DNA of 64,000 nucleotides, from the NCBI RefSeq assembly GCF_014696315.1, contig NZ_JACJPX010000003.1:1-64000 (forward strand), read 5' to 3'. The position numbers were made by a program, and so were the translations under genes. Each line of letters begins with the position of its first letter. Positions within the stretch are counted from its first letter, which is position 1. The notes below the pieces were generated by a model. That model did no database searches and was not told the DNA's origin. It was given only the letters and a program-made list of their open reading frames with translations. Below, one piece after another: positions 1 through 64,000 of the stretch. This stretch comes from Calothrix membranacea FACHB-236. GTDB taxonomy: Bacteria; Cyanobacteriota; Cyanobacteriia; Cyanobacteriales; Nostocaceae.

Positions 1-85
1 TCTGGTGAAGTACGAAATTACCCCTCCCCAACCCTCCCCTTGGTAAGGGGAGGGTGCGCGATAGCGCGGGTGGGGTGTATTTCAT
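1..85. repeat. G/C-rich dispersed intergenic repeat
   Basis: C-rich and G-rich runs (CCCTCCCCAACCCTCCCC, then GGTAAGGGGAGGG) pair as a long imperfect hairpin, followed by GCGCGATAGCGCGGGTGGGG. No open frame of note. It resembles the non-coding repeats common between cyanobacterial genes. Confidence 0.5.
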
Positions 86-170
86 TTGCTTGGGAATTGC
101 TATAACGCACTATTTTAGCCTTACCACGCCACTACTTAAGATTTACTAGTTAGACCAGATCAAATGAATA

Positions 171-235
171 TTACCAATTACCAATTACCAATTACCAATT
201 ACTAATTACCAATTACCAATTACCAATTACCCATT
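171..235. repeat. STRR array, heptamer CCAATTA / GGTAATT
   Basis: About nine near-perfect head-to-tail copies of the heptamer CCAATTA. On the minus strand the array reads GGTAATT and contains the TAA stop codon of cbiO, so the end of that gene lies inside the repeat. Confidence 0.9.
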
Positions 236-1063
236 ATCTAATTCATTCCTTTCCAATATCCTCTTTTGTATTCGTTGAATAATCGCTGATTCTTCAGCCG
301 ATAAACCATCAAATAACATCTCATATATTAAGGGCATCCCCAATTCTAATTCTTCTAAAATTTCACGTTCCATAAATACATCTTGGGGCTTACCTTCTAG
401 CACTAAACGCCCTTTATCCATCACAAAAACCCAGTCTGCCCAGCGATAAACTAAATCTAAATCGTGGGTTGCCATTAATAAAGTAGTTCCAGCCTGATGA
501 ATTTTTCTCAGGGTTGCCATGAGGTTACGAGTATGTTTGACATCTAAATATGCAGTTGGTTCATCCAACACCAATAGTTCTGGTTGTAGTACCATGACAT
601 CTGCAATAGAAACTCGTCTTTTTTGCCCTAAACTGAGATGATGTACTGGTTTCTCTGCTAAAGATTTTAATCCAAATTCAACTAAGGATTGCTCGACTTT
701 TAATTGAATTTCTGCTGTCGGCAAACCTAAATTACATAAGCCATAGGAAATATCTTCTTCAACGGTAGCAGCTACCAATTGTTGCTCTGGATCTTGAAAT
801 ATTAAACCAACTTTTTGCCTTAAATTACTGAGGTATTGGTGGTTATAATGTAAAGCTTCCCCACACCAACGTATTGTTCCAGAATTAGGTTTATAAAGAC
901 CATTAGCTAATAAAAATAATGTGGTTTTACCACAACCATTTTGACCAATTAACGCACATTTTTTGTGCTTAGGAACTCTCAGCGTTAAACCATTAAGAGC
1001 AGATTGCTGTGAACATGAATACTTATAATATACTTGCTCAAATTCGAGTAAATATTCCTGCAT
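227..1063 (-). CDS. cbiO: Cobalt ECF/ABC transporter ATP-binding protein CbiO
   Basis: ATPase of the CbiMNQO energy-coupling-factor transporter, which drives cobalt import at the cytoplasmic face of the inner membrane. Visible in 278 residues: Walker A GQNGCGKTT at about 40-48, Q-loop in FQDPEQQLVAATV, ABC signature LSLGQKRR, Walker B LLVLDEP followed by a D-loop and the switch histidine in TLLMATHDLD. The length is normal for CbiO/EcfA. The start overlaps the 3' end of cbiQ by 26 nt, which implies translational coupling and makes this the last gene of the operon. The stop codon lies inside a GGTAATT repeat array. Substrate choice (cobalt rather than nickel) is inferred from the upstream B12 riboswitch. 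Confidence 0.95.
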   Translation of the reverse strand: MQEYLLEFEQVYYKYSCSQQSALNGLTLRVPKHKKCALIGQNGCGKTTLFLLANGLYKPNSGTIRWCGEALHYNHQYLSNLRQKVGLIFQDPEQQLVAATVEEDISYGLCNLGLPTAEIQLKVEQSLVEFGLKSLAEKPVHHLSLGQKRRVSIADVMVLQPELLVLDEPTAYLDVKHTRNLMATLRKIHQAGTTLLMATHDLDLVYRWADWVFVMDKGRLVLEGKPQDVFMEREILEELELGMPLIYEMLFDGLSAEESAIIQRIQKRILERNELDNG

Positions 1064-1850
1064 CTTGGGATAATTGTAATACGATTAATAATGCACAGCC
1101 AAAAATTGCTTCTATAATATATCGTGGTTGTGAATGATAGCGATGAGGATGCCACACTCGAAATTCATCCTTAAAACCACGTGCTTCTAATCCCAAATAA
1201 AACTGATTATATTGCTGTAGGGTTCGTTGTAACAATTGCCCAATGAGTAATGCTAAACTTTTCATACTAATGCGCCAAGTACGATAGCCATTACGAGATT
1301 GTTGAGCAGTCCACAACTCATTAGCTGTTTTTAACAAAATGAAAATAAACCGATACATGAGCAGCAAAAGTTCAGTCAAAAGTATAGGACATCCGATGCG
1401 GCGCAAAGTTTGTAATATTTCTGTAAAGGGAACAGTTAACATTAAAAAGTATAGACAAGAAATAGAAGCTAATGCTCTGGTGAAAATTGTTAACGCTTGC
1501 TCACTACCACTACGACTAATGTAAACATAGTATTGTCCCAGCATTAATCCTGACCATGAGTCTGGTAAAATGCTAGCTAAATCATGAATAGAAACGCTAT
1601 TGAGCATCAGTGCTGGTAAGCTGGTTAACCAAAAAAAACTGGCGACTATTAATAATTTCAAGTAAATACCAGCAGGAATTTTTGCGTAGATAATAATCCA
1701 AATACCCATCCACAAAGCAATGATAATTTGTCCTAATGGATGGGTAATAAGGGAAATTACAAGAGTAGCGATCGCAAAAATTATTTTATGTTCTGGAGGT
1801 ATGCGTCTAAGTTGGTTGGTGTAGGCTAAACTATCTAGTTGCAGCGTCAT
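1038..1850 (-). CDS. cbiQ: Cobalt ECF transporter T component CbiQ
   Basis: Transmembrane coupling subunit of the CbiMNQO cobalt transporter. It links the substrate-capturing CbiMN to the ATPase CbiO. The 270-residue protein has several hydrophobic segments (about 25-60, 65-85, 120-145, 155-175 and the C-terminal 245-265) and the charged cytoplasmic helix typical of the family, including LEARGFKDEFR near residue 220, which contacts the ATPase. The ATG overlaps the end of cbiN by 4 nt and the 3' end overlaps cbiO by 26 nt. This tight packing means the four proteins are made from one transcript. Confidence 0.93.
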   Translation of the reverse strand: MTLQLDSLAYTNQLRRIPPEHKIIFAIATLVISLITHPLGQIIIALWMGIWIIIYAKIPAGIYLKLLIVASFFWLTSLPALMLNSVSIHDLASILPDSWSGLMLGQYYVYISRSGSEQALTIFTRALASISCLYFLMLTVPFTEILQTLRRIGCPILLTELLLLMYRFIFILLKTANELWTAQQSRNGYRTWRISMKSLALLIGQLLQRTLQQYNQFYLGLEARGFKDEFRVWHPHRYHSQPRYIIEAIFGCALLIVLQLSQDAGIFTRI

Positions 1851-2149
1851 TCGTGATCTCTTTGCTGTTGCGAACGTCCTCTATATAAGCCAATAGCGTA
1901 ACCAATGACTCCAGCACCTAAAGCTGCTTGCGATGCAAATAATAAACTTTCTATTTCCTTACTAGGTGGTTGAAATAAGGGTTGAAACCAAGGTTCATAT
2001 CCTGGTTTTACTTTAGTAATAGCCTCTTGGGCTTCGCCATCTGCACCACCAAATTCGGCATCGCGTGCTATTATTAACGGCGCGACTGCTAAACCAATAA
2101 CTGCAAGCACCAACAACCAGTTATGCCATCCCTTATGAGACTGTTTCAT
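1847..2149 (-). CDS. cbiN: Cobalt transport protein CbiN
   Basis: Small accessory subunit (100 aa) that in the CbiMN family inserts the metal into the CbiM binding pocket. Two membrane helices are visible, about 9-28 ([18 protein letters not shown]) and 69-88 ([19 protein letters not shown]). They are joined by an exported loop carrying the family-typical [10 protein letters not shown] and [11 protein letters not shown] motifs. The start overlaps cbiM by 17 nt and the end overlaps cbiQ by 4 nt. The presence of CbiN, rather than NikN or NikL, supports cobalt as substrate. Confidence 0.93.
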
Positions 2150-2912
2150 TACTTTGGGGTTCCTGTTTAATTAATTTCAATAATTCTAATTCTTGAGGAT
2201 TGTATGATTGTAGCCAGTTCCACACCAGCACCGTTAGCAACCCTTCACTAATTGCCAAAGGTACTTGAGTAATGGCAAAAATTCCTGCGAACTTGGTAAA
2301 TGAAGCAATAAAGCCACCCACAGGTGCAGGAAAAGCTAGAGCTAGCTGGAAAGAAGTAATAATGTAAGTTAGTAAGTCTGCTAAAGCGGCTGCTAAAAAT
2401 ATGGCAATTCTTTGTTTACCAGTTAGCCGCATTGTCAGTTGATATATCCAGTAAGCTGCAAATGGCCCCGCGATCGCCATTGAAAAAGCATTTGCGCCCA
2501 ATGTTGTCAAACCGCCATGTGCAAGTAACAAAGCTTGAAATAACAACACCAAACTGCCTAAAACTGACATTGCCAAAGGCCCAAATAAGACTGCGCCTAA
2601 GCCTGTTCCGGTAGGATGGGAACAGCTACCTGTAACAGAAGGCAGTTTTAAAGCCGATAACACAAATGTAAAAGCCCCTGCTAACCCCAAGAGTAATTTC
2701 AGCTGCGGGTTAGCTTGCGTAATCCGAGTCAGCGATCGCAGTCCTAAAATAAAAAATGGTAAGGCGACTACCCACCAAAAAATTGCCCACTGCACTGGTA
2801 AAAAACCTTCCATAATGTGCATCGCATAGGCGGGTTTGGGTAAGCCGACTACAAAGTACAAGCTGACTAATGCTAATAAAACTAAATGTAGTTTGACGCG
2901 ATTTTTTTTCAT
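2133..2912 (-). CDS. cbiM: Cobalt transporter substrate-capture protein CbiM, with signal-peptide-like extension
   Basis: Substrate-specificity (S) component of the cobalt ECF transporter, an inner membrane protein of 259 residues with about seven hydrophobic segments. In CbiM/NikM the mature N-terminus Met-His-Ile-Met binds the metal. Here MHIMEGFLP begins only at residue 31, after a hydrophobic leader ending PAYA, so an AxA signal-peptidase cleavage would expose the metal-binding N-terminus. The family's second conserved histidine is seen in [10 protein letters not shown]. First gene of cbiMNQO; a cobalamin riboswitch lies about 395 nt upstream on the same strand. Confidence 0.95.
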
Positions 2913-3297
2913 TTTTATGTTTTAGCAGATTTAAGATAGTATACAAATTCTGACTAATTAGCTAGCACAAGCTATGCTCCAAAATATGATGCATAAATCA
3001 GGTTGGTAGCAGTGCAAATTTACATTAGTCAATATTGCTACATATTTATATTTGCTATGCACTTATAGGCATCTTTAAATCTGTTGTAATCAGCTACTGA
3101 TGAAACATCGATCAATCGTTTAATTAAACTCATGGTTGTTGTGCAATACAGTGTAGGCAATCAAGATTCGTTGAGCGATCGCTACTCCTGTATTTAACAA
3201 ACAATATCCGCCGCCTTGTTGGCAGATCTGGATAAATCATTTGAAAAAATACTAAATAAGACCGCATCTGTACCTCGCAGATGTGTTTCCACAAAAA
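2913..3297 (-). other. Long leader between riboswitch and cbiM
   Basis: About 385 nt without a convincing ORF. Just after the B12 box the minus strand can form a hairpin (arms CATCTG/CAGATG, plus-strand 3265-3270 and 3278-3283), followed after about 15 nt by a T-rich stretch. It could be the expression platform or an intrinsic terminator. The rest is AT-rich and featureless. Confidence 0.45.
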
Positions 3298-3300
3298 TAA

Positions 3301-3418
3301 CTAATAGGCGGGCATTCTGACTTACTCCATAAGAGTTCACAGCTGCGGGACAGCGTCGGATTTGCACCGAACTTTCCCCCTTACGTCTGATGGGTGTTTG
3401 CCATCAGAACCCATTAAA
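3301..3418 (-). promoter_or_regulatory. Cobalamin (B12, adenosylcobalamin-type) riboswitch
   Basis: Reading the minus strand: a GGTGCAAATCCGACGCTGTC core, then CCGCAGCTGTGA, then the B12 box AAGTCAGAATGCCCGCC at plus-strand 3307-3323. The order and the conserved bases match the cobalamin aptamer. It lies upstream of cbiMNQO and should lower cobalt uptake when B12 is plentiful. Confidence 0.93.
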
Positions 3419-3446
3419 TTAAAACAAAGTATATCATCAGGGAATA

Positions 3447-3478
3447 ATTACTAATTGGTAATTCGTAATTCGTAATTA
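3447..3478. repeat. Short STRR, GGTAATT/CGTAATT heptamers
   Basis: Three to four heptamer copies (GGTAATT, then CGTAATT twice) just upstream of the riboswitch. The 3479-3668 remainder shows nothing else recognisable. Confidence 0.8.
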
Positions 3479-3668
3479 AAAAATTTAGACTGCTCACAAA
3501 AGCAGCATCTTCATTATTCTTGCTCACAGCCCTGCTTCAGAAGCAAAGGAACAATTTGCATTTCTTATTTGATTTATTGATTTTTCCTGACTCAAGGCAA
3601 GACTGAAGCAATGCCAAAGGGTATAAAATGACATCATCAATTTGGCAACGCGATCGCATCTGGGACAA

Positions 3669-3998
3669 TCAAGCATATTCTTTAGATTCACTTTCAGCTA
3701 ATTCCTTGGGTTCGTAATGACGACATCCTTGACAGGGGCCATTGGGATTAACAGCACAGCGGATATGGCCGGATCGAGCATTAAATTTGCAGCTGATATC
3801 GCCTACAAGATAACCTACACCTTCTAGATAATAGCGATCGCCTTCAAGCTGCCTAATTTGCCTTGTTCTCATTCTTGAGCCGTTCATGGCTGCTTGTCTC
3901 ATCCTTAACCTTGTCCTGAGATGAGTTTTACGGATGATCCATAAAGAGAACAGGGAGGGTAAGAAACCAATGGCGATTACCAAAAGAGTTTTTAACAC
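3669..3998 (-). CDS. DUF6464 family protein (cyanobacterial, membrane-anchored)
   Basis: Conserved cyanobacterial protein of unknown function. The N-terminal membrane helix LLVIAIGFLPSLFSLWII is followed by a basic, arginine-rich stretch and a compact C-terminal domain with ISCKFNARS, IRCAVNPNGPC and GCRHYE. The four cysteines and one histidine could bind a metal or form disulfides (inference). The frame is open upstream to a TTG at 4028, but a GTG at 3998 has a good ribosome site (GAGGTAAGGA ending 5 nt before it) and removes only ten residues, so I place the start there (109 aa). It stands alone. Confidence 0.75.
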   Translation of the reverse strand: MLKTLLVIAIGFLPSLFSLWIIRKTHLRTRLRMRQAAMNGSRMRTRQIRQLEGDRYYLEGVGYLVGDISCKFNARSGHIRCAVNPNGPCQGCRHYEPKELAESESKEYA

Positions 3999-4212
3999 TT
4001 TTTCCTTACCTCGTTTTCGTGAGTGCAAATCTTAGGGCAGTTTTAGCTTTGCGCCTTGTAAGTAAGATAGTTTTTCCTAACTTACAATAGCAAGTGGCAC
4101 TGCAACCTCCAAGTTAGAGGTATCGAGTACCACTGTAATCAGCATAACTTTTACAGTTTATTGGTTGGGCTGTAGTTGCACCCCGAGAACTTTAAGATTT
4201 GTTGATTAAGGT

Positions 4213-4520
4213 TATCACCCAATACGGTTCAGTGAAGCTCATTAGGGATTGATTTCTCACTTATTAAAAAGCCAGCAGCATTGGGGGATTCTCCCCCAAA
4301 CCCCCGATTGGGTGACGGTTGCGTCCCCCAAACCCCCTCCAAAATTATTGTTCGGTTTTTTTGTTGAGTAATTGGTTTTTTGGTTTTGTGATCAATTACA
4401 GCTATTTTCAGGTAAATAGACCACATTTGGTGTATGGGCATGGCACTGCCGTGCCCTGAGAGTGTGGTTCAACTACGTGAAAACTGCTGTAATTTTCTTA
4501 ACTGAACTGTATTTGGTTAT
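4213..4520. repeat. Nested inverted-repeat element
   Basis: Outer ends are inverted: the reverse complement of 4219-4238 (CTTCACTGAACCGTATTGGG) matches 4498-4517 (CTTAACTGAACTGTATTTGG). Inner arms of about 32 nt (4394-4428 and 4461-4493, sharing TGTGGT, TGAAAA and GCTGTAATT) flank the palindrome GGGCATGGCACTGCCGTGCCC. The C-rich part at 4283-4345 is a further dispersed repeat. It looks like a non-autonomous mobile remnant. The small ORFs here are by-products. Confidence 0.5.
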
Positions 4521-4583
4521 CACCCTTGTATTAGGGAAATGCCAAACATCAATCATTTTTCTGGATATAACACTAATCTTAAT

Positions 4584-4617
4584 CCCCTCTGCCCCCTGCT
4601 CCCTGCCCCCTGCCCTG
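4584..4617. repeat. CCCTGCT-type short tandem repeat
   Basis: Degenerate repeats of CCCCTGC/CCCTGCT, a pyrimidine-rich STRR seen again at about 50383 and, in reverse sense, at about 50995. Confidence 0.65.
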
Positions 4618-4622
4618 ATTCC

Positions 4623-5024
4623 TTACTGCGATCGCAATTCTTTGCTACGGCTTTGCTGGCGCAGTTGTTGTGCTAGCTGTTGTGCATCTTTTTCGGCTTG
4701 AAATAAATCTACATTGCGGTTTGTGAGGATAAATGACTCATCTGGCTGTTTTCTCACCCAGGGAATAGTCACTGCTAAATACTCAAAAGTGCTGTTATGC
4801 AGCTTACCTTTCTCTTGCAGCTTACTAGCGATCGCCTTAAATTCTAAAATCATTTCCTCTAGCTGTGCAGCCATTTGATTGATGCATTGCACTTGCGATA
4901 ACAAACGCTCCCATTCATCACTAATATCGTTCTTAGGGAATTGCAATGGTGCGATCGCAGTCGTTGCTGATTTTGTGGGAAATGGCACAATTGCCAGATT
5001 AGGTGTTTTTTTGTATTCTTTCAT
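4623..5024 (-). CDS. Conserved hypothetical protein, predicted coiled coil
   Basis: Not recognised. A soluble protein of 133 residues from ATG 5024 (a TTG 12 nt upstream is also possible). It has no signal peptide and no membrane segment. The middle (WERLLSQVQCINQMAAQLEE) and the end (AEKDAQQLAQQLRQQSRS) are heptad-like and rich in Gln, Glu and Leu, which suggests helical hairpins or a coiled coil. HIP1 sites within it suggest long residence in this genome. No partner gene is adjacent. Confidence 0.6.
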   Translation of the reverse strand: MKEYKKTPNLAIVPFPTKSATTAIAPLQFPKNDISDEWERLLSQVQCINQMAAQLEEMILEFKAIASKLQEKGKLHNSTFEYLAVTIPWVRKQPDESFILTNRNVDLFQAEKDAQQLAQQLRQQSRSKELRSQ

Positions 5025-5036
5025 ACTTTTTAACAA

Positions 5037-5349
5037 GGCTAACTAGCTGTTAAAGCATTTTAACAGGTTATTAGTACGTATATACTACTTGAAGGTTGGT
5101 GAAGTTGTGAATAAAAGTTACTGTCTGGAGCTACCCAGATAGGAAAATGTAGTTGCAATACTACAAGGGTGAGAATTTGGAAATCAAAATTTGCTTTAGG
5201 AAACAAATTAAAGGATCAGGTTTAAAGACTTGCTTCTTAAATGAGAAATATTAAATATGGTGCTGTATTGTATAGCCGTATGCGGAATTAATAGGAGCAA
5301 TGGAAAAGTTTTAAATAAATTAAATTTATAACATCCACAAAAAGATAAA
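5037..5349. other. Intergenic region, nothing recognised
   Basis: AT-rich spacer between two minus-strand genes. No repeat, hairpin with T-run or ORF of interest seen. Confidence 0.6.
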
Positions 5350-5904
5350 TTAATATTTGTCAAAAGATTCAAATTTCCTATAATTTACTCGCCATTCTTC
5401 TAGATTGTCTATAGTGATAGACTTAGTTATTACATTCACATCGTTACCGCGCCAGTCTATTTCTGGGTCGGTTGTAAAAACGCCACATTCTAATTGGTCG
5501 TTTCTAATATTCCAATATTCACTAAATCGGCTTTTTAAGGTAATAACTTGGTCAAAAACCTTGTTTCTGTGTTTATTCCTTCTTTTTCTTTCGGTTGCAC
5601 CTGTAGCTTCTGTGTCAATAAACTTAGTCTCAATTAAAAATAGATTGCCACGATTTGTTAGGTAGACAAAATCACACTTCCCCAAATCGGTGTAATCTGC
5701 AATTGGCGACTTTTCAAAGAGTAATAATTCTGAACATGAAGGAAATAATTTATTCAGGTTGAGGAATAAATAAGCTTGTAATAGCAGTTCTTTATCATAA
5801 GGAAAAAAAAGCACACCCTCAAAAAATTTTTTGATGTCTTCTTGAGTTTGAGGTTGTATTTTTCTACAATATGATACAAATTTATGTAGCTCAGTTACCA
5901 TCAT
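5350..5904 (-). CDS. PD-(D/E)XK nuclease-like protein, orphan
   Basis: No family name is assigned with certainty. Residues about 70-100 show the arrangement of a PD-(D/E)XK nuclease core: a Glu in a helix (SELLLFEKS), an Asp in GKCDFVYL, then LFLIETKF giving the E-x-K pair. A basic stretch (ERKRRNKHRNK) and a Gln in VFDQVITLK, the helix that often follows, come next. Start ATG 5904 is supported by AAGGAGA nine nt upstream. Length 184 aa. No methylase, antitoxin or recombinase lies next to it, so a role in DNA repair, defence or a relic of a mobile element cannot be separated. Confidence 0.6.
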   Translation of the reverse strand: MMVTELHKFVSYCRKIQPQTQEDIKKFFEGVLFFPYDKELLLQAYLFLNLNKLFPSCSELLLFEKSPIADYTDLGKCDFVYLTNRGNLFLIETKFIDTEATGATERKRRNKHRNKVFDQVITLKSRFSEYWNIRNDQLECGVFTTDPEIDWRGNDVNVITKSITIDNLEEWRVNYRKFESFDKY

Positions 5905-6143
5905 CAAGTCTTATCTCCTTCCCCTGATTATTGCCTATATGGCATGGCATCAAAAGATACCATGCAAAAAAGGAAGAGAGCATCCGCATAAGTAACCAAA
6001 AAGCAAAATCAATTGCCGTTTGTCTAAGGCTATCTACTGTTGACGCTGTAGTAAATCTTATGTCAAGCTAGTCCAGCAATTATCAGTAGAATAACTAGAA
6101 GTACATGATAAATCAGGCTTGATAAACTTGTAATGTTGTAACT

Positions 6144-7493
6144 TTAACTACCAGTTAATGGTTTGATATGCGCTGGGAATCTGGCATTTTCCAGAGCAAT
6201 TAAAGCACTGAGAGAATCTTGTACCCAAAATTGCCTACCAAAGCGGACAAGTTGACGAGAATTTCCCGACTGTATAACTCCAATTACAGGTATTTTCGCT
6301 TTCTCTTTTTCTCCAGCTTGTTCTTTCAAAACATTTCGTAAGCGATCGCGTTCTTCAATGTTGACTGCTTGCATGGGGGTGAGTTCGACCATAATCAGTT
6401 TTACTGTTTCCACTTGTTCAGCATCTTCAACAATTAATTGATTTTGGTCGTCTCTGCGGTCTACTTTACCCCAAATAATTAACCTTGCATCTACTTCAAG
6501 TAAGGAACTAATACGTTCATAATTTTTAGGAAAGACGACGGCTTCTGACTGTGAAGTTAAATCTTCAATTTGCAAAATTGCCATTGGATCGCCTTTTTTG
6601 GTGATGACTTTTTTCACCCCATTCAGCATGACAACTGCACAAATCATCATGTCTTCTCTTTGTTCGCCAAGTTGGGAAAGATTAATTGGCGCTAGTACTA
6701 AAGACGATTGCTTAATTGATTTGAGGGGATGATCTGATACATAAAAACCTAAGAGTTCCTTTTCCATCCGTAATTTTTCTTGAGGAGGAAAATCCGAAAC
6801 AGGTTGAGATTTGGGGGCAATTTCAAAAGCATTATTGCCATTTTTATTATTTGTAGCTGAAAAACCGCCTAATAAATCAAAAATACTGCCCTGACCACTA
6901 GCACGGTCTTTAGCGCGCGATTGTGCCCAATCATATACCAGTGGGAGGTCTTGCATGAGCTGGTGACGGTTGGGTTGAATTTTATCAAAAGCACCACAAG
7001 AGATCAGCGACTCCAGCGTTCGGCGGTTCACAGCACGCAAATCTATGCGATCGCAAAAATCCCCCAGGGATTTAAACTCGCCGCTTTCGTCCCTAGCCTC
7101 AAGAATACAGGCGATCGCATTTTGTCCCACATTTCGCACTGCTGAAAAACCAAATAAAATCTTGTCTGCTGCTGGCGTAAAATCTACCCCAGAACGATTA
7201 ATATCTGGCGGTTCAATTTGAATACCCATACTCATACAAGTGGCAATATATTTTTGCACCTTGTCAGTGTCACCACTGTTAGCTGTTAACAGTGCAGCCA
7301 TATATTCCAAAGGATAATTAGCTTTTAAATATGCCGTTTGATAAGTTACATATCCATAAGCTGTAGAGTGAGATTTATTAAAACAATTGGAAGCGATTAA
7401 ACCATTTTTAATCGCAAAATTATGGTCTTGTTCCACCCCAATGTCATAGACATTTTCTGCGCCTATAGCTGTGCGTGTAACTATTTTGACCAT
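6144..7493 (-). CDS. dnaE: DNA polymerase III alpha subunit, C-terminal half with split-intein IntC
   Basis: Second half of the split replicative polymerase gene of cyanobacteria. Residues 1-36, ending HNFAIKNGLIASN, are the C-terminal fragment of the naturally split DnaE intein. The extein begins Cys37-Phe-Asn in CFNKSHSTAYGYVTYQTAYLK. The rest has the C-terminal polymerase, helix-hairpin-helix and OB-fold parts (VVMLNGVKKVITKKGDPMA). By established knowledge of this family, the N-half with IntN is encoded elsewhere and the two precursors are joined by protein trans-splicing; the N-half is not in this window. The key splicing residues (penultimate Ser, terminal Asn, +1 Cys) are intact. Confidence 0.97.
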   Translation of the reverse strand: MVKIVTRTAIGAENVYDIGVEQDHNFAIKNGLIASNCFNKSHSTAYGYVTYQTAYLKANYPLEYMAALLTANSGDTDKVQKYIATCMSMGIQIEPPDINRSGVDFTPAADKILFGFSAVRNVGQNAIACILEARDESGEFKSLGDFCDRIDLRAVNRRTLESLISCGAFDKIQPNRHQLMQDLPLVYDWAQSRAKDRASGQGSIFDLLGGFSATNNKNGNNAFEIAPKSQPVSDFPPQEKLRMEKELLGFYVSDHPLKSIKQSSLVLAPINLSQLGEQREDMMICAVVMLNGVKKVITKKGDPMAILQIEDLTSQSEAVVFPKNYERISSLLEVDARLIIWGKVDRRDDQNQLIVEDAEQVETVKLIMVELTPMQAVNIEERDRLRNVLKEQAGEKEKAKIPVIGVIQSGNSRQLVRFGRQFWVQDSLSALIALENARFPAHIKPLTGS

Positions 7494-7815
7494 TTACCCC
7501 TACTCCCGTTAACAATCTATATAAATGCTTTAATTTATCAATTAATCTGGATTGTAAACTAAGCGATACCCATACTACACAATCCATTCCACTGCTAACA
7601 CTGCTATACTTTTACACGAAAATGAGGATTGGGGACTGGGGATTGGGGACTAGGGACTGGGGACTGGGGACTAGGAAGAAACAAGGGATAAGGAAAAATA
7701 ATCAAATACTCCATTCCAATTACCAATTACCCAGTACCCAATCACCAGTCACCAGCCCCCAATCCCCCCAAATCTGTACTAAAATCAAGGACTTGAGTCA
7801 CTTAAGGAAGCAATC
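7494..7815. repeat. Intergenic region with STRR arrays before gatA
   Basis: Contains a GGGGACT/GGGGATT array (7625-7675) and, 40 nt on, a reverse-sense set CCAATTA/CCCAGTA/CCAGTCA (7714-7770). The two are partly complementary and could fold into a large hairpin. The gatA ribosome site AAGGAAG is at 7804-7810. Confidence 0.8.
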
Positions 7816-9282
7816 ATGGCATCCATTCGGGAGTTGCACGAACAACTAACTAAAAAAGAACGTTCTGCTGTCGAAATTACCCAAGAAGCTTTAGACCGCA
7901 TTCAAGCTTTAGAGCCGAAATTGCACAGTTTCTTGTGTGTCACGGCACAACAGGCGTTAGAGCAGGCTCGTGCTGTGGATGCTAAAATCGCTGCTGGTGA
8001 AGAAATTGGGCTATTGGCAGGGATTCCCATTGGCATTAAAGACAATCTCTGCACCAAAGGCATTACCACCACTTGCGCCTCTAAAATTTTAGAAAATTTT
8101 GTACCGCCTTATGAATCCACGGTAACGCAAAAACTGGCGGATGCTGGGGCGGTGATGGTAGGTAAAACGAACTTAGATGAGTTCGCTATGGGTAGTTCCA
8201 CAGAAAACTCTGCCTACCAAGTCACGGCTAATCCTTGGGATTTATCGCGGATTCCCGGTGGTTCTTCGGGAGGTTCAGCAGCAGCGGTAGCAGCGGAAGA
8301 ATGTGTTGTGTCTCTCGGTTCTGATACTGGTGGCTCAATTCGCCAACCAGCATCTTTCTGTGGTGTGGTAGGGTTAAAACCAACTTACGGGTTAGTTTCT
8401 CGTTACGGTTTGGTGGCTTACGCTTCATCTTTGGATCAAATCGGGCCCTTTGGACGCACAGTGGAAGATGCGGCAATATTATTGAGTGCGATCGCGGGTT
8501 ACGATCCTAAAGACTCTACTTCCTTAAAGGTAGAAATCCCTGATTATGCTGCTACTTTAAGACCAGACCTGAAAGCTAGAAAAAAAATTAGAATCGGTGT
8601 CATCAAAGAAACTTTTGGTGAAGGCTTAGACTCCGTTGTGGAAAAAGCAGTTACCAAAGCCATTGAACAACTGCAACATTTAGGCGCAGAAATTCATGTA
8701 GTTTCCTGTCCTAACTTCCGCTACGGTTTACCCAGCTACTACATCATCGCCCCTTCAGAAGCATCAGCTAACCTAGCTCGTTATGATGGTGTGAAGTATG
8801 GCTTAAGGGTTCCTGATGCTGATAATTTGCTGTCGATGTACACTCGTACCCGCGCTAGTGGCTTTGGTACAGAAGTTAAACGGCGGATTATGATTGGCAC
8901 TTACGCCCTTTCTGCTGGTTATTATGATGCCTACTATCTGAAAGCGCAAAAAGTCCGTACTCTGATTAAGCAAGACTTTGAAAAGGCTTTTGAACAAGTT
9001 GATGTGTTAGTTTCTCCGACTGCACCAACTACAGCATTCAAGGCGGGAGAAAAAACCACCGATCCCTTGAGTATGTATTTAACTGACTTAATGACTATTC
9101 CTGTGAATCTTGCTGGTTTACCAGGTTTAAGTGTTCCCTGCGGCTTCGATGAAAATGGACTACCCATTGGATTGCAGCTAATTGGCAAAGTCCTACGAGA
9201 AGACCAACTATTTCAGGTAGCTTACGCCTATGAACAAGCTACTAATTGGCATTTATGCCAACCAGAATTGGCTGGAAGTTAG
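7816..9282 (+). CDS. gatA: Asp-tRNA(Asn)/Glu-tRNA(Gln) amidotransferase subunit A
   Basis: Glutaminase subunit of GatCAB, which amidates Glu-tRNA(Gln) (and often Asp-tRNA(Asn)) in organisms without glutaminyl-tRNA synthetase. Amidase-family protein of 488 aa, the normal length. The catalytic Ser-cisSer-Lys triad is in place: Lys75 in GIKDNLC, Ser150 in [10 protein letters not shown] and Ser174 in [11 protein letters not shown], each four residues before the S. aureus numbering. The amidase signature region is complete. AAGGAAG six nt upstream supports the ATG. The gene stands alone, and a GGGGACT repeat begins at its TAG stop codon. Confidence 0.97.
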
Positions 9283-9313
9283 GGACTGGGGACTGGGGAC
9301 TGGGGACTGGGGA
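9283..9313. repeat. STRR array, GGGGACT, abutting the gatA stop
   Basis: Four perfect GGGACTG copies start directly after the gatA stop codon, whose last G already belongs to the repeat. Confidence 0.9.
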
Positions 9314-9410
9314 ATGCTGCAAAATGAATGGTGGTATTTATCCATTGGTGTCGGGAAAACCCATTCTTTCCAGGGATAGGATTAAAGACAACCCGACACC
9401 GTTGACTGAT

Positions 9411-9442
9411 GACGGTCAACCGTCAACCGTCAACCGTCAACC
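9411..9442. repeat. STRR array, CCGTCAA heptamer
   Basis: Four to five copies of ACCGTCA. The same unit occurs at 16582-16612 and 62989-63030, where it forms hairpins. Confidence 0.85.
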
Positions 9443-9649
9443 TCTACGTAAAATCTTTTAGGGGTGGGATGAGCTTAACAGACTAATCCCTGGTATTTTT
9501 AGTGTTTGGCTTATTTCTAGCCAAAAAAATTAAAATATTAATAGAATAGTAAAGTTATATGAATTTATTGTATATAATATTACTGAGTAATTAAAACTCA
9601 TGAAAATAATTCGGAATTAAATTTAAGTATAAATACTTGAAGAAAGCAT

Positions 9650-9679
9650 CACCAATCCCAGGATTTGGTGAATTTTTTC
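9650..9679 (+). terminator. Terminator-like hairpin
   Basis: CACCAATCC pairs with GGATTTGGTG and is followed by AATTTTTT. It lies 370 nt after gatA and 60 nt before the hydrolase, so its client is unclear. The rest of 9443-9742 is AT-rich without other features. Confidence 0.45.
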
Positions 9680-9742
9680 ACGCTGTCTTAATTACGAATT
9701 ACGAATTATTTAAGATACTGGGAAACTAAAAAATCAGGGTAA

Positions 9743-10645
9743 ATGAGTATAAACAGGTTGAATCTGCCATTAAATTTGTTGTTCAAGCTGGTAATTTGGT
9801 TCGCTATTATTGGTGCGATCGCCTATTTTTGTGTATGTATATTTCTGTTTATTCAGCAACCCCGGCTGATATTTTTTCCTTCTACTGCAATTGAAAAGAC
9901 ACCAGAGTTATTTAATCTCTCTTATGAAGAAGTTTGGCTACCAGTACCAGGGGGAAATGCTAAAGGCGAACGCATTCATGGCTGGTGGCTCAAAGCTAAA
10001 CAAGCCGATAAAAAATCTCATAGCAAAGTTTTGTTGTTTCTCCACGGTAACGGTATCAATATTGGCGCAAACATTGCCCATGCCCATCGATTTTATAAAC
10101 TAGGGTTTTCCGTATTGCTAATTGATTATCGGGGTTATGGCCGCAGTCAAGGGGCCTTTCCTAACGAAACCAGAGTGTATGAAGATGCAGCCACAGCTTG
10201 GAATCATCTAGTACAGCAACGGCAAATTCCACCCAGCCATATTTTTATCTATGGACATTCTTTGGGGGGTGCAATAGCCATTGATTTAGCTCTCAAACAC
10301 CCAGAAGCGGCTGGACTAATTGTAGAGAGTTCTTTTACCTCCATTCGAGATGTGGTAGCTTACAGGAACTTGTTTCGGATGTTCCCCGTCAATTTAATCC
10401 TGACACAACGGTTTGAATCGATAAAAAAAATACCAAAGTTAAAAGTACCAGTATTATTCATTCATGGCATTGAAGATTCAAGTGTGCCGTTTTTTATGAG
10501 TAAAGAACTGTATGCTATTGCTCCCGAACCAAAACAGCTGATTTTAGTTCCCAATGCTGAACATAACAATGTAGCAGATTTAGCTGGTGTGCAATATCTG
10601 CAATGGGTAGATGATTTTGTGCAACAAGTTTATATTCGCAGGTAA
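9743..10645 (+). CDS. Membrane-anchored alpha/beta hydrolase
   Basis: Serine hydrolase of the alpha/beta fold, 300 aa, of the type annotated as YqiA/ABHD13-like. One N-terminal membrane segment (about 13-37) anchors it, and the hydrolase domain follows a short amphipathic stretch. The oxyanion region HGNGINIGAN begins at residue 101. The nucleophile Ser173 is in YGHSLGG, Asp245 in HGIEDSSVPF and His274 in NAEHNN, so the triad is complete. The IDYRGYGRSQG motif is typical. The substrate is unknown. It is monocistronic, with no strong ribosome site seen before the ATG. Confidence 0.85.
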   Translation: MSINRLNLPLNLLFKLVIWFAIIGAIAYFCVCIFLFIQQPRLIFFPSTAIEKTPELFNLSYEEVWLPVPGGNAKGERIHGWWLKAKQADKKSHSKVLLFLHGNGINIGANIAHAHRFYKLGFSVLLIDYRGYGRSQGAFPNETRVYEDAATAWNHLVQQRQIPPSHIFIYGHSLGGAIAIDLALKHPEAAGLIVESSFTSIRDVVAYRNLFRMFPVNLILTQRFESIKKIPKLKVPVLFIHGIEDSSVPFFMSKELYAIAPEPKQLILVPNAEHNNVADLAGVQYLQWVDDFVQQVYIRR

Positions 10646-10954
10646 ATTCATCAGGTCAAATACATCTAAGAGGATGTTTGATTCTGGGCTAGTGAAGTAT
10701 TCTCTGCCAGCGAATTGATTTTGGTGGCAATATCACGATTTTTACTGCATAAAAACGCAGGTTTTTATTCATCTAACAACTGCATATTACATTTATCGAG
10801 GCATAGCAGCTAACCGCAGTTTATAGTAAAAACTACGGTTAGATTTAATGCTAAGTAAAAAAGTATCTTTGTCTATAAAAATACCTTTTCAGGGGGAGAA
10901 AATTCCCAGATAAAAATCCGGATCAGTCACCAAACAGGAGAAGCAATTATACAG
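10646..10954. other. Intergenic region with one hairpin
   Basis: A 12-bp stem with one mismatch (10811-10822 pairing with 10830-10841, 7-nt loop) lies between the hydrolase and the HTH protein. It is not followed by a T-run. Nothing else seen. Confidence 0.5.
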
Positions 10955-12085
10955 GTGGAACTACTCTTGCCTCCAGTATTGGAAGAGACTTTAACTATGA
11001 CTACTACATCTGTATATTTGCTAACAATTCCCGGAAATCCTCCTATTGAAATTCCTCGTGAGCAATTGCGATCGCTGCTTGCTGATATTGAAGCTGAATT
11101 ACACCGTAGTAAGGTTTATCGAAATGCTTTAGGTACTTTACAAGACTTACTAGGGACTTCAGCGGAACAAGCCAAGGTTTTGTTTAAAGCAGTCAGTAGA
11201 GAGGCAATTGCTTTAGCATTTCAGCAATTTGCGACACATCATCAACAAGTTACAAATATCAGTCCCAAGACAGATGTTCCTAGTATTTCTTCCCATCTGG
11301 AGCTAGAAGACACTAGTAATTTATCACAGTCATTAACAAGTATTACATCGCACACTCAAGAATCAGTAGCAAATACCAGTGCGGATAATGTGCCATCACA
11401 GGTAACGACAACAGCAGATGTCGCAAAAAAACCCGAATCCAAATTTACAAAAACTTTATGGAAGAAGTGGCTGAATTATAATCAAAAACCATCTAGTACC
11501 CAAGAACCACCGCAAACTGTAATTGACGAGTATGCAATCACGTTGCGTCAAATAGGCCAAAAATTTCAGGAAGCACGAGAATCTCAAGGATGGTCTTTAA
11601 TCCAACTTAAAGAACACACTCATATCCCCCTTCATCATATGGATGCCTTAGAAAAAGGCAACATAGATTTATTACCAGAAGATGTGTTTGTCCGTGGCTT
11701 TATTCGGGTTATCGGAAATACTTTAGGGCTAAATGGTACAGCCTTAGCAGCTTCCTTACCTAAACATGAGACAGCTAAGTCACAAGCCGCTTTACCTGCT
11801 TGGTGTCAGGCGCAAAAGGCTACTGGTGGATTAGCGCTGGAACTTCGCCCGATGCATTTATATGTAGGGTATACAGCCCTTGTTGCTGGTGCGGTAGGAG
11901 GATTATCCTTTGTATCTCCACAAGCAAACTCTGAAAAAACCCTTCGTGTTGATGTGGAAAGCCAACCAGCTTCATCCTTACCCAAGTCAACTCAGAAGCA
12001 GGAAGCTAATGCTAAACCAGGACTCAAGTCTGGTAGTACCCGTGTGATGGTTGGCCCTGATATTTCCCCACCAGAAGCGCTGTAG
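10955..12085 (+). CDS. RodZ-like helix-turn-helix membrane protein
   Basis: Bitopic protein with a cytoplasmic Xre/HTH_25-type helix-turn-helix domain (about 195-265, from LRQIGQKFQEARESQGWSL to GFIRVIGNTLGL), then one membrane helix (about 302-321) and a short outer tail. This layout is that of RodZ, which organises MreB and cell shape, so a cytoskeletal or regulatory role is inferred. Residues 1-100 form a helical domain seen in cyanobacterial relatives, followed by a Ser/Thr-rich linker. The open frame starts at GTG 10955 with AGGAG about 14 nt upstream. ATG 10997 (Met15, MTTTSVYLL) is an equally plausible start. The outer RodZ domain is much reduced. Confidence 0.75.
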   Translation: MELLLPPVLEETLTMTTTSVYLLTIPGNPPIEIPREQLRSLLADIEAELHRSKVYRNALGTLQDLLGTSAEQAKVLFKAVSREAIALAFQQFATHHQQVTNISPKTDVPSISSHLELEDTSNLSQSLTSITSHTQESVANTSADNVPSQVTTTADVAKKPESKFTKTLWKKWLNYNQKPSSTQEPPQTVIDEYAITLRQIGQKFQEARESQGWSLIQLKEHTHIPLHHMDALEKGNIDLLPEDVFVRGFIRVIGNTLGLNGTALAASLPKHETAKSQAALPAWCQAQKATGGLALELRPMHLYVGYTALVAGAVGGLSFVSPQANSEKTLRVDVESQPASSLPKSTQKQEANAKPGLKSGSTRVMVGPDISPPEAL

Positions 12086-12638
12086 TGTAAATATAAGCGA
12101 TCGCTCTTTTGTACTGGTTAAAGAATGCGATCGCGCTTTATATTATCTCCGTTAAATTATCATCCATAGCTCATTGCATCTTTCCACTCGCAATGACTGT
12201 TATTGCATGGGGAATGAGATTAATTACTGATTTAATTTTTAATTTAATTAAAACTGAGAAGTTTCATCTGCTATTTATCAGGGTAAACACTTAGACAAAG
12301 GTCAATTATTTAATTATCTAATAGTATATATAATCACTAGTTTATCAAATAGTGATTTTTATTTTCATAGTAGCTTTATCTTCTATAAGGCATTAATCTA
12401 GAATTTTAACTATAGGTTTCTCAACCAAAAAGCTATTACTCTCTAGCATTAAATTTGGCAAAGACATACTGCATAAGAAACATAAGATATTACTTATCCT
12501 AAGTTTTAGGATAGCAGATACAAATATATCTAGTTCGCCAAATTAAACTTTCAATGAAATCAATCTGTATACGATGTTTTTTTTTAAACATTAAATTATA
12601 TTGTGAATAAAGCTATGCAATTAGAAATTTAGACACAT
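12086..12638. other. Intergenic region, no gene supported
   Basis: Two HIP1 sites near 12100-12135, otherwise very AT-rich. A 61-codon frame here looks random. The upstream part of the PEP-CTERM gene (12420-12638) probably holds its promoter, but no motif can be defended by eye. Confidence 0.5.
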
Positions 12639-13364
12639 ATGAATAAGCACACTGCTTTTATTTCAGCGCTTGTAGTAACAACAGGTGTTGCTTTAGCAGC
12701 AACTGCAATGCCAGCTTCTGCCGTAACCTTTGGTTTCAATAATATTACTAATGGTGATACTGTTGGTGATGCTTATAACTCCAAGTTTTCCTTTGATGTT
12801 ATCGATCAGGGAAATAATAATGTACTGTTCAAATTTGCCAACAATAGTCTATCTGCACTAAATGAAGATCCTACTATTAAACAAATTGCTTTCAGTGTAG
12901 ACAGTACTGTAAGTAGCCTCCTATCTGGTATGACGTTCAACTCCTCATTTAATACCTCTATTAACGGAGTCAACTTTACCAGTGATACTAGCAATTTGTC
13001 ACAAAGCAATAAAATAGCAGGATGGGACGGTACAACGTTTGGTGCTAAAACCTCTGGCGCTAACGCTAATGGAGTACAAACAGGAGAGGCTTTAGGAATC
13101 AAATTTACTGGGAACTACAACAATATTCTTACTGCTATTAGTACTGGTAAACTGCAAATAGGTATTCATGCTGGCAGCCTTGCAAATGGTGCTAGTGATG
13201 CTTATGTAAACACTACCTCTTATGTAAGCAGTGCCCCTCCACAAGCTGTGCCTGAACCAGCTACCATCTTTGGGCTGATGGCTTTTGGTATGGGTGGATT
13301 GCTGACACGCAAGAATGGTAAAAATGCCAAAAAAGAAGTCCTTCCAGTAAAGGTAACAGCTTAA
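12639..13364 (+). CDS. Secreted PEP-CTERM protein
   Basis: Exported protein of 241 aa. The N-terminal signal peptide (AAATAMPASAVTFG region, AxA cleavage near 28) is followed by a Ser/Thr/Asn-rich beta-type domain of about 170 residues with no named family. The C-terminal sorting signal begins at Pro205: PEPATIFGL, a hydrophobic helix and a basic cluster RKNGK. PEP-CTERM proteins are recognised and cleaved by exosortases and usually end up on the surface or in exopolysaccharide. A cyanobacterial-type exosortase lies at 41106. Unusually, about 14 residues follow the basic cluster. It is monocistronic with a good terminator at 13504. Confidence 0.88.
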   Translation: MNKHTAFISALVVTTGVALAATAMPASAVTFGFNNITNGDTVGDAYNSKFSFDVIDQGNNNVLFKFANNSLSALNEDPTIKQIAFSVDSTVSSLLSGMTFNSSFNTSINGVNFTSDTSNLSQSNKIAGWDGTTFGAKTSGANANGVQTGEALGIKFTGNYNNILTAISTGKLQIGIHAGSLANGASDAYVNTTSYVSSAPPQAVPEPATIFGLMAFGMGGLLTRKNGKNAKKEVLPVKVTA

Positions 13365-13503
13365 TTTCTGGGAAATTGAAAATTACGGATTATGTGATTT
13401 GTGAACTTTTTATTATATTCCACAGTTAGGTTGAAGATGATAATAAAACAGTTCAACTTTGAGGAACTCAAAATTTAGCCAAAGGCTATATTGCAACACA
13501 AAT

Positions 13504-13537
13504 ATTCCCGACTTCTTCAAGAAGCCGGGAATTTTAT
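13504..13537 (+). terminator. Rho-independent terminator after the PEP-CTERM gene
   Basis: ATTCCCGACTTCTT pairs with AAGAAGCCGGGAAT (one mismatch) and is followed by a T-rich stretch. The stem core is related to the perfect palindrome at 34021. Confidence 0.75.
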
Positions 13538-13551
13538 TATTCACAAACGTC

Positions 13552-13654
13552 TTATACCAAATTAAATTATGTTTGCGACACATCGATATATTCTAGAGGG
13601 CATGGCACTGCTATGCCCTACCATCTGTGGCATTCTTTTTTCAAATTGGTATTA
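13552..13654 (+). mobile_element. MITE-like element, copy 1 (103 bp)
   Basis: Ends are inverted (TTATACCAAATT and AATTGGTATTA). The interior carries GTTTGCGACACATC, a GAGGGCATGGCACTG palindrome and GCATTCTTTTTTCAAATT. The same sequence in opposite orientation is found at 42798-42902. A related short palindrome (GGGGCATGGCCGCCCC) follows at 13670. Confidence 0.75.
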
Positions 13655-13760
13655 GATAAAATCTTTGTAGGGGCATGGCCGCCCCTACGAAAAAACTTGT
13701 ATTGGTTGGTTAATTTATCTTTTGGTATTTCTACATTAATTGCTTAGACAAAGTTGAATT

Positions 13761-13795
13761 GCGAACTACGAATTACGAATTACGAATTAGTAATT
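13761..13795. repeat. STRR array, ACGAATT / CGTAATT heptamer
   Basis: Four copies directly behind the stop codon of the minus-strand aminotransferase gene. Confidence 0.85.
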
Positions 13796-13796
13796 A

Positions 13797-14981
13797 TTAT
13801 TCGTAGTGGATACCAGCTTGTTTAAATCTGTGCAGAACTTCACCCAAGCGATCGCAATCTGCAATTAAACTGATCCTGACATATCCTTCACCAGCAACGC
13901 CAAAGGCATTACCAGGAGTGACGACAACGCCAGTTTGTTGCAAGACATCTAGGGCAAAATCTGTAGAACCAACGCCTACAGGACATTTCACCCAGAGGTA
14001 CATTGTGGCTTTGGTTTTGGGAATATCCCAACCTAACTTGCCTAACCCTTCAATTAGGAAATCGCGACGGGTGCGGTAACGTTGTTGGACTTCATGCAAA
14101 TATACATCAGGCAGTTGTAAGGCGGTTTCTGCGGCTGTTTGTAAGGCAGCAAAAATACCATAGTCTAAGTTGGTTTTTAAAGTCCGCAAACCTTGGATGA
14201 CATGGCGATTCCCCACCACAAACCCAACGCGCCAACCTGCCATATTGTAGGTTTTGGATAAGGTGTGAAACTCTACACCAATCTCCTTGGCACCGGGAAT
14301 TTCTAATAAGCTAGTGGGTTGATAACCATCAAAGGCTAACTCGGCATAACACAAGTCATGTACTAAGAGAATTTCGTGTTTCCTAGCAAAAGCAACGATT
14401 TCTTCAAAAAATTCCCGAGGTGCGGTGGCTGCGGTGGGATTGCTGGGATAGTTGAAATAGAGGATTTTGGCTTTTTGCGCCACTTCATCAGGAATTGCCC
14501 CTAAATCAATTAGCCAGTCGTTCTCTGGCTTGAGAATCAAGCTGTAAACTTGCCCACCAGCGATTACCGGGCCGCGAAAATGGGCAGGGTAAGCAGGAGA
14601 TGGTACTAGAACGATATCACCAGGATTGATATAGGCGATCGCTAAATGAGTTAATCCTTCTTTGGAACCCAGTAGGGGCAAAGCTTCACTATCGGGATCG
14701 AGAGAGACACCATAACGGCGATCGTACCAATTGGTAATGGCACGACGGAAACTTGCAGTCCCTTCAAACGGTGGATAGCCATGATTGGCAGGATTTTGCA
14801 AAGCTGCCATTGCTGCTTCTACCACCGGTTGTGGTGTCGGCCCATCCGGGTTTCCCATCCCCAAATCAATCAAATCTAACCCTTGCTCCCTCGCCTTTGC
14901 CTTTAGCTCATCTAAACGAGCAAATACATAAGGTGGTAGCTTCTGTATGCGATCTGCTGGGACAATCCAATCGAAACTCAT
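13797..14981 (-). CDS. Class I/II aminotransferase (aspartate or LL-diaminopimelate aminotransferase-like)
   Basis: PLP-dependent transaminase of 394 aa, full length. The PLP lysine is Lys243 in HTLSKTYNMAGWRVGF, the cofactor-binding Asp and Tyr are in LVHDLCYAELAFDG, Asn in YPSNPTAATAP, and the C-terminal substrate Arg in GYVRISL. Closest named groups are AlaC/AspC-like and LL-diaminopimelate aminotransferase; the substrate cannot be fixed from sequence alone. The ATG overlaps the stop of the upstream dehydrogenase gene by 4 nt (ATGA), so the two are translationally coupled and probably act on related metabolites. Confidence 0.88.
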   Translation of the reverse strand: MSFDWIVPADRIQKLPPYVFARLDELKAKAREQGLDLIDLGMGNPDGPTPQPVVEAAMAALQNPANHGYPPFEGTASFRRAITNWYDRRYGVSLDPDSEALPLLGSKEGLTHLAIAYINPGDIVLVPSPAYPAHFRGPVIAGGQVYSLILKPENDWLIDLGAIPDEVAQKAKILYFNYPSNPTAATAPREFFEEIVAFARKHEILLVHDLCYAELAFDGYQPTSLLEIPGAKEIGVEFHTLSKTYNMAGWRVGFVVGNRHVIQGLRTLKTNLDYGIFAALQTAAETALQLPDVYLHEVQQRYRTRRDFLIEGLGKLGWDIPKTKATMYLWVKCPVGVGSTDFALDVLQQTGVVVTPGNAFGVAGEGYVRISLIADCDRLGEVLHRFKQAGIHYE

Positions 14982-16168
14982 TGCTCAACCTCGTCACTGA
15001 TACCCCTGACTGAGACGCGATTTGTCGTGTCTCGACTATCTACTGGTGCAGTGGTAGAAACCATCGCTGCCATTAACTGTTCCAGCGCTACTTTAAAAGG
15101 TAGTCGATGGATATCGGAATTCGGATTGAGGGCAATTTCCGCAGCAGTTTGCAGTTCAGCTAGGGTAATATTGCCCAATCCCAAATCACTCAATTTTTGT
15201 GGCAATCCAATCTCTGCATAGAATTTCACTAGCTGTTGTCTGGATGTGGCTGCTAGTTGATTGCCTTGTACCATTTCTTCTAAACGCAGTTGCACTAAGA
15301 TGCCATAGGCAACTTTTTCACCGTGAATACTGCTATGTCCCGCAATGTGAGTTAAACCATTATGCACTGCATGGGCAGCAACGGTACGGCACTGTGCGCC
15401 TCCTAGTCCCCCAACTACCCCAGCCATCAACACTGAAGCATCTACGACTGCTTGCCAATCTTCACTACCTGGTGCTTGTAATGCGGCGACTGACTTTTGT
15501 AATAAAATATCACGCAAAACCCGTGCTTGTTGCACAGCACCAATGATCAAAGTTTGTTGGGAATGTCCACTACTGACTGAAGCTTCGTACCACTTGGCGA
15601 TCGCATCTCCAATTCCCGCTACTAAGGTATGCTGTGGTGCGGTTTGAATCAAGTCGTAATCCAGGATGAGCAAATCGGGACAGCGAGATAGCGCTACATC
15701 ATAAAGAAACGCCCCATCCTCAGAATACACATTCGAGAGGGCAGACCAAGCCGCACAGGTCGCCGCTGAGGTGGGAATTGTCACCACTGGTAATTGCAAC
15801 TGATGGGCTACTAACTTTGCTGTATCCAGTGCTTTACCACCACCTACACCGATAATCAAATCAGCTTTATGTGCTTTTGCTGCTTTTTGCAAAGATTGCA
15901 AGCTAGCTTCACAGCAATCTGCACCATAGTCAGCTGCGGCGATATCTAGATGTTCTTGTTCTAAAATTGGCTGCAAACTTTCTTTGGTAATCGCCAGAGT
16001 TTGCTTTCCCGCCACAATTAAGGGACGATTCCCTAAACGCGCAATCTCTGTTGATGCCGTCTGCAATATACTGGAACCACGAATTACTTTTGCTGGCGCG
16101 ATCGCCAACGTCAATAATGAACTAGGTGTTTGAGTAGACAAGGTTTGAGTAGAAATTTGATTGGGCAT
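14978..16168 (-). CDS. Iron-containing alcohol dehydrogenase, glycerol dehydrogenase-like
   Basis: NAD(P)-dependent group III (metal-type) dehydrogenase of 396 aa. The nucleotide-binding GVGGGKALDTAK and the metal ligands Asp (GIGDAIAKWYEA) and two histidines (AHAVHNGLTHIAGH and SIHGEKVAYG) are present, giving the pattern of the glycerol/glycerol-1-phosphate dehydrogenase subgroup. The reaction is probably reversible oxidation of a polyol or hydroxy compound; the substrate is unknown. It is the first gene of a two-gene unit with the aminotransferase. A 25-residue N-terminal extension rich in Ser/Thr precedes the fold. Confidence 0.85.
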   Translation of the reverse strand: MPNQISTQTLSTQTPSSLLTLAIAPAKVIRGSSILQTASTEIARLGNRPLIVAGKQTLAITKESLQPILEQEHLDIAAADYGADCCEASLQSLQKAAKAHKADLIIGVGGGKALDTAKLVAHQLQLPVVTIPTSAATCAAWSALSNVYSEDGAFLYDVALSRCPDLLILDYDLIQTAPQHTLVAGIGDAIAKWYEASVSSGHSQQTLIIGAVQQARVLRDILLQKSVAALQAPGSEDWQAVVDASVLMAGVVGGLGGAQCRTVAAHAVHNGLTHIAGHSSIHGEKVAYGILVQLRLEEMVQGNQLAATSRQQLVKFYAEIGLPQKLSDLGLGNITLAELQTAAEIALNPNSDIHRLPFKVALEQLMAAMVSTTAPVDSRDTTNRVSVRGISDEVEQ

Positions 16169-17092
16169 ATAACTAGTTTGCCAAAACCTTGATATTTCTT
16201 AACAAATTAAAAGCACAAATAGGTAATGATGCCGGATAGTTATAAGTTAAGCTGTTTGCCACTATCAGCAATTCTGATGACTCAACTAATAAAATTGGGG
16301 AATGACATCAACTAAGCCTGTTGCCAACTGGTTGAGCAGTTTGACACTATGGCTTAATTCTATAGAACCCATTATCCTGAAATTCCGAACTACCAAAGTT
16401 TTGAATAACCGTATAGTGAATTAACAATACCACTCCCAGATACTGAGGAAAAGTCTTGGGGCATTCGGTTTTGGGTATGAGGAACAGCCAAGAATTTTTC
16501 CTACTACCATGACCGATTACCGACAAGTTGATTAAACTAATACGTGTCTAAATTGCATAACTACTAATCAGGGCTGTTAACTGTTGACGGTTGAAAGTCA
16601 ACCGTCAACAGCACTCACGATAGATTGTGCAACTTAAAAGCAGAATAGCTTAACTTTTTCTTATCACTGGAATTGCTAAGTTAATATCTTAAACTAAAAA
16701 AAATCATTATTGTATACTGAAATACAAAAAAAACTATGTTTTCCTGATAACAGGAAGAGTTGATTTTATTTGCTCAAATATACTTACTACATCAAGAACT
16801 ATAGTTCTGCAAAATCCTTACCCTACAACAAAAATATCAGTCTTAGGGTAGAGAAATTTATGCTGGATGATTGATGCAAACAACACAATCTCAGAAAATC
16901 CCAAAAAAAGAGAATAGCTCAACAGGGAAGAAAAACCTTGAAGGTCAAAAGCACAGGAGAACGTAGAAGGCATGAAAATCTCTCCTTTTGGAATAAAAGG
17001 TGTTTTTAATTCACATTAGGCGTAATTTATAAAACGTCAAAGCCAGAGAACAAAATACTTTTGACTTCCGCCTTACAGTACTAGTCCTCTCC
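16169..17092. other. Long intergenic region
   Basis: No gene supported. Apart from the perfect hairpin at 16582-16612, it is AT-rich with scattered short T/A tracts. It separates divergent transcription units (dehydrogenase on the minus strand, histidine kinase on the plus strand), so both promoters should lie here. Confidence 0.5.
16582..16612. repeat. Perfect hairpin of STRR type (CTGTTGACGGTTGA arms)
   Basis: Perfect 14-bp inverted arms with a 3-nt loop (AAG). The arms are made of the CCGTCAA heptamer found in tandem at 9411. Confidence 0.8.
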
Positions 17093-17218
17093 CAATACTT
17101 GTCGGTTAAGGGCAAAAGGGGAAGGGGTAAAGGGGCAAGAAAAAACCTTTAACCCTTACCCTTTCACCTTTTCCCCAAACCAAATTAAGAGTTGAAAATC
17201 CTTAACCGAGCAGTATTG
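17093..17218. mobile_element. MITE-like inverted-repeat element, copy 1 (126 bp)
   Basis: Ends CAATACTTGTCGGTTAAG and CTTAACCGAGCAGTATTG are inverted repeats (16 of 18 matching). The interior is a pair of complementary G-rich and C-rich tracts (AAAGGGGAAGGGG against CCCTTTCACC). The whole unit can fold back on itself. Confidence 0.75.
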
Positions 17219-17239
17219 AGTCCTCTCCAGGGTAGGGGT

Positions 17240-17350
17240 CAATACTTGTCGGTTAAGTGCAAAAGGGCAAGACAAAACCTTTAACCCTTCCCCTTTCACC
17301 TTTTCCCCAAACCAAATTAAGAGTTGAAAATCCTTAACCGAGCAGTATTG
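17240..17350. mobile_element. MITE-like inverted-repeat element, copy 2 (111 bp)
   Basis: Same ends and interior as copy 1, in the same orientation, with a shorter G-rich tract. The 21 nt between the copies begin with AGTCCTCTCC, which also stands just before copy 1. Confidence 0.75.
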
Positions 17351-17583
17351 GGGTAGGGGTTGTTTTCAACCTGGCTAATGGCGGTGGTTTTTGTCGTAAA
17401 TATGCGTTTTTTTGCTGAAAAGGGGAAAACTAATACTGAAGTCAGATACCTTTATGGATTGCAACACTTCTTGATGGCAAGCGATATGCTGCTAGCGATC
17501 GCCTTTGCTATTGCAGTCGAATTTTAGCCATTACATCTCAAACCAAGTTTGATTAGCAATCTATCTGTTTACTCTATTCTAAT

Positions 17584-19233
17584 ATGTTCAACCAATCCAA
17601 AATTTCCTTAAAACCTCAGTTGCCTCAGATTGCAGTCAAACTGAAGCCCAAACTATCAACATGGTCTATATTAATTGCTGCAATTACGGTGGCGATCGCT
17701 AGTTCTACTGCTATTTATCAACTCCATCAAATAGCAGAAGATAGCAATCAAAGCAGATTACTCTTAACTAGAGTAAAAGAGCAAGTAAGCAGACTCAATG
17801 CTTTAGAATGGGAAGGAATTTCTAAAGGAAAAATTGATGATGACTTAACTGATGAACTGGCTGACAATAAACAAAGCAGCGCTACAATCTTGCGAGAGCT
17901 AAGGGAACTGGAGAAACGAGATAATCGAAAAAATTTGCAAAGGGTTTTTGCTCTATATAATCGCTATCAAGCTGAAATTAACAAGGCTCTAGAGTTAGTT
18001 TCCCAAAGTAAAGTTAAAGAAGCACTAGCTATTGATGCAGATGGTATTGATGAAATATATGATGATTTATATGCTGAGGTAACAACCCTAGAGGCAGCTT
18101 ATGTAAAGCAGAAACAACACACCAGAAATCTGGCAGATATAGGCACGACTTTTGCTTTAATTTTATCAGCCACTATCATTGGCATTTTATCTCATAAATT
18201 TACCCGAAATTTGTGGCATAAAAATCAAGAGTTAGAAAACGCCTTTAAAGAACTTCAGCAAACCCAGAATCAATTGATTCAACAAGAAAAAATGGCAGCC
18301 TTAGGGCAACTGATTGCTGGGGTTGCTCATGAAATCAATAACCCCCTAGGCATTATCAAAGCATCAGCAAGCAACACCAATCAGGCATTACAAGAAGCCT
18401 TAGCTAATCTTCCTTCTTTAAATCAGCGTCTGCATTCTGAGGAACAAGAAAGCTTGTTTGCGCTGATCGCTCAGTCGCTGAAAAATCCAGGTGCAGTTAC
18501 CTCTAAAGAAAGCCGCGCTCTGAAACGCAAAATTACTACTTATCTTCAAGACTATGACATTCAAGATGCTAGATATACTGCTGATCTCTTGCTCGACATG
18601 GGTATTGGTGAAGATCTGGAATTTTTGTTGCCTGTCTTAAAAGGGAATAATACTGAATGGGTTGTGCAGTTTGCATACAACCTAACTTCCTGCTTTAGCA
18701 ATAATCAAATGATTCTGAATGCTGTCGATCGCTCTGCCAAAATTGTTTTTTCCCTTAAAAGCTATTCTCATTTCGATCACAGTGGTCAAAAGCAGTTAAT
18801 GCAAGTTACTGAAGGGCTAGAAACCACGCTGGCAATATATCACAATCAACTCAAACGCAATATTAATATCATTCGGCATTATCAAGATATTCCCGATATT
18901 TGGGTATATCCTGACGAACTCATTCAAGTTTGGACAAACCTGATTTTCAACGCAATTCAAGCAATGGAATCAGGGGGGACGCTAACCATTACCACTTGTC
19001 AGCAAGAAAATGGTGTTGAAGTGAGTATTATAGATACGGGATCTGGGATTCCAGAAACAGTTAGGCAAAAAATCTTCGATGCCTTCTTTACTACCAAAGC
19101 TGCTGGTGAAGGTAGTGGTTTAGGGCTACATATTTGTAAGAAGATTATTGATAAACACCAAGGACGTATAAAAGTAGAGAGTCAACCAGGACAGACTGAA
19201 TTCAGTGTTTGGTTACCATTAGAGTCTGTTTAG
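17584..19233 (+). CDS. Sensor histidine kinase with DHp-domain insertion
   Basis: Membrane histidine kinase, 549 aa. Two membrane helices (about 28-48 and 185-203) enclose a helical sensor region of about 135 residues resembling a four-helix-bundle sensor. The H-box MAALGQLIAGVAHEINNPLG carries the phospho-accepting His249. The second dimerisation helix comes only after an insert of about 90 residues (from LPSLNQRLHSEEQ to LTSCFSNNQM). ATP-binding boxes are complete: N (WTNLIFNAIQAM), G1 (DTGSGIP), F (FFTTK) and G2 (GSGLGLHICKK). A single-domain response regulator starts 21 nt downstream and is its likely partner. Confidence 0.92.
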   Translation: MFNQSKISLKPQLPQIAVKLKPKLSTWSILIAAITVAIASSTAIYQLHQIAEDSNQSRLLLTRVKEQVSRLNALEWEGISKGKIDDDLTDELADNKQSSATILRELRELEKRDNRKNLQRVFALYNRYQAEINKALELVSQSKVKEALAIDADGIDEIYDDLYAEVTTLEAAYVKQKQHTRNLADIGTTFALILSATIIGILSHKFTRNLWHKNQELENAFKELQQTQNQLIQQEKMAALGQLIAGVAHEINNPLGIIKASASNTNQALQEALANLPSLNQRLHSEEQESLFALIAQSLKNPGAVTSKESRALKRKITTYLQDYDIQDARYTADLLLDMGIGEDLEFLLPVLKGNNTEWVVQFAYNLTSCFSNNQMILNAVDRSAKIVFSLKSYSHFDHSGQKQLMQVTEGLETTLAIYHNQLKRNINIIRHYQDIPDIWVYPDELIQVWTNLIFNAIQAMESGGTLTITTCQQENGVEVSIIDTGSGIPETVRQKIFDAFFTTKAAGEGSGLGLHICKKIIDKHQGRIKVESQPGQTEFSVWLPLESV

Positions 19234-19254
19234 AGATATCGAGGAAATTTAACT

Positions 19255-19647
19255 ATGTCTGATGCTGCTATTATTTGTGTAGATGATGAAGCTTCAATTT
19301 TAAAAGTTCTCAAGGAACAACTAAAAAGATGCTTCGGCAATCAGTATGTCTATGAAGTTGCCGAAAGTGTAGAGGAAGCCTGGATAGTAATTGATGAATT
19401 AGAAGAGGATAAAATCAAAATTCTCATCATTGTCTCTGATTGGCTCATGCCAAATATTAGAGGCGATGAGTTTTTGGCTGAAGTCCATCAACGCTTCCCG
19501 GAGATTGTCACAGTCATGCTAACCGGACAAGCAGACGAAGCTGCTATTGAACGTGCTAGACAACAAGCAAATCTTTATGCTTGCATCCGCAAACCCTGGA
19601 ATGAACAAGATTTGCAGCAAGTTATTACTACGGCTTTGAATTCATAG
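19255..19647 (+). CDS. Single-domain response regulator
   Basis: Receiver-only protein of 130 aa. Acidic pocket in CVDDEAS, phospho-acceptor Asp62 in VSDWLMPN, Thr in VMLTGQ and Lys in CIRKPWNEQDL. The RKPW variant is typical of RpfG-like receivers in cyanobacterial kinase operons. There is no output domain, so it acts as a phosphoryl relay or by protein contacts. Ribosome site GAGGAAA lies about 9 nt before the ATG. It follows the histidine kinase gene by 21 nt and is probably co-transcribed. A short inverted-repeat element just behind it may end the transcript. Confidence 0.92.
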   Translation: MSDAAIICVDDEASILKVLKEQLKRCFGNQYVYEVAESVEEAWIVIDELEEDKIKILIIVSDWLMPNIRGDEFLAEVHQRFPEIVTVMLTGQADEAAIERARQQANLYACIRKPWNEQDLQQVITTALNS

Positions 19648-19655
19648 ATACGCAT

Positions 19656-19719
19656 TAGGGACTTCCAAATAAAAAAACATCCCACAAAAATGGAGAATTT
19701 ATTTCTTGGAAGTCCCTTA
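19656..19719. mobile_element. MITE-like element with AGGGACTTCCAA ends, copy 1 (64 bp)
   Basis: Perfect 12-bp inverted ends (19657-19668 and 19706-19717) with an AT-rich interior. A second copy with the same ends is at 62954-63066. It could also act as a terminator for the response regulator. Confidence 0.7.
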
Positions 19720-19841
19720 GTTTAGTAGAGGCAGAAAGTTTTGTGCCTCTAAATCATGATTGATGTATTGCAAAGATTGAATTTGAACGTGAAGTCTGAC
19801 AAATTATTTTCGTTAGATTTCACGTTATTTTGCCAACATTT

Positions 19842-20363
19842 CTAAGCTGTAGGCTTTGGCAACTGAGCAAATTTTTCTGGGTAAAGTTCCACATTTATAT
19901 TAGAGTCTTCACGACTCACGAGCGATCGCTTAACCTGCCCCAAGTATAAAGGTACAGTCACACCTGGTTCTGGGTGAATTAAAGTCCGGGCACGAATTGT
20001 TAGTTGGTTTTCAGTCTTAGAACCTAAGCGGCCAAAAGAATAGAGATTACTAGCGGCTTGTCGTAAAGTTGCGTCTAATGCTGAAGTGGTAATTTGGGGT
20101 GTGGTGGAAATTACGGCTTGTGTAGAACCATTGTCATAAACCAGAGTGTAACGGACTGCGCCAGGAATCACAGTCCGGCTCAAGGGTACTAATGAGAGTG
20201 CAAATAAACCAGCTGTGACCACCAGCATAAAGCCAGTTGTACCCACCAGCCGAAAGCGGATGCCCCATTTAAAAATTAAACCCAGGACTGCTAAGGCGGC
20301 AAACACCAACGTTGCAATACCTGACCATTGGGTGTATTGAAGAAAATCAGCTGTTGTGAGCAT
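19842..20363 (-). CDS. ycf51: Ycf51 family protein
   Basis: Conserved protein of cyanobacteria and some plastid genomes, function unknown. 173 aa with two N-terminal membrane helices (about 14-33 and 38-60) and a soluble C-terminal domain containing VRYTLVYDNGSTQAVISTT, the LDATLRQAASNL helix and VPLYLGQVKRSLV. The length matches the family. The layout suggests a membrane-anchored beta-rich domain. It stands as a single gene, and a frameshifted mini-gene lies upstream on the same strand. Confidence 0.8.
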   Translation of the reverse strand: MLTTADFLQYTQWSGIATLVFAALAVLGLIFKWGIRFRLVGTTGFMLVVTAGLFALSLVPLSRTVIPGAVRYTLVYDNGSTQAVISTTPQITTSALDATLRQAASNLYSFGRLGSKTENQLTIRARTLIHPEPGVTVPLYLGQVKRSLVSREDSNINVELYPEKFAQLPKPTA

Positions 20364-20494
20364 AAGCTTGGCTACTGAGGCATGAATTTTTGATTACAGA
20401 CAAAACCATTCTACCGAGTGACTACACCCTAGCAGGCTGTTTTCCTACCTTATACCAAGTTGTCATTAGCCTTATTGTGAAATTAAGGCCCCTA

Positions 20495-20682
20495 CTAGAT
20501 GCACAACTGGGAATTACTTCTAGAGTCTGATTCCACTTCAGCTTCTTCATCTTCAATAGTAAAATTGCTGATGTAGCCGCGCACAATGCACTCAAAAAAT
20601 AAGGCAGCAGGTAAGCTTATCCAATCGCTGTAGTGAACTCAACAAGGGCTGCTAAGTCATCAGGGTTATTTATGCAGTTCAA
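20495..20682 (-). pseudogene. Small frameshifted coding region, unknown family
   Basis: Two overlapping minus-strand frames look like halves of one protein. From TTG 20682, six nt after the stop of the upstream membrane protein gene, a 21-codon frame (NNPDDLAALVEFTTAIG) ends at TAA 20617-20619. A second frame, open from 20638 to TAG 20495, has no start codon and reads SDWISLPAALFFECIVRGYI, then an acidic tail FTIEDEEAEVESD. A one-base shift near 20630 joins them into about 62 residues. Composition is protein-like, not random. It may be a recent pseudogene, a sequencing error or a programmed frameshift. Confidence 0.5.
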
Positions 20683-20688
20683 CTGTTC

Positions 20689-21018
20689 TCAGACTTCAAA
20701 CTTCAGCCTTTTCACCCAACGTCTTTGCCAAAGAATGGTGGCTAGGTTAACAAATAAACAAGTCATCGCCAAGCAGAGCAAGATATAAGTCGGTAGCATC
20801 ACTACACCAACTTCAAACCAAGTATATACGTGCCATGTCATGATTAATGCAAAAATACTGGCAATTCCCGCCGATTGCCATACCTGATGTGATGGGCGAT
20901 GAATTACCGTCAAGATAATTGTCGATAGTGTAGCTAATAGGTTTGCAGGAACAAGAAACGCACAGATACTAATGCAGTTGGTGCGAGAGAACTCAGCTAA
21001 GGTGTGGAAATCGAGCAT
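20689..21018 (-). CDS. Conserved small membrane protein, unknown function
   Basis: About 109 residues from the ATG at 21018 (MLDFHTLAEFSRTNC). The frame is open further to 21114, but those 32 extra residues are AT-rich and unlike the rest. Three hydrophobic segments are visible (about 16-37, 46-65 and 70-95), with a basic C-terminus RRWVKRLKF. I recall similar MLDFHTLAEFSR-type proteins in other cyanobacteria, but no function is known to me. The frameshifted mini-gene follows after 6 nt. Confidence 0.65.
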   Translation of the reverse strand: MLDFHTLAEFSRTNCISICAFLVPANLLATLSTIILTVIHRPSHQVWQSAGIASIFALIMTWHVYTWFEVGVVMLPTYILLCLAMTCLFVNLATILWQRRWVKRLKFEV

Positions 21019-21206
21019 CAAGTTGTTGGGATAATGTTCGCTTATACTAACAAATTTAATATATTTCAAAATAATTGAACTAACCTTAGCATAAGATAAG
21101 AGTGAAGCAATCAATTGTGTAACATAATTTAAATTAATTACAGGCTTTAAAAATGTTAATCATATCGTTAATAAATTGATGGTGGGTAATCCCCACCATC
21201 ACCAAA

Positions 21207-21608
21207 TCATCCCATCAAAATCACCGTATCAATGACGTGAATTACACCATTATCCGCTTCAATATCTGCTGCTAAAACTGTGGCATTTTTCACTTCAAAT
21301 CCATCAGAACAATCAATTTTAATTGGTGAACCTTCTACAGAAGTAACTGTTACGAGTTTGGCTAAGTCAGCCTGCATCAGCTTTCCAGGCACAACATGAT
21401 ATTTTAAAATCCGCGTTAACTGGGGAATATTTTGCACCAAAGTTTGAATAGTTCCTGCTGGTAACTTAGCAAAAGCATCATCATTAGGAGCAAATACAGT
21501 AAACGGCCCAGGACTTTTTAATGTTTCTACTAAACCAGCAGCTTGTACAGCTGTTACTAAGGTTTTAAACGCGTCATTACTGACGGCAATATCAACAATA
21601 TCAGCCAT
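21207..21608 (-). CDS. Fasciclin (FAS1) domain protein
   Basis: Single FAS1 domain of 133 aa beginning [17 protein letters not shown]; the ATG at 21617 adds only three residues. The two conserved FAS1 motifs are present: H1 as [15 protein letters not shown] and H2 as [10 protein letters not shown], ending with [11 protein letters not shown]. There is no signal peptide, unlike many FAS1 adhesion proteins. This cytosolic-looking form is common in cyanobacteria as a stand-alone gene. FAS1 domains mediate adhesion or ligand binding; the target here is unknown. Confidence 0.9.
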
Positions 21609-21780
21609 TGATTTCACCTAATATTTGTGTATGTCATCATAAAGGATAGTAAACCATTTTTAAGTTTTATTACACAACTTGAGTAAAAAATTAGGTGCAA
21701 TTATATAACACTGACACGCAAGTGTATTCTTGTTAGATATCTCTTTATGATCAGCATAGAAAAATATCATTGTAGGTAAA

Positions 21781-22719
21781 ATGTCTGAGCGTAGTTACGC
21801 CATTTTAGGTACTGGTGCATTAGGTGGTTTTTATGGTGCCAAGCTGCAAAAAGCTGGTTTAGATGTCCACTTTTTGCTGAGAAGTGATTATGAATATGTC
21901 AAAAAATCGGGTTTGCTGGTGGAGTCAATTGATGGTGATTTCACGCTGACTCAAGTCAACGCCTACGATGATGTCAAAAAAATGCCACAATGCGATGTGG
22001 TGGTTGTGTCGCTGAAAACTACACAAAACCATTTACTACCGCAGATGTTACCGCCCGTGGTTAAGGAAAATGGGGTGGTGTTGGTGCTGCAAAATGGGCT
22101 AGCGGTAGAAGAGGAAGTTGCCCAGATAGTTGACAATGTCACTATTATTGGTGGTTTGTGTTTTCTCTGTTCCAACAAAGTCGCAGATGGATATATTCGT
22201 CATCTGGACTATGGACAAATTACTTTGGGAGAATATGCTGCTAACTACGAGCCGATGGGGATGACACCCAGGATGCAGCAAATAGCTGATGACTTTAGCA
22301 ATGCAGGTATCGCTATCGAGTTAACTCAAGACTTGTTACTGGGGCGATGGAAAAAGCTGGTGTGGAATATTCCCTATAATGGGCTGTCTGTGATTCTCAA
22401 CGCCAGAACCGATGAGTTAATGGCGAATATGCACACCCGTCAGTTAGTTGAACAGGTGATGTATGAAGTTAGCGCTGGTGCGAAGACGGCGGGAAGGGTG
22501 ATTAGTGAGAGTTTTATTCAAACTATGTTGGAGTATACGGTGAAGATGAAGCCTTACCGTACCAGCATGAAGATTGATTATGATGAACGTCGTCCTTTAG
22601 AAGTGGAAGCGATTTTTGGGAATCCGTTACGGAAGGCGCAAGCCGCAGGGGTGGATTTACGGTTGATTCGGTGTTTGTATCAGCAGTTGAAGTTTTTGGA
22701 TGAAATTCGTAATTCGTAA
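21781..22719 (+). CDS. Ketopantoate reductase-like protein (ApbA/PanE family)
   Basis: Putative 2-dehydropantoate 2-reductase, 312 aa, which would use NADPH to make pantoate for coenzyme A synthesis. The N-terminal Rossmann motif is GTGALGGFYGAKL (about 9-21). The C-terminal helical domain carries the likely catalytic Lys and Asn in GRWKKLVWNIPYNGLS and the family's VEAIFGNPLRKAQ segment. Cyanobacteria hold several paralogues, so the exact substrate is not certain. The last residues (EIRNS) and the TAA stop are encoded by a CGTAATT repeat, so the natural C-terminus may have been replaced by repeat expansion. Confidence 0.82.
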   Translation: MSERSYAILGTGALGGFYGAKLQKAGLDVHFLLRSDYEYVKKSGLLVESIDGDFTLTQVNAYDDVKKMPQCDVVVVSLKTTQNHLLPQMLPPVVKENGVVLVLQNGLAVEEEVAQIVDNVTIIGGLCFLCSNKVADGYIRHLDYGQITLGEYAANYEPMGMTPRMQQIADDFSNAGIAIELTQDLLLGRWKKLVWNIPYNGLSVILNARTDELMANMHTRQLVEQVMYEVSAGAKTAGRVISESFIQTMLEYTVKMKPYRTSMKIDYDERRPLEVEAIFGNPLRKAQAAGVDLRLIRCLYQQLKFLDEIRNS

Positions 22720-22735
22720 TTCGTAATTCGTAATT
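22704..22735. repeat. STRR array, CGTAATT, containing a stop codon
   Basis: Four copies of CGTAATT. The TAA at 22717-22719 that ends the reductase gene is inside the array. Confidence 0.9.
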
Positions 22736-22740
22736 GGAAG

Positions 22741-22768
22741 AAGACGCGATGAATCGCGTCTCTACAAG
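22741..22768. repeat. AGACGCGAT palindrome, copy 1
   Basis: Arms AGACGCGAT and ATCGCGTCT (22742-22761) with a 2-nt centre, followed by CTACAAG. One of four copies in the window (also 24541, 40590, 42014). Confidence 0.85.
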
Positions 22769-22775
22769 TGTGGGT

Positions 22776-24296
22776 TTACATTAAAGTTGCGAGGAGTTCG
22801 AGTACTACACCGTTTGTCCAGCCGAAGCCGATTTCGTTGGAACTGTAGCCAAAGCAGATTTCGTCGGAAACGTTGGCGGAACAGCGTTCTACGTCGTATT
22901 TTTCGACTAGGCTACCGCGACGCTCAAATTCTTTAATTACCATAGCTAAGAATTTGCGGGCAATGCGATCGCCTTCTTGATGATAGCCGTAACGGTGCAA
23001 TCCTTGGACGGCGATTAATGTTAAGGGTGCCCAGCCAAAGGGTGCATCCCATTGATTACCTGTAACGCGGGTGCTGGTAAATAATCCGCCTGGGGCTTCA
23101 AATAAGGAGAGATTTTCAACGACGCGTTTGGCTTGTGCGTCGGAAGCTACTCCCACCCATAGGGGATAAAAGGTGGTAGCAAATTCGTATTTGCGGCGTT
23201 TTCCACTTTGAAAGTGATAGTCGAGATAAAGTCCCTGGGCTTCATCCCAAAGACATTGATCAATACGATCGCGTCTTACCTCTGTGCGATCGCGCCATTG
23301 TTGGGCTAGTTGTTCGTTACCAAGAATATCGTTGATTTGCGCCAAGTCTTGTTCCATTTGATAAAGCAAGCTGTTGAGGCAAACGGGCGCATAGTGGATA
23401 ATATCAATACTAAAGGGGCCAAAGCGATTGCTGATATCAAAGCCAGATTCGCGCATGGTGCGATCGCCTTTGTAAAACAAGTTGCTTAATTGGTCTGTTT
23501 CTCGGTCATAGTAAAGGCTGACATCATAATCTTCTATCTCAAATCTTTGGTAGTATTCCTTAACTCGTTCGTAGTGACATTTTCCTTCTTCATCTAGTTC
23601 GGAAAATAAAACTTCTGGTGCTGGGCCGTCGCCTAAAGCATAATATCTTGATAACCCTGTGGCGGGGTTGAGGTGGGGCGGGACTACCCAGTAATAGTAA
23701 AATTGCTCTAATAGCGGTACTGTTGACCTTAGCCATTCCTCATCTTGGCTGTGCTGAAACATCGCCAAAACCATTAAGCTGAGGACGGGGGGTTGCGATC
23801 GCGACAGCATATAAGTACGGTTAGAATTAAGGATGGTACCGTAATTTTGTACTTGGTAAAGTAGCTGATCGACTTGACTTTGGGCTAAATCTGATTCGCC
23901 ATCACGTAATAAACCTAGCAAAATAAAATAGCTGTCCCAGCCGTACATTTCATTAAAACGTCCGCCAGGGACAACGTAATCGCCGGGGAGATATAGCAAT
24001 CCATGTTCTTTGATGGCTTCGGCTTCAGGGGGTAAGGTGCGAATTTCTATTTGGCGGACATCTTCTTTAGATAGCGATCGCTCTAAGACAGACTGAACAT
24101 TGGGACAATCTTCTCTAGGGGAAATGTAGATAATCCAGGGAGTATCTGCTTTGTGTTCTAGTTTGGCATCTTTGATAGATTGCAGTAAATGTTCGTGCGA
24201 TCGCCTTAAGGTTTTCCAGGTTTTTTTGATGTATGTTCTGACAGCGTCAATTTGTGTGCTGGTAAATGGGGATTGGGTGGAAGTTTGAGGTGTCAT
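22776..24296 (-). CDS. treH: Trehalase (GH37)
   Basis: Hydrolyses trehalose to two glucose. 506 aa. Both trehalase signatures are visible: PGGRFNEMYGWDSYF (about residues 106-120) and QWDAPFGWAPL (near 420), together with the late EKYDVE segment. There is no signal peptide, so it is a cytoplasmic enzyme. It is the third gene after treZ and treY on the same strand, separated from treY by 286 nt of repeats. In Anabaena PCC 7120 the same three-gene order is known, and trehalase limits trehalose build-up during drying; this window reproduces that arrangement. Confidence 0.93.
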   Translation of the reverse strand: MTPQTSTQSPFTSTQIDAVRTYIKKTWKTLRRSHEHLLQSIKDAKLEHKADTPWIIYISPREDCPNVQSVLERSLSKEDVRQIEIRTLPPEAEAIKEHGLLYLPGDYVVPGGRFNEMYGWDSYFILLGLLRDGESDLAQSQVDQLLYQVQNYGTILNSNRTYMLSRSQPPVLSLMVLAMFQHSQDEEWLRSTVPLLEQFYYYWVVPPHLNPATGLSRYYALGDGPAPEVLFSELDEEGKCHYERVKEYYQRFEIEDYDVSLYYDRETDQLSNLFYKGDRTMRESGFDISNRFGPFSIDIIHYAPVCLNSLLYQMEQDLAQINDILGNEQLAQQWRDRTEVRRDRIDQCLWDEAQGLYLDYHFQSGKRRKYEFATTFYPLWVGVASDAQAKRVVENLSLFEAPGGLFTSTRVTGNQWDAPFGWAPLTLIAVQGLHRYGYHQEGDRIARKFLAMVIKEFERRGSLVEKYDVERCSANVSDEICFGYSSNEIGFGWTNGVVLELLATLM

Positions 24297-24582
24297 ACCA
24301 TTTTGGATTTTAGATTTTAGATTTTGGATTGTGCATCTATCTTGTGTAAATTCATGTCACAATCCTTGTTCAAATTTCTACCATTAGCAATTGATGGGAA
24401 ATTTTTCTCACGCAGAGGTGCGGAGGTGCAAAGAAGAATGTAAGAATTAACCGCAGATAAGAAAGATTTCTCTGCGCCTCTGTGGTTGTTTATCAGGAAG
24501 GGTTTAGCAGTGCTAAACCCCTACTGTTAACTCATAACTCTTGTACAGACGCGATTCATCGCGTCTCCGTCTCTGCAACTCA
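24297..24582. repeat. Repeat-rich spacer between treY and treH
   Basis: Contains GATTTTA-type short repeats (24300-24330), a dispersed hairpin with CGCAGAGGTGCGGAGG opposed to CTCTGCGCCTCTGTGG (24413-24489), the AGACGCGAT palindrome (24547-24566) and the start of a GAGTAAT array. The spacing suggests treH may be expressed separately from treY. Confidence 0.7.
24541..24578. repeat. AGACGCGAT palindrome, copy 2
   Basis: Palindromic core 24547-24566, preceded by TTGTAC and followed by a partial duplicate CCGTCTCTGCAA. Confidence 0.85.
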
Positions 24583-24600
24583 TTACTCATTACTCACTAT
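24578..24600. repeat. STRR, GAGTAAT, containing the treY stop codon
   Basis: On the minus strand GAGTAAT repeats three times. The first units encode the last residues of TreY and its TAA stop (24583-24585). Confidence 0.8.
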
Positions 24601-27378
24601 TAAAGCCACGGGAAAATGCGCTAGGGCTGCGCCGATAGATAATGTTTCTGTCGCTTCTAGAGATTGCTGAGTTAGTAGGTTTTTCCAGTTAGCGGAGGTT
24701 CCTTTGGGTAATTGTAGGTGTGTATCTTGCCATACCGATTCGCCTAAGGGATATTCCCCAGGTTGAATGAGGCTGGTGAGAAAGCGTGGGGCGATCGCGA
24801 TCGCGGTTTGGTTTCCCTGGTGTCTAGCAAAGGCGATAATATGATCGGTGTGGGTTCCCTGAATTTCTAAGGGTAGATATTCACCGTCTTGGAATAGTTG
24901 CAGGTAATCTATTCTGGCTTTTAGGGCTTGGACTGTTAAAAAGAGTTTGATTCTCCCATCGGTTTTGGCGGTGAGTAATTCCTGAATTAAGCCCAGAATG
25001 TCGGTTTTGATTTGCTGCTTGATGTCGCTTAAATAACTCCGGCGCTGTTCAAAATCTACGGGGCGACGGTTATCGGGATCGACTAAGCTGAGTTCCCAAA
25101 GTTCGGTTCCTTGGTAAAAATCGGGTACGCCAGGGGCAACAATTTTTAGTAGAGTTTGAGAAAGGGAATTGAAGATACCATAATTGGCAATGCGCTGTTG
25201 AAATTCGCGGAAATCTGTGAGGAAGTCTTGGGAGATTGATGGATCTAAGACTTTCTCGACAAAAGATGTACAAGCTTCTTCATATTCGCTATCTGGACGC
25301 AACCAGGCTGTATGTACTTTCGCTTCCCGAATCGATTTAATGATGTATTCCTTCACCCTGTCTCCAAAGGATGATAGTTCATGTTCCGCGAAGGGAAACG
25401 CGCCGACTAGGGTTTGATAAAGAAAATATTCGTCATTGCGATCGGGCATTGTTGCATTTTTGCGCTTGCTTTTATGCCCCTGATTCATGCTACTCCACTT
25501 GTTAACTCGCTGCTCCCACTCATCGGGAATTTCTGATAGCACATTTAATCTGGCGCGCACATCTTCACCCCGCTTGGTGTCGTGGGTGGCGGTGGTGTTC
25601 ATGGTATGGGGCCAAGTTTCTTGATGCTTGTGGTTAAAGCTATGAAATTCGCCTAGAGAAATACCAAAATGACTGGGATTTCCGCCAACTTCATTGAGGG
25701 AGATAAAGCGGTTGTAAGAATATAATGTGGTGTCTTCCACACCTTTTGCCATCAAAGGCCCGGTGTATTGCTGCATCCGCATGACAAAATATAGCCATTG
25801 TTCCCGTTCTGTTTGAGTGAGGGAGTCATCAAACTCCAGTAGCATCAGCTTTTCAATGAAGTCCATCTCATGCTGTAACAAAGGCGCTTGGACTTTGGCT
25901 TGGCGAATTACTTCTTCAATGTAGGCGCGATCGCCTTCTTGGATGCCATCCGGTGTAATATAGGTGCGGTAAATAGGGAAGAGAGTGAGGATTTCTGCGA
26001 TCGCTCTTTTTAGTCCATTAACTGTAAAATCATTGCCAAAGCGATATTTGCTGGAAATATTCTTTAACAAAATCGCCAAATTATCAACGTCGCCTGCTAA
26101 ATTCTTTTCTAGAATCAGGTGCTTATTCTTGTTTACAAGTGACGCATAATCTACTTTATTACCGATAAATTTTTGATAAATTTGCTCAAACTCTGACTCG
26201 TTGGCTGATTGACAGAACACGCCATTGATATAGTTTAAAAAGTCATAACCAGATGTACCTTCAATTCTCCAATTTTCTGGTAAATCTTCGGTGATTTCCA
26301 AGATTTTCTCAACGGTGATATAGACATCACCCATTTTTTCTTGCAGTCTTTCTAAATATTGGCTGGGGTTATAAAGTCCGTCAATATGGTCAATGCGTAA
26401 ACCTGTAAATTTGCCTGATTCTACTAACTTTTGAATTAAGCTATGGGTGTTATTAAAAACCCGCAGTTCTTCAACTTTCACCGAAATCAGTTCATTGACA
26501 GTAAAGAAGCGGCGATAGTTCATTTCTTCCGCGCCGACTTTCCAAAAAGCGAGGCGATAAAATTGCTCGTTGAGGATATCATCGAGCAAATTAAAGCTTT
26601 CGGAATTACCTGGTTCGCCGTTGAATGTTTTCAGGTTCTCGTCAATGAACTCGCGGATATCATTATTGCTAGTATAAATTTCCCAAACTAAACCTTTAAT
26701 AAAGGCGATTTGGTCTTGACGCTGTTTACCAGCCACCTCAGAAGGGACATTTTTGAGAATGTAGAGAATCCCCAATAATTTAATAAAATCAGGGTGATTG
26801 CGTCCTAAAGTCCGGGTAAGTCTGCCCAGGTTATAAGTGAGGAATTTGGTGTAAGATTCTAACCGCAGGGGCAATTTTAAACTGTAATAATTAACGGTTA
26901 AGCCGTTTTGTTCATATTGTAATTGAATGTCTCCCTTTTCTAGGGAAACACCATAAAAGTCTCCCAGCAAAGGCGCGAGTATGCGCTGTTCGCGATCGCC
27001 AAAGGGAACATTCCAGCATAAATCAAAGTAGTCGGTATAGCTGGAATCTGGGCCATGTTCTAACACATCCATTAAGTAGGCGTTTTCGCTACTATAAGCC
27101 ATGTGGTTAGGTACAATGTCTTGTAACCAGCCTATATCAAGGGATTGGAGTTCGCTGACTAAAGCTTCAAAGGATTCTGTACTACCTAATTCGGGGTTGA
27201 TTTGAGCAGCATCTACGACATCATAGCCATGCGTACTACCGGATCTAGCTTTGAAGATAGGGGAGGCGTATAAATCAGAGATACCTAAATCAGCGAGGTA
27301 AGATGCGATCGCTTTGGCGTTGTCAAAGTTAAATTGCGATGTAAATTGAATTCGATAAGTAGCTTTAGGAATTCGCAT
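24583..27378 (-). CDS. treY: Maltooligosyl trehalose synthase
   Basis: Converts the reducing-end maltose unit of a maltodextrin to a trehalose unit (alpha-1,4 to alpha-1,1), the first step of the TreY-TreZ route. GH13-family protein of 931 aa, full length. It begins PKATYRIQFTSQFNFDNA. Catalytic regions are visible: Asp in TGLRIDHIDGLYNP, Glu in YITVEKILE and Asp in TTATHDTKRGEDVRARL. It lies between treZ (137 nt upstream) and treH on the same strand. The final residues VSNE and the stop codon are contributed by a GAGTAAT repeat. Confidence 0.96.
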   Translation of the reverse strand: MRIPKATYRIQFTSQFNFDNAKAIASYLADLGISDLYASPIFKARSGSTHGYDVVDAAQINPELGSTESFEALVSELQSLDIGWLQDIVPNHMAYSSENAYLMDVLEHGPDSSYTDYFDLCWNVPFGDREQRILAPLLGDFYGVSLEKGDIQLQYEQNGLTVNYYSLKLPLRLESYTKFLTYNLGRLTRTLGRNHPDFIKLLGILYILKNVPSEVAGKQRQDQIAFIKGLVWEIYTSNNDIREFIDENLKTFNGEPGNSESFNLLDDILNEQFYRLAFWKVGAEEMNYRRFFTVNELISVKVEELRVFNNTHSLIQKLVESGKFTGLRIDHIDGLYNPSQYLERLQEKMGDVYITVEKILEITEDLPENWRIEGTSGYDFLNYINGVFCQSANESEFEQIYQKFIGNKVDYASLVNKNKHLILEKNLAGDVDNLAILLKNISSKYRFGNDFTVNGLKRAIAEILTLFPIYRTYITPDGIQEGDRAYIEEVIRQAKVQAPLLQHEMDFIEKLMLLEFDDSLTQTEREQWLYFVMRMQQYTGPLMAKGVEDTTLYSYNRFISLNEVGGNPSHFGISLGEFHSFNHKHQETWPHTMNTTATHDTKRGEDVRARLNVLSEIPDEWEQRVNKWSSMNQGHKSKRKNATMPDRNDEYFLYQTLVGAFPFAEHELSSFGDRVKEYIIKSIREAKVHTAWLRPDSEYEEACTSFVEKVLDPSISQDFLTDFREFQQRIANYGIFNSLSQTLLKIVAPGVPDFYQGTELWELSLVDPDNRRPVDFEQRRSYLSDIKQQIKTDILGLIQELLTAKTDGRIKLFLTVQALKARIDYLQLFQDGEYLPLEIQGTHTDHIIAFARHQGNQTAIAIAPRFLTSLIQPGEYPLGESVWQDTHLQLPKGTSANWKNLLTQQSLEATETLSIGAALAHFPVALIVSNE

Positions 27379-27515
27379 AATATTGTTGTTTTAATGGGGG
27401 AATAAGGGAAATATTCTTTGCGTCTTTGCGCCTACTCTACGAGAACGACTTCGTCGAATGCGTGAGACTTTTTTCACGAACCACAGAGACGCAGAGAACA
27501 CAGAGAAAAGAGAAA
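27379..27515. repeat. Dispersed hairpin repeat between treZ and treY
   Basis: TTTGCGTCTTTGCGCC, then TCTACGAGAACGACTTCG, then AACCACAGAGACGCAGAG. This is the same CACAGAGACGCAGAG-type repeat as in the treY-treH spacer, in the opposite sense. No open frame. Confidence 0.6.
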
Positions 27516-29366
27516 TTAAGCTTCTAATTCATACAGCGCTAAACTGTGAGGTTGCAGTTGCAATTCTTGTCCTATAGCTAAATTATTAGGTGCTGGTGAA
27601 CCAGGGCCAGACCATACTGTATCGGCGGAGTCTAATTTTTTATGAGCAGTGCTTGCAATTGGTAAGGTTAATGTTATGGGAGATTGATTAAAATTCATGG
27701 CAAATATTATTTGATTTCCTTCACTCCAACGCCACACTATCACTAATTGTTTCTCTTCGTTGCTAGTTGCTTCGATGCAATTGCGGTCTTTTTTTAATAG
27801 TGCAGGGTGGGTTTTGCGCCAATTAATTAATTCACGATGCCAATCTAATAAAACTTTGTGCTTACCTTCGTTGCGTAATTGCCAATTCATTTTACAACGC
27901 AAAAAAGTTTCTGCCGATTCTGGATCTGGTGGATCTTCATCATAGTGAAACGCTGCAAATTCTTGTTTACGCCCTGCCCTGACTGCTTGAATTAAATCAG
28001 GGTCGGAGTGACTCACAAAGTACATGAAAGGTGCAGTTTCGCCGTATTCTTCACCCATGAATAATAGGGGTAAGTAAGGCGATAGCAACACAGCGCCAGC
28101 AGCTAATTTTAATCCTTCAAAAGAAATCCGACTCCAAAGGCGATCGCCTTTCATTTGATTACCGATTTGGTCGTGATTTTGGATGCAAACGGAAAATTGA
28201 AATGGCGGGCGATCTCGGCAAGGAATACCATGAAATCGTTTACGATGGGGCGCATACAGCCAATCGTAGACGAAGGTATCTTGATAAGCTTTGGCTAGTT
28301 GAGTGCATTCGCCATAATCTTGATAATATCCTTGGCGATCGCCTGTTAAGAGTGCATGTAATGCATGGTGAAAATCATCACTCCACTGTGCATCAAGTCC
28401 ATAACCGCCCAATTCTACGGGGCGAATGATTTGGGGATTATTTAAGTCACTTTCGGCGATTAAATAGCGTTTGCAATTAGCATTCTGGCAAAAATGATGT
28501 ACTGCTTCAGCTAATTCCCACAGAAAATGTTTTGCCCCTAAATCATAAATTGCCTGAATCGCATCCAGCCGCAAAGCATCAATATGAAATTCTCCCAACC
28601 AATACAGCGCATTTTGGATGAAATAGTGACGCACACCTTGACTGTGGGCATCATCGAAATTCATCGCATTGCCCCAAGGGGTTTTATAGGTTTTAGTAAA
28701 ATAAGGCGCGAATTGACCCATATAGTTACCTTCTGGGCCAAAGTGGTTATAAACCACATCCAGCACTACAGCAATGCCATGTTGGTGACAAGCATTCACT
28801 AGTTCCTTTAAATCTGCTGGCGTACCGTAGGAATTTTGCACAGCAAAGGGGTAAACGCCGTCATAACCCCAGTTACGATATGCTAAAGCAGGTTCAATAT
28901 GGGTATCTCCGGGGAACTGGGCAATGGGCATAAGTTCAATAGCATTAATTCCTACTTCTCTAAGTTCTGCTAGGCGGGGAATGATCGCTTTAAAAGTGCC
29001 CTCGGGTGTAAATGTGCCTACGTGAAGTTCATAGAAAATCATCGCTTCCAAAGGCACACCAGTCCAGTTGTCATCTGTCCAATTGAACTGCGGATCGACA
29101 ACCTGTGAGGGGCCATGAACTCCTTCGGGTTGATACTGGGATGCAGGATCGGCAAAAGCGTTTTCTCCATCCAAAACATAGCGATAAAGCGTATCTGGAT
29201 AGACATCATTTACTTTGATTTGCCAGTATCCCGCTTCTATGTGGGGTTTGAGTGGAATTATTTCTTCCTGCGGTTTCAAAATTTGCACCGCCACGCTATT
29301 TAGTGTAGGCGACCAAACTGTAAACTCGCACTCTCCGTTACCCAAGTAGTTAGCACCAGTCCTCAC
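27516..29366 (-). CDS. treZ: Malto-oligosyltrehalose trehalohydrolase
   Basis: Releases free trehalose from maltooligosyl-trehalose made by TreY. GH13 enzyme of 616 aa with an N-terminal CBM48-like domain (ECEFTVWSPTLNSVAVQIL), the barrel, and a C-terminal beta domain. Active-site regions: Asp in DALRLDAIQAI, Glu in LIAESDLNNP and Asp in IQNHDQIGN. The start is GTG 29366, chosen because GGAGG stands 8 nt before it. First gene of treZ-treY-treH; its promoter should lie in the 385-nt region upstream. Confidence 0.96.
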   Translation of the reverse strand: MRTGANYLGNGECEFTVWSPTLNSVAVQILKPQEEIIPLKPHIEAGYWQIKVNDVYPDTLYRYVLDGENAFADPASQYQPEGVHGPSQVVDPQFNWTDDNWTGVPLEAMIFYELHVGTFTPEGTFKAIIPRLAELREVGINAIELMPIAQFPGDTHIEPALAYRNWGYDGVYPFAVQNSYGTPADLKELVNACHQHGIAVVLDVVYNHFGPEGNYMGQFAPYFTKTYKTPWGNAMNFDDAHSQGVRHYFIQNALYWLGEFHIDALRLDAIQAIYDLGAKHFLWELAEAVHHFCQNANCKRYLIAESDLNNPQIIRPVELGGYGLDAQWSDDFHHALHALLTGDRQGYYQDYGECTQLAKAYQDTFVYDWLYAPHRKRFHGIPCRDRPPFQFSVCIQNHDQIGNQMKGDRLWSRISFEGLKLAAGAVLLSPYLPLLFMGEEYGETAPFMYFVSHSDPDLIQAVRAGRKQEFAAFHYDEDPPDPESAETFLRCKMNWQLRNEGKHKVLLDWHRELINWRKTHPALLKKDRNCIEATSNEEKQLVIVWRWSEGNQIIFAMNFNQSPITLTLPIASTAHKKLDSADTVWSGPGSPAPNNLAIGQELQLQPHSLALYELEA

Positions 29367-29751
29367 GCAGTATCCTCCCGTTAGATAATGTGTGCCGAAT
29401 TGTGGCTTGACTTTTGGTTATCCCAATTCTGCAAAATCGAGCAACAAATTTAATGTTTATAAATCAGATTAAATCTGATTTTCTCAATTACAAAATAGGA
29501 ATTGGTTAGCAAAAAATCGTGCCAGATAGCATCATGGATTGTCTAGCAGAGAATTTACCAGCACCCACAGGCGGATTTTTTTGAGCCGAAAAGCTTGTCT
29601 ATTCACCTATATAGAGAAGATGCAGTGAAAAAACTCTATCGAATTGAGTAATTTGGTCAAATTACTTGATGTCTTGGCAGGTAAATCAAGAATCATCACA
29701 CATGAGAAAATGCAATTATGACAATCTCTTGATAAGCGTACAGATATTGAC
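29367..29751. other. Divergent promoter region of treZ and the Rpn-like gene
   Basis: Contains the palindrome AAATCAGATT-AAATCTGATTT (29461-29481, 9-bp arms), about 95 nt from the treZ start and a possible operator. Otherwise AT-rich, with no ORF. Confidence 0.45.
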
Positions 29752-30642
29752 ATGATTGACCACGACCGTTTATTTAAAGAACTAATTTCTACATTTTTTT
29801 TGGAATTTTTAGAATTATTCTTTCCCCAGGTAGTGGCTTACCTAGAACCTGAATCATTGAAATTTTTAGACAAAGAAGTATTTACAGATGTTACGGCTGG
29901 CGAACAATACGAAGCTGATTTAGTAGCACAAATAAGATTTCGAGAACAAGAGACTTTTTTTCTCGTTCATATCGAAAACCAGTCATACCCCCAAGCTGAT
30001 TTTGGGCGGAGAATGTTTCGATATTTTGCGCGCTTATTTGAAAAGTACGCATTACCTATATATCCAATCGTTGTATTTTCTTACGACACCCCACGCACAC
30101 CCCAAACGAACATTTACCGTGTCGAGTTTCCCGACAAAACCGTTTTAGAATTTAACTATGGGGTAGTTCAACTAAATCAATTAAACTGGCGTGACTTTTT
30201 ACAGCAAGAAAACCCTGTAGCCAGCGCTCTAATGGCTAAAATGAATATAGCACCCTCAGAACGTCCCAAAGTCAAGTCTGAATGCTTGCGTTTGTTAGCA
30301 ACTTTACGACTTGATCCAGCCAGAATGAAAATGATTTCAGGCTTTGTTGACACCTATCTCAAGTTAAACGCAGCAGAAGAAAATATATTTCAAACTGAGA
30401 TTGCTAAATTTGAACCAGCCAAACAAGAGGTAGTTATGGAAATTGTTACTAGTTGGGAATTAAAAGCAAAACAGGAACTAATTATACGCCAACTTAACCG
30501 AAAAGTGGGTGCGATCGCACCTGAATTGCAAGAACAAATTCTCCAATTACCTAATACCCAATTAGAAGATTTAGGTGAAGCTTTGTTAGATTTTACAAGT
30601 CAAGAGGATTTGATAGCTTGGTTGCATGGAGTCGAAGAGTAA
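29752..30642 (+). CDS. Rpn/YhgA-like nuclease family protein with DUF4351 tail
   Basis: 296 aa. The N-terminal half belongs to the Rpn (recombination-promoting nuclease, transposase_31-like) group, a PD-(D/E)XK fold: Asp in EQYEADLVAQI, then FFLVHIENQSYP in which the usual E-x-K/Q is Glu-Asn-Gln, then ADFGRRMFRYFARL. The C-terminal part (from KAKQELIIRQLNRKVGAIAPE to LGEALLDFTS) is the DUF4351 helical domain common in cyanobacteria. Such genes occur in many copies per genome and are often horizontally moved. Activity is unproven. It stands alone. Confidence 0.82.
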   Translation: MIDHDRLFKELISTFFLEFLELFFPQVVAYLEPESLKFLDKEVFTDVTAGEQYEADLVAQIRFREQETFFLVHIENQSYPQADFGRRMFRYFARLFEKYALPIYPIVVFSYDTPRTPQTNIYRVEFPDKTVLEFNYGVVQLNQLNWRDFLQQENPVASALMAKMNIAPSERPKVKSECLRLLATLRLDPARMKMISGFVDTYLKLNAAEENIFQTEIAKFEPAKQEVVMEIVTSWELKAKQELIIRQLNRKVGAIAPELQEQILQLPNTQLEDLGEALLDFTSQEDLIAWLHGVEE

Positions 30643-30687
30643 AATAATTCGCGATCGCACTCCCTAAATCTTTCGTTCAAAAGAAAT

Positions 30688-31476
30688 TTATGTGGGGTTA
30701 ATTCGCTTTGCTAGCCAATAAAACAATGATGGCAAGTATCTTTTAAAATACACCATCAAAATATCAGCACCGCCAATATAAACTTCTCGCTGCTGACGAT
30801 AAATACTTTTGATGATTTTTTGCGCGCAAACCTCAGCCGTCATCCCTTTTGCTTGTCCTTCATCCATTTGCTGATATAAACTACCATCAGCAGTTAAAGC
30901 ATTAGCTGAAATATTAGTTTTAATTCGACCAGGGCAGATAATAGTAATAGAAATATTATTTTCAGATTTTAACTCTATCTGTAATGTCTCAAACCATCCA
31001 TGTAAGGCGTGTTTTGAAGCTGCATAGGCTGAACGTAGCGGAAAGCCAAATTTTCCTACAAGGCTGGAAATAACTGCAATTTGTCCGCCACCTTGTTTAA
31101 TCATATATGGCAGAAGTTTTTTAGTAATATTAATCGTGCCAAAATAGTTGACTTCCATAATTTTTCTGTCAACTATCTCTTGAGTATCAACGGCTAAAGA
31201 ACGTTGGCTGATACCTGCATTATTTACTAATACATCTACTTTGCCGTAATAATTTATAGCTGTATTAACTGCATTCTCTACAGCTATAGCATCGGTAATA
31301 TCAAGGGGAATAATTAAACATTCGCTCTTTATTTGCTGTTTAACTCTTTGCAATTCTGCTTCTTTTCGTGAGGAAATAATTAGCTTTGCACCTTGATTAG
31401 CAAATTGATAAGCTAATGCTTCACCAATACCAGATGATGCGCCAGTAATCCAAACAACTTTATCTAAAAAAAGCAT
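30688..31476 (-). CDS. Short-chain dehydrogenase/reductase
   Basis: Classical SDR of 262 aa using NAD(P)H. Cofactor motif TGASSGIGEA at 11-20, NNAG at 85-88, catalytic Ser near 138 and YAASK with Tyr151 and Lys155. After the PG motif (CPGRIKTNIS) a hydrophobic C-terminal segment (ILMVYFKRYLPSLFYWLAKR) probably binds the membrane, as in the DHRS7/YqjQ-like subgroup, pointing to a lipid-type substrate (inference). It is not obviously linked to its neighbours. Confidence 0.87.
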   Translation of the reverse strand: MLFLDKVVWITGASSGIGEALAYQFANQGAKLIISSRKEAELQRVKQQIKSECLIIPLDITDAIAVENAVNTAINYYGKVDVLVNNAGISQRSLAVDTQEIVDRKIMEVNYFGTINITKKLLPYMIKQGGGQIAVISSLVGKFGFPLRSAYAASKHALHGWFETLQIELKSENNISITIICPGRIKTNISANALTADGSLYQQMDEGQAKGMTAEVCAQKIIKSIYRQQREVYIGGADILMVYFKRYLPSLFYWLAKRINPT

Positions 31477-31536
31477 TTTAAAAATTATAAACTATGAATT
31501 ATATAAGCATCTGATTTGAGTTTTTTTAAAATCTCA

Positions 31537-31567
31537 GATGCGTTACGCTATCGCTAACGCATCCTAC
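31537..31567. repeat. GATGCGTTACGC palindromic repeat, copy 1
   Basis: A 31-bp sequence identical, in inverted orientation, to 36875-36905. Its core GCGTTACGCTATCGCTAACGC is itself palindromic. Related, less exact copies are at 33943-33973 and 36919-36951. Confidence 0.85.
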
Positions 31568-31662
31568 GTGAATTGCAAAAATCAAATATGAGTCTTATAT
31601 CGTTTCTTAATCTACCGAATTACAAATAAATTTATCTGCGTCCATCTGCGGTTAATATCTTG

Positions 31663-33150
31663 TTAACTTTTGAATAGCAATGCGGTGAGATTACAAGCAA
31701 TGTAACCAATCGCCCAAGGAGATTTATCCTTCAACAGCAATAGTACCTGATTTAGGGTTTCTGGTAGAGCCACACCATACAATCGCCAAAGATTTTCTCG
31801 CAGTTGATGCAAAATGCGATCGCCTACAATATCATCGCTACCGGGACGCAATAACCAATGGGTTCGCAAAAGCTGAAAATGATGAATCTCATGAGTCTGC
31901 GCTACTTGTTGAATCTCTTTTGCAGCCTGTTCTACCAATTCATCGGTGACTATTTTCATCACTAAGGGTTGCAAGGTAAATGAGGCTTCTCCCATACCTA
32001 CCCATTTTTCTAAAAGCGATCGCCTTTCTAATACCATAATTGCTTCTAACACCATCGCTGGATCGACGGATATCAGCAGATGGGTTTGCAATCGCGAGAA
32101 TGATACAGGTTCTTGCCAAATGGCTAGCCAGTAGAGAATATCTTGTTGTAATCCTGATAGTTGCTGGAATTGCTGTTTCAAGATAAAACGTAAGCGATCG
32201 CCAATCACCAGGGTATTCTGACTCAAAAATGCTGTGATATTCCCCGCAAACACAGACTGAATTAATGGGGTGACAAGTTTCAGCGCTAGGGGATTACCGC
32301 GATAAAGTTGAATGAGGGCTGAGATTCCCAGTTGTTTAGAGGTAAAGCCTCTAGATTGCAATAGTTCTAAAGCATCGCCTTTTGGTAAACCCTTGAGATT
32401 TACACAGCTAACTGTTTGATTGTTGATTTCAATCGCGCTTGGTTGTTCGCGACTGGTAATCAGAATGCAACTTTGATGGCGATCGCGGCTAATTTTCTGA
32501 ATAAATTGAATATATTCAGGCTGCGACAAAACCCCATCTAAGCCATCGAGGATTAGCAGACAGCGACGTTTTTGCAGGTGTTGTAAAACTTGCGCTGTTC
32601 CTTGCTGGATATCATGAATCACAGTTTCCTCAAAGTTATGCACCAGCGTATCTAGCAGCGATATCAGGGATGGTACAGCAGAAAGCGATCGCCAAATCAA
32701 ACAATCGAATTGTGACTGCATCCGATCCGCCAAAGCCAGCGCTAAAGCAGTTTTACCAATCCCCGCAATCCCAACAATATTTACTACTTTACACCCACCT
32801 AAAATCCATTGCTCTAGCTGCTGCAACTCCTGATTGCGCCCATAAAAGCTTTCTACATCAGGTGCATCATGCCAATCAATGTAGGGTTGAGAGAAGTCTG
32901 CAATAATTTCCGATTCTAGCCCAGAAGCATCTGCGATCGCATTCCAATCGGTAATCCCAACAGCTTCACAAATAGCGATAAAAATTTCGCGCTGAATGCG
33001 ATCGCCTTGCCAAAATCGACGTAAAGTAGCTCTAGAAGTATGGGCATCTTGCCACCATCGCGCCGTACTGGTTTTCGTCCATCCTAGCCGTTGGCGCGCC
33101 TTGTCTACAATTATTAATCCTGCCGTCGATGCCCTCAACGAGTTTGACAT
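31663..33150 (-). CDS. NB-ARC (STAND) ATPase, apparently lacking its sensor repeats
   Basis: Signal-transduction ATPase of 495 aa. The N-terminal helical domain (about 10-75, with KARQRLGWTKTSTARWW and LRRFWQGDRIQREIF) is of a type that precedes NB-ARC in cyanobacteria. Walker A GIAGIGKTA at 127-135, Walker B in CLLILDGLDG, sensor SCILITSREQP and GNPLALKLVTPLI follow, then winged-helix and helical regions. In relatives the stretch after WAIGYIACNLTALL continues into pentapeptide or WD40 repeats; here the protein stops three residues later. It is either a short form or truncated. Monocistronic. Confidence 0.83.
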   Translation of the reverse strand: MSNSLRASTAGLIIVDKARQRLGWTKTSTARWWQDAHTSRATLRRFWQGDRIQREIFIAICEAVGITDWNAIADASGLESEIIADFSQPYIDWHDAPDVESFYGRNQELQQLEQWILGGCKVVNIVGIAGIGKTALALALADRMQSQFDCLIWRSLSAVPSLISLLDTLVHNFEETVIHDIQQGTAQVLQHLQKRRCLLILDGLDGVLSQPEYIQFIQKISRDRHQSCILITSREQPSAIEINNQTVSCVNLKGLPKGDALELLQSRGFTSKQLGISALIQLYRGNPLALKLVTPLIQSVFAGNITAFLSQNTLVIGDRLRFILKQQFQQLSGLQQDILYWLAIWQEPVSFSRLQTHLLISVDPAMVLEAIMVLERRSLLEKWVGMGEASFTLQPLVMKIVTDELVEQAAKEIQQVAQTHEIHHFQLLRTHWLLRPGSDDIVGDRILHQLRENLWRLYGVALPETLNQVLLLLKDKSPWAIGYIACNLTALLFKS

Positions 33151-33499
33151 ACAATTTTTATATAATGTCTGATAAATTACAGCTTTTTGTAAGTAAATAA
33201 AGTAAAAAGCTAGGGCAAAATAATATTTATGTCCCTATAATCGACGATAATCTGTACTTTACTAAGTTGCAAACTGCTGTATAAATTTGTAGCGAAGACT
33301 TGAATTTTAAATATCTGGGCTAAACTCTTTACCAAGAGAAATTAATTTTGTGATGATTTCCTCAATATTATGCTGTTGAATTCGTTAATTAATTAACCCA
33401 TTAGCAGGAGGTCATCCACCAATAATAATTTTATTCTAATAATAGTCAGACCAATACAATATGGCTTAAAGTAGCATTTATGGTAGAGAGGTATAAATC
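33151..33499. other. Intergenic region, nothing distinctive
   Basis: AT-rich divergent spacer between the STAND gene and a small exported protein gene. The latter has GAGAGG about 9 nt before its ATG. No repeats seen. Confidence 0.5.
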
Positions 33500-33823
33500 A
33501 TGTTGAACCTGATATTTACCCGCTTTTTGAAAGTAACAGCATTGGGGGTTTCAACAGCTTTTTTACTAGCAGGTCAAAATGCTGTTAATGCTCAACAAAC
33601 TCCAAGTTTAACGCCACAACAAGCCCAACGTTTATCTCGTGATTTAGTGCCATCTAGTTCTGAACAATTTTTTAGACAAGGACATTATTTGATGGAGAGA
33701 GAAATTCAAAATCTCAGGCTAAGGCAATTGGAACCCAGGGAACCAGTACTCAAGATAAACTCGATACAACAGGTTAAAAAAGATAATCTACCAAGCAGAA
33801 ATCCTAATACCCTACCCAATTGA
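33500..33823 (+). CDS. Small exported protein, unknown family
   Basis: 107 aa with a clear Sec signal peptide (hydrophobic VTALGVSTAFLLAG, cleavage likely after VNA near residue 31, before QQTPSLTPQQ). The mature part of about 75 residues is hydrophilic and rich in Gln, Arg, Leu and Pro, with LTPQQAQRLSRDLVPSSSEQ and a predicted helix REIQNLRLRQLEP. No cysteine or membrane segment follows. Probably a periplasmic helical protein; function not recognised. Ribosome site GAGAGG supports the ATG. Confidence 0.7.
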   Translation: MLNLIFTRFLKVTALGVSTAFLLAGQNAVNAQQTPSLTPQQAQRLSRDLVPSSSEQFFRQGHYLMEREIQNLRLRQLEPREPVLKINSIQQVKKDNLPSRNPNTLPN

Positions 33824-34140
33824 TAATTACAATTTTCAGGGCTGGATGGGGGATAATTATCAATGCTAGGAATCTTCCAGGAATTACGCAATTGGCACAA
33901 ATATTTTCGGGGCGTGGCAGGACTAGCTTGAATGTCATTGGTGGTGCGTTACGGCACGCCTAACGCACCCTACAAATTATTGGCACTTACTAAAGCAAAA
34001 GTTGCTGTCCAGATACCTCCAGATACCCGACTTTTTCAAAAAGTCGGGTATCTAAATTTCGCTTCAGTCAGTGACATTCCACTATTTTTAATTGGAAGTA
34101 ACCTAACAGTGCGGAAAATTTTGAATTTTTTGTAGCGGTA
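33824..34140. other. Convergent spacer with repeats and terminator
   Basis: Holds a GTGCGTTACGGCACGCC palindromic repeat (33943-33973, related to 31537) and the perfect palindrome at 34021-34053. The 67-codon frame here is made of these repeats and is not considered a gene. Confidence 0.6.
34021..34053. terminator. Perfect 16-bp-arm palindrome, probable bidirectional terminator
   Basis: AGATACCCGACTTTTT and its exact reverse complement are separated by one base. It lies between convergent genes. The T-run inside each arm and the position suit a bidirectional intrinsic terminator. The core CCCGACTT is shared with the terminator at 13504. Confidence 0.6.
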
Positions 34141-34593
34141 CTAAATTACTTTCCCAGCATACATATATTTCATTTCTAAATTTGCCCGTACCCATAAATC
34201 TGTCATTGACCAAATCACCACTTTATTTGGTGCGTCTGCAAAGTTATCTGGTTTGTGGGTAACAATTGCATGAAGAAGGCGATCGCTAACACAAACTAAT
34301 TCAACAGCAGAGTCAAAATCGTGCAGGGGTGATACTCTAGCTTGTTGTAAGATGCTGTTGTCAACTGGGCAAATTTGGATTTTTTCTTGTAACCAATTAA
34401 TTACTATCTCAGCAATCTGAGAATTTTGCAGGCGACTAATATAATTGGAAATCCTTTGCCAACCGATATCAGTTATATATATTTGCACCAAAGGATGGGC
34501 TACATCTAAGAGATTGCTAACATCTTCTACGCAGTTGTAGCGATTCATTAAAGCTTCTAAGATTAAATCGGCATCAACTAAAATTCTTAGCAC
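34141..34593 (-). CDS. PIN domain protein
   Basis: Small PIN-fold protein of 150 aa, probably an Mg-dependent RNase. First acidic residue Asp7 in ILVDADLILEAL, Glu13 in the same helix, then Asp residues in LHDFDSAVELVCVSDRLLHAIVTHKPDNF, giving the usual strand-helix order. PIN proteins are most often toxins of VapBC-type pairs, but no antitoxin ORF is visible directly upstream, so it may be an orphan or a regulator. GTG start with AGGGG five nt before it. A perfect 16-bp palindrome lies about 110 nt upstream. Confidence 0.75.
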   Translation of the reverse strand: MLRILVDADLILEALMNRYNCVEDVSNLLDVAHPLVQIYITDIGWQRISNYISRLQNSQIAEIVINWLQEKIQICPVDNSILQQARVSPLHDFDSAVELVCVSDRLLHAIVTHKPDNFADAPNKVVIWSMTDLWVRANLEMKYMYAGKVI

Positions 34594-34974
34594 GTTAACC
34601 CCTATTGTAAACTGATAAATTTATTGCCATTGCATGAAATTTGACCGTTGAATAGATGCTAAAGGCAAGAACAAGCTGCAACAATCAAAACTTCCTCGTA
34701 CAGGTTGATGTACATCAACAGACTGTTTCCAATGATCCAAAATTATGAAATCAGAGCCTTAAGATTTTTGACTTTTGACTTTTAACTTTGGAATTTGTGT
34801 GGCGTTAATAGAACAATAGGTGTTATTACAAATAACATTTATGCTCATGATGAAAGCAAGAGCAATTTTGTAATAATACCTAAATTGAATGACGAAGAAT
34901 TCTTTTCAAAGTTCCAAAATAAAATTGCAAATTTAGCAACATTTAGCTGTTAAAAATTCACAAGAAATTTATTT
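34594..34974. other. Intergenic region upstream of the PIN gene
   Basis: Contains a 16-bp perfect palindrome at 34704-34719 and a TTTTGAC-type short repeat (34768-34793). No antitoxin-like ORF found on either strand. Confidence 0.5.
34704..34719. promoter_or_regulatory. Perfect 16-bp palindrome, possible operator
   Basis: GTTGATGTACATCAAC is a complete dyad without spacer, the kind of site bound by dimeric repressors. It is the only copy seen in the window. Its link to the PIN gene is inference. Confidence 0.35.
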
Positions 34975-36243
34975 TTAAGGCTTAAGTAATAGATAAAATA
35001 ATTGTCCATTACTGACTGTCACACCAGCGCGATCGCCTGCTATTTTGCCAGTACCTAAAAAGTAGTCCACCCTGCCAGGGCCTTTAATTGCCCCACCTGT
35101 ATCTTGATCTAGTACGTAACGGCTGACAATCCGATGCTCTAATTTACCAGTATTATCGGCAAAGGGAAATGAAGCACGAATTAGTGATAAAGCACCAGGG
35201 GGCATAAGAGATTTATCTGTAGCAATTGAACGTTCGGCTGTAAGTGGTTGCCCAATGGAACCCTGTGCAGGTGCACCTTTGGTTTCTTGAAAAAACACAA
35301 AGCTGGGATCGCGAGGAATATATACGTTCAATTCTTGGGGATACTTTTGGAAATAGTCGAGAATTATAGGCATGGTCATCCCTTGTAACGGTAATTTGCC
35401 ATCGTTCGCCAATTCTCGCCCAATACTTTTGTAATTATACGCAATATTGCCTGCATAACCAATACTTGTAAGAGTACCATCAGTTAGTTGCAATTTCGCA
35501 GAACCTTGAATTTGCACCATGTATGGTTCCAGGCGATCGCGAAACCAAAATAACTCTAAGCCCCGTAATTTCCCCTTTGTACCTTGCAAACCATCAGCCC
35601 CTTCTAATTCCAGGCGTGTAGGATGCGGTAAGCTCCAGGAATCTAAATCGGGAGGTAATTTATAAACAGGATAGCGGTATTCTGCCGTCGGTACACGACT
35701 AGCTGTATACAGTGGCTCATAATAGGCAGTGAATAAAACTGAACCTTTGCTATCCTTACCAATTGACTGATAAAGTACAAACTCTTTAGATATGGCTGTA
35801 TGCAATGCTGCTGCGGAATTTGTCGTTAGTAGCAGCTGACGGAATCGAATCAAACTCTTGTAGACGCGATCGCGTGTAATTCCTGGTACCTGATAATTTT
35901 GATAAGCCGCTTCCGCCCTGGGTGTTTGTAAATAGCGCAGACTGCGATCTATAGACTGTAACAGCGCTTTTTTGTGCGCTGGTTGTCCATTTTCAATTTG
36001 ATAAATCGCCTGATCTATACAGGAAGTATCATCTTCACAGCAAGTTACTGGTACTCTGGGAATTAATACTGGTAATTTCTGCGGAGAATTGGCGGCAGAT
36101 GATTCAGGAAGATACCACTTTTTCAGCTGACATTCTGCGGGACTGAGTTTTAATTGTCCTAAAGAAGCCATACCTACTAAGAACGTTAGTAGAACAACAG
36201 GTAGGCTCAGAGAGATAGTTGTAAGGTGTTTGTCATTTGTCAT
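34975..36243 (-). CDS. mltA: Murein transglycosylase A (MltA)
   Basis: Lytic transglycosylase that cleaves the MurNAc-GlcNAc bond of peptidoglycan, forming 1,6-anhydro-MurNAc. 422 aa. N-terminal membrane anchor about 10-30 (LSLPVVLLTFLVGMASLG), the MltA domain with YYEPLYTASRVPTAEYRYPVY and MVQIQGSAKLQL, and a C-terminal 3D domain DTGGAIKGPGRVDYFLGTG that holds the catalytic Asp. The first codons (Met-Thr-Asn) come from an ATGACAA repeat array, so the start is repeat-derived. Monocistronic. Confidence 0.93.
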   Translation of the reverse strand: MTNDKHLTTISLSLPVVLLTFLVGMASLGQLKLSPAECQLKKWYLPESSAANSPQKLPVLIPRVPVTCCEDDTSCIDQAIYQIENGQPAHKKALLQSIDRSLRYLQTPRAEAAYQNYQVPGITRDRVYKSLIRFRQLLLTTNSAAALHTAISKEFVLYQSIGKDSKGSVLFTAYYEPLYTASRVPTAEYRYPVYKLPPDLDSWSLPHPTRLELEGADGLQGTKGKLRGLELFWFRDRLEPYMVQIQGSAKLQLTDGTLTSIGYAGNIAYNYKSIGRELANDGKLPLQGMTMPIILDYFQKYPQELNVYIPRDPSFVFFQETKGAPAQGSIGQPLTAERSIATDKSLMPPGALSLIRASFPFADNTGKLEHRIVSRYVLDQDTGGAIKGPGRVDYFLGTGKIAGDRAGVTVSNGQLFYLLLKP

Positions 36244-36289
36244 TTGTTATTTGTTATTTGTCATTTGGTAATGGGTAATTGGTAATTGG
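36230..36289. repeat. STRR array forming the mltA start
   Basis: On the minus strand GGTAATT/GGGTAAT units pass into ATGACAA/ATAACAA units that run into the mltA start codon at 36243. A G/C-rich stretch with GGGGGCCCCGAGTTCCCC follows at about 36345. Confidence 0.85.
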
Positions 36290-36490
36290 ATTCCTTCTCA
36301 TCTTCCCAATCCCCATTACCCCTAATCCCCACTCCCTGGGTTGTGGGGGCCCCGAGTTCCCCAGTCCCCAAATTCTGACACAACAGCCTTAGACAATAAC
36401 CCAAGCGACATTTTAGCTGATTGTTTTCTCAAAAAGCGCGTAGGCTTAGCCCGTGGTAGACATCGCTGTTTTATTTACAGCAATTATCCC

Positions 36491-36742
36491 TTCATTTACG
36501 ACAATGATCGTCGTCATTTAGTGTTTTACGCTTTTAATTACGATAATGAGCGTCGTAATTCAGTGTTTCACGCTTTCATTTACGATAATGAGCGTCGTAA
36601 TTCAGTGTTTTGCGCTTTCATTTACGATAATGAGCGTCGTAATTCAGTGTTTCGCGCTTTCATTTACGATAATGAGCGTCGTAATTCAGTGTTTCGCGCT
36701 TTTAATTACAGCGATCGCCCTCGTCTTTCCGTGTTTTCTCCA
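36491..36742 (+). repeat. 42-bp in-frame tandem repeat (minisatellite), six units
   Basis: Six contiguous units of exactly 42 bp: 36491, 36533, 36575, 36617, 36659 and a degenerate one at 36701. Units 4 and 5 are identical. In the open frame 36341-36910 each unit encodes 14 residues of the form FIYDNERRNSVFRA. Each unit contains a 6-bp inverted repeat TTACGA...TCGTAA. A 21-bp half unit precedes it, and related flanks (GCTGATTG-TTTCTCAAAAA) stand at 36417 and 36759. Whether the 189-codon frame is a gene is doubtful: another frame is also open through the array. Confidence 0.85.
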
Positions 36743-36874
36743 AGCATTTGGGCTGATTGCTTTCTCAAAAACAGTGTAGCCCATCGTAAACATGGCAAAA
36801 ACGAAAATGCGATCGCACTTGTTCCCAAATCAAATTCAATGCTTATGGACTCATATTTAATTTTTGAAATTTAT

Positions 36875-36905
36875 GTAGGATGCGTTAGCGATAGCGTAAC
36901 GCATC
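36875..36905. repeat. GATGCGTTACGC palindromic repeat, copy 2
   Basis: Exact inverted copy of 31537-31567. A degenerate neighbour (GTGCGTTACGGCTACGCC) follows at 36919-36951. Confidence 0.85.
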
Positions 36906-36988
36906 TTTAACAAGCCTTTCGTGCGTTACGGCTACGCCTAACACACGCTACAAAATACTTATCTCTTGATTCTTCTTTCCCTATTTCC

Positions 36989-38305
36989 TTATTCATTCAT
37001 ATTATGATAAGTCGCCACCGCAGAAGGCGATATCCGGTTTAAGTAACGGAAAATCCAATATTTAAAAATCGTATCTAAAATCACCGGGAAAGTAGCAATA
37101 AATAAGAAGATAAAATCTCTATTTGCTGGTAATCCCCAGTGGCGGGAAAGACCTTCTAAAATTACTTCCCAACCATGCGGAGAGTGAAACCCTACAAATA
37201 CATCAGTAAACAAAATGATAATAAATGCCTTGGCGCTATCGCTCAGACCATAGACAATGTTATCAAAAAATTCTTTGATAGTAGCAATAGAAGATTTACT
37301 AATTAGTAAAAGCCAAATAAACGCCCCTACAGAAAACATATCTGCAAACACATTTTTAATGGCATTCGAGCTTTCTTGGCGAAAATCTTCAGCAATCTCA
37401 CCTGCCTTTTCTTTCAGATGAATTTCTAATTCCTCAACAGTTATTGGTGGTGCTTTGGTAATCAAATTTTCAAATTTTAGCCTTTCTTCATACCTTTCTA
37501 GCTCAGATAAAGCTTCTTCTTCCATTTCCACATTTAGGAAAACTTGCATTGTTTCCGACCCTCGAAAATGTTCAAGTAAAGGGCCAACTACCAATGCTTT
37601 TGCTAACTGATGAGTGAGAAGTGGTACAATAATTAAGAGTAAAATAAATCTGATTGATATGATTGTTCTTCTTTGTGTTTGGCGGAAATTTTGAACTACA
37701 TCTTGTTCAGAATTAGGGTCTAACTCTACTTGTAGACGCGTAATCGTACTTAAAATTGACCTTGGTAATATTCCCGTTGTATTCGCCTTTCCTTGAGGCT
37801 TTTTATTTTCTGTAATCGGTACTTTTTGTTTAGGTATCGAAGTGGAATTTATAGATGTTCTAGTTTGGATCTGGGGTGGTTTATCTACTACAACCAGAGC
37901 GCTAGCATCTTCTTCAAGGGTATATTTAGAAATAACTTGGTCAATAAACCTGAGCTTTTCTAAAATTACGTAAGGTTCAGGATATTCCACACCTGCTTTA
38001 TTTGCAGCTTTTTGATTTCCTTCGTTTAAAAACCACCGACTACCTTTAAACTCTGTTAATCGCATCCGCGCAATTTTTAATTGCTTTCTCAAGTCTGCCT
38101 GAAAATAATCCATGACATTATTACTGTACATGGTTAATTCAGAGTCTATTTTATTACCATTAAAATGTTGATCTTCTAGTTCTTTAATTTTTAATGCCGC
38201 GTTATAAGCCTCATCCAGAGAACGTTCTGGTGTGCGTAAATACCATCGGTAAAGACCCAGCAAGAAAGAGTAAATTTTTTCACTAAAAACAGAGTTCTTC
38301 ATCAT
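36989..38305 (-). CDS. pcxA: Proton extrusion protein PcxA (CemA/CotA family)
   Basis: Inner membrane protein needed for light-induced proton extrusion in cyanobacteria; the plastid homologue is CemA (Ycf10). Start placed at ATG 38305 (MMKNSVF), since the TTG six nt upstream has no clear ribosome site. About 438 aa: a cytoplasmic helical domain (starting FLLGLYRWYLRTPERSLDEAYNAA), then four membrane segments (about 220-240, 325-345, 360-380 and 400-425), with the conserved FVGFHSPHGWEVILEG between the last two. The length agrees with PcxA rather than the shorter PcxL. Monocistronic, divergent from the following ATPase gene. Confidence 0.92.
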   Translation of the reverse strand: MMKNSVFSEKIYSFLLGLYRWYLRTPERSLDEAYNAALKIKELEDQHFNGNKIDSELTMYSNNVMDYFQADLRKQLKIARMRLTEFKGSRWFLNEGNQKAANKAGVEYPEPYVILEKLRFIDQVISKYTLEEDASALVVVDKPPQIQTRTSINSTSIPKQKVPITENKKPQGKANTTGILPRSILSTITRLQVELDPNSEQDVVQNFRQTQRRTIISIRFILLLIIVPLLTHQLAKALVVGPLLEHFRGSETMQVFLNVEMEEEALSELERYEERLKFENLITKAPPITVEELEIHLKEKAGEIAEDFRQESSNAIKNVFADMFSVGAFIWLLLISKSSIATIKEFFDNIVYGLSDSAKAFIIILFTDVFVGFHSPHGWEVILEGLSRHWGLPANRDFIFLFIATFPVILDTIFKYWIFRYLNRISPSAVATYHNMNE

Positions 38306-38389
38306 CGGCAATCATCCAGCATGATTTGGTGATTCTTAACCTTAAATTAACGCACGAAATATACTAACAAATCTACAAAGAGAGGGCTT

Positions 38390-40558
38390 GTGGTTTTTCA
38401 TTCTGTATGGATTGTTGGTGGTAGCCGCAGTGGCAAAACAACACGTTTAGTTAAACAGTTTTGTGATTGGGTACAAGGCGAAAACCAAGATAACGGATCA
38501 TTTTATACTAACCAAAAAAGACAAAAAAAAGCTAAACAACTATCCAAAGGTTTAGATTTACGACAAACAGAACCAGGCGTTTTGCTGTTAGCCGCCAATG
38601 ATGATAATCGCAGAGAATTAGGAGATAGAATTGTTACTGCAACCCTGGGTAAATATCCAGTGAGAGCCAAAACACCTCTAGGCTTTTTTCAAGATGAAGT
38701 AATTTTATTTTGGCCCTTGCTGATTCAATCATTGCAGCTAAAAGCACAATTCCCCGTGAGATTGCGCCCCGAAACAGAACAGGAATTAGCCACAAAACTT
38801 TGGCGATCGCATTTAGACGAAGAGACTTTGCGCCGTGCTGGGGTAAATGAGTATCGTTTAGTACGTCGCATCCTCGATTTACTACAACTAGCAGCATACA
38901 GTGGCAAACCCTGCGAAGAGATTTCCTCAATTTTAGCAAGCGGTTTTGCGGAAAATCCCATCTATTTAGAACCAGAATTTCTCGCCTCTTTATTATTAGA
39001 GTGGCGCGACTGGTGTTTAGACAAAGGATTACTGACTTACGGAATTATTACCGAACTCTACAACCAGCACTTATTACCCAATCCTCAATATCAACAGCAG
39101 CTAAGAAAACGTTACCAAGCTGTACTCGCAGATGATGTTGATGATTATCCTGGTATAGCCCGTCATTTATTTGATTGTTTGTTAGATCAAGGCGCAATTG
39201 GGGCTTTTAGCTACAATCCAGAGGGCGCAGTGCGCTTAGGATTAGGCGCAGATCCCAACTATTTAGCAGCCTTAGCAGGGCGTTGTCATGTCGAAAACTT
39301 GGTAGGGCCTTCTCGTGAGTCCTTGGCAATTCAATTAGCTACCCAAATGATGGAATTAGCCACAGAACCAACGGTGATGTTGAGCTTACCAGAAATAGTA
39401 AAATCAATTCAAACTACCTCCCGCGCCCAACTCTTGCGGCAAACAGCAGAAGTAATTGTAGATGCGATTAAGTCAAAAGAAGTAGAAGCCGAAGAAGTCG
39501 CAGTCATCGCCCCCGGTTTAGATGCGATCGCCCGTTATACCCTGATAGAAATCCTCAACAAGCAAAATATTCTGGTAGAACCCCTCAACGACCAACGCCC
39601 TTTAATTAGTTCACCAGCAATTCGAGCATTGCTCACCATACTTGCCCTAGTTTATCCCGGCTTGGGTCGCTTAGTAGATAGAGATGCCGTAGCCGAAATG
39701 CTAGTGGTTTTGAGTCGCAGACAAAAAACCGCCGATAATTCCTCAGAAATTAGCAGCGACATCGATCCAGTACGCGCCGGTTTAATAGCCGATTATTGCT
39801 TTGAACCCCATCCCGAACGCCCCAACTTGCTACCTGTAACAGCATTTGAGCGCTGGGATAGAATCGGCTATGCAGCTACCACAGCTTATAGTGAGATATT
39901 ACAGTGGTTAGAAAAACAGCGATCGCAACAAGAACAGCGGTTAATTCCTAGCCCCATTTCCCTACTGTACCTAGCAGTCCAAGACTTCCTCTGTAAAGAT
40001 AGCAATCCCCCCTACGATCAACTAGCAGCCTTAAGGGAATTGCTAGAAACCGCCCAACACTATTGGGAAATTAACACCAGACTACAACAAAGTAATTCAC
40101 CTACACGCGCAGCTGCGGAAGCCACCATCAGCGAATTTATTCAACTGCTGCGACGTGGTACGATTACCGCCAACCCCTATCCTTTACGCCCTATCGGCCC
40201 AGGAAAAAAAGCTGTTACCTTAGCAACTATCTTCCAATACCGTTCTAGTAGAAGATTTCACCGTTGGCATTTTTGGTTAGATGCTAGTTCACCCCTCTGG
40301 GCTAAAGGTGGCGCAGCTACATTATTTGGCGCACCTTTATTTTTGCAAGACAGGTTAGGCGTACCTTGGACAGCAGAAGATGAAAAAACAGCCGAAGACG
40401 AAAGATTACAAAGAATTTTGGCAGACTTACTTTCCCGCGTATCCGAGAAAGTTTACCTATGTCACAGCGATTTAGCCGTCAATGGACAAGAACAAATAGG
40501 GCCGCTTTTGCCCTTAGTCCATGCTTGTGTACCACTTACAGCTGAGGCTGGCGTGTAA
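38390..40558 (+). CDS. Superfamily 1 UvrD/AddB-like ATPase, putative recombination helicase
   Basis: Cyanobacterial protein of 722 aa annotated in related genomes as recombinase or helicase-like. Walker A IVGGSRSGKTTRL lies at residues 8-20 and a Walker B-like VLADDVDDYPG near 245. The second half has LLRQTAEVIVDAI, VAVIAPGLDAIARY and SSPAIRALLTILALVYPG, matching the order of helicase-C regions in UvrD and AddB/RecC-like proteins. No nuclease motif or Fe-S cysteine cluster was seen. GTG start preceded by GAGAGGG. The stop codon is followed at once by a GGGATTA repeat. Partner subunits are not adjacent. Confidence 0.7.
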   Translation: MVFHSVWIVGGSRSGKTTRLVKQFCDWVQGENQDNGSFYTNQKRQKKAKQLSKGLDLRQTEPGVLLLAANDDNRRELGDRIVTATLGKYPVRAKTPLGFFQDEVILFWPLLIQSLQLKAQFPVRLRPETEQELATKLWRSHLDEETLRRAGVNEYRLVRRILDLLQLAAYSGKPCEEISSILASGFAENPIYLEPEFLASLLLEWRDWCLDKGLLTYGIITELYNQHLLPNPQYQQQLRKRYQAVLADDVDDYPGIARHLFDCLLDQGAIGAFSYNPEGAVRLGLGADPNYLAALAGRCHVENLVGPSRESLAIQLATQMMELATEPTVMLSLPEIVKSIQTTSRAQLLRQTAEVIVDAIKSKEVEAEEVAVIAPGLDAIARYTLIEILNKQNILVEPLNDQRPLISSPAIRALLTILALVYPGLGRLVDRDAVAEMLVVLSRRQKTADNSSEISSDIDPVRAGLIADYCFEPHPERPNLLPVTAFERWDRIGYAATTAYSEILQWLEKQRSQQEQRLIPSPISLLYLAVQDFLCKDSNPPYDQLAALRELLETAQHYWEINTRLQQSNSPTRAAAEATISEFIQLLRRGTITANPYPLRPIGPGKKAVTLATIFQYRSSRRFHRWHFWLDASSPLWAKGGAATLFGAPLFLQDRLGVPWTAEDEKTAEDERLQRILADLLSRVSEKVYLCHSDLAVNGQEQIGPLLPLVHACVPLTAEAGV

Positions 40559-40583
40559 GGGATTAGGGATTAGGGGATGAGGG
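40557..40583. repeat. STRR, GGGATTA, at a stop codon
   Basis: Three GGGATTA-like heptamers begin at the TAA stop of the ATPase gene. Confidence 0.75.
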
Positions 40584-40589
40584 AATCTC

Positions 40590-40621
40590 TTGTACAGACG
40601 CGATTCATCGCGTCTCTGCAA
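40590..40621. repeat. AGACGCGAT palindrome, copy 3
   Basis: Palindromic core 40596-40615, flanked by TTGTAC and TCTGCAA. The remaining part of 40622-41105 is AT-rich with one HIP1-like site and no ORF. Confidence 0.85.
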
Positions 40622-41105
40622 GTATTGACTTTACAAAAAATTCATCTAGTTTTGCCAATTACTTTATAAATAATTTATTTAATTTCCGTTTATTAACTTA
40701 AAGATTTATTACATTAGTCCTGGGGATAACACTTAGGTTAAGTAAAAACTTTATGGTGAGTGAGGTTTTACCTAAAAAATATTATGAAAAAGTAGAGCGA
40801 TCGCAAATATTGGCAAATTGAGGAATATTAAATATTCAGCTATAAAATTACTTTTCTCTAACAATCCTACAGGACTTATGAACATCAAACTATTCACTTT
40901 TCCCTGACTGCATAAGTAATTTACAGCTTAAACAAGACCGATTTACTTGATATTTGCTAATACTAAATTATAGAGATTACTCTATTTAAACAATAGTTTA
41001 TTATCAAGGATTACAAAGGAAAATTTATACTTCAACGCCTATTATATTTAATTAGATATATTACTAAAGTCTTATTATTTTGACATTACCAAAACCTATA
41101 TTGCA

Positions 41106-41969
41106 ATGAATTTGACTAATATAATCTCAACCAAAGTTCTCAAACAAGAACCATTTTGGCTTTTAAGTATTACGGCTGCTCTAGAGGCCATATGTCTCAC
41201 CTTAATCTGGAAAGCTGATGACATGGGTCATTTAGGCATGAGTATTTTGTTTTTATTCGCCACAGGCTCTTTATTGTGGGATAAACGTCATACATTACGC
41301 TTTGAAAGTGATGTTTTTTCAACCATTGTAGGGTTGCTATTAATTAGTTGGGTACTATGGCAAAGTGCTACACAGAATTTAGAACACACCTTACGGCTGT
41401 TATCATTTACTTCCGCTTTTGCCGTTAGCTTACTAGCCTCAGGTTTTAAGGGACTAAAGCAATATTGTGAAGAACTAATTATTTTATTCTTCCTAGGAGT
41501 TCCGGCTGTAGTTTCCGATTTATTATTTGATATTTCTCCTTTAAGCGCCAAATTTGCCAGCCTTCTTTTGTGGTATGCAGGCTTTGATGTCAGGATTAAT
41601 GGAATTAATATCTATTTACCAACTGGTAGTATCAAAGTAGTTCATAGTTGTTCTGGCATAGACACGATTAACTATATATTAGGGATATCCGTTATTGCAA
41701 TGGTCATGTTCCCAATCGCTAAAAAGAAGCTGTTCTTTATACCCATTTTTGCCATTCTTTTAGGATTTGTAATTAATGGAATCAGAATTGCCATGTTAGC
41801 TGTAATGCAAGGAACTAACAAAGCTGCTTTTGATAGTTGGCATGGAGGACAAGCTTCCTATTCCTTTGGTGTGTTGGGTATCGTAATTTTTGGTTTAGTC
41901 TATATGTTTTTGCTCAAGCAAGAAGAGCAACAAGCTGAGAATTTAGAGAAGTCTTTAAGTGGAGACTAG
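41106..41969 (+). CDS. Exosortase (cyanoexosortase type)
   Basis: Polytopic membrane cysteine transpeptidase/protease that processes PEP-CTERM proteins. 287 aa with about eight hydrophobic segments. The three signature residues are visible at loop ends: Cys182 in VVHSCSGIDT, Arg227 in FVINGIRIAML and His246 in FDSWHGGQAS. Spacing and the short length fit the cyanobacterial exosortases rather than proteobacterial XrtA with its EpsI fusion. The usual cyanosortase-associated protein is not next to it; the following gene encodes a different exported protein. The likely substrate in this window is the PEP-CTERM protein at 12639. A GGGGATT repeat starts at the stop codon. Confidence 0.88.
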   Translation: MNLTNIISTKVLKQEPFWLLSITAALEAICLTLIWKADDMGHLGMSILFLFATGSLLWDKRHTLRFESDVFSTIVGLLLISWVLWQSATQNLEHTLRLLSFTSAFAVSLLASGFKGLKQYCEELIILFFLGVPAVVSDLLFDISPLSAKFASLLLWYAGFDVRINGINIYLPTGSIKVVHSCSGIDTINYILGISVIAMVMFPIAKKKLFFIPIFAILLGFVINGIRIAMLAVMQGTNKAAFDSWHGGQASYSFGVLGIVIFGLVYMFLLKQEEQQAENLEKSLSGD

Positions 41970-41990
41970 GGGTAATGGGGATTGGGGAAT
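41968..41990. repeat. STRR-like GGGGATT units at the exosortase stop
   Basis: GGGGTAATGGGGATTGGGG begins in the last base of the TAG stop codon. Confidence 0.7.
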
Positions 41991-42013
41991 GAAGCAGAAA
42001 TAATTTTTGCTCT

Positions 42014-42056
42014 TGTAGAGACGCGATTAATCGCGTCTCCCAATCGCGAATCGCGT
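42014..42056. repeat. AGACGCGAT palindrome, copy 4
   Basis: Perfect 22-bp palindrome with arms GAGACGCGATT and AATCGCGTCTC at 42018-42039, followed by a partial CGCGAATCGCG duplicate. Confidence 0.85.
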
Positions 42057-42160
42057 CGCTCTCACCCCAAGCCTCAGTAATTGTCCTCAAGCTGATTTTG
42101 CAGGCATACTATATACTCTTGTGCTTAGGTAATAACCCTGGGTGAAGAGGACAACAAAAT

Positions 42161-42715
42161 ATGGCTAGCAAACACTTCTCGGTCAGCAAAGTTGCATTAT
42201 TTATTACCACTTTTATTAGCTGCAATTTGAGTTCTGCTACAGTACAGGCTGCTTGTCCTACTCTCCTATTAGATGGCGACTTTGAACAACAAGCTAGCCC
42301 AACAGTTAGCAGTCCTTGGGTAGGTGAAGGTCAAGTAGGCATTGATAGAGAAATAGGTAATAGCAATTCTGGTAAAAATAACGTCTGGATGCGAAATTTT
42401 TCTGGCTGGAATGGTATTAGCCAAAGAGTTAAGCTTCAGCCTAATGCAGAGTATGAATTAAAAGCTTACGTGCGGACATCAGGTAATGTCACAGATGGCG
42501 AATTTGGAGTGCGAGATAGTAATAAAAATCCGCTTATAGAACTAAAGTTTGGCAGCTTATCTCAATACATCCCTTTAACACTAAAATTTGTCACAGGTAA
42601 TGACTCTGAATACAACATCTTTACTGGATTCTGGGCGATTAGTCAGGATAGCTGGGTTCAGGTAGACAATTATAGTTTGACAGCTACTATGTGCAAGGAT
42701 GAGGAAAATAATTAA
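42161..42715 (+). CDS. Exported carbohydrate-binding-like (galactose-binding fold) protein
   Basis: 184 aa. Signal peptide (VALFITTFISCNLSSATVQA, cleavage after QAA near residue 31) followed by one beta-sandwich domain that resembles carbohydrate-binding modules of the CBM4/9 type: LLLDGDFEQ at its start, SPWVGEGQVGID, an aromatic WMRNFSGWNGISQRV strand, YELKAYVRTSG, and QVDNYSLTA at the end. Two cysteines near the ends could bridge. No PEP-CTERM tail. It follows the exosortase by 190 nt on the same strand; a joint role in the extracellular matrix is only inferred. Confidence 0.7.
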   Translation: MASKHFSVSKVALFITTFISCNLSSATVQAACPTLLLDGDFEQQASPTVSSPWVGEGQVGIDREIGNSNSGKNNVWMRNFSGWNGISQRVKLQPNAEYELKAYVRTSGNVTDGEFGVRDSNKNPLIELKFGSLSQYIPLTLKFVTGNDSEYNIFTGFWAISQDSWVQVDNYSLTATMCKDEENN

Positions 42716-42797
42716 CGCTCCACAAACATGGGATGAAATAATATTCAAATAATGTTCGCGATAGCTAAATTTTTGTAGGGGCATGGCAGCAGTAAGA

Positions 42798-42902
42798 TTA
42801 TACCAATTTGAAAAAAGAATGCGACAGATTGTAGGGGCACGGTACTGCCTTGCCCTCTAGAAGATTATTGATGTGTCGCAAACATTATTTGATTTGGTAT
42901 TA
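42798..42902 (-). mobile_element. MITE-like element, copy 2 (105 bp)
   Basis: Inverted copy of 13552-13654, very similar along the whole length. Terminal motifs TTATACCAATTTG and ATTTGGTATTA. Another GTAGGGGCATGGCA repeat half stands just before it at 42776. Confidence 0.75.
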
Positions 42903-42942
42903 TTTGATATGCCAAAAATGGTGGTTGCCGTGCCCCTAATTA

Positions 42943-43806
42943 CTAACGCCAAGCTACTAAGTTATTATTAGCAATTTGTTTTGGAATCATCATTGTTGCA
43001 GCATCTGCACGTACAAGTTTACGGCCGTTTTGTTCAGTGATCTGAGAAGCTAAAATCTGTAAAATTTCGTCGCTTTGTTCCCTAGACAGCAAACTAGAAT
43101 CAGCTTGGCAGAAGAAATCTATTAATGCTTTCCCTTCCGCAGTATTCTCTTCAAAGCAAAGCCTAACATCCAAGTATTCTGGATAATTTACTACTTCAGA
43201 ATACAATCCCATTTCTGCAACTATTGTTTGTATTGTACTCATCCAAGGCATTTCTGTAATGCCCTGTCCTGTAAGAAATGCATACTTGACGATAGTATTG
43301 TAAATGACTGCATCGGTGGTATCAAGAGTGATAATTAAAAAGCCATCTTCTTTAAGCATCCCCAAGGTTTTCTGTATCAGATGCTTCTCTAAATTAGGCA
43401 TATGATACATTGAGTGCGTAAAGTGAATGATATCGAACTTTTCATCTAGCTGAAGTTCTTCGATTCTTTCTGAATAAAGCTTTAACTCAACATCAGCGAA
43501 CTCTGGAATGTTGATTCTTTGTTCGTAACGTTGCCGATGTAAGGGGTTAGGCTCAATAGCTATGTAACGCAGCGTGATGTCTTTTAGTAACTGTTGCTTC
43601 AGACTACGTATGACCTGTATATCAAAATCACCCGGCCCTGCTCCCACACTTAACACTGATACTTGTGGAGGATAGGGCTTGAGATATTTGTGCATCAAAT
43701 CGATCGCAATTTGACGGTTTACCTGCCAGTTTGCAAGGAACACTTGATAGCCTGCATCATAGGCTTCATACAACTTGTCTAGTTCTAATTGAGTGGAGCC
43801 AGCCAT
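42943..43806 (-). CDS. Class I SAM-dependent methyltransferase
   Basis: Soluble methyltransferase of about 287 aa. Start placed at ATG 43806 because GAGG stands 9 nt before it; an upstream TTG adds five residues. SAM-binding motif I is VLSVGAGPGDF (about 51-61), an acidic residue at the end of strand 2 lies in YIAIEPNPLH, and FDIIHFTHSMYHM and LLIT-like strand 5 LIITLDTT follow. The fold and the HxMYHM stretch recall the histamine N-methyltransferase-like group, so a small amine is a possible acceptor; this is weak inference. No biosynthetic partner is adjacent. Confidence 0.78.
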   Translation of the reverse strand: MAGSTQLELDKLYEAYDAGYQVFLANWQVNRQIAIDLMHKYLKPYPPQVSVLSVGAGPGDFDIQVIRSLKQQLLKDITLRYIAIEPNPLHRQRYEQRINIPEFADVELKLYSERIEELQLDEKFDIIHFTHSMYHMPNLEKHLIQKTLGMLKEDGFLIITLDTTDAVIYNTIVKYAFLTGQGITEMPWMSTIQTIVAEMGLYSEVVNYPEYLDVRLCFEENTAEGKALIDFFCQADSSLLSREQSDEILQILASQITEQNGRKLVRADAATMMIPKQIANNNLVAWR

Positions 43807-44020
43807 GTGCGTTAACCTCAATATTCTGAACTCTTTTTCTCAAAATATCGAAATTGTTCCTGAATATTGCAACGATTCAACTTATCGTCAGATGATTTAT
43901 CAAAACATAACTTTAGGAAATATTTTTTATAACTATCTAAGTCAATAAATTTATCTTGGCAAAAAAATAAATTTTCTTACCTCATATCAGCCTTCAAGTA
44001 ACCTGATATATAACGCTTGG

Positions 44021-44338
44021 CTAAGATTTAACTAAGCTTACACCAATAACTCCTACGAAAATTAAGCTCATAAACAAAACTTTAGCTGTACTAATGTTTT
44101 CTCTAAAGAGGATTGACCCCAATAATGATGTACCAATAATTCCTATCCCAGACCAGACAGCATATCCAATACTAACTTCTATCTGCTTCAAGGATAATCC
44201 AAAAAAGCTAAATGCCAAAGGATAGCCAACAACTGCCCCTATTAGGTAAATTGGTTTTGCAAAGCCATCTGCCAACTTTAGAGAAGTTGTGCCAAAGATT
44301 TCACAAGCAATTGCCAAAAATAGAAAAAGCCAAGCCAT
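44021..44338 (-). CDS. Small multidrug resistance (SMR) transporter
   Basis: EmrE/SugE-type protein of 105 aa with four membrane helices. It works as a dimer, exchanging protons for cations. The essential membrane-embedded glutamate is Glu13 in AIACEIFGTTSLK, equivalent to EmrE Glu14. GYAVWSGIGIIGTSLLG (helix 3) and the end of helix 4 match the family. The substrate (toxic cations, guanidinium or polyamine) cannot be told from sequence. A single gene; the 199-nt region upstream of the neighbouring methyltransferase has no feature. Confidence 0.92.
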   Translation of the reverse strand: MAWLFLFLAIACEIFGTTSLKLADGFAKPIYLIGAVVGYPLAFSFFGLSLKQIEVSIGYAVWSGIGIIGTSLLGSILFRENISTAKVLFMSLIFVGVIGVSLVKS

Positions 44339-44425
44339 TCTTTTAATCGCCAGTTCATTATTGATAATTTACCGCAATTTACGACTTTTTCTGAAAGTAG
44401 TTAATGGCTTGGTGTTTGACTAGGT

Positions 44426-47400
44426 TTAAAATCTGCGATCGTATTCAACTACTGCACGGCTATCATCAAATAAATTGGTGGAAGCACGCAGACGAATTTC
44501 ATCATTGATGCGGTAATTTATACCCCATTGCAGTGGGTCATTTGCTGTGAGTATTTTGATACTAGAAAGGGAAAACTTAGAAGAAATATCCACACCAGCT
44601 TCTAGGGCTAATTCTAAAGTCGAATTGCTTCTACCAGCTTCAGGATTTTGAGAAAGAACGGTAGGAAATAGGCGTAGTTCACTTAAGCCAAAAGCATTAC
44701 CAATTTGGTTAAATGCTCCTTGAAAGTTGTTAAATACAGCAGAACCTGCAATATTAATTAAACCTAAAGTACTATCGCCACGTCCTTGAGTGTCAATAAA
44801 TCCCCCACCTAACAGTGCTACAAGTTCTGTTTCGCTGCGTGAAGGAGTGCTTGTGAGTTGGAGATTTTCGTCAAGTTTGCTAGCAAGTCCTTTAATATTA
44901 GCTTCCACTCTGATAGTTTCTAAGCTTGATAATCCTCCGGTATTGAGTCTGCTAATATCAGTAGTTTGATTACCATCAAGTACTTTGGCAAAAAGGCGAA
45001 TATCTAAATTGGGATCGCGGGGTTGTTCCTTTTTAAATGTTGCTGTGTGTTCATAACCACGCGCTAAATTAAATTGAGTAGTAAATAAATTCACTCCTCC
45101 CCCTGTTAATTTAATAGTTCCATCTGGTACAGGCTGATTTAAGGAACCATTAACTGCAAGATTTCCTGTAGCTTGGAAGTTAATAATTGGGGGACGAGTA
45201 ATTAGAACATTTTTACCTAATACTAGTTCGAGATTATTTAACCTAGCTGTTGTATTTTTGGTATTATTCTGGTCTGCTTTGTCAGCTTTAGCCAGTGTGA
45301 GTTCTTCATTTTTGGAGTTAGTAGTGTTGGTAGATTCTGCTAGCAATACTTGCCCATCAGATAACTCTACTTTTCCGCCAATTTCTGGGTTAAGGACAGA
45401 ACCAGTAATTTGTAAATTACCACTGGCACCGCCTTGGTACAATCCTTTCAATCTCAAAGTTAATTGTTCCAAATTCACAGCAAGAGGAGTGGTAATCACT
45501 TGTTCTTGATTGTTAAATATGGGAATTTCTCCCGCCACATCTACCTTGCCTCTGCTGAATCTACCCTGCAGACCTTCTACAATGATGCGGTCAAAATCAA
45601 ATGTAATTTTCCCTGTAACATCTCTCAGCTTTTCAGGTAAAGCTTGAGCAGAGAAAGTGGCATTATTCACGCTAGCAATACCAGTCATTTCTGGTTCTTG
45701 TCTAGTACCACTAACTGTTAAATCTACCTCTCCTTCACCATTCTCAAATACAATCTGGTTATTTAATAGATTTAATAGTGCAAGTCCCTCATTTTTGACT
45801 TTGACATCTAAGCTGATTTCATTGTTGTCAGGTTCTACAGAGGCGAAAGGTAATTTATAAGGTATCGTACCTCTAATATTCACTGGTTCTGAACCAGTCA
45901 CTAGGATATTACTGCCAAAATTTAAGCGACTATTGTCATAACTAAAACTAGCGATCGCAGATTCTACTTTTTTCTGATTGATTGTACCGTCGGTAATGGT
46001 AATTTCTCCCCTAGCTTTGGGATTGCTAACGCTACCCGCTAAAGCTACGGAGGTGCTAAGATTACCGCCAACACCAACAGGTAACTTGACGAAATTACTG
46101 AGTACTTGAATGGGAAAGTTTCTAACCTGCAAATTCCCCGATTGATCGTTACCGCCAATATTACCGTTAAAGGAAATTAGTCTTTCATTAGAGGTGATGC
46201 GTAAAGGTAGTAAAGTCAAAACGCCATCGGTAAATCTACCATTCGCAATCACTTGTTCCGCCTGATAAAACCGTCCTACTTGGTTCTTTTCTTCTTCTTT
46301 ACCCCAACTCCAGTTTTGCCCATTTAAATTAAACTCTACTGCCAGCCCTTTCTCTGCGGCAGTATTCAGGGCAATTTCCCCACCGAAAGTTCCCTGCAAG
46401 CTGGCTAAATCTGGGATGGGATTTGCTTCTAAGCGCTGTTGTTCTTGCGCTGCTAGTAGTGCCTCAACTTGGTAAAAACGCTCAATTTGCGTTGATAATG
46501 GCTGATTGGGTAATCCTTGGGGGACAGTCACTAAATCCGCAGCTTTACCGTAGGCTGGTGGTGACATCCCGCTACGAATATCTTGTACCTCAAATATCTG
46601 GAGTGCTGTCAGGACATCTTGAACATTACCTTCGCTAACGTTGAGTTTCCCTTGAATTTGGGGAGTTTTGCCAGAATTACTGACATTACCTGTAAAGGCG
46701 TAGCGACTTTTACCCTTAACAAAGGCACTATCTGTAATATTTGCGGTACCGTTACCATAACGGAATTGTGCCGTTAAACTTTCGCCCTTGATGCGTCCTA
46801 CAGCTGGATTTGCGATCGCAATATTTCCTGCTGTGGCTAATGTTTGTTGATTAATCTGTAAATTTCCGGTTAATGCGCCAGCTAAGGGACTTTGACCTAG
46901 GCGGGTGTTTGCAGGTAAAGATAAATTTAATACCTGTAAAGGAAAGTTATTTAAGCTCATCGCCAAACTATCGCCTTGGGCTTGACCACTGGCTGATGCT
47001 TGCTGCCAATTGACTAGGAAGGATTGAGGGCGATTTTTAGCATCGAGATTAACAGTAATGCGATCGCTCTGACCAGCTACGTCTAAACTAGTACCTTTAC
47101 CTTGAACAGTCTGAATATTTCCACTGAGGACAGGCTCAAAGGCAAAGTTTTTCACTGCCAAATTCCGTAACCGCAGTTGTCCTTGGAGGTTTGGTACAGG
47201 TAACGTACCGCTTACTTGTCCGGCAAAATCGGCTTTTCCTACCAAATTAATGCCATTGGGTAGCTTAAAGGGCAACTGTTGCAAGCTGTAATCTAAAGCT
47301 TGGACATTGAGTTTTAAGTCCGTAATTTCTGGTACGCCTGATCCTTGAGCATTGGCTAATATGTAACCGCTAGCATTGAGATTCGGCCCCGTAGCGCGTT

Positions 47401-49918
47401 CAATATTTAACCTTTCACCATCCCAAGCGATCGCTGCGTTGATTGGTTGCTGAATCGCCGCAATCCCTTGAGAAAATTGTACCTGACCAGCCGCGCGTAC
47501 ATCAGCTAATTTTGGTGATTGTACTGTGCCGGATACTTGCAATTGACCGCCAAATTGACCGCGTAATTGCTGATTTAACTGCTTTAATTCCAATCCAGAA
47601 GCAGCAACTACAGCCTGATAGCGACCGTTATTGAGTTGGATATTTTTGGCGGTAACTGTACCATCAGCTACATTCACCTTAGCTTCACCAGTAGCCTGAA
47701 TCGCTTCTGGTTTAAATGAATCAACCGTACCAGCAACTTGGAAATCTCCAGTTAACCTACCGCCAAATTGCTTAAATGTCGGTGCTAATTGCGGCACAGA
47801 TAAATTACTTGCCCGCAGTTGCGCCTGATACACACCGTTATTCAGTTGGATATTTTTGGCTGTGACTGTACCATTAGCCACTAACAAATTACCTTCGCCA
47901 GTACCGCGCAGAGTTTTGAGGCTGAAATTATCTCTACTACCTGCAATTTGGAATGTACCAGCTAATGGCCCTGCCAAAGCTGGGGGAATATTTTTTAATA
48001 CCCGTCCCAACCGGACATTATTGGCGACTAATTCAGCTGCAAAGTTTTGGTCTTGTAGTTGCAGTTGAGAAATCCCTACAGTTCCGCCGCCAATTTGCAC
48101 TGCGGCACCTTCAGGGCGGATGGTAGCAATTGTAAATGGTGCTGTTGTCCCAGATAGCCGCAGCCGACCGTTAAATTCTGCCCCTGTCAACGAGACATTT
48201 TGCAGTTTAGTTTTGTCTACAAAGGGTTCTAACTGCACACCGTTAGCATTAGCTACAGCTTGCCAACGTTGATTGGCATAAGTGCCAGACCCTAGTACCT
48301 TACCACCAGCGACATTTAAAACGACATTGCTAAAAGCCACAGTTCTATCTGGCGCAACGGTGGCTGTACCAGTAGCTGGGTAGGTTGCCTGTGGCGCTTG
48401 CCATTGCACTACAGTCTTAACGTCACCAGGGATACCATAGAGCTTGCCTGTTCCTGAGACAGTACCGATTTGAAAAGATGGGGTAGTGTTGTAAACTTGG
48501 GCGATCGCATTCCCGGGAACATTGTTAGCTGTAAAATCAAAATCCAGTTGCGGTGTTTTCCCCAGTTTGACTGTACCTCCACCCGTAACTTTACCGCCAA
48601 CGGTGGCTGTACCTTGAATATCTCTAAAACTAATTAAGGAATTACTCGTAGAAAACTCAAATTTACTAGTAACATTTTTAAAATCTACTTTGTCAATCTG
48701 GGCAGGTTTAATTGTGGCAACTGTACCTGAAAGAATCGGTTTATTGATGGCTCCCCCAAGCTGTACATCTGCTTTCACTTCTCCGATTACTGGTATCGGC
48801 AGATTTACCTTGAGAGTTTCCAAGGCACTATTCACATTTACCTGATTGACTTGCCCAACTACTTTATAGCCACTTTCTCGATCAATGATTCCTGTCGCTA
48901 CAAGGGGAATTTTGCCGTAATTAGTAGCTACTTTCTCTAACTTAATTCCTAATCCTTGAAAACTGAGATTACCGTCGGTATTGTTCAAAAGTTGCGGTAA
49001 CCGGGGTATTTGAATCGCTACCCCTTGTAAAGCCGCACTGCCATACAATAAAGTCTGCTGCTGCGGCTGCAGTTGAATTTGCAAATCCCCGTTGACTCGC
49101 CCTGCTTGTAAAGTCAATGGTAACTGGATAATCCTGGTAATATCCGCAGCTAGTAAATCTTGTCCTCGTAGCTGTAACTTTGCGGCTTGAGTCTTCAGTC
49201 CTGTTTCACCCTGAATTGCGATATTACCACCGCTGTCTGCTTGTGCCGCTATATCAAAGTGTAAAAGCTGATTGTCATTTAAAAGTTGGCCAGTGCCATT
49301 GAGTTGGGAAAATGCTACAGGAACTTTCGCAACTTGGGGAATAGTTTGTAGTTGTGGAGAGATATTTACTGACGCTTGTGTTGGTGTAGCTGAGAGCAAG
49401 TTTACTAAAACCAGCTTGCCATTGCGTAAGCGAATATTCTTTAAATCGGTTTTAATTGGCCCGCCTTTAGGGCCTAAAGCGATGCTAGTAGTCAACCAGC
49501 GCCCTTGCTCATCTTTTTCAATGTAAACATCAGGGTTGACTAAGGTAACATCTAGCTTGAGGGTGCGGTTCACAATTAACTGCAATGGATCAAAACCCAC
49601 TTCCACTGCATCAACTGTCACTTTATCTGGATCTGTGGCGGTAGCTGGAATCGCTGAAGCGCCAAACCGCACTCCCATTAAAGAAAATTCTGTAACTTTG
49701 CCTAGTTCTACCGGACGGTTGAGTGTAGTAGTCAGATTTTTTTCGGCTAGCGGCGTTAACTCTTTTTGCACAAAATTCCATAACCGCCACATTCCGCCTA
49801 ACACTGATAAAAGTAAAACTCCCCCTAACGCAATACCACCGCGACTCAACACCAGCAACCAGAAACGCTTACGATTTGGGGAAGGGGAGTGATTAACTTG
49901 TTTAGGAAGCTTAGTCAT
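44426..49918 (-). CDS. TamB-like translocation and assembly protein (AsmA-like)
   Basis: Very large envelope protein, 1830 aa. One N-terminal membrane anchor (about 19-48) is followed by a long periplasmic stretch of beta-strand repeats, as expected for the hydrophobic-groove lipid bridge of TamB/AsmA-like proteins, and the C-terminal TamB (DUF490) domain, with ELVALLGGGFID and the ending SSKFSLSSIKILT to VEYDRRF. It should span the periplasm and act in outer-membrane protein insertion or lipid transport. An internal duplication about residues 660-790 repeats NGTVTAKNIQLNNG. Monocistronic; the BamA/TamA partner is not in the window. Confidence 0.9.
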   Translation of the reverse strand: MTKLPKQVNHSPSPNRKRFWLLVLSRGGIALGGVLLLSVLGGMWRLWNFVQKELTPLAEKNLTTTLNRPVELGKVTEFSLMGVRFGASAIPATATDPDKVTVDAVEVGFDPLQLIVNRTLKLDVTLVNPDVYIEKDEQGRWLTTSIALGPKGGPIKTDLKNIRLRNGKLVLVNLLSATPTQASVNISPQLQTIPQVAKVPVAFSQLNGTGQLLNDNQLLHFDIAAQADSGGNIAIQGETGLKTQAAKLQLRGQDLLAADITRIIQLPLTLQAGRVNGDLQIQLQPQQQTLLYGSAALQGVAIQIPRLPQLLNNTDGNLSFQGLGIKLEKVATNYGKIPLVATGIIDRESGYKVVGQVNQVNVNSALETLKVNLPIPVIGEVKADVQLGGAINKPILSGTVATIKPAQIDKVDFKNVTSKFEFSTSNSLISFRDIQGTATVGGKVTGGGTVKLGKTPQLDFDFTANNVPGNAIAQVYNTTPSFQIGTVSGTGKLYGIPGDVKTVVQWQAPQATYPATGTATVAPDRTVAFSNVVLNVAGGKVLGSGTYANQRWQAVANANGVQLEPFVDKTKLQNVSLTGAEFNGRLRLSGTTAPFTIATIRPEGAAVQIGGGTVGISQLQLQDQNFAAELVANNVRLGRVLKNIPPALAGPLAGTFQIAGSRDNFSLKTLRGTGEGNLLVANGTVTAKNIQLNNGVYQAQLRASNLSVPQLAPTFKQFGGRLTGDFQVAGTVDSFKPEAIQATGEAKVNVADGTVTAKNIQLNNGRYQAVVAASGLELKQLNQQLRGQFGGQLQVSGTVQSPKLADVRAAGQVQFSQGIAAIQQPINAAIAWDGERLNIERATGPNLNASGYILANAQGSGVPEITDLKLNVQALDYSLQQLPFKLPNGINLVGKADFAGQVSGTLPVPNLQGQLRLRNLAVKNFAFEPVLSGNIQTVQGKGTSLDVAGQSDRITVNLDAKNRPQSFLVNWQQASASGQAQGDSLAMSLNNFPLQVLNLSLPANTRLGQSPLAGALTGNLQINQQTLATAGNIAIANPAVGRIKGESLTAQFRYGNGTANITDSAFVKGKSRYAFTGNVSNSGKTPQIQGKLNVSEGNVQDVLTALQIFEVQDIRSGMSPPAYGKAADLVTVPQGLPNQPLSTQIERFYQVEALLAAQEQQRLEANPIPDLASLQGTFGGEIALNTAAEKGLAVEFNLNGQNWSWGKEEEKNQVGRFYQAEQVIANGRFTDGVLTLLPLRITSNERLISFNGNIGGNDQSGNLQVRNFPIQVLSNFVKLPVGVGGNLSTSVALAGSVSNPKARGEITITDGTINQKKVESAIASFSYDNSRLNFGSNILVTGSEPVNIRGTIPYKLPFASVEPDNNEISLDVKVKNEGLALLNLLNNQIVFENGEGEVDLTVSGTRQEPEMTGIASVNNATFSAQALPEKLRDVTGKITFDFDRIIVEGLQGRFSRGKVDVAGEIPIFNNQEQVITTPLAVNLEQLTLRLKGLYQGGASGNLQITGSVLNPEIGGKVELSDGQVLLAESTNTTNSKNEELTLAKADKADQNNTKNTTARLNNLELVLGKNVLITRPPIINFQATGNLAVNGSLNQPVPDGTIKLTGGGVNLFTTQFNLARGYEHTATFKKEQPRDPNLDIRLFAKVLDGNQTTDISRLNTGGLSSLETIRVEANIKGLASKLDENLQLTSTPSRSETELVALLGGGFIDTQGRGDSTLGLINIAGSAVFNNFQGAFNQIGNAFGLSELRLFPTVLSQNPEAGRSNSTLELALEAGVDISSKFSLSSIKILTANDPLQWGINYRINDEIRLRASTNLFDDSRAVVEYDRRF

Positions 49919-50517
49919 TTGCTGTCACTCTTTTTAGGCGAATGTAGCTGGCTCACTACTGGCATTAACGATTACTAGATTGCTCTGCCATTCTTAGAAT
50001 ACGTCAACTCAACCTCAGGACTGATGCTTGAATTGAGGAAATCGTTCTATTCCATAATATTGGCATTGTCAGGAATACCGTAATCAAGTAAACTACGCAA
50101 ACTGTGCAATCAAAAATTTCTATACTGGCAGTGTTTCTTAGAGCGTAGTTAAGTATGCAAACATCAATGGCAAGCTTGACTGGTTAAGACAGGCAAAACA
50201 GCAATAACTTCTACCCCAGTTTGGATGCCATTGTCATTCAGGAAAGTTGGTAACTGATGAAAACACATAATTCCTAGACGACAATACCTTGATGGGGTTC
50301 CATAAATATTCTCTATCTAAAGAAATAGTTCTAGTGATTTGTCATTGGGTAATGGGTAATTGGTAATTGGTGTTTGTTATTTTTCCCCCTGCTCCCTGCT
50401 CCCCTGCTTTTTCCCAATCCCCAATCCCCATTCAATGAAAATTCTGCCTCTCGACTTTCCCGAAGGCACAACCTAGAACTTTAATTAAGATATAGACGAG
50501 AAAACTATTAAAGATAG
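49919..50517. other. Intergenic region with STRR arrays
   Basis: Divergent spacer between the TamB-like and DUF3110 genes. 50340-50370 is a GGGTAAT/GGTAATT array, and 50383-50431 holds CCCCTGCT and CCCAATC repeats. 49919-50339 has no recognised feature. Confidence 0.7.
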
Positions 50518-50940
50518 ATGATCACACCAATGCGCGTTTTTGTATTGATTTTCAATGCTGGAACGGAAAACGAGGGAATTCATACGGTTAAGGTAGGCGA
50601 TCGCAATAAAATTCTGATGTTTGAGTCAGAAGATGATGCAACTCGCTTTGCTTTAATGCTAGAAGCTCAAGATTTCCTTACACCAAGCGTAGAAACGATT
50701 GATGCTGAAGAAATCAAGGAATTTTGTGAAAGCGCTGGTTACGATTGGGAACTTGTTCCGGAAAACAGTAATGCAGTTATAACTCCCCCAGAAATTAATT
50801 TAGAAGAAACCGATTGGAAGCCTAATGCTGAGGATACTGATGAGCCAACTGTCCGTTCTACCCAAACTGAGGAAGCAGCACCAGAAATACCTGATTCTGA
50901 ACTAGACAGTATTCGTCGTAAACTTGAGGGTTTATTGTAA
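50518..50940 (+). CDS. DUF3110 domain protein
   Basis: Conserved protein of oxygenic phototrophs, function unknown. 140 aa: a compact N-terminal DUF3110 domain (about 5-85; MRVFVLIFNAGTENEGIHTV, FESEDDATRFALMLEAQDF, then EFCESAGYDWELVP) and an acidic low-complexity tail ending ELDSIRRKLEGLL, a likely short helix. The ATG at 50530 (Met5) may be the true start, since MRVFVLIF is where family members begin. Soluble, no signal. A GGGGATT/GGGGACT array starts at its stop codon. Confidence 0.85.
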   Translation: MITPMRVFVLIFNAGTENEGIHTVKVGDRNKILMFESEDDATRFALMLEAQDFLTPSVETIDAEEIKEFCESAGYDWELVPENSNAVITPPEINLEETDWKPNAEDTDEPTVRSTQTEEAAPEIPDSELDSIRRKLEGLL

Positions 50941-51133
50941 TTGGGGATTGGGGACTGGGGACTGGGGACTGGGGACTGGGGATTAGGAAAAAGCAGGGGA
51001 GCAGGGAGCAGGGAGCAGGGGGAAAAATAACAAACACCAATTACCCATTACCAATTACCCATTACCCATTACCCAATGACAAATGACAAATGACAAATGA
51101 CAAATAATAAAGGACAAATAATAAATGACAAAT
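50941..51133. repeat. Composite STRR region between the DUF3110 gene and murQ
   Basis: Consecutive blocks: GGGGACT units (50945-50985), GCAGGGA units (50995-51022), CCAATTA/CCCATTA units (51034-51074) and ATGACAA units (51076-51133). The last block runs into the murQ start codon, so the whole spacer is repeat DNA. Confidence 0.92.
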
Positions 51134-52051
51134 TTGCAAGAACGTGGCTATCTTTTGACCGAACAAGTAAATGCTAACAGTCTAAATTTAGACCAAATAA
51201 GTTCTATAGAACTGGTGGAATTGTTTAATAGCGAAGACCAAAAGGCAGTAGCAGCAGTAGCCGCGGCTAAGGAGCAGTTAGCCCAGGCAATTGATTATAC
51301 AGCCGAACGTCTGCGCCAAGGAGGACGATTATTTTATATTGGTGCGGGGACAAGCGGAAGATTAGGGGTGTTAGATGCTGCGGAATGTCCGCCAACTTTT
51401 TGTACGCCTCCAGAATTGGTACAAGGAATTATTGCTGGTGGTGCTGGTGCATTGGTGCGTAGTTCTGAAGATTTAGAAGACAGGGCCGAGGATGGAGAAA
51501 CTGCGATCGCTCAACGGCAAATTACGCAATTAGATGTAGTAGTCGGTATTACTGCAGGTGGCACAACTCCCTACGTGCATGGGGCACTGAATGCTGCCCG
51601 CCAAAGGGGTGCAATCACGATTTTTATGGCTTGCGTACCTATAGAGCAAGTTAAATTTGATGCAGATGTTGATATTCGCCTGTTAACTGGGCCAGAAATA
51701 CTGGCTGGTTCCACTCGCCTGAAAGCTGGTACAGTCACCAAGCTAGCTTTAAATATTCTTTCTACTGGGGTGATGGTGAAGCTGGGTAAAGTGTACGGCA
51801 ATCGCATGGTGGATGTGGCGGTTACTAATCAAAAATTACGCGATCGCGCTTTGCGAATTTTGCAAGACCTCACCGATTTAAGCCGAGAAGATGCGGGTGT
51901 ATTGCTAGATCGTAGTGGCAATTGGGTGAAGTTGGCGCTATTAATGCACTGGACTGGTTTAGATAAAGAAGAAGGCGATCGTCTTTTGGCAGAACATCAA
52001 GGTAATTTGAGGGTAGCTATTGCCAATTACCACAATGTCAACAAAACCTGA
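51125..52051 (+). CDS. murQ: N-acetylmuramic acid 6-phosphate etherase
   Basis: Cleaves the lactyl ether of MurNAc-6-phosphate to give GlcNAc-6-phosphate and D-lactate, a murein recycling step. SIS-fold enzyme of 308 aa with GAGTSGRLGVLDAAECPPTF (about 76-95, substrate phosphate loop), AGGTTPYV, and GPEILAGSTRLKAGT with the family glutamate and signature. It ends with a UBA-like three-helix region. The first three codons (ATG ACA AAT) are part of an ATGACAA tandem array, and AAAGGA about 10 nt upstream is an interruption of that array that can serve as ribosome site. Monocistronic. Confidence 0.96.
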   Translation: MTNLQERGYLLTEQVNANSLNLDQISSIELVELFNSEDQKAVAAVAAAKEQLAQAIDYTAERLRQGGRLFYIGAGTSGRLGVLDAAECPPTFCTPPELVQGIIAGGAGALVRSSEDLEDRAEDGETAIAQRQITQLDVVVGITAGGTTPYVHGALNAARQRGAITIFMACVPIEQVKFDADVDIRLLTGPEILAGSTRLKAGTVTKLALNILSTGVMVKLGKVYGNRMVDVAVTNQKLRDRALRILQDLTDLSREDAGVLLDRSGNWVKLALLMHWTGLDKEEGDRLLAEHQGNLRVAIANYHNVNKT

Positions 52052-52841
52052 TAATAATTGTTGATCAAAATGCGCTTAATACAGCTTAACGAATCAACCT
52101 TTGTTTGTATAGCAACACCTTTCTAGTGCAGCATAGCAGCAATCAAGTCATTATGCTAAATCAGTCAAAAGTTCATAGGCTCAATTTTTTGACTTTTGAA
52201 TTGATGGCAGTACTAGGGTATCGCATTAAGCGCAACTTTTTTGAAGTTTAATAACTATTGTTGGCGCTTTTTAGCGCTTTTTAGCGTTTAATTCTTGAGT
52301 TTTTATAGGGTAGTAGAATCTGAGTAAAACTACTTGTTTAATAAATTATATCAAGACTTATTAAGTTATTATTTAGACGAATTTCAGCCAAAAAAATCAA
52401 ATAATCAATCTAATTCATACAATTCAACCAAAACTTACAAAATCAATAAAAATTTCATACAAAAACCAACTTCTTCATAAATATAAATCAGTAGAAATCC
52501 TGATCGTTATTCTACTTTAAAAAGTATAGAATCATATTCTATACCTGCATATATCATAATTATTTAATTATGGTGAAAAATAGAGGCGCTAATCACGGGT
52601 TATTCCTTGGCAGATAACTCATCTATTAGCCCTATTTTTGCTATTCTTTGGGTTGATAACGCTCATGCTTGACTTTGTAGTTATATATTTAGTCTCTACA
52701 AAATAAATAGCAACATCCCGGAGATTTTTCCCAATATATTGGTATTTATTTAAGTGTGTTTATTTTGACTAATATATGGGTAATGTAGTGTTAGCAGGGC
52801 TGATTTTTTAGTCAAATACCAAAATATATTTAGTCAAAAAA
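52052..52841. other. Upstream region of the photosensory operon
   Basis: Long AT-rich region. It contains a tandem GCGCTTTTTA repeat (52264-52285) and an inverted pair with AAAAATAG/CTATTTTT ends (about 52574-52640). The pixG promoter must lie here. No ORF or known motif is supported. Confidence 0.5.
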
Positions 52842-54026
52842 ATGGTCATATTAGGTAATGTGCTTAATGAATTTAAAAATTGTACACAATTACAGTACAA
52901 TGGCAAGTTAAATCTTCAAAGCGCAAAAAATCACAAATGGAGCTTTTATTATCGTCTAGGGCGAATAATTTGGGCATCAGGGGGGATTCATCCCTTTCGT
53001 CGTTGGCGAAGACAAATGGCGCAAAACTGTCCGGAAATTGATGTAGATAAGATACGTTTAAGTTCTCAAGACGTAGCAATTGAATATTGGGATTATCGGC
53101 TTTTAGAAATTTTATATAAAAAACAAAAAATTCAAAGAGAGCAATTTCATAATATTGTAGAACATACAATAGCAGAATTATTTTTTGATTTAGCTCAGGA
53201 GTCTGATTTTTCAGATTTAACTTGCAATCGTAGCCAAGAATTGATTGTAGAAATGCCCATGAGCTTTACCAGTGCAGATGTCTCTTTAAAACAGATGCAT
53301 GATTCGTGGAAGATTTGGTCAGAAGCAGGTTTAGCAAATTTATATCCTGATTTAGCACCTATAATTCGTAAGCCAGAACAACTCCAGCAATTAGTAAGTC
53401 CAGCTGTTTACAACAACTTTGTAAACTTGATCAATGGGAAATATACACTGCGAGATTTAGCGATAAGAATGAAGCAGAATCCATTACCCGTTGCTCGCTC
53501 ATTACTGCCTTATATACTTAAAGGTATTATTGAACTTATAGAAGTACCTGACTTACCATTAACAGTTGTTGAAGTTCAGAAGAATTCTACACCAGTAACG
53601 CCTCAAAAGCCCAATGCACCATTGGTAGCTTGTGTAGATGATAGCCCCCAAGTTGGGAAACTTTTAGAAGAAATTATTACTTCGCATGGGCTAAGATTTA
53701 TCAAAATTCAAGATGCTGTACAAGCTTTACCAATTCTCATTCAGAATAAGCCAGACTTAATTTTCTTAGATTTAATGATGCCTATTGCTAGTGGTTACGA
53801 AATCTGCACTCAGTTGCGTCGAATTTCTGCCTTTGCTCACACACCAATAATTATCCTCACAGGTAATGATGGTCTTTTAGATAGAGTTCGCGCTAAAGTG
53901 GTTGGCTCTACAGATTTTATGACTAAACCTGTAGCTAGTGATAAGGTAATGGGTATTGTACGCAAGTATTTACCTATCCCAGCTTCCTCAACCAAGAAAA
54001 ACGCCCCTCCAGTTAATAGTCTGTAA
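52842..54026 (+). CDS. pixG: PatA-type response regulator (PixG-like)
   Basis: First gene of the chemotaxis operon, 394 aa. The N-terminal 240 residues form a PATAN/DUF4388-like domain (FYYRLGRIIWASGGIHPFRR, then LANLYPDLAPIIRKPEQLQQ and LRDLAIRMKQNPLPVARSLLPYI), as in PatA and PixG. The C-terminal receiver has CVDDSPQVGKL, phospho-acceptor Asp310 in IFLDLMMP, IILTGNDG and Lys in FMTKPV. In Synechocystis PixG acts in phototaxis through type IV pili. Followed by CheY, CheW, MCP and CheA genes on the same strand, though a 542-nt gap separates it from the next gene. Confidence 0.88.
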   Translation: MVILGNVLNEFKNCTQLQYNGKLNLQSAKNHKWSFYYRLGRIIWASGGIHPFRRWRRQMAQNCPEIDVDKIRLSSQDVAIEYWDYRLLEILYKKQKIQREQFHNIVEHTIAELFFDLAQESDFSDLTCNRSQELIVEMPMSFTSADVSLKQMHDSWKIWSEAGLANLYPDLAPIIRKPEQLQQLVSPAVYNNFVNLINGKYTLRDLAIRMKQNPLPVARSLLPYILKGIIELIEVPDLPLTVVEVQKNSTPVTPQKPNAPLVACVDDSPQVGKLLEEIITSHGLRFIKIQDAVQALPILIQNKPDLIFLDLMMPIASGYEICTQLRRISAFAHTPIIILTGNDGLLDRVRAKVVGSTDFMTKPVASDKVMGIVRKYLPIPASSTKKNAPPVNSL

Positions 54027-54568
54027 TGCAAGTATTACTCTTAAGTAAGTACCTGTTTTTACTGGCTTATGAGACTGCATATAATCAAAAAAATTATTAA
54101 ACCCAAATTTTTCACCCAAAACAATTAGCTAACTCTTTAGCTGAAAGATTTTCCGGCTTTTTAAACTTATATTAAACTCTGATAATTCTTAAAGAGGGTG
54201 ATGTTTTCAGGACTTAATGACTTGATAAACCAATTTATAGATTATCCCAGTTCTAGCAATATTTTCAGATCTGACACGGGTAAAATTTGATGTGCCCCAA
54301 AAAATCGGTTACTTACCAAGCCAGAGTTAAAGTCTTACACCCTGCAATATCATTTATGAATCGAATTCAAAATTAACCTATCAATCTAGCAAATTTTTCT
54401 GAAAAGCTAGTTGAATATAACAATCAAATATATCTTCTTGATCAAAATTAATGCTTAGTTTTGGTCTTTAAGTGCTTTTTCTGAGGCTAATGTAGGAAAA
54501 ATGCATTAGCTTGATAAAAGCCAAATTTTTTGTTGAAAATCACAGTAGAACTTTAATAGGAAATTAAT
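54027..54568. other. Spacer between pixG and the CheY gene
   Basis: AT-rich, no ORF over 40 codons of protein-like composition, no obvious terminator. A second promoter for the downstream four genes is possible. Confidence 0.45.
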
Positions 54569-54934
54569 ATGAATACTGTTTTAGTTGTTGAAGATGGTTT
54601 GACTGACATGGAAATTATCAGTACTTACTTGCAACAGGCAGGATATTATGTCATGAGTGCCAAAACTAGTGAAGAAGCTCAATCCCAAATAGACAGAACA
54701 AAGCCTGATGTCATATTCCTTGATGTAATTTTGCCTGGTAAAAGTGGTTATGAAATTTGTAGAGAACTAAAAACTAATCCTCAAACTAGTAACATACCCG
54801 TAGTTTTTTGTTCGACTAAAAATAATGATGTAGATAAAGTCTGGGGTAATATGCTCGGAGCTGAAGCTTACTTATCAAAACCTGTTGATCGCAAAGAATT
54901 AGTAGAAACTTTACAGCGATTAATTAATCATTAG
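54569..54934 (+). CDS. pixH: CheY-like response regulator (PixH-like)
   Basis: Single receiver domain, 121 aa. Acidic residues in LVVEDGLTD, phospho-acceptor Asp52 in IFLDVILPG, Ser/Thr switch in VVFCSTK and Lys in AYLSKPVDRKE. Its place between the PatA-type regulator and CheW matches pixH. It should carry phosphate from the hybrid CheA to the pilus motor machinery. AATAGGAAA before the ATG is the ribosome site. CheW follows 62 nt later. Confidence 0.92.
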   Translation: MNTVLVVEDGLTDMEIISTYLQQAGYYVMSAKTSEEAQSQIDRTKPDVIFLDVILPGKSGYEICRELKTNPQTSNIPVVFCSTKNNDVDKVWGNMLGAEAYLSKPVDRKELVETLQRLINH

Positions 54935-54996
54935 TCCGAGGAATTGAGGAATAAGTAAACAGACAATAAATATCACATGACAAAGGAAAAATTATT

Positions 54997-55470
54997 TTGG
55001 AAACCAAACAAAAATTTTTAAGTTTTAATTTGGGAGCCAAGGATATAGGTGTAATTCAACTACAGCATATCACTGAAGTTTTACAAATATCATTGGCAGA
55101 AATCTGCGGTGTTCCTCAAATGCCTAATTGTGTATTGGGTATTTACAACTGGCGTGGCGAAATGCTTTGGTTAGTTGATTTAGAGGAGATGCTAGGGTAT
55201 TCTTCACTGTTACAAGGCTCCCATTTAGTTGCCAAAATGATGGCGATTGTTATAGAAAATGAGGGTAAATCTTTAGGTTTATTGGTACGTCAATTGACGG
55301 ATATTGAGTGGCTAAATACTCAAGAAATGAAAACACCCTCTGCGGAACTGTTTTCGCCAGCACTGTCACCATTTTTACAGGGCTACTTTATTAGCCCTAA
55401 TGAAGAGATGATGTTTACCTTAGATGCTTTAACAATTATCCAAGCTCCTATATGGGGTAATCATAATTAA
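54997..55470 (+). CDS. pixI: CheW-like coupling protein (PixI-like)
   Basis: Scaffold joining the chemoreceptor to CheA. A CheW domain of 157 aa beginning FLSFNLGAKDIGVIQLQHITEVL and including MPNCVLGIYNWRGEMLWLVDLEEML, the family's most conserved region. The start is TTG 54997 with AAAGGA about 11 nt upstream; an ATG 20 nt earlier is in another frame and no in-frame ATG precedes the domain. The MCP gene follows after 104 nt. Confidence 0.9.
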   Translation: METKQKFLSFNLGAKDIGVIQLQHITEVLQISLAEICGVPQMPNCVLGIYNWRGEMLWLVDLEEMLGYSSLLQGSHLVAKMMAIVIENEGKSLGLLVRQLTDIEWLNTQEMKTPSAELFSPALSPFLQGYFISPNEEMMFTLDALTIIQAPIWGNHN

Positions 55471-55574
55471 AATTTGGTAATTGACAAGAGAAATTATTCT
55501 TTCGATTACCAGATTTTTATTTTCAATTGGAATCTAGAAAATTATTACTAATTAAACTTAGTGAGGGGTGTAAA

Positions 55575-58500
55575 ATGAAATATTATGGCAGTGCCCAACC
55601 CAATAGTAATGCTGTTAATAAAAAAGAAGCCTTAGAAAATCAAAATGGTAGTCCGGAAATAGCCGGTATTGCTAGCGATGAATTGGATTTATTAAATGCA
55701 GTATCTCAGGAATTTAAAAGTTGGCGACAGCAACTACAAAGTATTTCTAGCCAATTACGTCAAGCGCCAGATCTGGATACACTACTGAAAGTTACTGTTA
55801 CACAAGTTAGGGAAAAAATTCTTAGCGATCGCGCCTTGATTTATCAGTTTACTACCTCTGAGAATGGTACTGTTTTAGAAGAATCGATCAACAGAGGTTG
55901 GACACCCACTCTCGGTGAAAATCTACCAGGTATTACCTTTGGTTTATATGAGAGTCAAGAGTATTTAGAACCTGTAGTTATTAATGATATTACACAGCTT
56001 CAAGTTACACCCTATCAACAACAACTTTTAGAAAAATTTCAAATCCAAGCTTGTTTAAGCTTACCAATTGTAGTTAACGAGCGCGTGTGGGGCTTGCTAG
56101 TAGTAAATCATTGTGCTGCTGCTAGACAATGGCAAGAAGTAGAAATTACCTTACTGTCTCAAGTTACTACAGAAATTGCCTACAGAATTCAAAGCTTTAC
56201 CTCCGAAAAACAAACCCAGCAGGAAATATTAGCACAGAAATCTATCGTTAAAGTTATTGATAGAATTCTCAATCTATCATCTATAGATAAAATATTTCAG
56301 ACAACTACTCACGAAATCCGTCAATTCCTCCACTGCGATCGCGTTGCGGTATATCGCTTCCGTCCCGACTGGAGTGGTGAATTTGTATCTGAATCTGTAG
56401 GGAATGCTTGGGTAAAACTAGTATCTCCAAATATGAATACTGTTTGGGAAGATACTTACTTACAAGAAACCCAAGGTGGACGTTATGCTAAAGGCGAAAG
56501 TTTAGCTGTTAATGATATTTATCAAGCCGATCACTCTCAATGTCATGTTGAGATTTTAGAACAGTTTGAAATGAAAGCCTATATCATAGTTCCAGTTTTA
56601 TCGGGACAAAAATTATGGGGTTTATTAGCAGCTTATCAAAATTCTGGCCCGCGTAATTGGCAACCTTGGGAAGTTAATTTTCTCACAGAAATGGGCTTAC
56701 AATTTGGTGTTGCTATTTCCCAAGCTGAATATTTAGAACAAGTACAAGCTAAAAATGAGCAGCTGACACAAATAGTTGAACAAGAAAAAACTTTAACTAA
56801 AATTGCCAACCGCATTCGCCAAACATTTGATACAGAAAGTATCTTTAAAATTACTACCCAAGAAGTTCGCCAATCTCTGCGCTGCGATCGCGTTGCAGTT
56901 TATCGTTTTAATGCTAACTGGGGTGGTGAGTTTATTGCAGAATCAGTAGGTCATGGTTGGGTAAAACTGGTAGGGCCGGATCTAAATACTGTCTGGGAAG
57001 ATACCTACTTGCAAGAAACTCAAGGTGGTAGATATGCTAAAGGCGAAAATTTGCTGGTGAAGGACATTCAGCAAGCGGGATTTTCTGCTTGTCATTTGGA
57101 AATTTTAGAGCAGTTTGAAGTTAAATCCTGCATGATAGTTCCTATTTTCTTAGGAGAAAAATTATGGGGATTATTAGGAGCTTATCAAAACTCAGAAACT
57201 CGTGATTGGAAAAACTGGGAGGTTAACTTTTTAGCACAAATCGGGTTGCAATTTAGTTTAGCTAAATCACAAATCGAATATTTTGATCAGGTACGAGTTA
57301 AATCTGAAAAATTAGCTCAGATTGCCGAACAAGAAAAAGCCTTAACAAAACTAGTGGATCGGATTCGCCAATCTTTAGATGTGGAAGAAATCTTCAAAAC
57401 ATCAACACAAGATATCCGGCAATTACTCAAATGCGATCGCGCCTGTATCTATCGCTTTAACCCCGACTGGAGTGGGGAATTTGTAGCTGAATCAGTAGCT
57501 CATGGTTGGGTAAAATTGGTAGGCCCTGATAAAAAAACTGTCTGGGCAGATACCCAATTACAAGAATGTGCCCAAATTGGTAAATATCAGAAAGGTGATA
57601 CCTTCTTCACTAATGACATTTACACTGCTGGACATTCAGCTTGTCATATTGAAGCATTAGAGAAATTTGAAGTTAGAGCTTATGTGACAGTGCCTATATT
57701 CTTTGGGGAAAAACTTTGGGGATTATTGGCAGTTTATCAAAATTCTGGGCCTCGTGAGTGGGAAGAATCAGAAATTAGCTTGTTAGGTCGGACTTCTGAC
57801 CAGTTAGGGTTAGCATTACAACAAACTGAGTATTTGCAACAAGTACAAGCACAGTCGGCACAATTAGCTGAAGCAGCCGCCAGAGAAAAAGCCGCTAAAG
57901 AGTTATTACAACAGCGTTCTATTCAACTTCTGACAGCACTCAGGCCGGCCCTCAATGGTAACTTGACGGTACGCGCACCTATTACAGAAGATGAGCTAGG
58001 TACAATTGCTGATGCTTACAATAATACCCTGCAAGCACTCCGGCAGATTGTTATTCAGGTACAAGCAGCAGCTCAACAAGTTTCCCAAACTTCCGATACT
58101 AGCGAAGCATCATTAGTTGGACTTACGCAATTAGCCAACCAACAATCCCAAGAAATGGCTGCAGCCTTGAATGATATTCAACAAATGGTTGACTCAACAA
58201 AAGCTGTGGTATCCAATGCTGAATTGGTACAAGTTGCAGTTAAACAAGCTAACCAAACTGTCGAGTCTGGTGATGCTGCGATGAACCTGACTGTACAAGC
58301 TATCCAAGGAATTCGTGAAACTGTTGCCCAAACTAGTAAAAAGATTAAACGCCTCAGCGAATCTTCGCAAAAAATCTCGAAAGTGGTGAACTTAATTAGT
58401 AATTTTGCTACCCAGACAAACGTTCTAGCTTTGAACGCCGCCATTGAAGCTACCCGTGCAGGTGAATATGGCAAAGGTTTTGCAGTGGTAGCTGATGAAG

Positions 58501-58892
58501 TTCGTTCTTTATCTCGCCAGTCAGCCGCAGCCACTATCGAAATTGAAAAGTTAGTGCAAGAGATTCAAGCAGAAACCGGTGAAGTAGCAGTGGCGATGGA
58601 AACAGGTATTCAACAAGTTGTAGAAGGTACAAATCTTGTTAATGATGCCCGCCACAATTTGAACGCCATTGTGAGTGCAACGGCTGAAATTAGCCAATTA
58701 CTCCAACGTATTACTGAAGCTACTCAAAAACAAATGTCTCAATCTGTGACAGTAACTTCAAGTATGAAAGATGTCGCAGAAATTTCTCACAAAACTGTTG
58801 CAGAATCTCATGAAATCGCAGCTGTTTTCCAACAATTATCGGGAATGGCAAAAGAACTATTAGCAACTGCAAGTAAGTTTAAGGTTAATTAA
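55575..58892 (+). CDS. pixJ: Photoreceptor MCP with four GAF domains, three of CBCR type (PixJ/PtxD-like)
   Basis: Soluble-looking methyl-accepting chemotaxis protein, 1105 aa. Start at ATG 55575, backed by GAGGGG 7 nt upstream; the frame is open to a TTG at 55527. GAF1 (about 55-205) lacks a chromophore cysteine. GAF2, GAF3 and GAF4 each carry Cys-His at a canonical bilin-binding site (Cys323, Cys506, Cys690) and the WxDT tryptophan of red/green CBCRs (Trp291, Trp474, Trp657). No DXCF second cysteine. GAF4 reads [15 protein letters not shown] where the others read [19 protein letters not shown]-like segment (785-835) precedes the signalling hairpin ([20 protein letters not shown]). No membrane helix is seen. 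Confidence 0.93.
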
Positions 58893-58990
58893 TGGGGATT
58901 GGGGAATAGGTAATGGGTAATGGGTAATGGGGAATGGGTAATGGGGACAAATACTCAAACCCAAACCCCAAACACCAAATAGCAAATAAT
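58893..58990. repeat. STRR array between pixJ and pixL
   Basis: GGGGATT and GGGTAAT units start at the pixJ stop codon and fill most of the 106-nt spacer, followed by CAAACCC/CAAACAC units. Confidence 0.88.
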
Positions 58991-58998
58991 TTAAATAT

Positions 58999-61900
58999 AT
59001 GACTATAGATAATGATATTCGCGAACAGGGATACATCTATTTTTTGGCTGAAGCTCCTGAATTATTACAAATTATTGAACAAGAAATATATACATTAGCG
59101 GAAAATTTTACTATAGCTAAAGTCCATGAATTAATGCGGGCAACTCACACAATTAAAGGGGGAGCCGCAAATGTGGGTTTAGAGAGTATTCAAACGATTG
59201 CCCACTCTTTAGAAGATGTATTTAATGCTTTATATAATCCCAATGTTGTTATTGATTCACAATTACAAACATTAATATTACAAGCTTATGAATGCTTAAG
59301 TTTAGCACTCACAGCAGAACTAACAGGTTGTGATATCAATAGTGAAGAACTGCTGCAGCGAGCTGCTTCTGTATTTGTACATTTACAAGAAAAACTAGGT
59401 GATGCTTTTGGTGCTGAGGCGCATATTCCTACTTCTGAAGAATTAGGATTTGATATTGTTCAGTCTATCTTTGAGGTAGGGGTAAAACAACGCATAGAAA
59501 GTATTACGGAAGCTTTAAATAGTAATATTGATAGTGCAGAATTTACAAATTTACTGCGGGAGCAAGCTGAGATATTTATTGGTTTAGCAGAATCTTTAAA
59601 TCTACCTGGTTTTGGCGCGATCGCCCAAACAATTCTGGCAGCGCTGACAGCTAATCCCCATCAAGTATATCAAATTGGTGAAGCTGCTCTCGCTAATTTA
59701 CAGCAGGCACAAGCAGCAGTATTAGCTGGCGATCGCACTTCTGGCGGAGAACCTAGTTTAGCTTTACAAAATTTAGCTAAAGTAGTTACAGATGAGTTAA
59801 ATACAATTACAAATATATCTATTCCACACAACGATTTACAAAATCAAATTAAGCAATTATATAAATTTTTAATTATATCTGGTAATCTCAAAAAACAGCC
59901 TCTCACCCCAGCCCAAGCTAAGTTTTATATTCAAGTTGTTCGCTATATTTTTGGCTGGTTTAATCATTATCGAGAAATTCCTCAAGAAGACTTGAGTTTG
60001 TCTTTATTAGTAGCATCGGAAGATGAAGACTTACTTACTTATATTGAACATTGGTTAAGTCAATTTTTAGATTATCTCCAAGAGGTAGAAGATAGCCAGA
60101 GTCTTCGTCTTTACCGCCAAGGAGTGATATTATCTATTATTCTCGCTGTCTTGAGATTTTACTACTCGGAACAATCACTGAATGGTGATAGTTCTATCAT
60201 CCCAACATTGCAACAACAAATTGGTAAACTAGCTCAAACTTATAAAAAATATCCTCCTGTCACAGCCCAAGAAAAAAACTGGCTTGATAATCCTAAGCTA
60301 CAACAACTATTAGTATTTAAAGAAATATCTTCCCAGCCAGCTATCACAGAAGCTGATAACTTACTAGAAAAAATTTGGGGAGGAGAAGTTAATTTAAATT
60401 CTACCTATGAAATTGTTGAGACTACTGAAAATCTAGAAACGCCGAAATTTTCCCAAACTCCCCCGGAACAGGTAACAGTTACTTCCATAGCTGTGCAGGA
60501 ACCAGCAGTTACAGATATTTCTAGTTCTGCTATTGATATTCATCAAGAAATAGAAGATAAAATTTCCCATTCTTCTCAGAAGAATTCGCGGCATCATGCT
60601 TTTGTGCGAGTTAATACAGAAGGATTACAACGCCTCAATTACTTGGCTGGAGAATTATTAATTAAGCAAAAACAGCGGATATTACAAGACGAACAAGTTA
60701 AAGAAATTATTGAGCAATTAGTACAGCGGCTTAACAGACAACAAAGTATTTTAAGCCAACTGGGTGATTTACCTTTACAGATGCAGAGTGCTGTCTTACA
60801 GCATAAAGAAAACTTTACACCTGTAAAATTTGATGCTTTAGAAATGGATGTATATACAGAATTTCAGATGACGTTGCATGAGGCTATAGAAGAAACCTTG
60901 CAACTACAAGAAATTACTGAATCTTTAGATTTATTACTAACGCAAGCTAATCAACTGAGTGAGAAAAAGCAGAGATTAACGCTGAATATTATCGATAACT
61001 TAGTGGAAGCCAGGATGTCGCCGTTAGGCAATATCATGAATCGATTCCCCCAAATGGTGAAAAAAATGGGGAATGTGTATGCCAAGCTAGTAGATTTTAA
61101 AGTCAGTGGGACTGATGTACTAGTAGATAAAGCGATCGCGGAAAAACTCTACGATCCACTATTACATTTGGTACGTAATGCCTTCGATCACGGTATTGAA
61201 ACAACACAAGTTCGCCAATCTCTGGGTAAACCAGAACAAGCTGTAATCGAAATTTCTGCCTATCATCAAGGTAGCCAAACTGTGATTGAAGTTAGGGATG
61301 ATGGTCAAGGTATAAATTTAGAGAGAATTCGCCAAAAAGCTGTTGAACTAAATCTGTTAGCTGATGTTTATCACCCAACTGAATCAGAAATTCTCGATTT
61401 GATGTTTTCACCTGGATTTTCTACGGCTGAACAGGTGAGTGAAATTTCTGGACGTGGTATGGGTTTAGATATTGTACGTTCACAATTACATGCGCTCAAT
61501 GGCTCAATTTCGGTTAAATCATTTCCTAACCAAGGCACAAAATTTATACTTAAAGTTCCTTTTTCTATGACTACAGATAAATTAATGCTGGTGCAAGCAG
61601 ACGGTGTTTTTTACGCCTTGCTGTTAGATAACCTGGAAAAAATCATAATTCCTTCAGAGCAGCAAATCAAAGAATTTGATGACAAAAAAGTACTGTACTA
61701 CAATACAGAGCAAGAGCAGCGCATGGTAAGCCTCAGCCGAATTTCTGATCTCATGTATTATCATGGCGCGCTACTCAATAATGTTAATCTTAACAATACC
61801 CAAACTCCTTATGACACAGGAATTACCCAACAACCTGTGTTATTGCTGCGGCGAAATCAAGAAATGTTTGGCTTAGAAGTTGACCAAATTATTGGTGAAC

Positions 61901-62604
61901 AAGAGTTAGTAATTAGACCTTTGGGAAATGCGATCGCTCCACCAAAATATATTTATGGTTGTAGTAGTTTAGCTAACGGCACTCTCATCTTAGTAATCGA
62001 TCCCACACTGTTGCTTGAGTCTTATGAAATGCAAGCTACCCTAGAGAGTAGCATCCCATCAACCGCTTATTTAGCAAATAAAGCAGCTTTAAGCTTATCA
62101 AGTGTAAATTCTAACTCTACACCCCTATTAGCTGCTTCTCCTGTTAGCAACACAACACCAACCCAGGTTAGCCAGTCCACATTAGCTACTCCCAAGTCAT
62201 CGGCTGTGCTTTTAGTGGTAGATGATGCTATTAGCCTCCGGCAAACTATTTCTTTAACATTGCAAAAATCTGGCTATCAAGTATTACAGGCACAAAATGG
62301 TGTGGAAGCTTTAGAACAATTGCAAAGACATCCAGAAATTAAAGTGGTAATTTCTGACTTAGAAATGCCACGTATGAATGGGTTTGAGCTTTTATCTAAT
62401 GTCCGCCAAAGCCCAAATTTAGCAGATTTGCCAATAGTAATTCTGACTTCACGCAGTGCGGAAAAACATCGCCAGCTAGCTCAGGCTTTAGGCGCAACTG
62501 CTTACTTAACTAAACCCTATTTGGAAGAAAGTCTAATTTCTTTAGTTGAAGATTTAAGTAGCAAAAGCCAGGATAAGTCCAATAATTTAATCATGAGTAA
62601 GTAA
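58999..62604 (+). CDS. pixL: Hybrid CheA-type histidine kinase (PixL-like)
   Basis: Central kinase of the photosensory pathway, 1201 aa. Hpt domain at the N-terminus with phospho-accepting His50 in ATHTIKGGAANVG. A second helical, Hpt-like region without histidine lies at about 145-250, followed by a long linker. Dimerisation and linker helices include NLVEARMSPLGNIMNRFPQMV. The ATPase domain shows LLHLVRNAFDHG (about 723), DDGQGINL and GRGMGLDIVRSQL (about 817). CheW-like domain about 857-1010. The C-terminal receiver has Asp1120 in VISDLEMPR. This domain order is that of cyanobacterial PixL/PilL-type CheA. No CheB or CheR gene is adjacent. Operon closed by the terminator at 62682. Confidence 0.94.
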   Translation: MTIDNDIREQGYIYFLAEAPELLQIIEQEIYTLAENFTIAKVHELMRATHTIKGGAANVGLESIQTIAHSLEDVFNALYNPNVVIDSQLQTLILQAYECLSLALTAELTGCDINSEELLQRAASVFVHLQEKLGDAFGAEAHIPTSEELGFDIVQSIFEVGVKQRIESITEALNSNIDSAEFTNLLREQAEIFIGLAESLNLPGFGAIAQTILAALTANPHQVYQIGEAALANLQQAQAAVLAGDRTSGGEPSLALQNLAKVVTDELNTITNISIPHNDLQNQIKQLYKFLIISGNLKKQPLTPAQAKFYIQVVRYIFGWFNHYREIPQEDLSLSLLVASEDEDLLTYIEHWLSQFLDYLQEVEDSQSLRLYRQGVILSIILAVLRFYYSEQSLNGDSSIIPTLQQQIGKLAQTYKKYPPVTAQEKNWLDNPKLQQLLVFKEISSQPAITEADNLLEKIWGGEVNLNSTYEIVETTENLETPKFSQTPPEQVTVTSIAVQEPAVTDISSSAIDIHQEIEDKISHSSQKNSRHHAFVRVNTEGLQRLNYLAGELLIKQKQRILQDEQVKEIIEQLVQRLNRQQSILSQLGDLPLQMQSAVLQHKENFTPVKFDALEMDVYTEFQMTLHEAIEETLQLQEITESLDLLLTQANQLSEKKQRLTLNIIDNLVEARMSPLGNIMNRFPQMVKKMGNVYAKLVDFKVSGTDVLVDKAIAEKLYDPLLHLVRNAFDHGIETTQVRQSLGKPEQAVIEISAYHQGSQTVIEVRDDGQGINLERIRQKAVELNLLADVYHPTESEILDLMFSPGFSTAEQVSEISGRGMGLDIVRSQLHALNGSISVKSFPNQGTKFILKVPFSMTTDKLMLVQADGVFYALLLDNLEKIIIPSEQQIKEFDDKKVLYYNTEQEQRMVSLSRISDLMYYHGALLNNVNLNNTQTPYDTGITQQPVLLLRRNQEMFGLEVDQIIGEQELVIRPLGNAIAPPKYIYGCSSLANGTLILVIDPTLLLESYEMQATLESSIPSTAYLANKAALSLSSVNSNSTPLLAASPVSNTTPTQVSQSTLATPKSSAVLLVVDDAISLRQTISLTLQKSGYQVLQAQNGVEALEQLQRHPEIKVVISDLEMPRMNGFELLSNVRQSPNLADLPIVILTSRSAEKHRQLAQALGATAYLTKPYLEESLISLVEDLSSKSQDKSNNLIMSK

Positions 62605-62647
62605 TGGTTAATATTTAGTTCCAAGTTGGCGCTTAATTTCTGAATTG

Positions 62648-62670
62648 TACAGGTATAAGCAATACCTGTA
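62648..62670 (+). terminator. First hairpin after pixL
   Basis: TACAGGTAT and ATACCTGTA form a perfect 9-bp stem with a 5-nt loop. Only a short AT-rich stretch follows, so it may be an RNA-stabilising hairpin rather than a terminator. Confidence 0.5.
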
Positions 62671-62681
62671 GTATATTAATT

Positions 62682-62725
62682 ATGAGTAGGGACGCGCTGG
62701 TGTGTGTCCCTACTCATGTATTTTT
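62682..62725 (+). terminator. Strong intrinsic terminator of the pix operon
   Basis: ATGAGTAGGGAC pairs perfectly with GTCCCTACTCAT across a 12-nt loop and is followed by GTATTTTT. It lies 78 nt downstream of pixL. Confidence 0.85.
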
Positions 62726-62953
62726 CGCCTTATCTTTTCAACCAAGTATAAATACTAGGAGCCTTAAATCATTAGTAGAAAATAAAGTACATTTTGCCTG
62801 TTCCTAGTTCCCTGCCTAATCGAGTAATTTTACAATTACTCAACCTTAGGCTAGATGGTAATTTGAGTTTTCACAGAGCTATTGCAGTGAGAAGTCAATA
62901 ACTGTTAAGTAACAAAAACCTATGGAGCTTTTTGATAGATGATTAATCATATA

Positions 62954-63066
62954 AGGGACTTGCAAGTAAAAAAACATTCCATTGCTATTGTTGACTGTTG
63001 ACTGTTGACTGTGAACCGTCAACAGTCAACGACTTAAACGGAATAATTTATTTTTTGGAGTTCCCT
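62954..63066. mobile_element. MITE-like element with AGGGACTT ends, copy 2, carrying an STRR hairpin
   Basis: Ends AGGGACTTGCAAG and TTGGAGTTCCCT match those of 19656-19719, as do the next bases TAAAAAAACAT and AATTTATT. Its middle (62989-63030) holds three TTGACTG heptamers opposed by CCGTCAACAGTCAAC, so a repeat hairpin has grown or inserted inside it. The rest of 62726-63172 has no gene. Confidence 0.7.
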
Positions 63067-63185
63067 AACTCATTAGTTTCTCAGTGAGGATGGTATTGAT
63101 TGATGAGAGCAACCGTGGGTACGTCAGGAACATCTGGTTAGTTATTGACGCTGCGCTGTACTAGTATTTTTCAGGAGGAAGACAA

Positions 63186-64000
63186 GTGGTGTCCCAGGTG
63201 CCAGAGAGAGTAGATGGAGATTTTCCACAGCAACCTGTAATTTATGCCAGTTCAGAGGCAGGAATGGTCTTTCACCTAGCTGATGGTACGATTCAAGCTT
63301 GTAATGCTGCTGCTGAAAAAATTTTAGGATTTACTTTACAGCAGATACAAGGTTGCACCTCTTTTGATCGCCTCTGGCAAACTATTCACGAAGACGGATC
63401 GCCATTTGACGGCGAAACTCATCCAGCAAAAGTGGCATTGCAAACGGCTCAACCAGTTTTTGGCGTTGTGATGGGTATTTATCACCCCAGCGGTGAGCTA
63501 ATTTGGATTAAAATTGATGCCCAGCCTTTGTTTCAGGCAAATAATCCCCATCCTTGGGCTGTGGTTACTACCTTTTCTGATATTACCGCACTGAAGCGAT
63601 CGCAAAATCAACCAGCTGCTGTATTAGCAATACCAGCACAACAGACGCAACATACTATTTTGATCGTGGAAGATTGCGCGGAAGATAGAGTAATTTATCA
63701 GCGTTATCTTCAGCGAGACTCAAAGCAAAATTACAGAATTTTAGAAGCAGAAACTGGAGAAGAAGCTTTAGAAATGTGTCAACGTTACCAACCTGATGTG
63801 GTGTTGTTGGACTACCGACTACCAGATTTTGAAGGCGTGGAATTTTTAGAAACGCTGAAAAATCAAAGCAATGGCAACTCACCACCAGTAATTGTGGTGA
63901 CTGGACAAGGTAACGAAGCGATCGCCGTGCAAATTCTCAAAGCTGGGGCTGAAGATTATCTGATTAAAGGTCGCATCACAGCAGATGATTTACAATTTAC
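63186..64000 (+). CDS. PAS-receiver signalling protein, partial (runs off the window)
   Basis: The frame is open from GTG 63186, with AGGAGG 7 nt upstream, to the window end, giving at least 271 residues. An N-terminal PAS domain (about 15-145; VFHLADGTIQACNAAAEKILGF and IKIDAQPLF, ending in FSDITALKR) is followed by a receiver domain (about 155-270) with LIVEDCAED, phospho-acceptor Asp209 in VLLDYRLPD, VVTGQGN and Lys in DYLIKGR. Such PAS-REC starts usually continue into further PAS domains and a histidine kinase; the rest lies outside. It comes after the pixL terminator, so it is probably a separate transcription unit. Confidence 0.88.
   Translation, partial: MVSQVPERVDGDFPQQPVIYASSEAGMVFHLADGTIQACNAAAEKILGFTLQQIQGCTSFDRLWQTIHEDGSPFDGETHPAKVALQTAQPVFGVVMGIYHPSGELIWIKIDAQPLFQANNPHPWAVVTTFSDITALKRSQNQPAAVLAIPAQQTQHTILIVEDCAEDRVIYQRYLQRDSKQNYRILEAETGEEALEMCQRYQPDVVLLDYRLPDFEGVEFLETLKNQSNGNSPPVIVVTGQGNEAIAVQILKAGAEDYLIKGRITADDLQF

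Follow-up and report, generated by a model that had tools for sequence, protein, structure and literature searches.

Our analysis of the window, a 64,000-nucleotide stretch of DNA from Calothrix membranacea FACHB-236, describes what is very probably a pix operon of the AnPixJ/NpR6012 type from a Nostoc-like cyanobacterium, predicted to work as a cytosolic relay for red/green light quality. Judged by its sequence, the locus belongs to a known type that is widespread among relatives and is a paralog of ptx. The original reading is partly supported: the CBCR chemotaxis operon is complete and of Pix type, its receptor is predicted soluble and three of the GAFs are bilin-ready, but the ptx identity, the steering of hormogonia and the combination of colours are wrong or unsupported.

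The locus consists of five open reading frames on the forward strand (52842-62604) with domains backed by Pfam, and these confirm the one-direction set of PatA-type regulator, CheY, CheW, CBCR-bearing MCP and hybrid CheA read from the letters. The DUF4388 match of the PatA-type regulator is weak and sub-threshold (23.7 bits against a Pfam cut-off of 25), and NCBIfam returned just generic receiver, CheA and MCP models on the locus, all below their cut-offs. Because the gap between patA and cheY is long, a single transcript for the five genes is only putative; about 99 bases upstream of cheY this gap holds a conserved short stretch, AAGTGCTTTTTCTGAGG, which in identical or near form is common to the window and four other loci (L022, L023, L025 and L082). 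Comparison of the window with L023 and L025 gives dN/dS values of 0.05-0.19 across the five genes, all of which are under purifying selection. Domain content, bilin-site residues, orthology and this selection are directly established for the locus. A near-DNA search for the locus on plasmids gave no match.

Features of the pix-type locus in the window
Feature	Coordinates	Strand	Description
PatA/PixG-type regulator	52842..54026	+	N-terminal PATAN-like DUF4388 and receiver (REC)
patA-cheY gap	54027..54568	+	542 bp
CheY/PixH-type single receiver	54569..54934	+	Pfam REC
CheW/PixI-type coupling protein	54997..55470	+	initiates at TTG; 157 aa, a length shared by many orthologs
PixJ-type soluble receptor	55575..58892	+	1105 aa, with four GAFs, a linker and an MCP signalling domain
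Receptor GAF1	55722..56222	+	no bilin cysteine, no WXDXXL
Receptor GAF2	56232..56762	+	XRG-type bilin GAF, WEDTYL and CH; 70% identity to AnPixJg2
Receptor GAF3	56784..57314	+	XRG-type bilin GAF, WEDTYL and CH
Receptor GAF4	57330..57866	+	XRG-type bilin GAF, WADTQL and CH; 72% identity to NpR6012g4
Receptor MCP signalling domain (MCPsignal)	58290..58784	+	canonical tip
Hybrid CheA/PixL	58999..62604	+	Hpt-HATPase-CheW-C-terminal REC; Hpt His kept
Terminator-like hairpin	62681..62718	+	17 pairs, T-rich tail

The perfect 12-bp terminator proposed to close the locus is present, its arms lying within the longer hairpin downstream of cheA. This structure has a folding energy of -29.9 kcal/mol (z -6.6), which none of 200 shuffled sequences equalled. 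The case for it lies in its strength and not in the number of sites, since the scanned region holds 11 terminator-like sites where 8.4 are expected. The possibility of a dispersed genome repeat was rejected; a single copy of the pattern was found across the 8.81 Mb genome, the other hits being weaker look-alikes. Of eight orthologous loci compared, just one carries the hairpin sequence, the 98% identical locus L022.

The identity of the operon follows from its receptor, its gene order and its kinase. The best PDB matches of the receptor are 6bhn on GAF4 (2e-83) and 3w2z on GAF2 (8e-83), with far lower-scoring chains that we take to be TePixJ; we likewise take 6BHN to be NpR6012g4 and AnPixJ to be All1069. 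In the set of 80 named loci with orthologous CheA genes, the receptor domain nearest to AnPixJg2 is GAF2 of Nostoc parmelioides (L056, 96.6%) and the one nearest to NpR6012g4 is GAF4 of L036 (97.7%), while the top five matches are all GAF2 for the former and all GAF4 for the latter. The order PatA-CheY-CheW-MCP-CheA on the same strand is found in 73 of these 80 loci, and the other seven lie at contig ends. A tree of CheA, built on the C-terminal CheW-receiver part only and with long branches flagged, places the window inside a pix clade of 17 rows (support 100/99) that is separate from ptx and also holds L056 and a Nostoc punctiforme locus (NIES-2108, L039). The likeness to the operon of Anabaena/Nostoc PCC 7120 lies in a red/green GAF2 (3W2Z), of which L056 has a near-copy in the same operon as that of the window; the window differs in a GAF2 of only 70% identity and in a GAF4 with an insertion and an extra Cys. 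The NpR6012 operon of N. punctiforme is likewise of red/green type, but the GAF3 of the window keeps a Trp (as do 13 of 46 four-GAF receptors overall) where 29 of the 46 have Leu. These comparisons with Anabaena 7120 and N. punctiforme PCC 73102, as well as those with Synechocystis, rest on PDB chains and papers.

The match originally drawn to both pixGHIJL and ptx divides: the Pix-type gene set is present, and we exclude ptx on the separation of both the CheA clade and the receptor layout, leaving that identity next to no probability. The ptx operon of N. punctiforme, for which a phototaxis phenotype of PtxD is demonstrated, shares the gene order of the window (PatA-like protein, CheY, CheW, CBCR receptor and hybrid CheA, as seen in six ptx loci, L153-L158), and the CheY and MCP domain of the window are 54-55% and 56-57% identical to those loci. 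However, the CheA core is only 42-44% identical to ptx, whereas identities among the 80 named loci run from 53 to 98% once three distant ones (L093, L099 and L100) are set aside, and the ptx sequences form their own CheA clade of six rows (100/100) with the window outside. All six ptx loci have gvpA upstream and a receptor of seven GAFs, not four, though ortholog arrays reach eight; gvpA was not found in the 64-kb window by ORF list or tblastn. As for the hmp and tax3 systems, the window CheA does not group with either of the candidates in this genome: the CheA proteins of C117 and C77 (TPR-type), which we assume to be tax-like and hmp-like respectively, lie across the 100/99 branch. The order that we assume for the Synechocystis operon is pixGHIJL. 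Passages on this operon of PCC 6803 (tax1) describe a similar gene set and output logic, and a SyPixJ1 with two membrane helices and two GAFs, one of which carries a bilin of blue/green type (PMC5812497). The window receptor differs from SyPixJ1 in being predicted soluble and in having three sites of red/green type; it shows neither a DXCF motif (motif check) nor a hydrophobic segment (Kyte-Doolittle).

Of the two possible starts of the receptor, ATG 55575 (1105 aa) is more likely than TTG 55527 (1121 aa), because the ortholog receptors cluster at 1097-1111 aa (36 of 76; commonest lengths 1102, with 14, and 1105, with 6). Absence of a membrane helix holds on hydropathy, a crude test in which no 19-residue Kyte-Doolittle window exceeds 1.6 (maximum 1.57). 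All of the bilin-site positions of AnPixJg2 (Trp289, Asp291, Cys321, His322 and Tyr352) are kept in GAF2, GAF3 and GAF4 and none in GAF1, which bears out the three chromophore-ready domains. The bilin Cys follows the same pattern in the four-GAF orthologs (GAF1 0/46, GAF2 44/45 with one row too short to count, GAF3 46/46, GAF4 46/46). Far from being peculiar to this receptor, the soluble three-chromophore layout is the form most often seen in the orthologs, with four GAFs in 45 of 76 receptors and arrays of up to eight.

The red/green signature WXDXXL together with CH at all three sites suggests that GAF2, GAF3 and GAF4 are of red/green type, and several colours are not predicted, the odd GAF4 excepted. 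After WXDXXL, GAF4 has a one-residue insertion with an additional Cys (codon near 57567), and its Arg301 is replaced by Lys; these departures from the red/green norm make its colour unsure. Its QECA motif recurs only in L022 and L082 when every GAF in the set of 76 receptors is compared. It was on the strength of its chromophore sites that the receptor had been proposed to read a combination of colours; these features of GAF4 leave some room for a receptor that computes such a combination with GAF4 as spectral outlier, but with the shared signature we consider this improbable. Assignment of the extra Cys as a DXCF or AM1_1186g2-type second Cys was rejected by position, the latter comparison (offset 2208, corresponding to Tyr302) being based on the residue numbers in PMC6628166. 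In insert-Cys CBCRs the Cys sits in a large loop insertion (PMC6628166), whereas that of GAF4 is a single residue.

Our model for the activity of the operon takes its photochemistry, phosphoflow and pilus output from characterised relatives. GAF2, GAF3 and GAF4 would each bind phycocyanobilin through the cysteine of the CH motif and photoconvert from a red-absorbing dark state to a green-absorbing photoproduct and back, with GAF1 as a bilin-free structural domain. The coiled coil would carry the photostate on to the tip of the MCP domain, and this tip, via the PixI-like CheW, would set the autophosphorylation of the hybrid PixL-like CheA. Phosphate on the Hpt histidine may then move to the PixH-like CheY, the PixG-like PATAN-receiver protein and the receiver of CheA itself, and the PATAN protein would act on the type IV pilus apparatus.

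The likeliest role we see for the operon is to adjust motility or the sensitivity to light; it probably does not supply the only receptor that steers hormogonia. Hormogonium steering, as first suggested for the locus, would have it replace an absent ptx in this strain, and the genome offers some ground for this: none of its seven MCPs above the Pfam cut-off is a ptx-type 7-GAF receptor, no second CheA is closer than 36%, a congener (G056) carries both pix and ptx, and the operon is intact, under selection and encodes a PATAN-like output protein. Against this, strong matches (8-9/9) to the SigJ J-Box lie before patA at none of 71 loci (0.7 expected) and before cheY at 1 of 73 (0.8 expected), but before gvpA at 4 of 6 ptx loci; the best scores in the window are 5/9 and 6/9, although the possibly hmp C77 system also scores 6, which makes the J-Box a weak test alone. 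Three other receptors with DXCF motifs in the genome are candidates too. In N. punctiforme, the source of NpR6012g4, passages of PMC5812497 state that PtxD is required for positive phototaxis and that its loss abolishes it. With the phenotype shown for PtxD and strong J-Box matches not enriched here, steering is unsupported and we regard it as rather unlikely.

Somewhat short of an even chance, but a stronger contender, is a role in tuning light sensitivity or gene expression in the manner of Phormidium lacuna PixJ, which PMC13383048 reports as a negative regulator of photophobotaxis; its abstract reports no sign of such behaviour in its three Nostocales. Tuning would also fit the statement in PMC6495340 that the strain from which AnPixJ comes, Nostoc 7120, does not differentiate hormogonia, but this loss is there attributed to laboratory culture. 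Against tuning, P. lacuna PixJ is only a putative ortholog of the window receptor, and a PATAN-like regulator such as the one here is typical of known motility operons. Among the literature titles and abstracts searched, we found no in vivo function for the NpR6012 or AnPixJ operon.

Elsewhere in the genome (G000:C154), a membrane DXCF receptor of blue/green type is paired with a CheA that lacks a kinase core, a pairing more novel than the locus in the window. Relatives of this protein are eroded to CheW-REC, the layout of CheV, and they may capture several steps in the conversion of a CheA into an adaptor of CheV type. We found no kinase-less or CheV-like CheA from cyanobacteria among the titles and abstracts searched. 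Dependence of the pseudo-CheA on PixL specifically is argued against by five genomes (G047, G085, G106, G109 and G120) that bear the module but no close window-type CheA, their best match to that of the window being 44-45%. A quite improbable extension is that the C154 receptor and its CheW-receiver adaptor join an array driven in trans, whether by PixL or by some other CheA, and that a single kinase thereby integrates two colour channels; if true, a second light input, blue/green in type, would draw its kinase from the red/green operon.

The analysis separates two operons often lumped as pix/ptx: ptx, with its shown role in hormogonium phototaxis, and its AnPixJ/NpR6012-type paralog, the GAF domains of which are well studied. 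In a genus where at least one member has both operons, a strain with pix alone provides a natural test of the role of pix.

The operon in the window is of an already known type. Open reading frames and Pfam matches confirm the co-directional PatA-type regulator, CheY, CheW, CBCR-bearing MCP and hybrid CheA of the original prediction, and the predicted terminator is borne out by a strong hairpin 3' of cheA (17 pairs, -29.9 kcal/mol, z -6.6). The hairpin sequence is unconserved, being found at one of the eight orthologous loci printed, the one whose CheA is 98% identical; among the best 80 of 527 loci, the closest named relative at this locus is Nostoc linckia FACHB-104 (CheA 98% identical). The observation of five genes and a hairpin thus stands; the interpretation holds in part, and the ptx half of the pix/ptx label fails. 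Pfam gives the soluble receptor four GAFs plus an MCP domain, and the PixL-like hybrid CheA keeps its Hpt histidine in the alignment and has HATPase and receiver matches.

Features located in the window and in the 8.81 Mb, 164-contig host genome (G000)
Feature	Location	Strand	Basis
Five-gene operon: PATAN-like receiver protein, CheY, CheW, MCP receptor, hybrid CheA	52842-62604	+	ORFs and Pfam
Short conserved DNA, AAGTGCTTTTTCTGAGG or near form, in the patA-cheY gap, ~91-103 bases 5' of cheY	~54458-54515		
GAF4 motif QECAQ[IM]GKY, after WXDXXL	57560-57580		
Downstream neighbour of the operon: large hybrid histidine kinase containing PAS and GAF domains plus two stretches of receiver type	63186-64000 onward; L108:13187-16546		
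Cobalamin riboswitch	3290-3429	-	63.9 bits
CBCR receptor of DXCF type whose MCP tip is altered, then CheA without kinase	G000:C154, L107:7058-11932	-	relatives L139-L152

The CheA scan covered the best 80 named loci of 527 stretches encoding a relative. Five genes in the same order and strand are seen at 73 of these 80, and the remaining seven are at contig ends (L024, L030, L041, L058, L067, L093 and L100); L096 has shortened PatA and CheA frames, and L099 is a distant locus. A receptor was detected at 76 of the best 80, and 36 of the 76 are 1097-1111 aa long (commonest lengths 1102 and 1105), which fits a start at ATG 55575 and makes the longer form from TTG 55527 unlikely. The AAGTGCTTTTTCTGAGG-like stretch is common to the window and the orthologous loci L022, L023, L025 and L082, with related strings in L061, L078 and L079, and may be a separate promoter.

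A CheA search of 140 family genomes bears on assignment to ptx. Apart from the orthologs it returned another set of proteins, 40-46% identical. At six loci of this set (L153-L158), gvpA lies upstream of genes for a PatA-like protein, CheY, CheW and a receptor of 1747-1793 aa in which seven GAFs are matched, in agreement with the ptx layout described in PMC5812497 and the gvpA co-transcription in PMC6495340; other layouts also occur in the set (e.g. L160, L162, L165-L171). A tree of 47 CheA-like proteins was built from their C-terminal CheW and receiver region, omitting x_L161, which misses the trimming motif, and four kinase-less rows (L141, L143, L147 and L150). In it, ptx forms a single clade (100/100) and the window falls inside a 17-row pix clade (100/99). 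None of the seven host receptors above the Pfam cut-off has the ptx layout, and gvpA was not found in the ORF list of the 64-kb window. G056, from the same genus, carries both operons. With its CheA outside the ptx clade, four GAFs and a different layout, the window operon is not ptx.

The predicted lack of a membrane helix agrees with a Kyte-Doolittle scan of the receptor, in which no hydrophobic segment exceeds 1.6. GAF1 is without a bilin cysteine, as in all 46 four-GAF receptors, window included (best 80 of 527 loci). GAF2, GAF3 and GAF4 align Trp, Asp, Cys, His and Tyr with AnPixJg2 positions 289, 291, 321, 322 and 352, so that the three chromophore-ready domains foreseen are complete at these residues. 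According to PMC8156171, Cys321 links the bilin and cofactor stability depends on W289, D291, R301, H322 and Y352; WXDXXL is given as a mark of the extended red/green lineage in PMC11284453. The window GAF2 shares 70% of its residues with AnPixJg2, and the window GAF4 72% with NpR6012g4. In GAF4 the motif QECAQ[IM]GKY replaces QETQGGRY, which inserts one residue, adds a Cys near AnPixJg2 position 297 and puts Lys at 301 for Arg, a combination shared solely by L022 and L082 among the orthologs (best 80 of 527 loci). The extra Cys was considered as the DXCF cysteine, which lies at a different position, and as the second Cys of AM1_1186g2, which maps to 302 by the residue numbers of PMC6628166; both were rejected.

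Among the 76 receptors from the best 80 of 527 loci, 45 have four GAFs, 15 five, ten six, three seven, one eight, one three and one, from a cut contig, a single GAF. Arrays of up to seven or eight in the same operon (L053, L055, L079 and others) indicate that array length changes fast. GAF3 keeps Trp289 in 13 of 46 four-GAF receptors and has Leu in 29 (best 80 of 527 loci); these Leu289 domains retain the bilin Cys and are likely colour variants. Three intact red/green sites, as predicted for the window, would be the minority state. The receptor had been proposed to read a combination of colours; given the rarity of Trp289 in GAF3, the window is instead unusual for less colour diversity, with GAF2-4 all predicted red/green-type sites, although the extra Cys may shift the colour of GAF4.

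Three further host MCPs, at C117, C126 and C154, carry DXCF-motif GAFs. The C117 receptor (L102) has dCache, HAMP and a DPCF GAF with NCYI, within a complete PatA-CheY-CheW-MCP-CheA operon; C126 (L103) is an orphan with HAMP and a DPCF GAF with ECH. The best PDB chains for C126 belong to a group that we take to be TePixJ, above which two histidine-kinase chains rank for C117 and one for C154. Synechocystis-like membrane DXCF receptors are therefore sited elsewhere in this genome, and the window operon would supply its red/green channel.

Filaments of N. punctiforme without PtxD are described as still motile but lacking positive phototaxis (PMC5812497), and ptx, co-transcribed with gvpA, as controlled by SigJ, whose promoters bear the J-Box GGGaAtacT (PMC6495340). 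We scored J-Boxes with the three Gs, A and final T obligatory, in 300-base regions for pix and 500-base regions for gvpA, against mononucleotide shuffles. Scores of 8 or 9 occur 5' of patA at 0 of 71 loci (0.7 expected) and 5' of cheY at 1 of 73 (0.8 expected); scores of at least 7 occur at 3 of 71 (3.2 expected) and, in mild excess, 8 of 73 (3.5 expected). Before gvpA at the ptx loci, four of six reach at least 8 and all six at least 7. The test is weakened by the host PATAN gene at C77, in a system we presume to be possibly hmp, which scores just 6. Since strong matches are not enriched, the operon is probably outside direct SigJ control.

After the C154 receptor comes a protein of 554 aa that matches CheW, a receiver and, weakly, Hpt; it has Gln at the Hpt histidine position and no Pfam HATPase match. 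Of 145 family genomes, at least 16 carry such a module: all eight sampled in the host genus and eight in three other genera. Fifteen of these pseudo-CheAs were aligned and fall into three stages: those of 554-572 aa include the Hpt region (eight, of which L143 and L144 retain the histidine), those of 425-426 aa lack it (three), and those of 318-329 aa consist of CheW and receiver alone (four), the layout of CheV. Pfam found no HATPase in the six scanned, three of them short and matching CheW and receiver only; for the other nine, length and alignment point to the absence of the kinase. All 15 conserve the acidic pair, Asp, Ser/Thr and Lys of the receiver. Readable receptor tips share the alteration QIKLQAMHTALEASR, unlike the window receptor (the tip is not in frame in L143, L147 and one of two L150 pieces). 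Eleven pseudo-CheAs form one clade (100/100), and dN/dS against five relatives is 0.17-0.28, somewhat higher than for the receptor (0.13-0.23). In five module-bearing genomes the best CheA is at most 45% identical to that of the window, which disfavours a fixed link with the window operon. The pseudo-CheA looks like a maintained adaptor rather than a dying gene, and the C154-type CheA appears to have been worn down across genera to CheW-REC under purifying selection, its receiver site intact. The window locus adds to the known AnPixJ/NpR6012-type operons and, even without direct SigJ control, may have some part in motile filaments.
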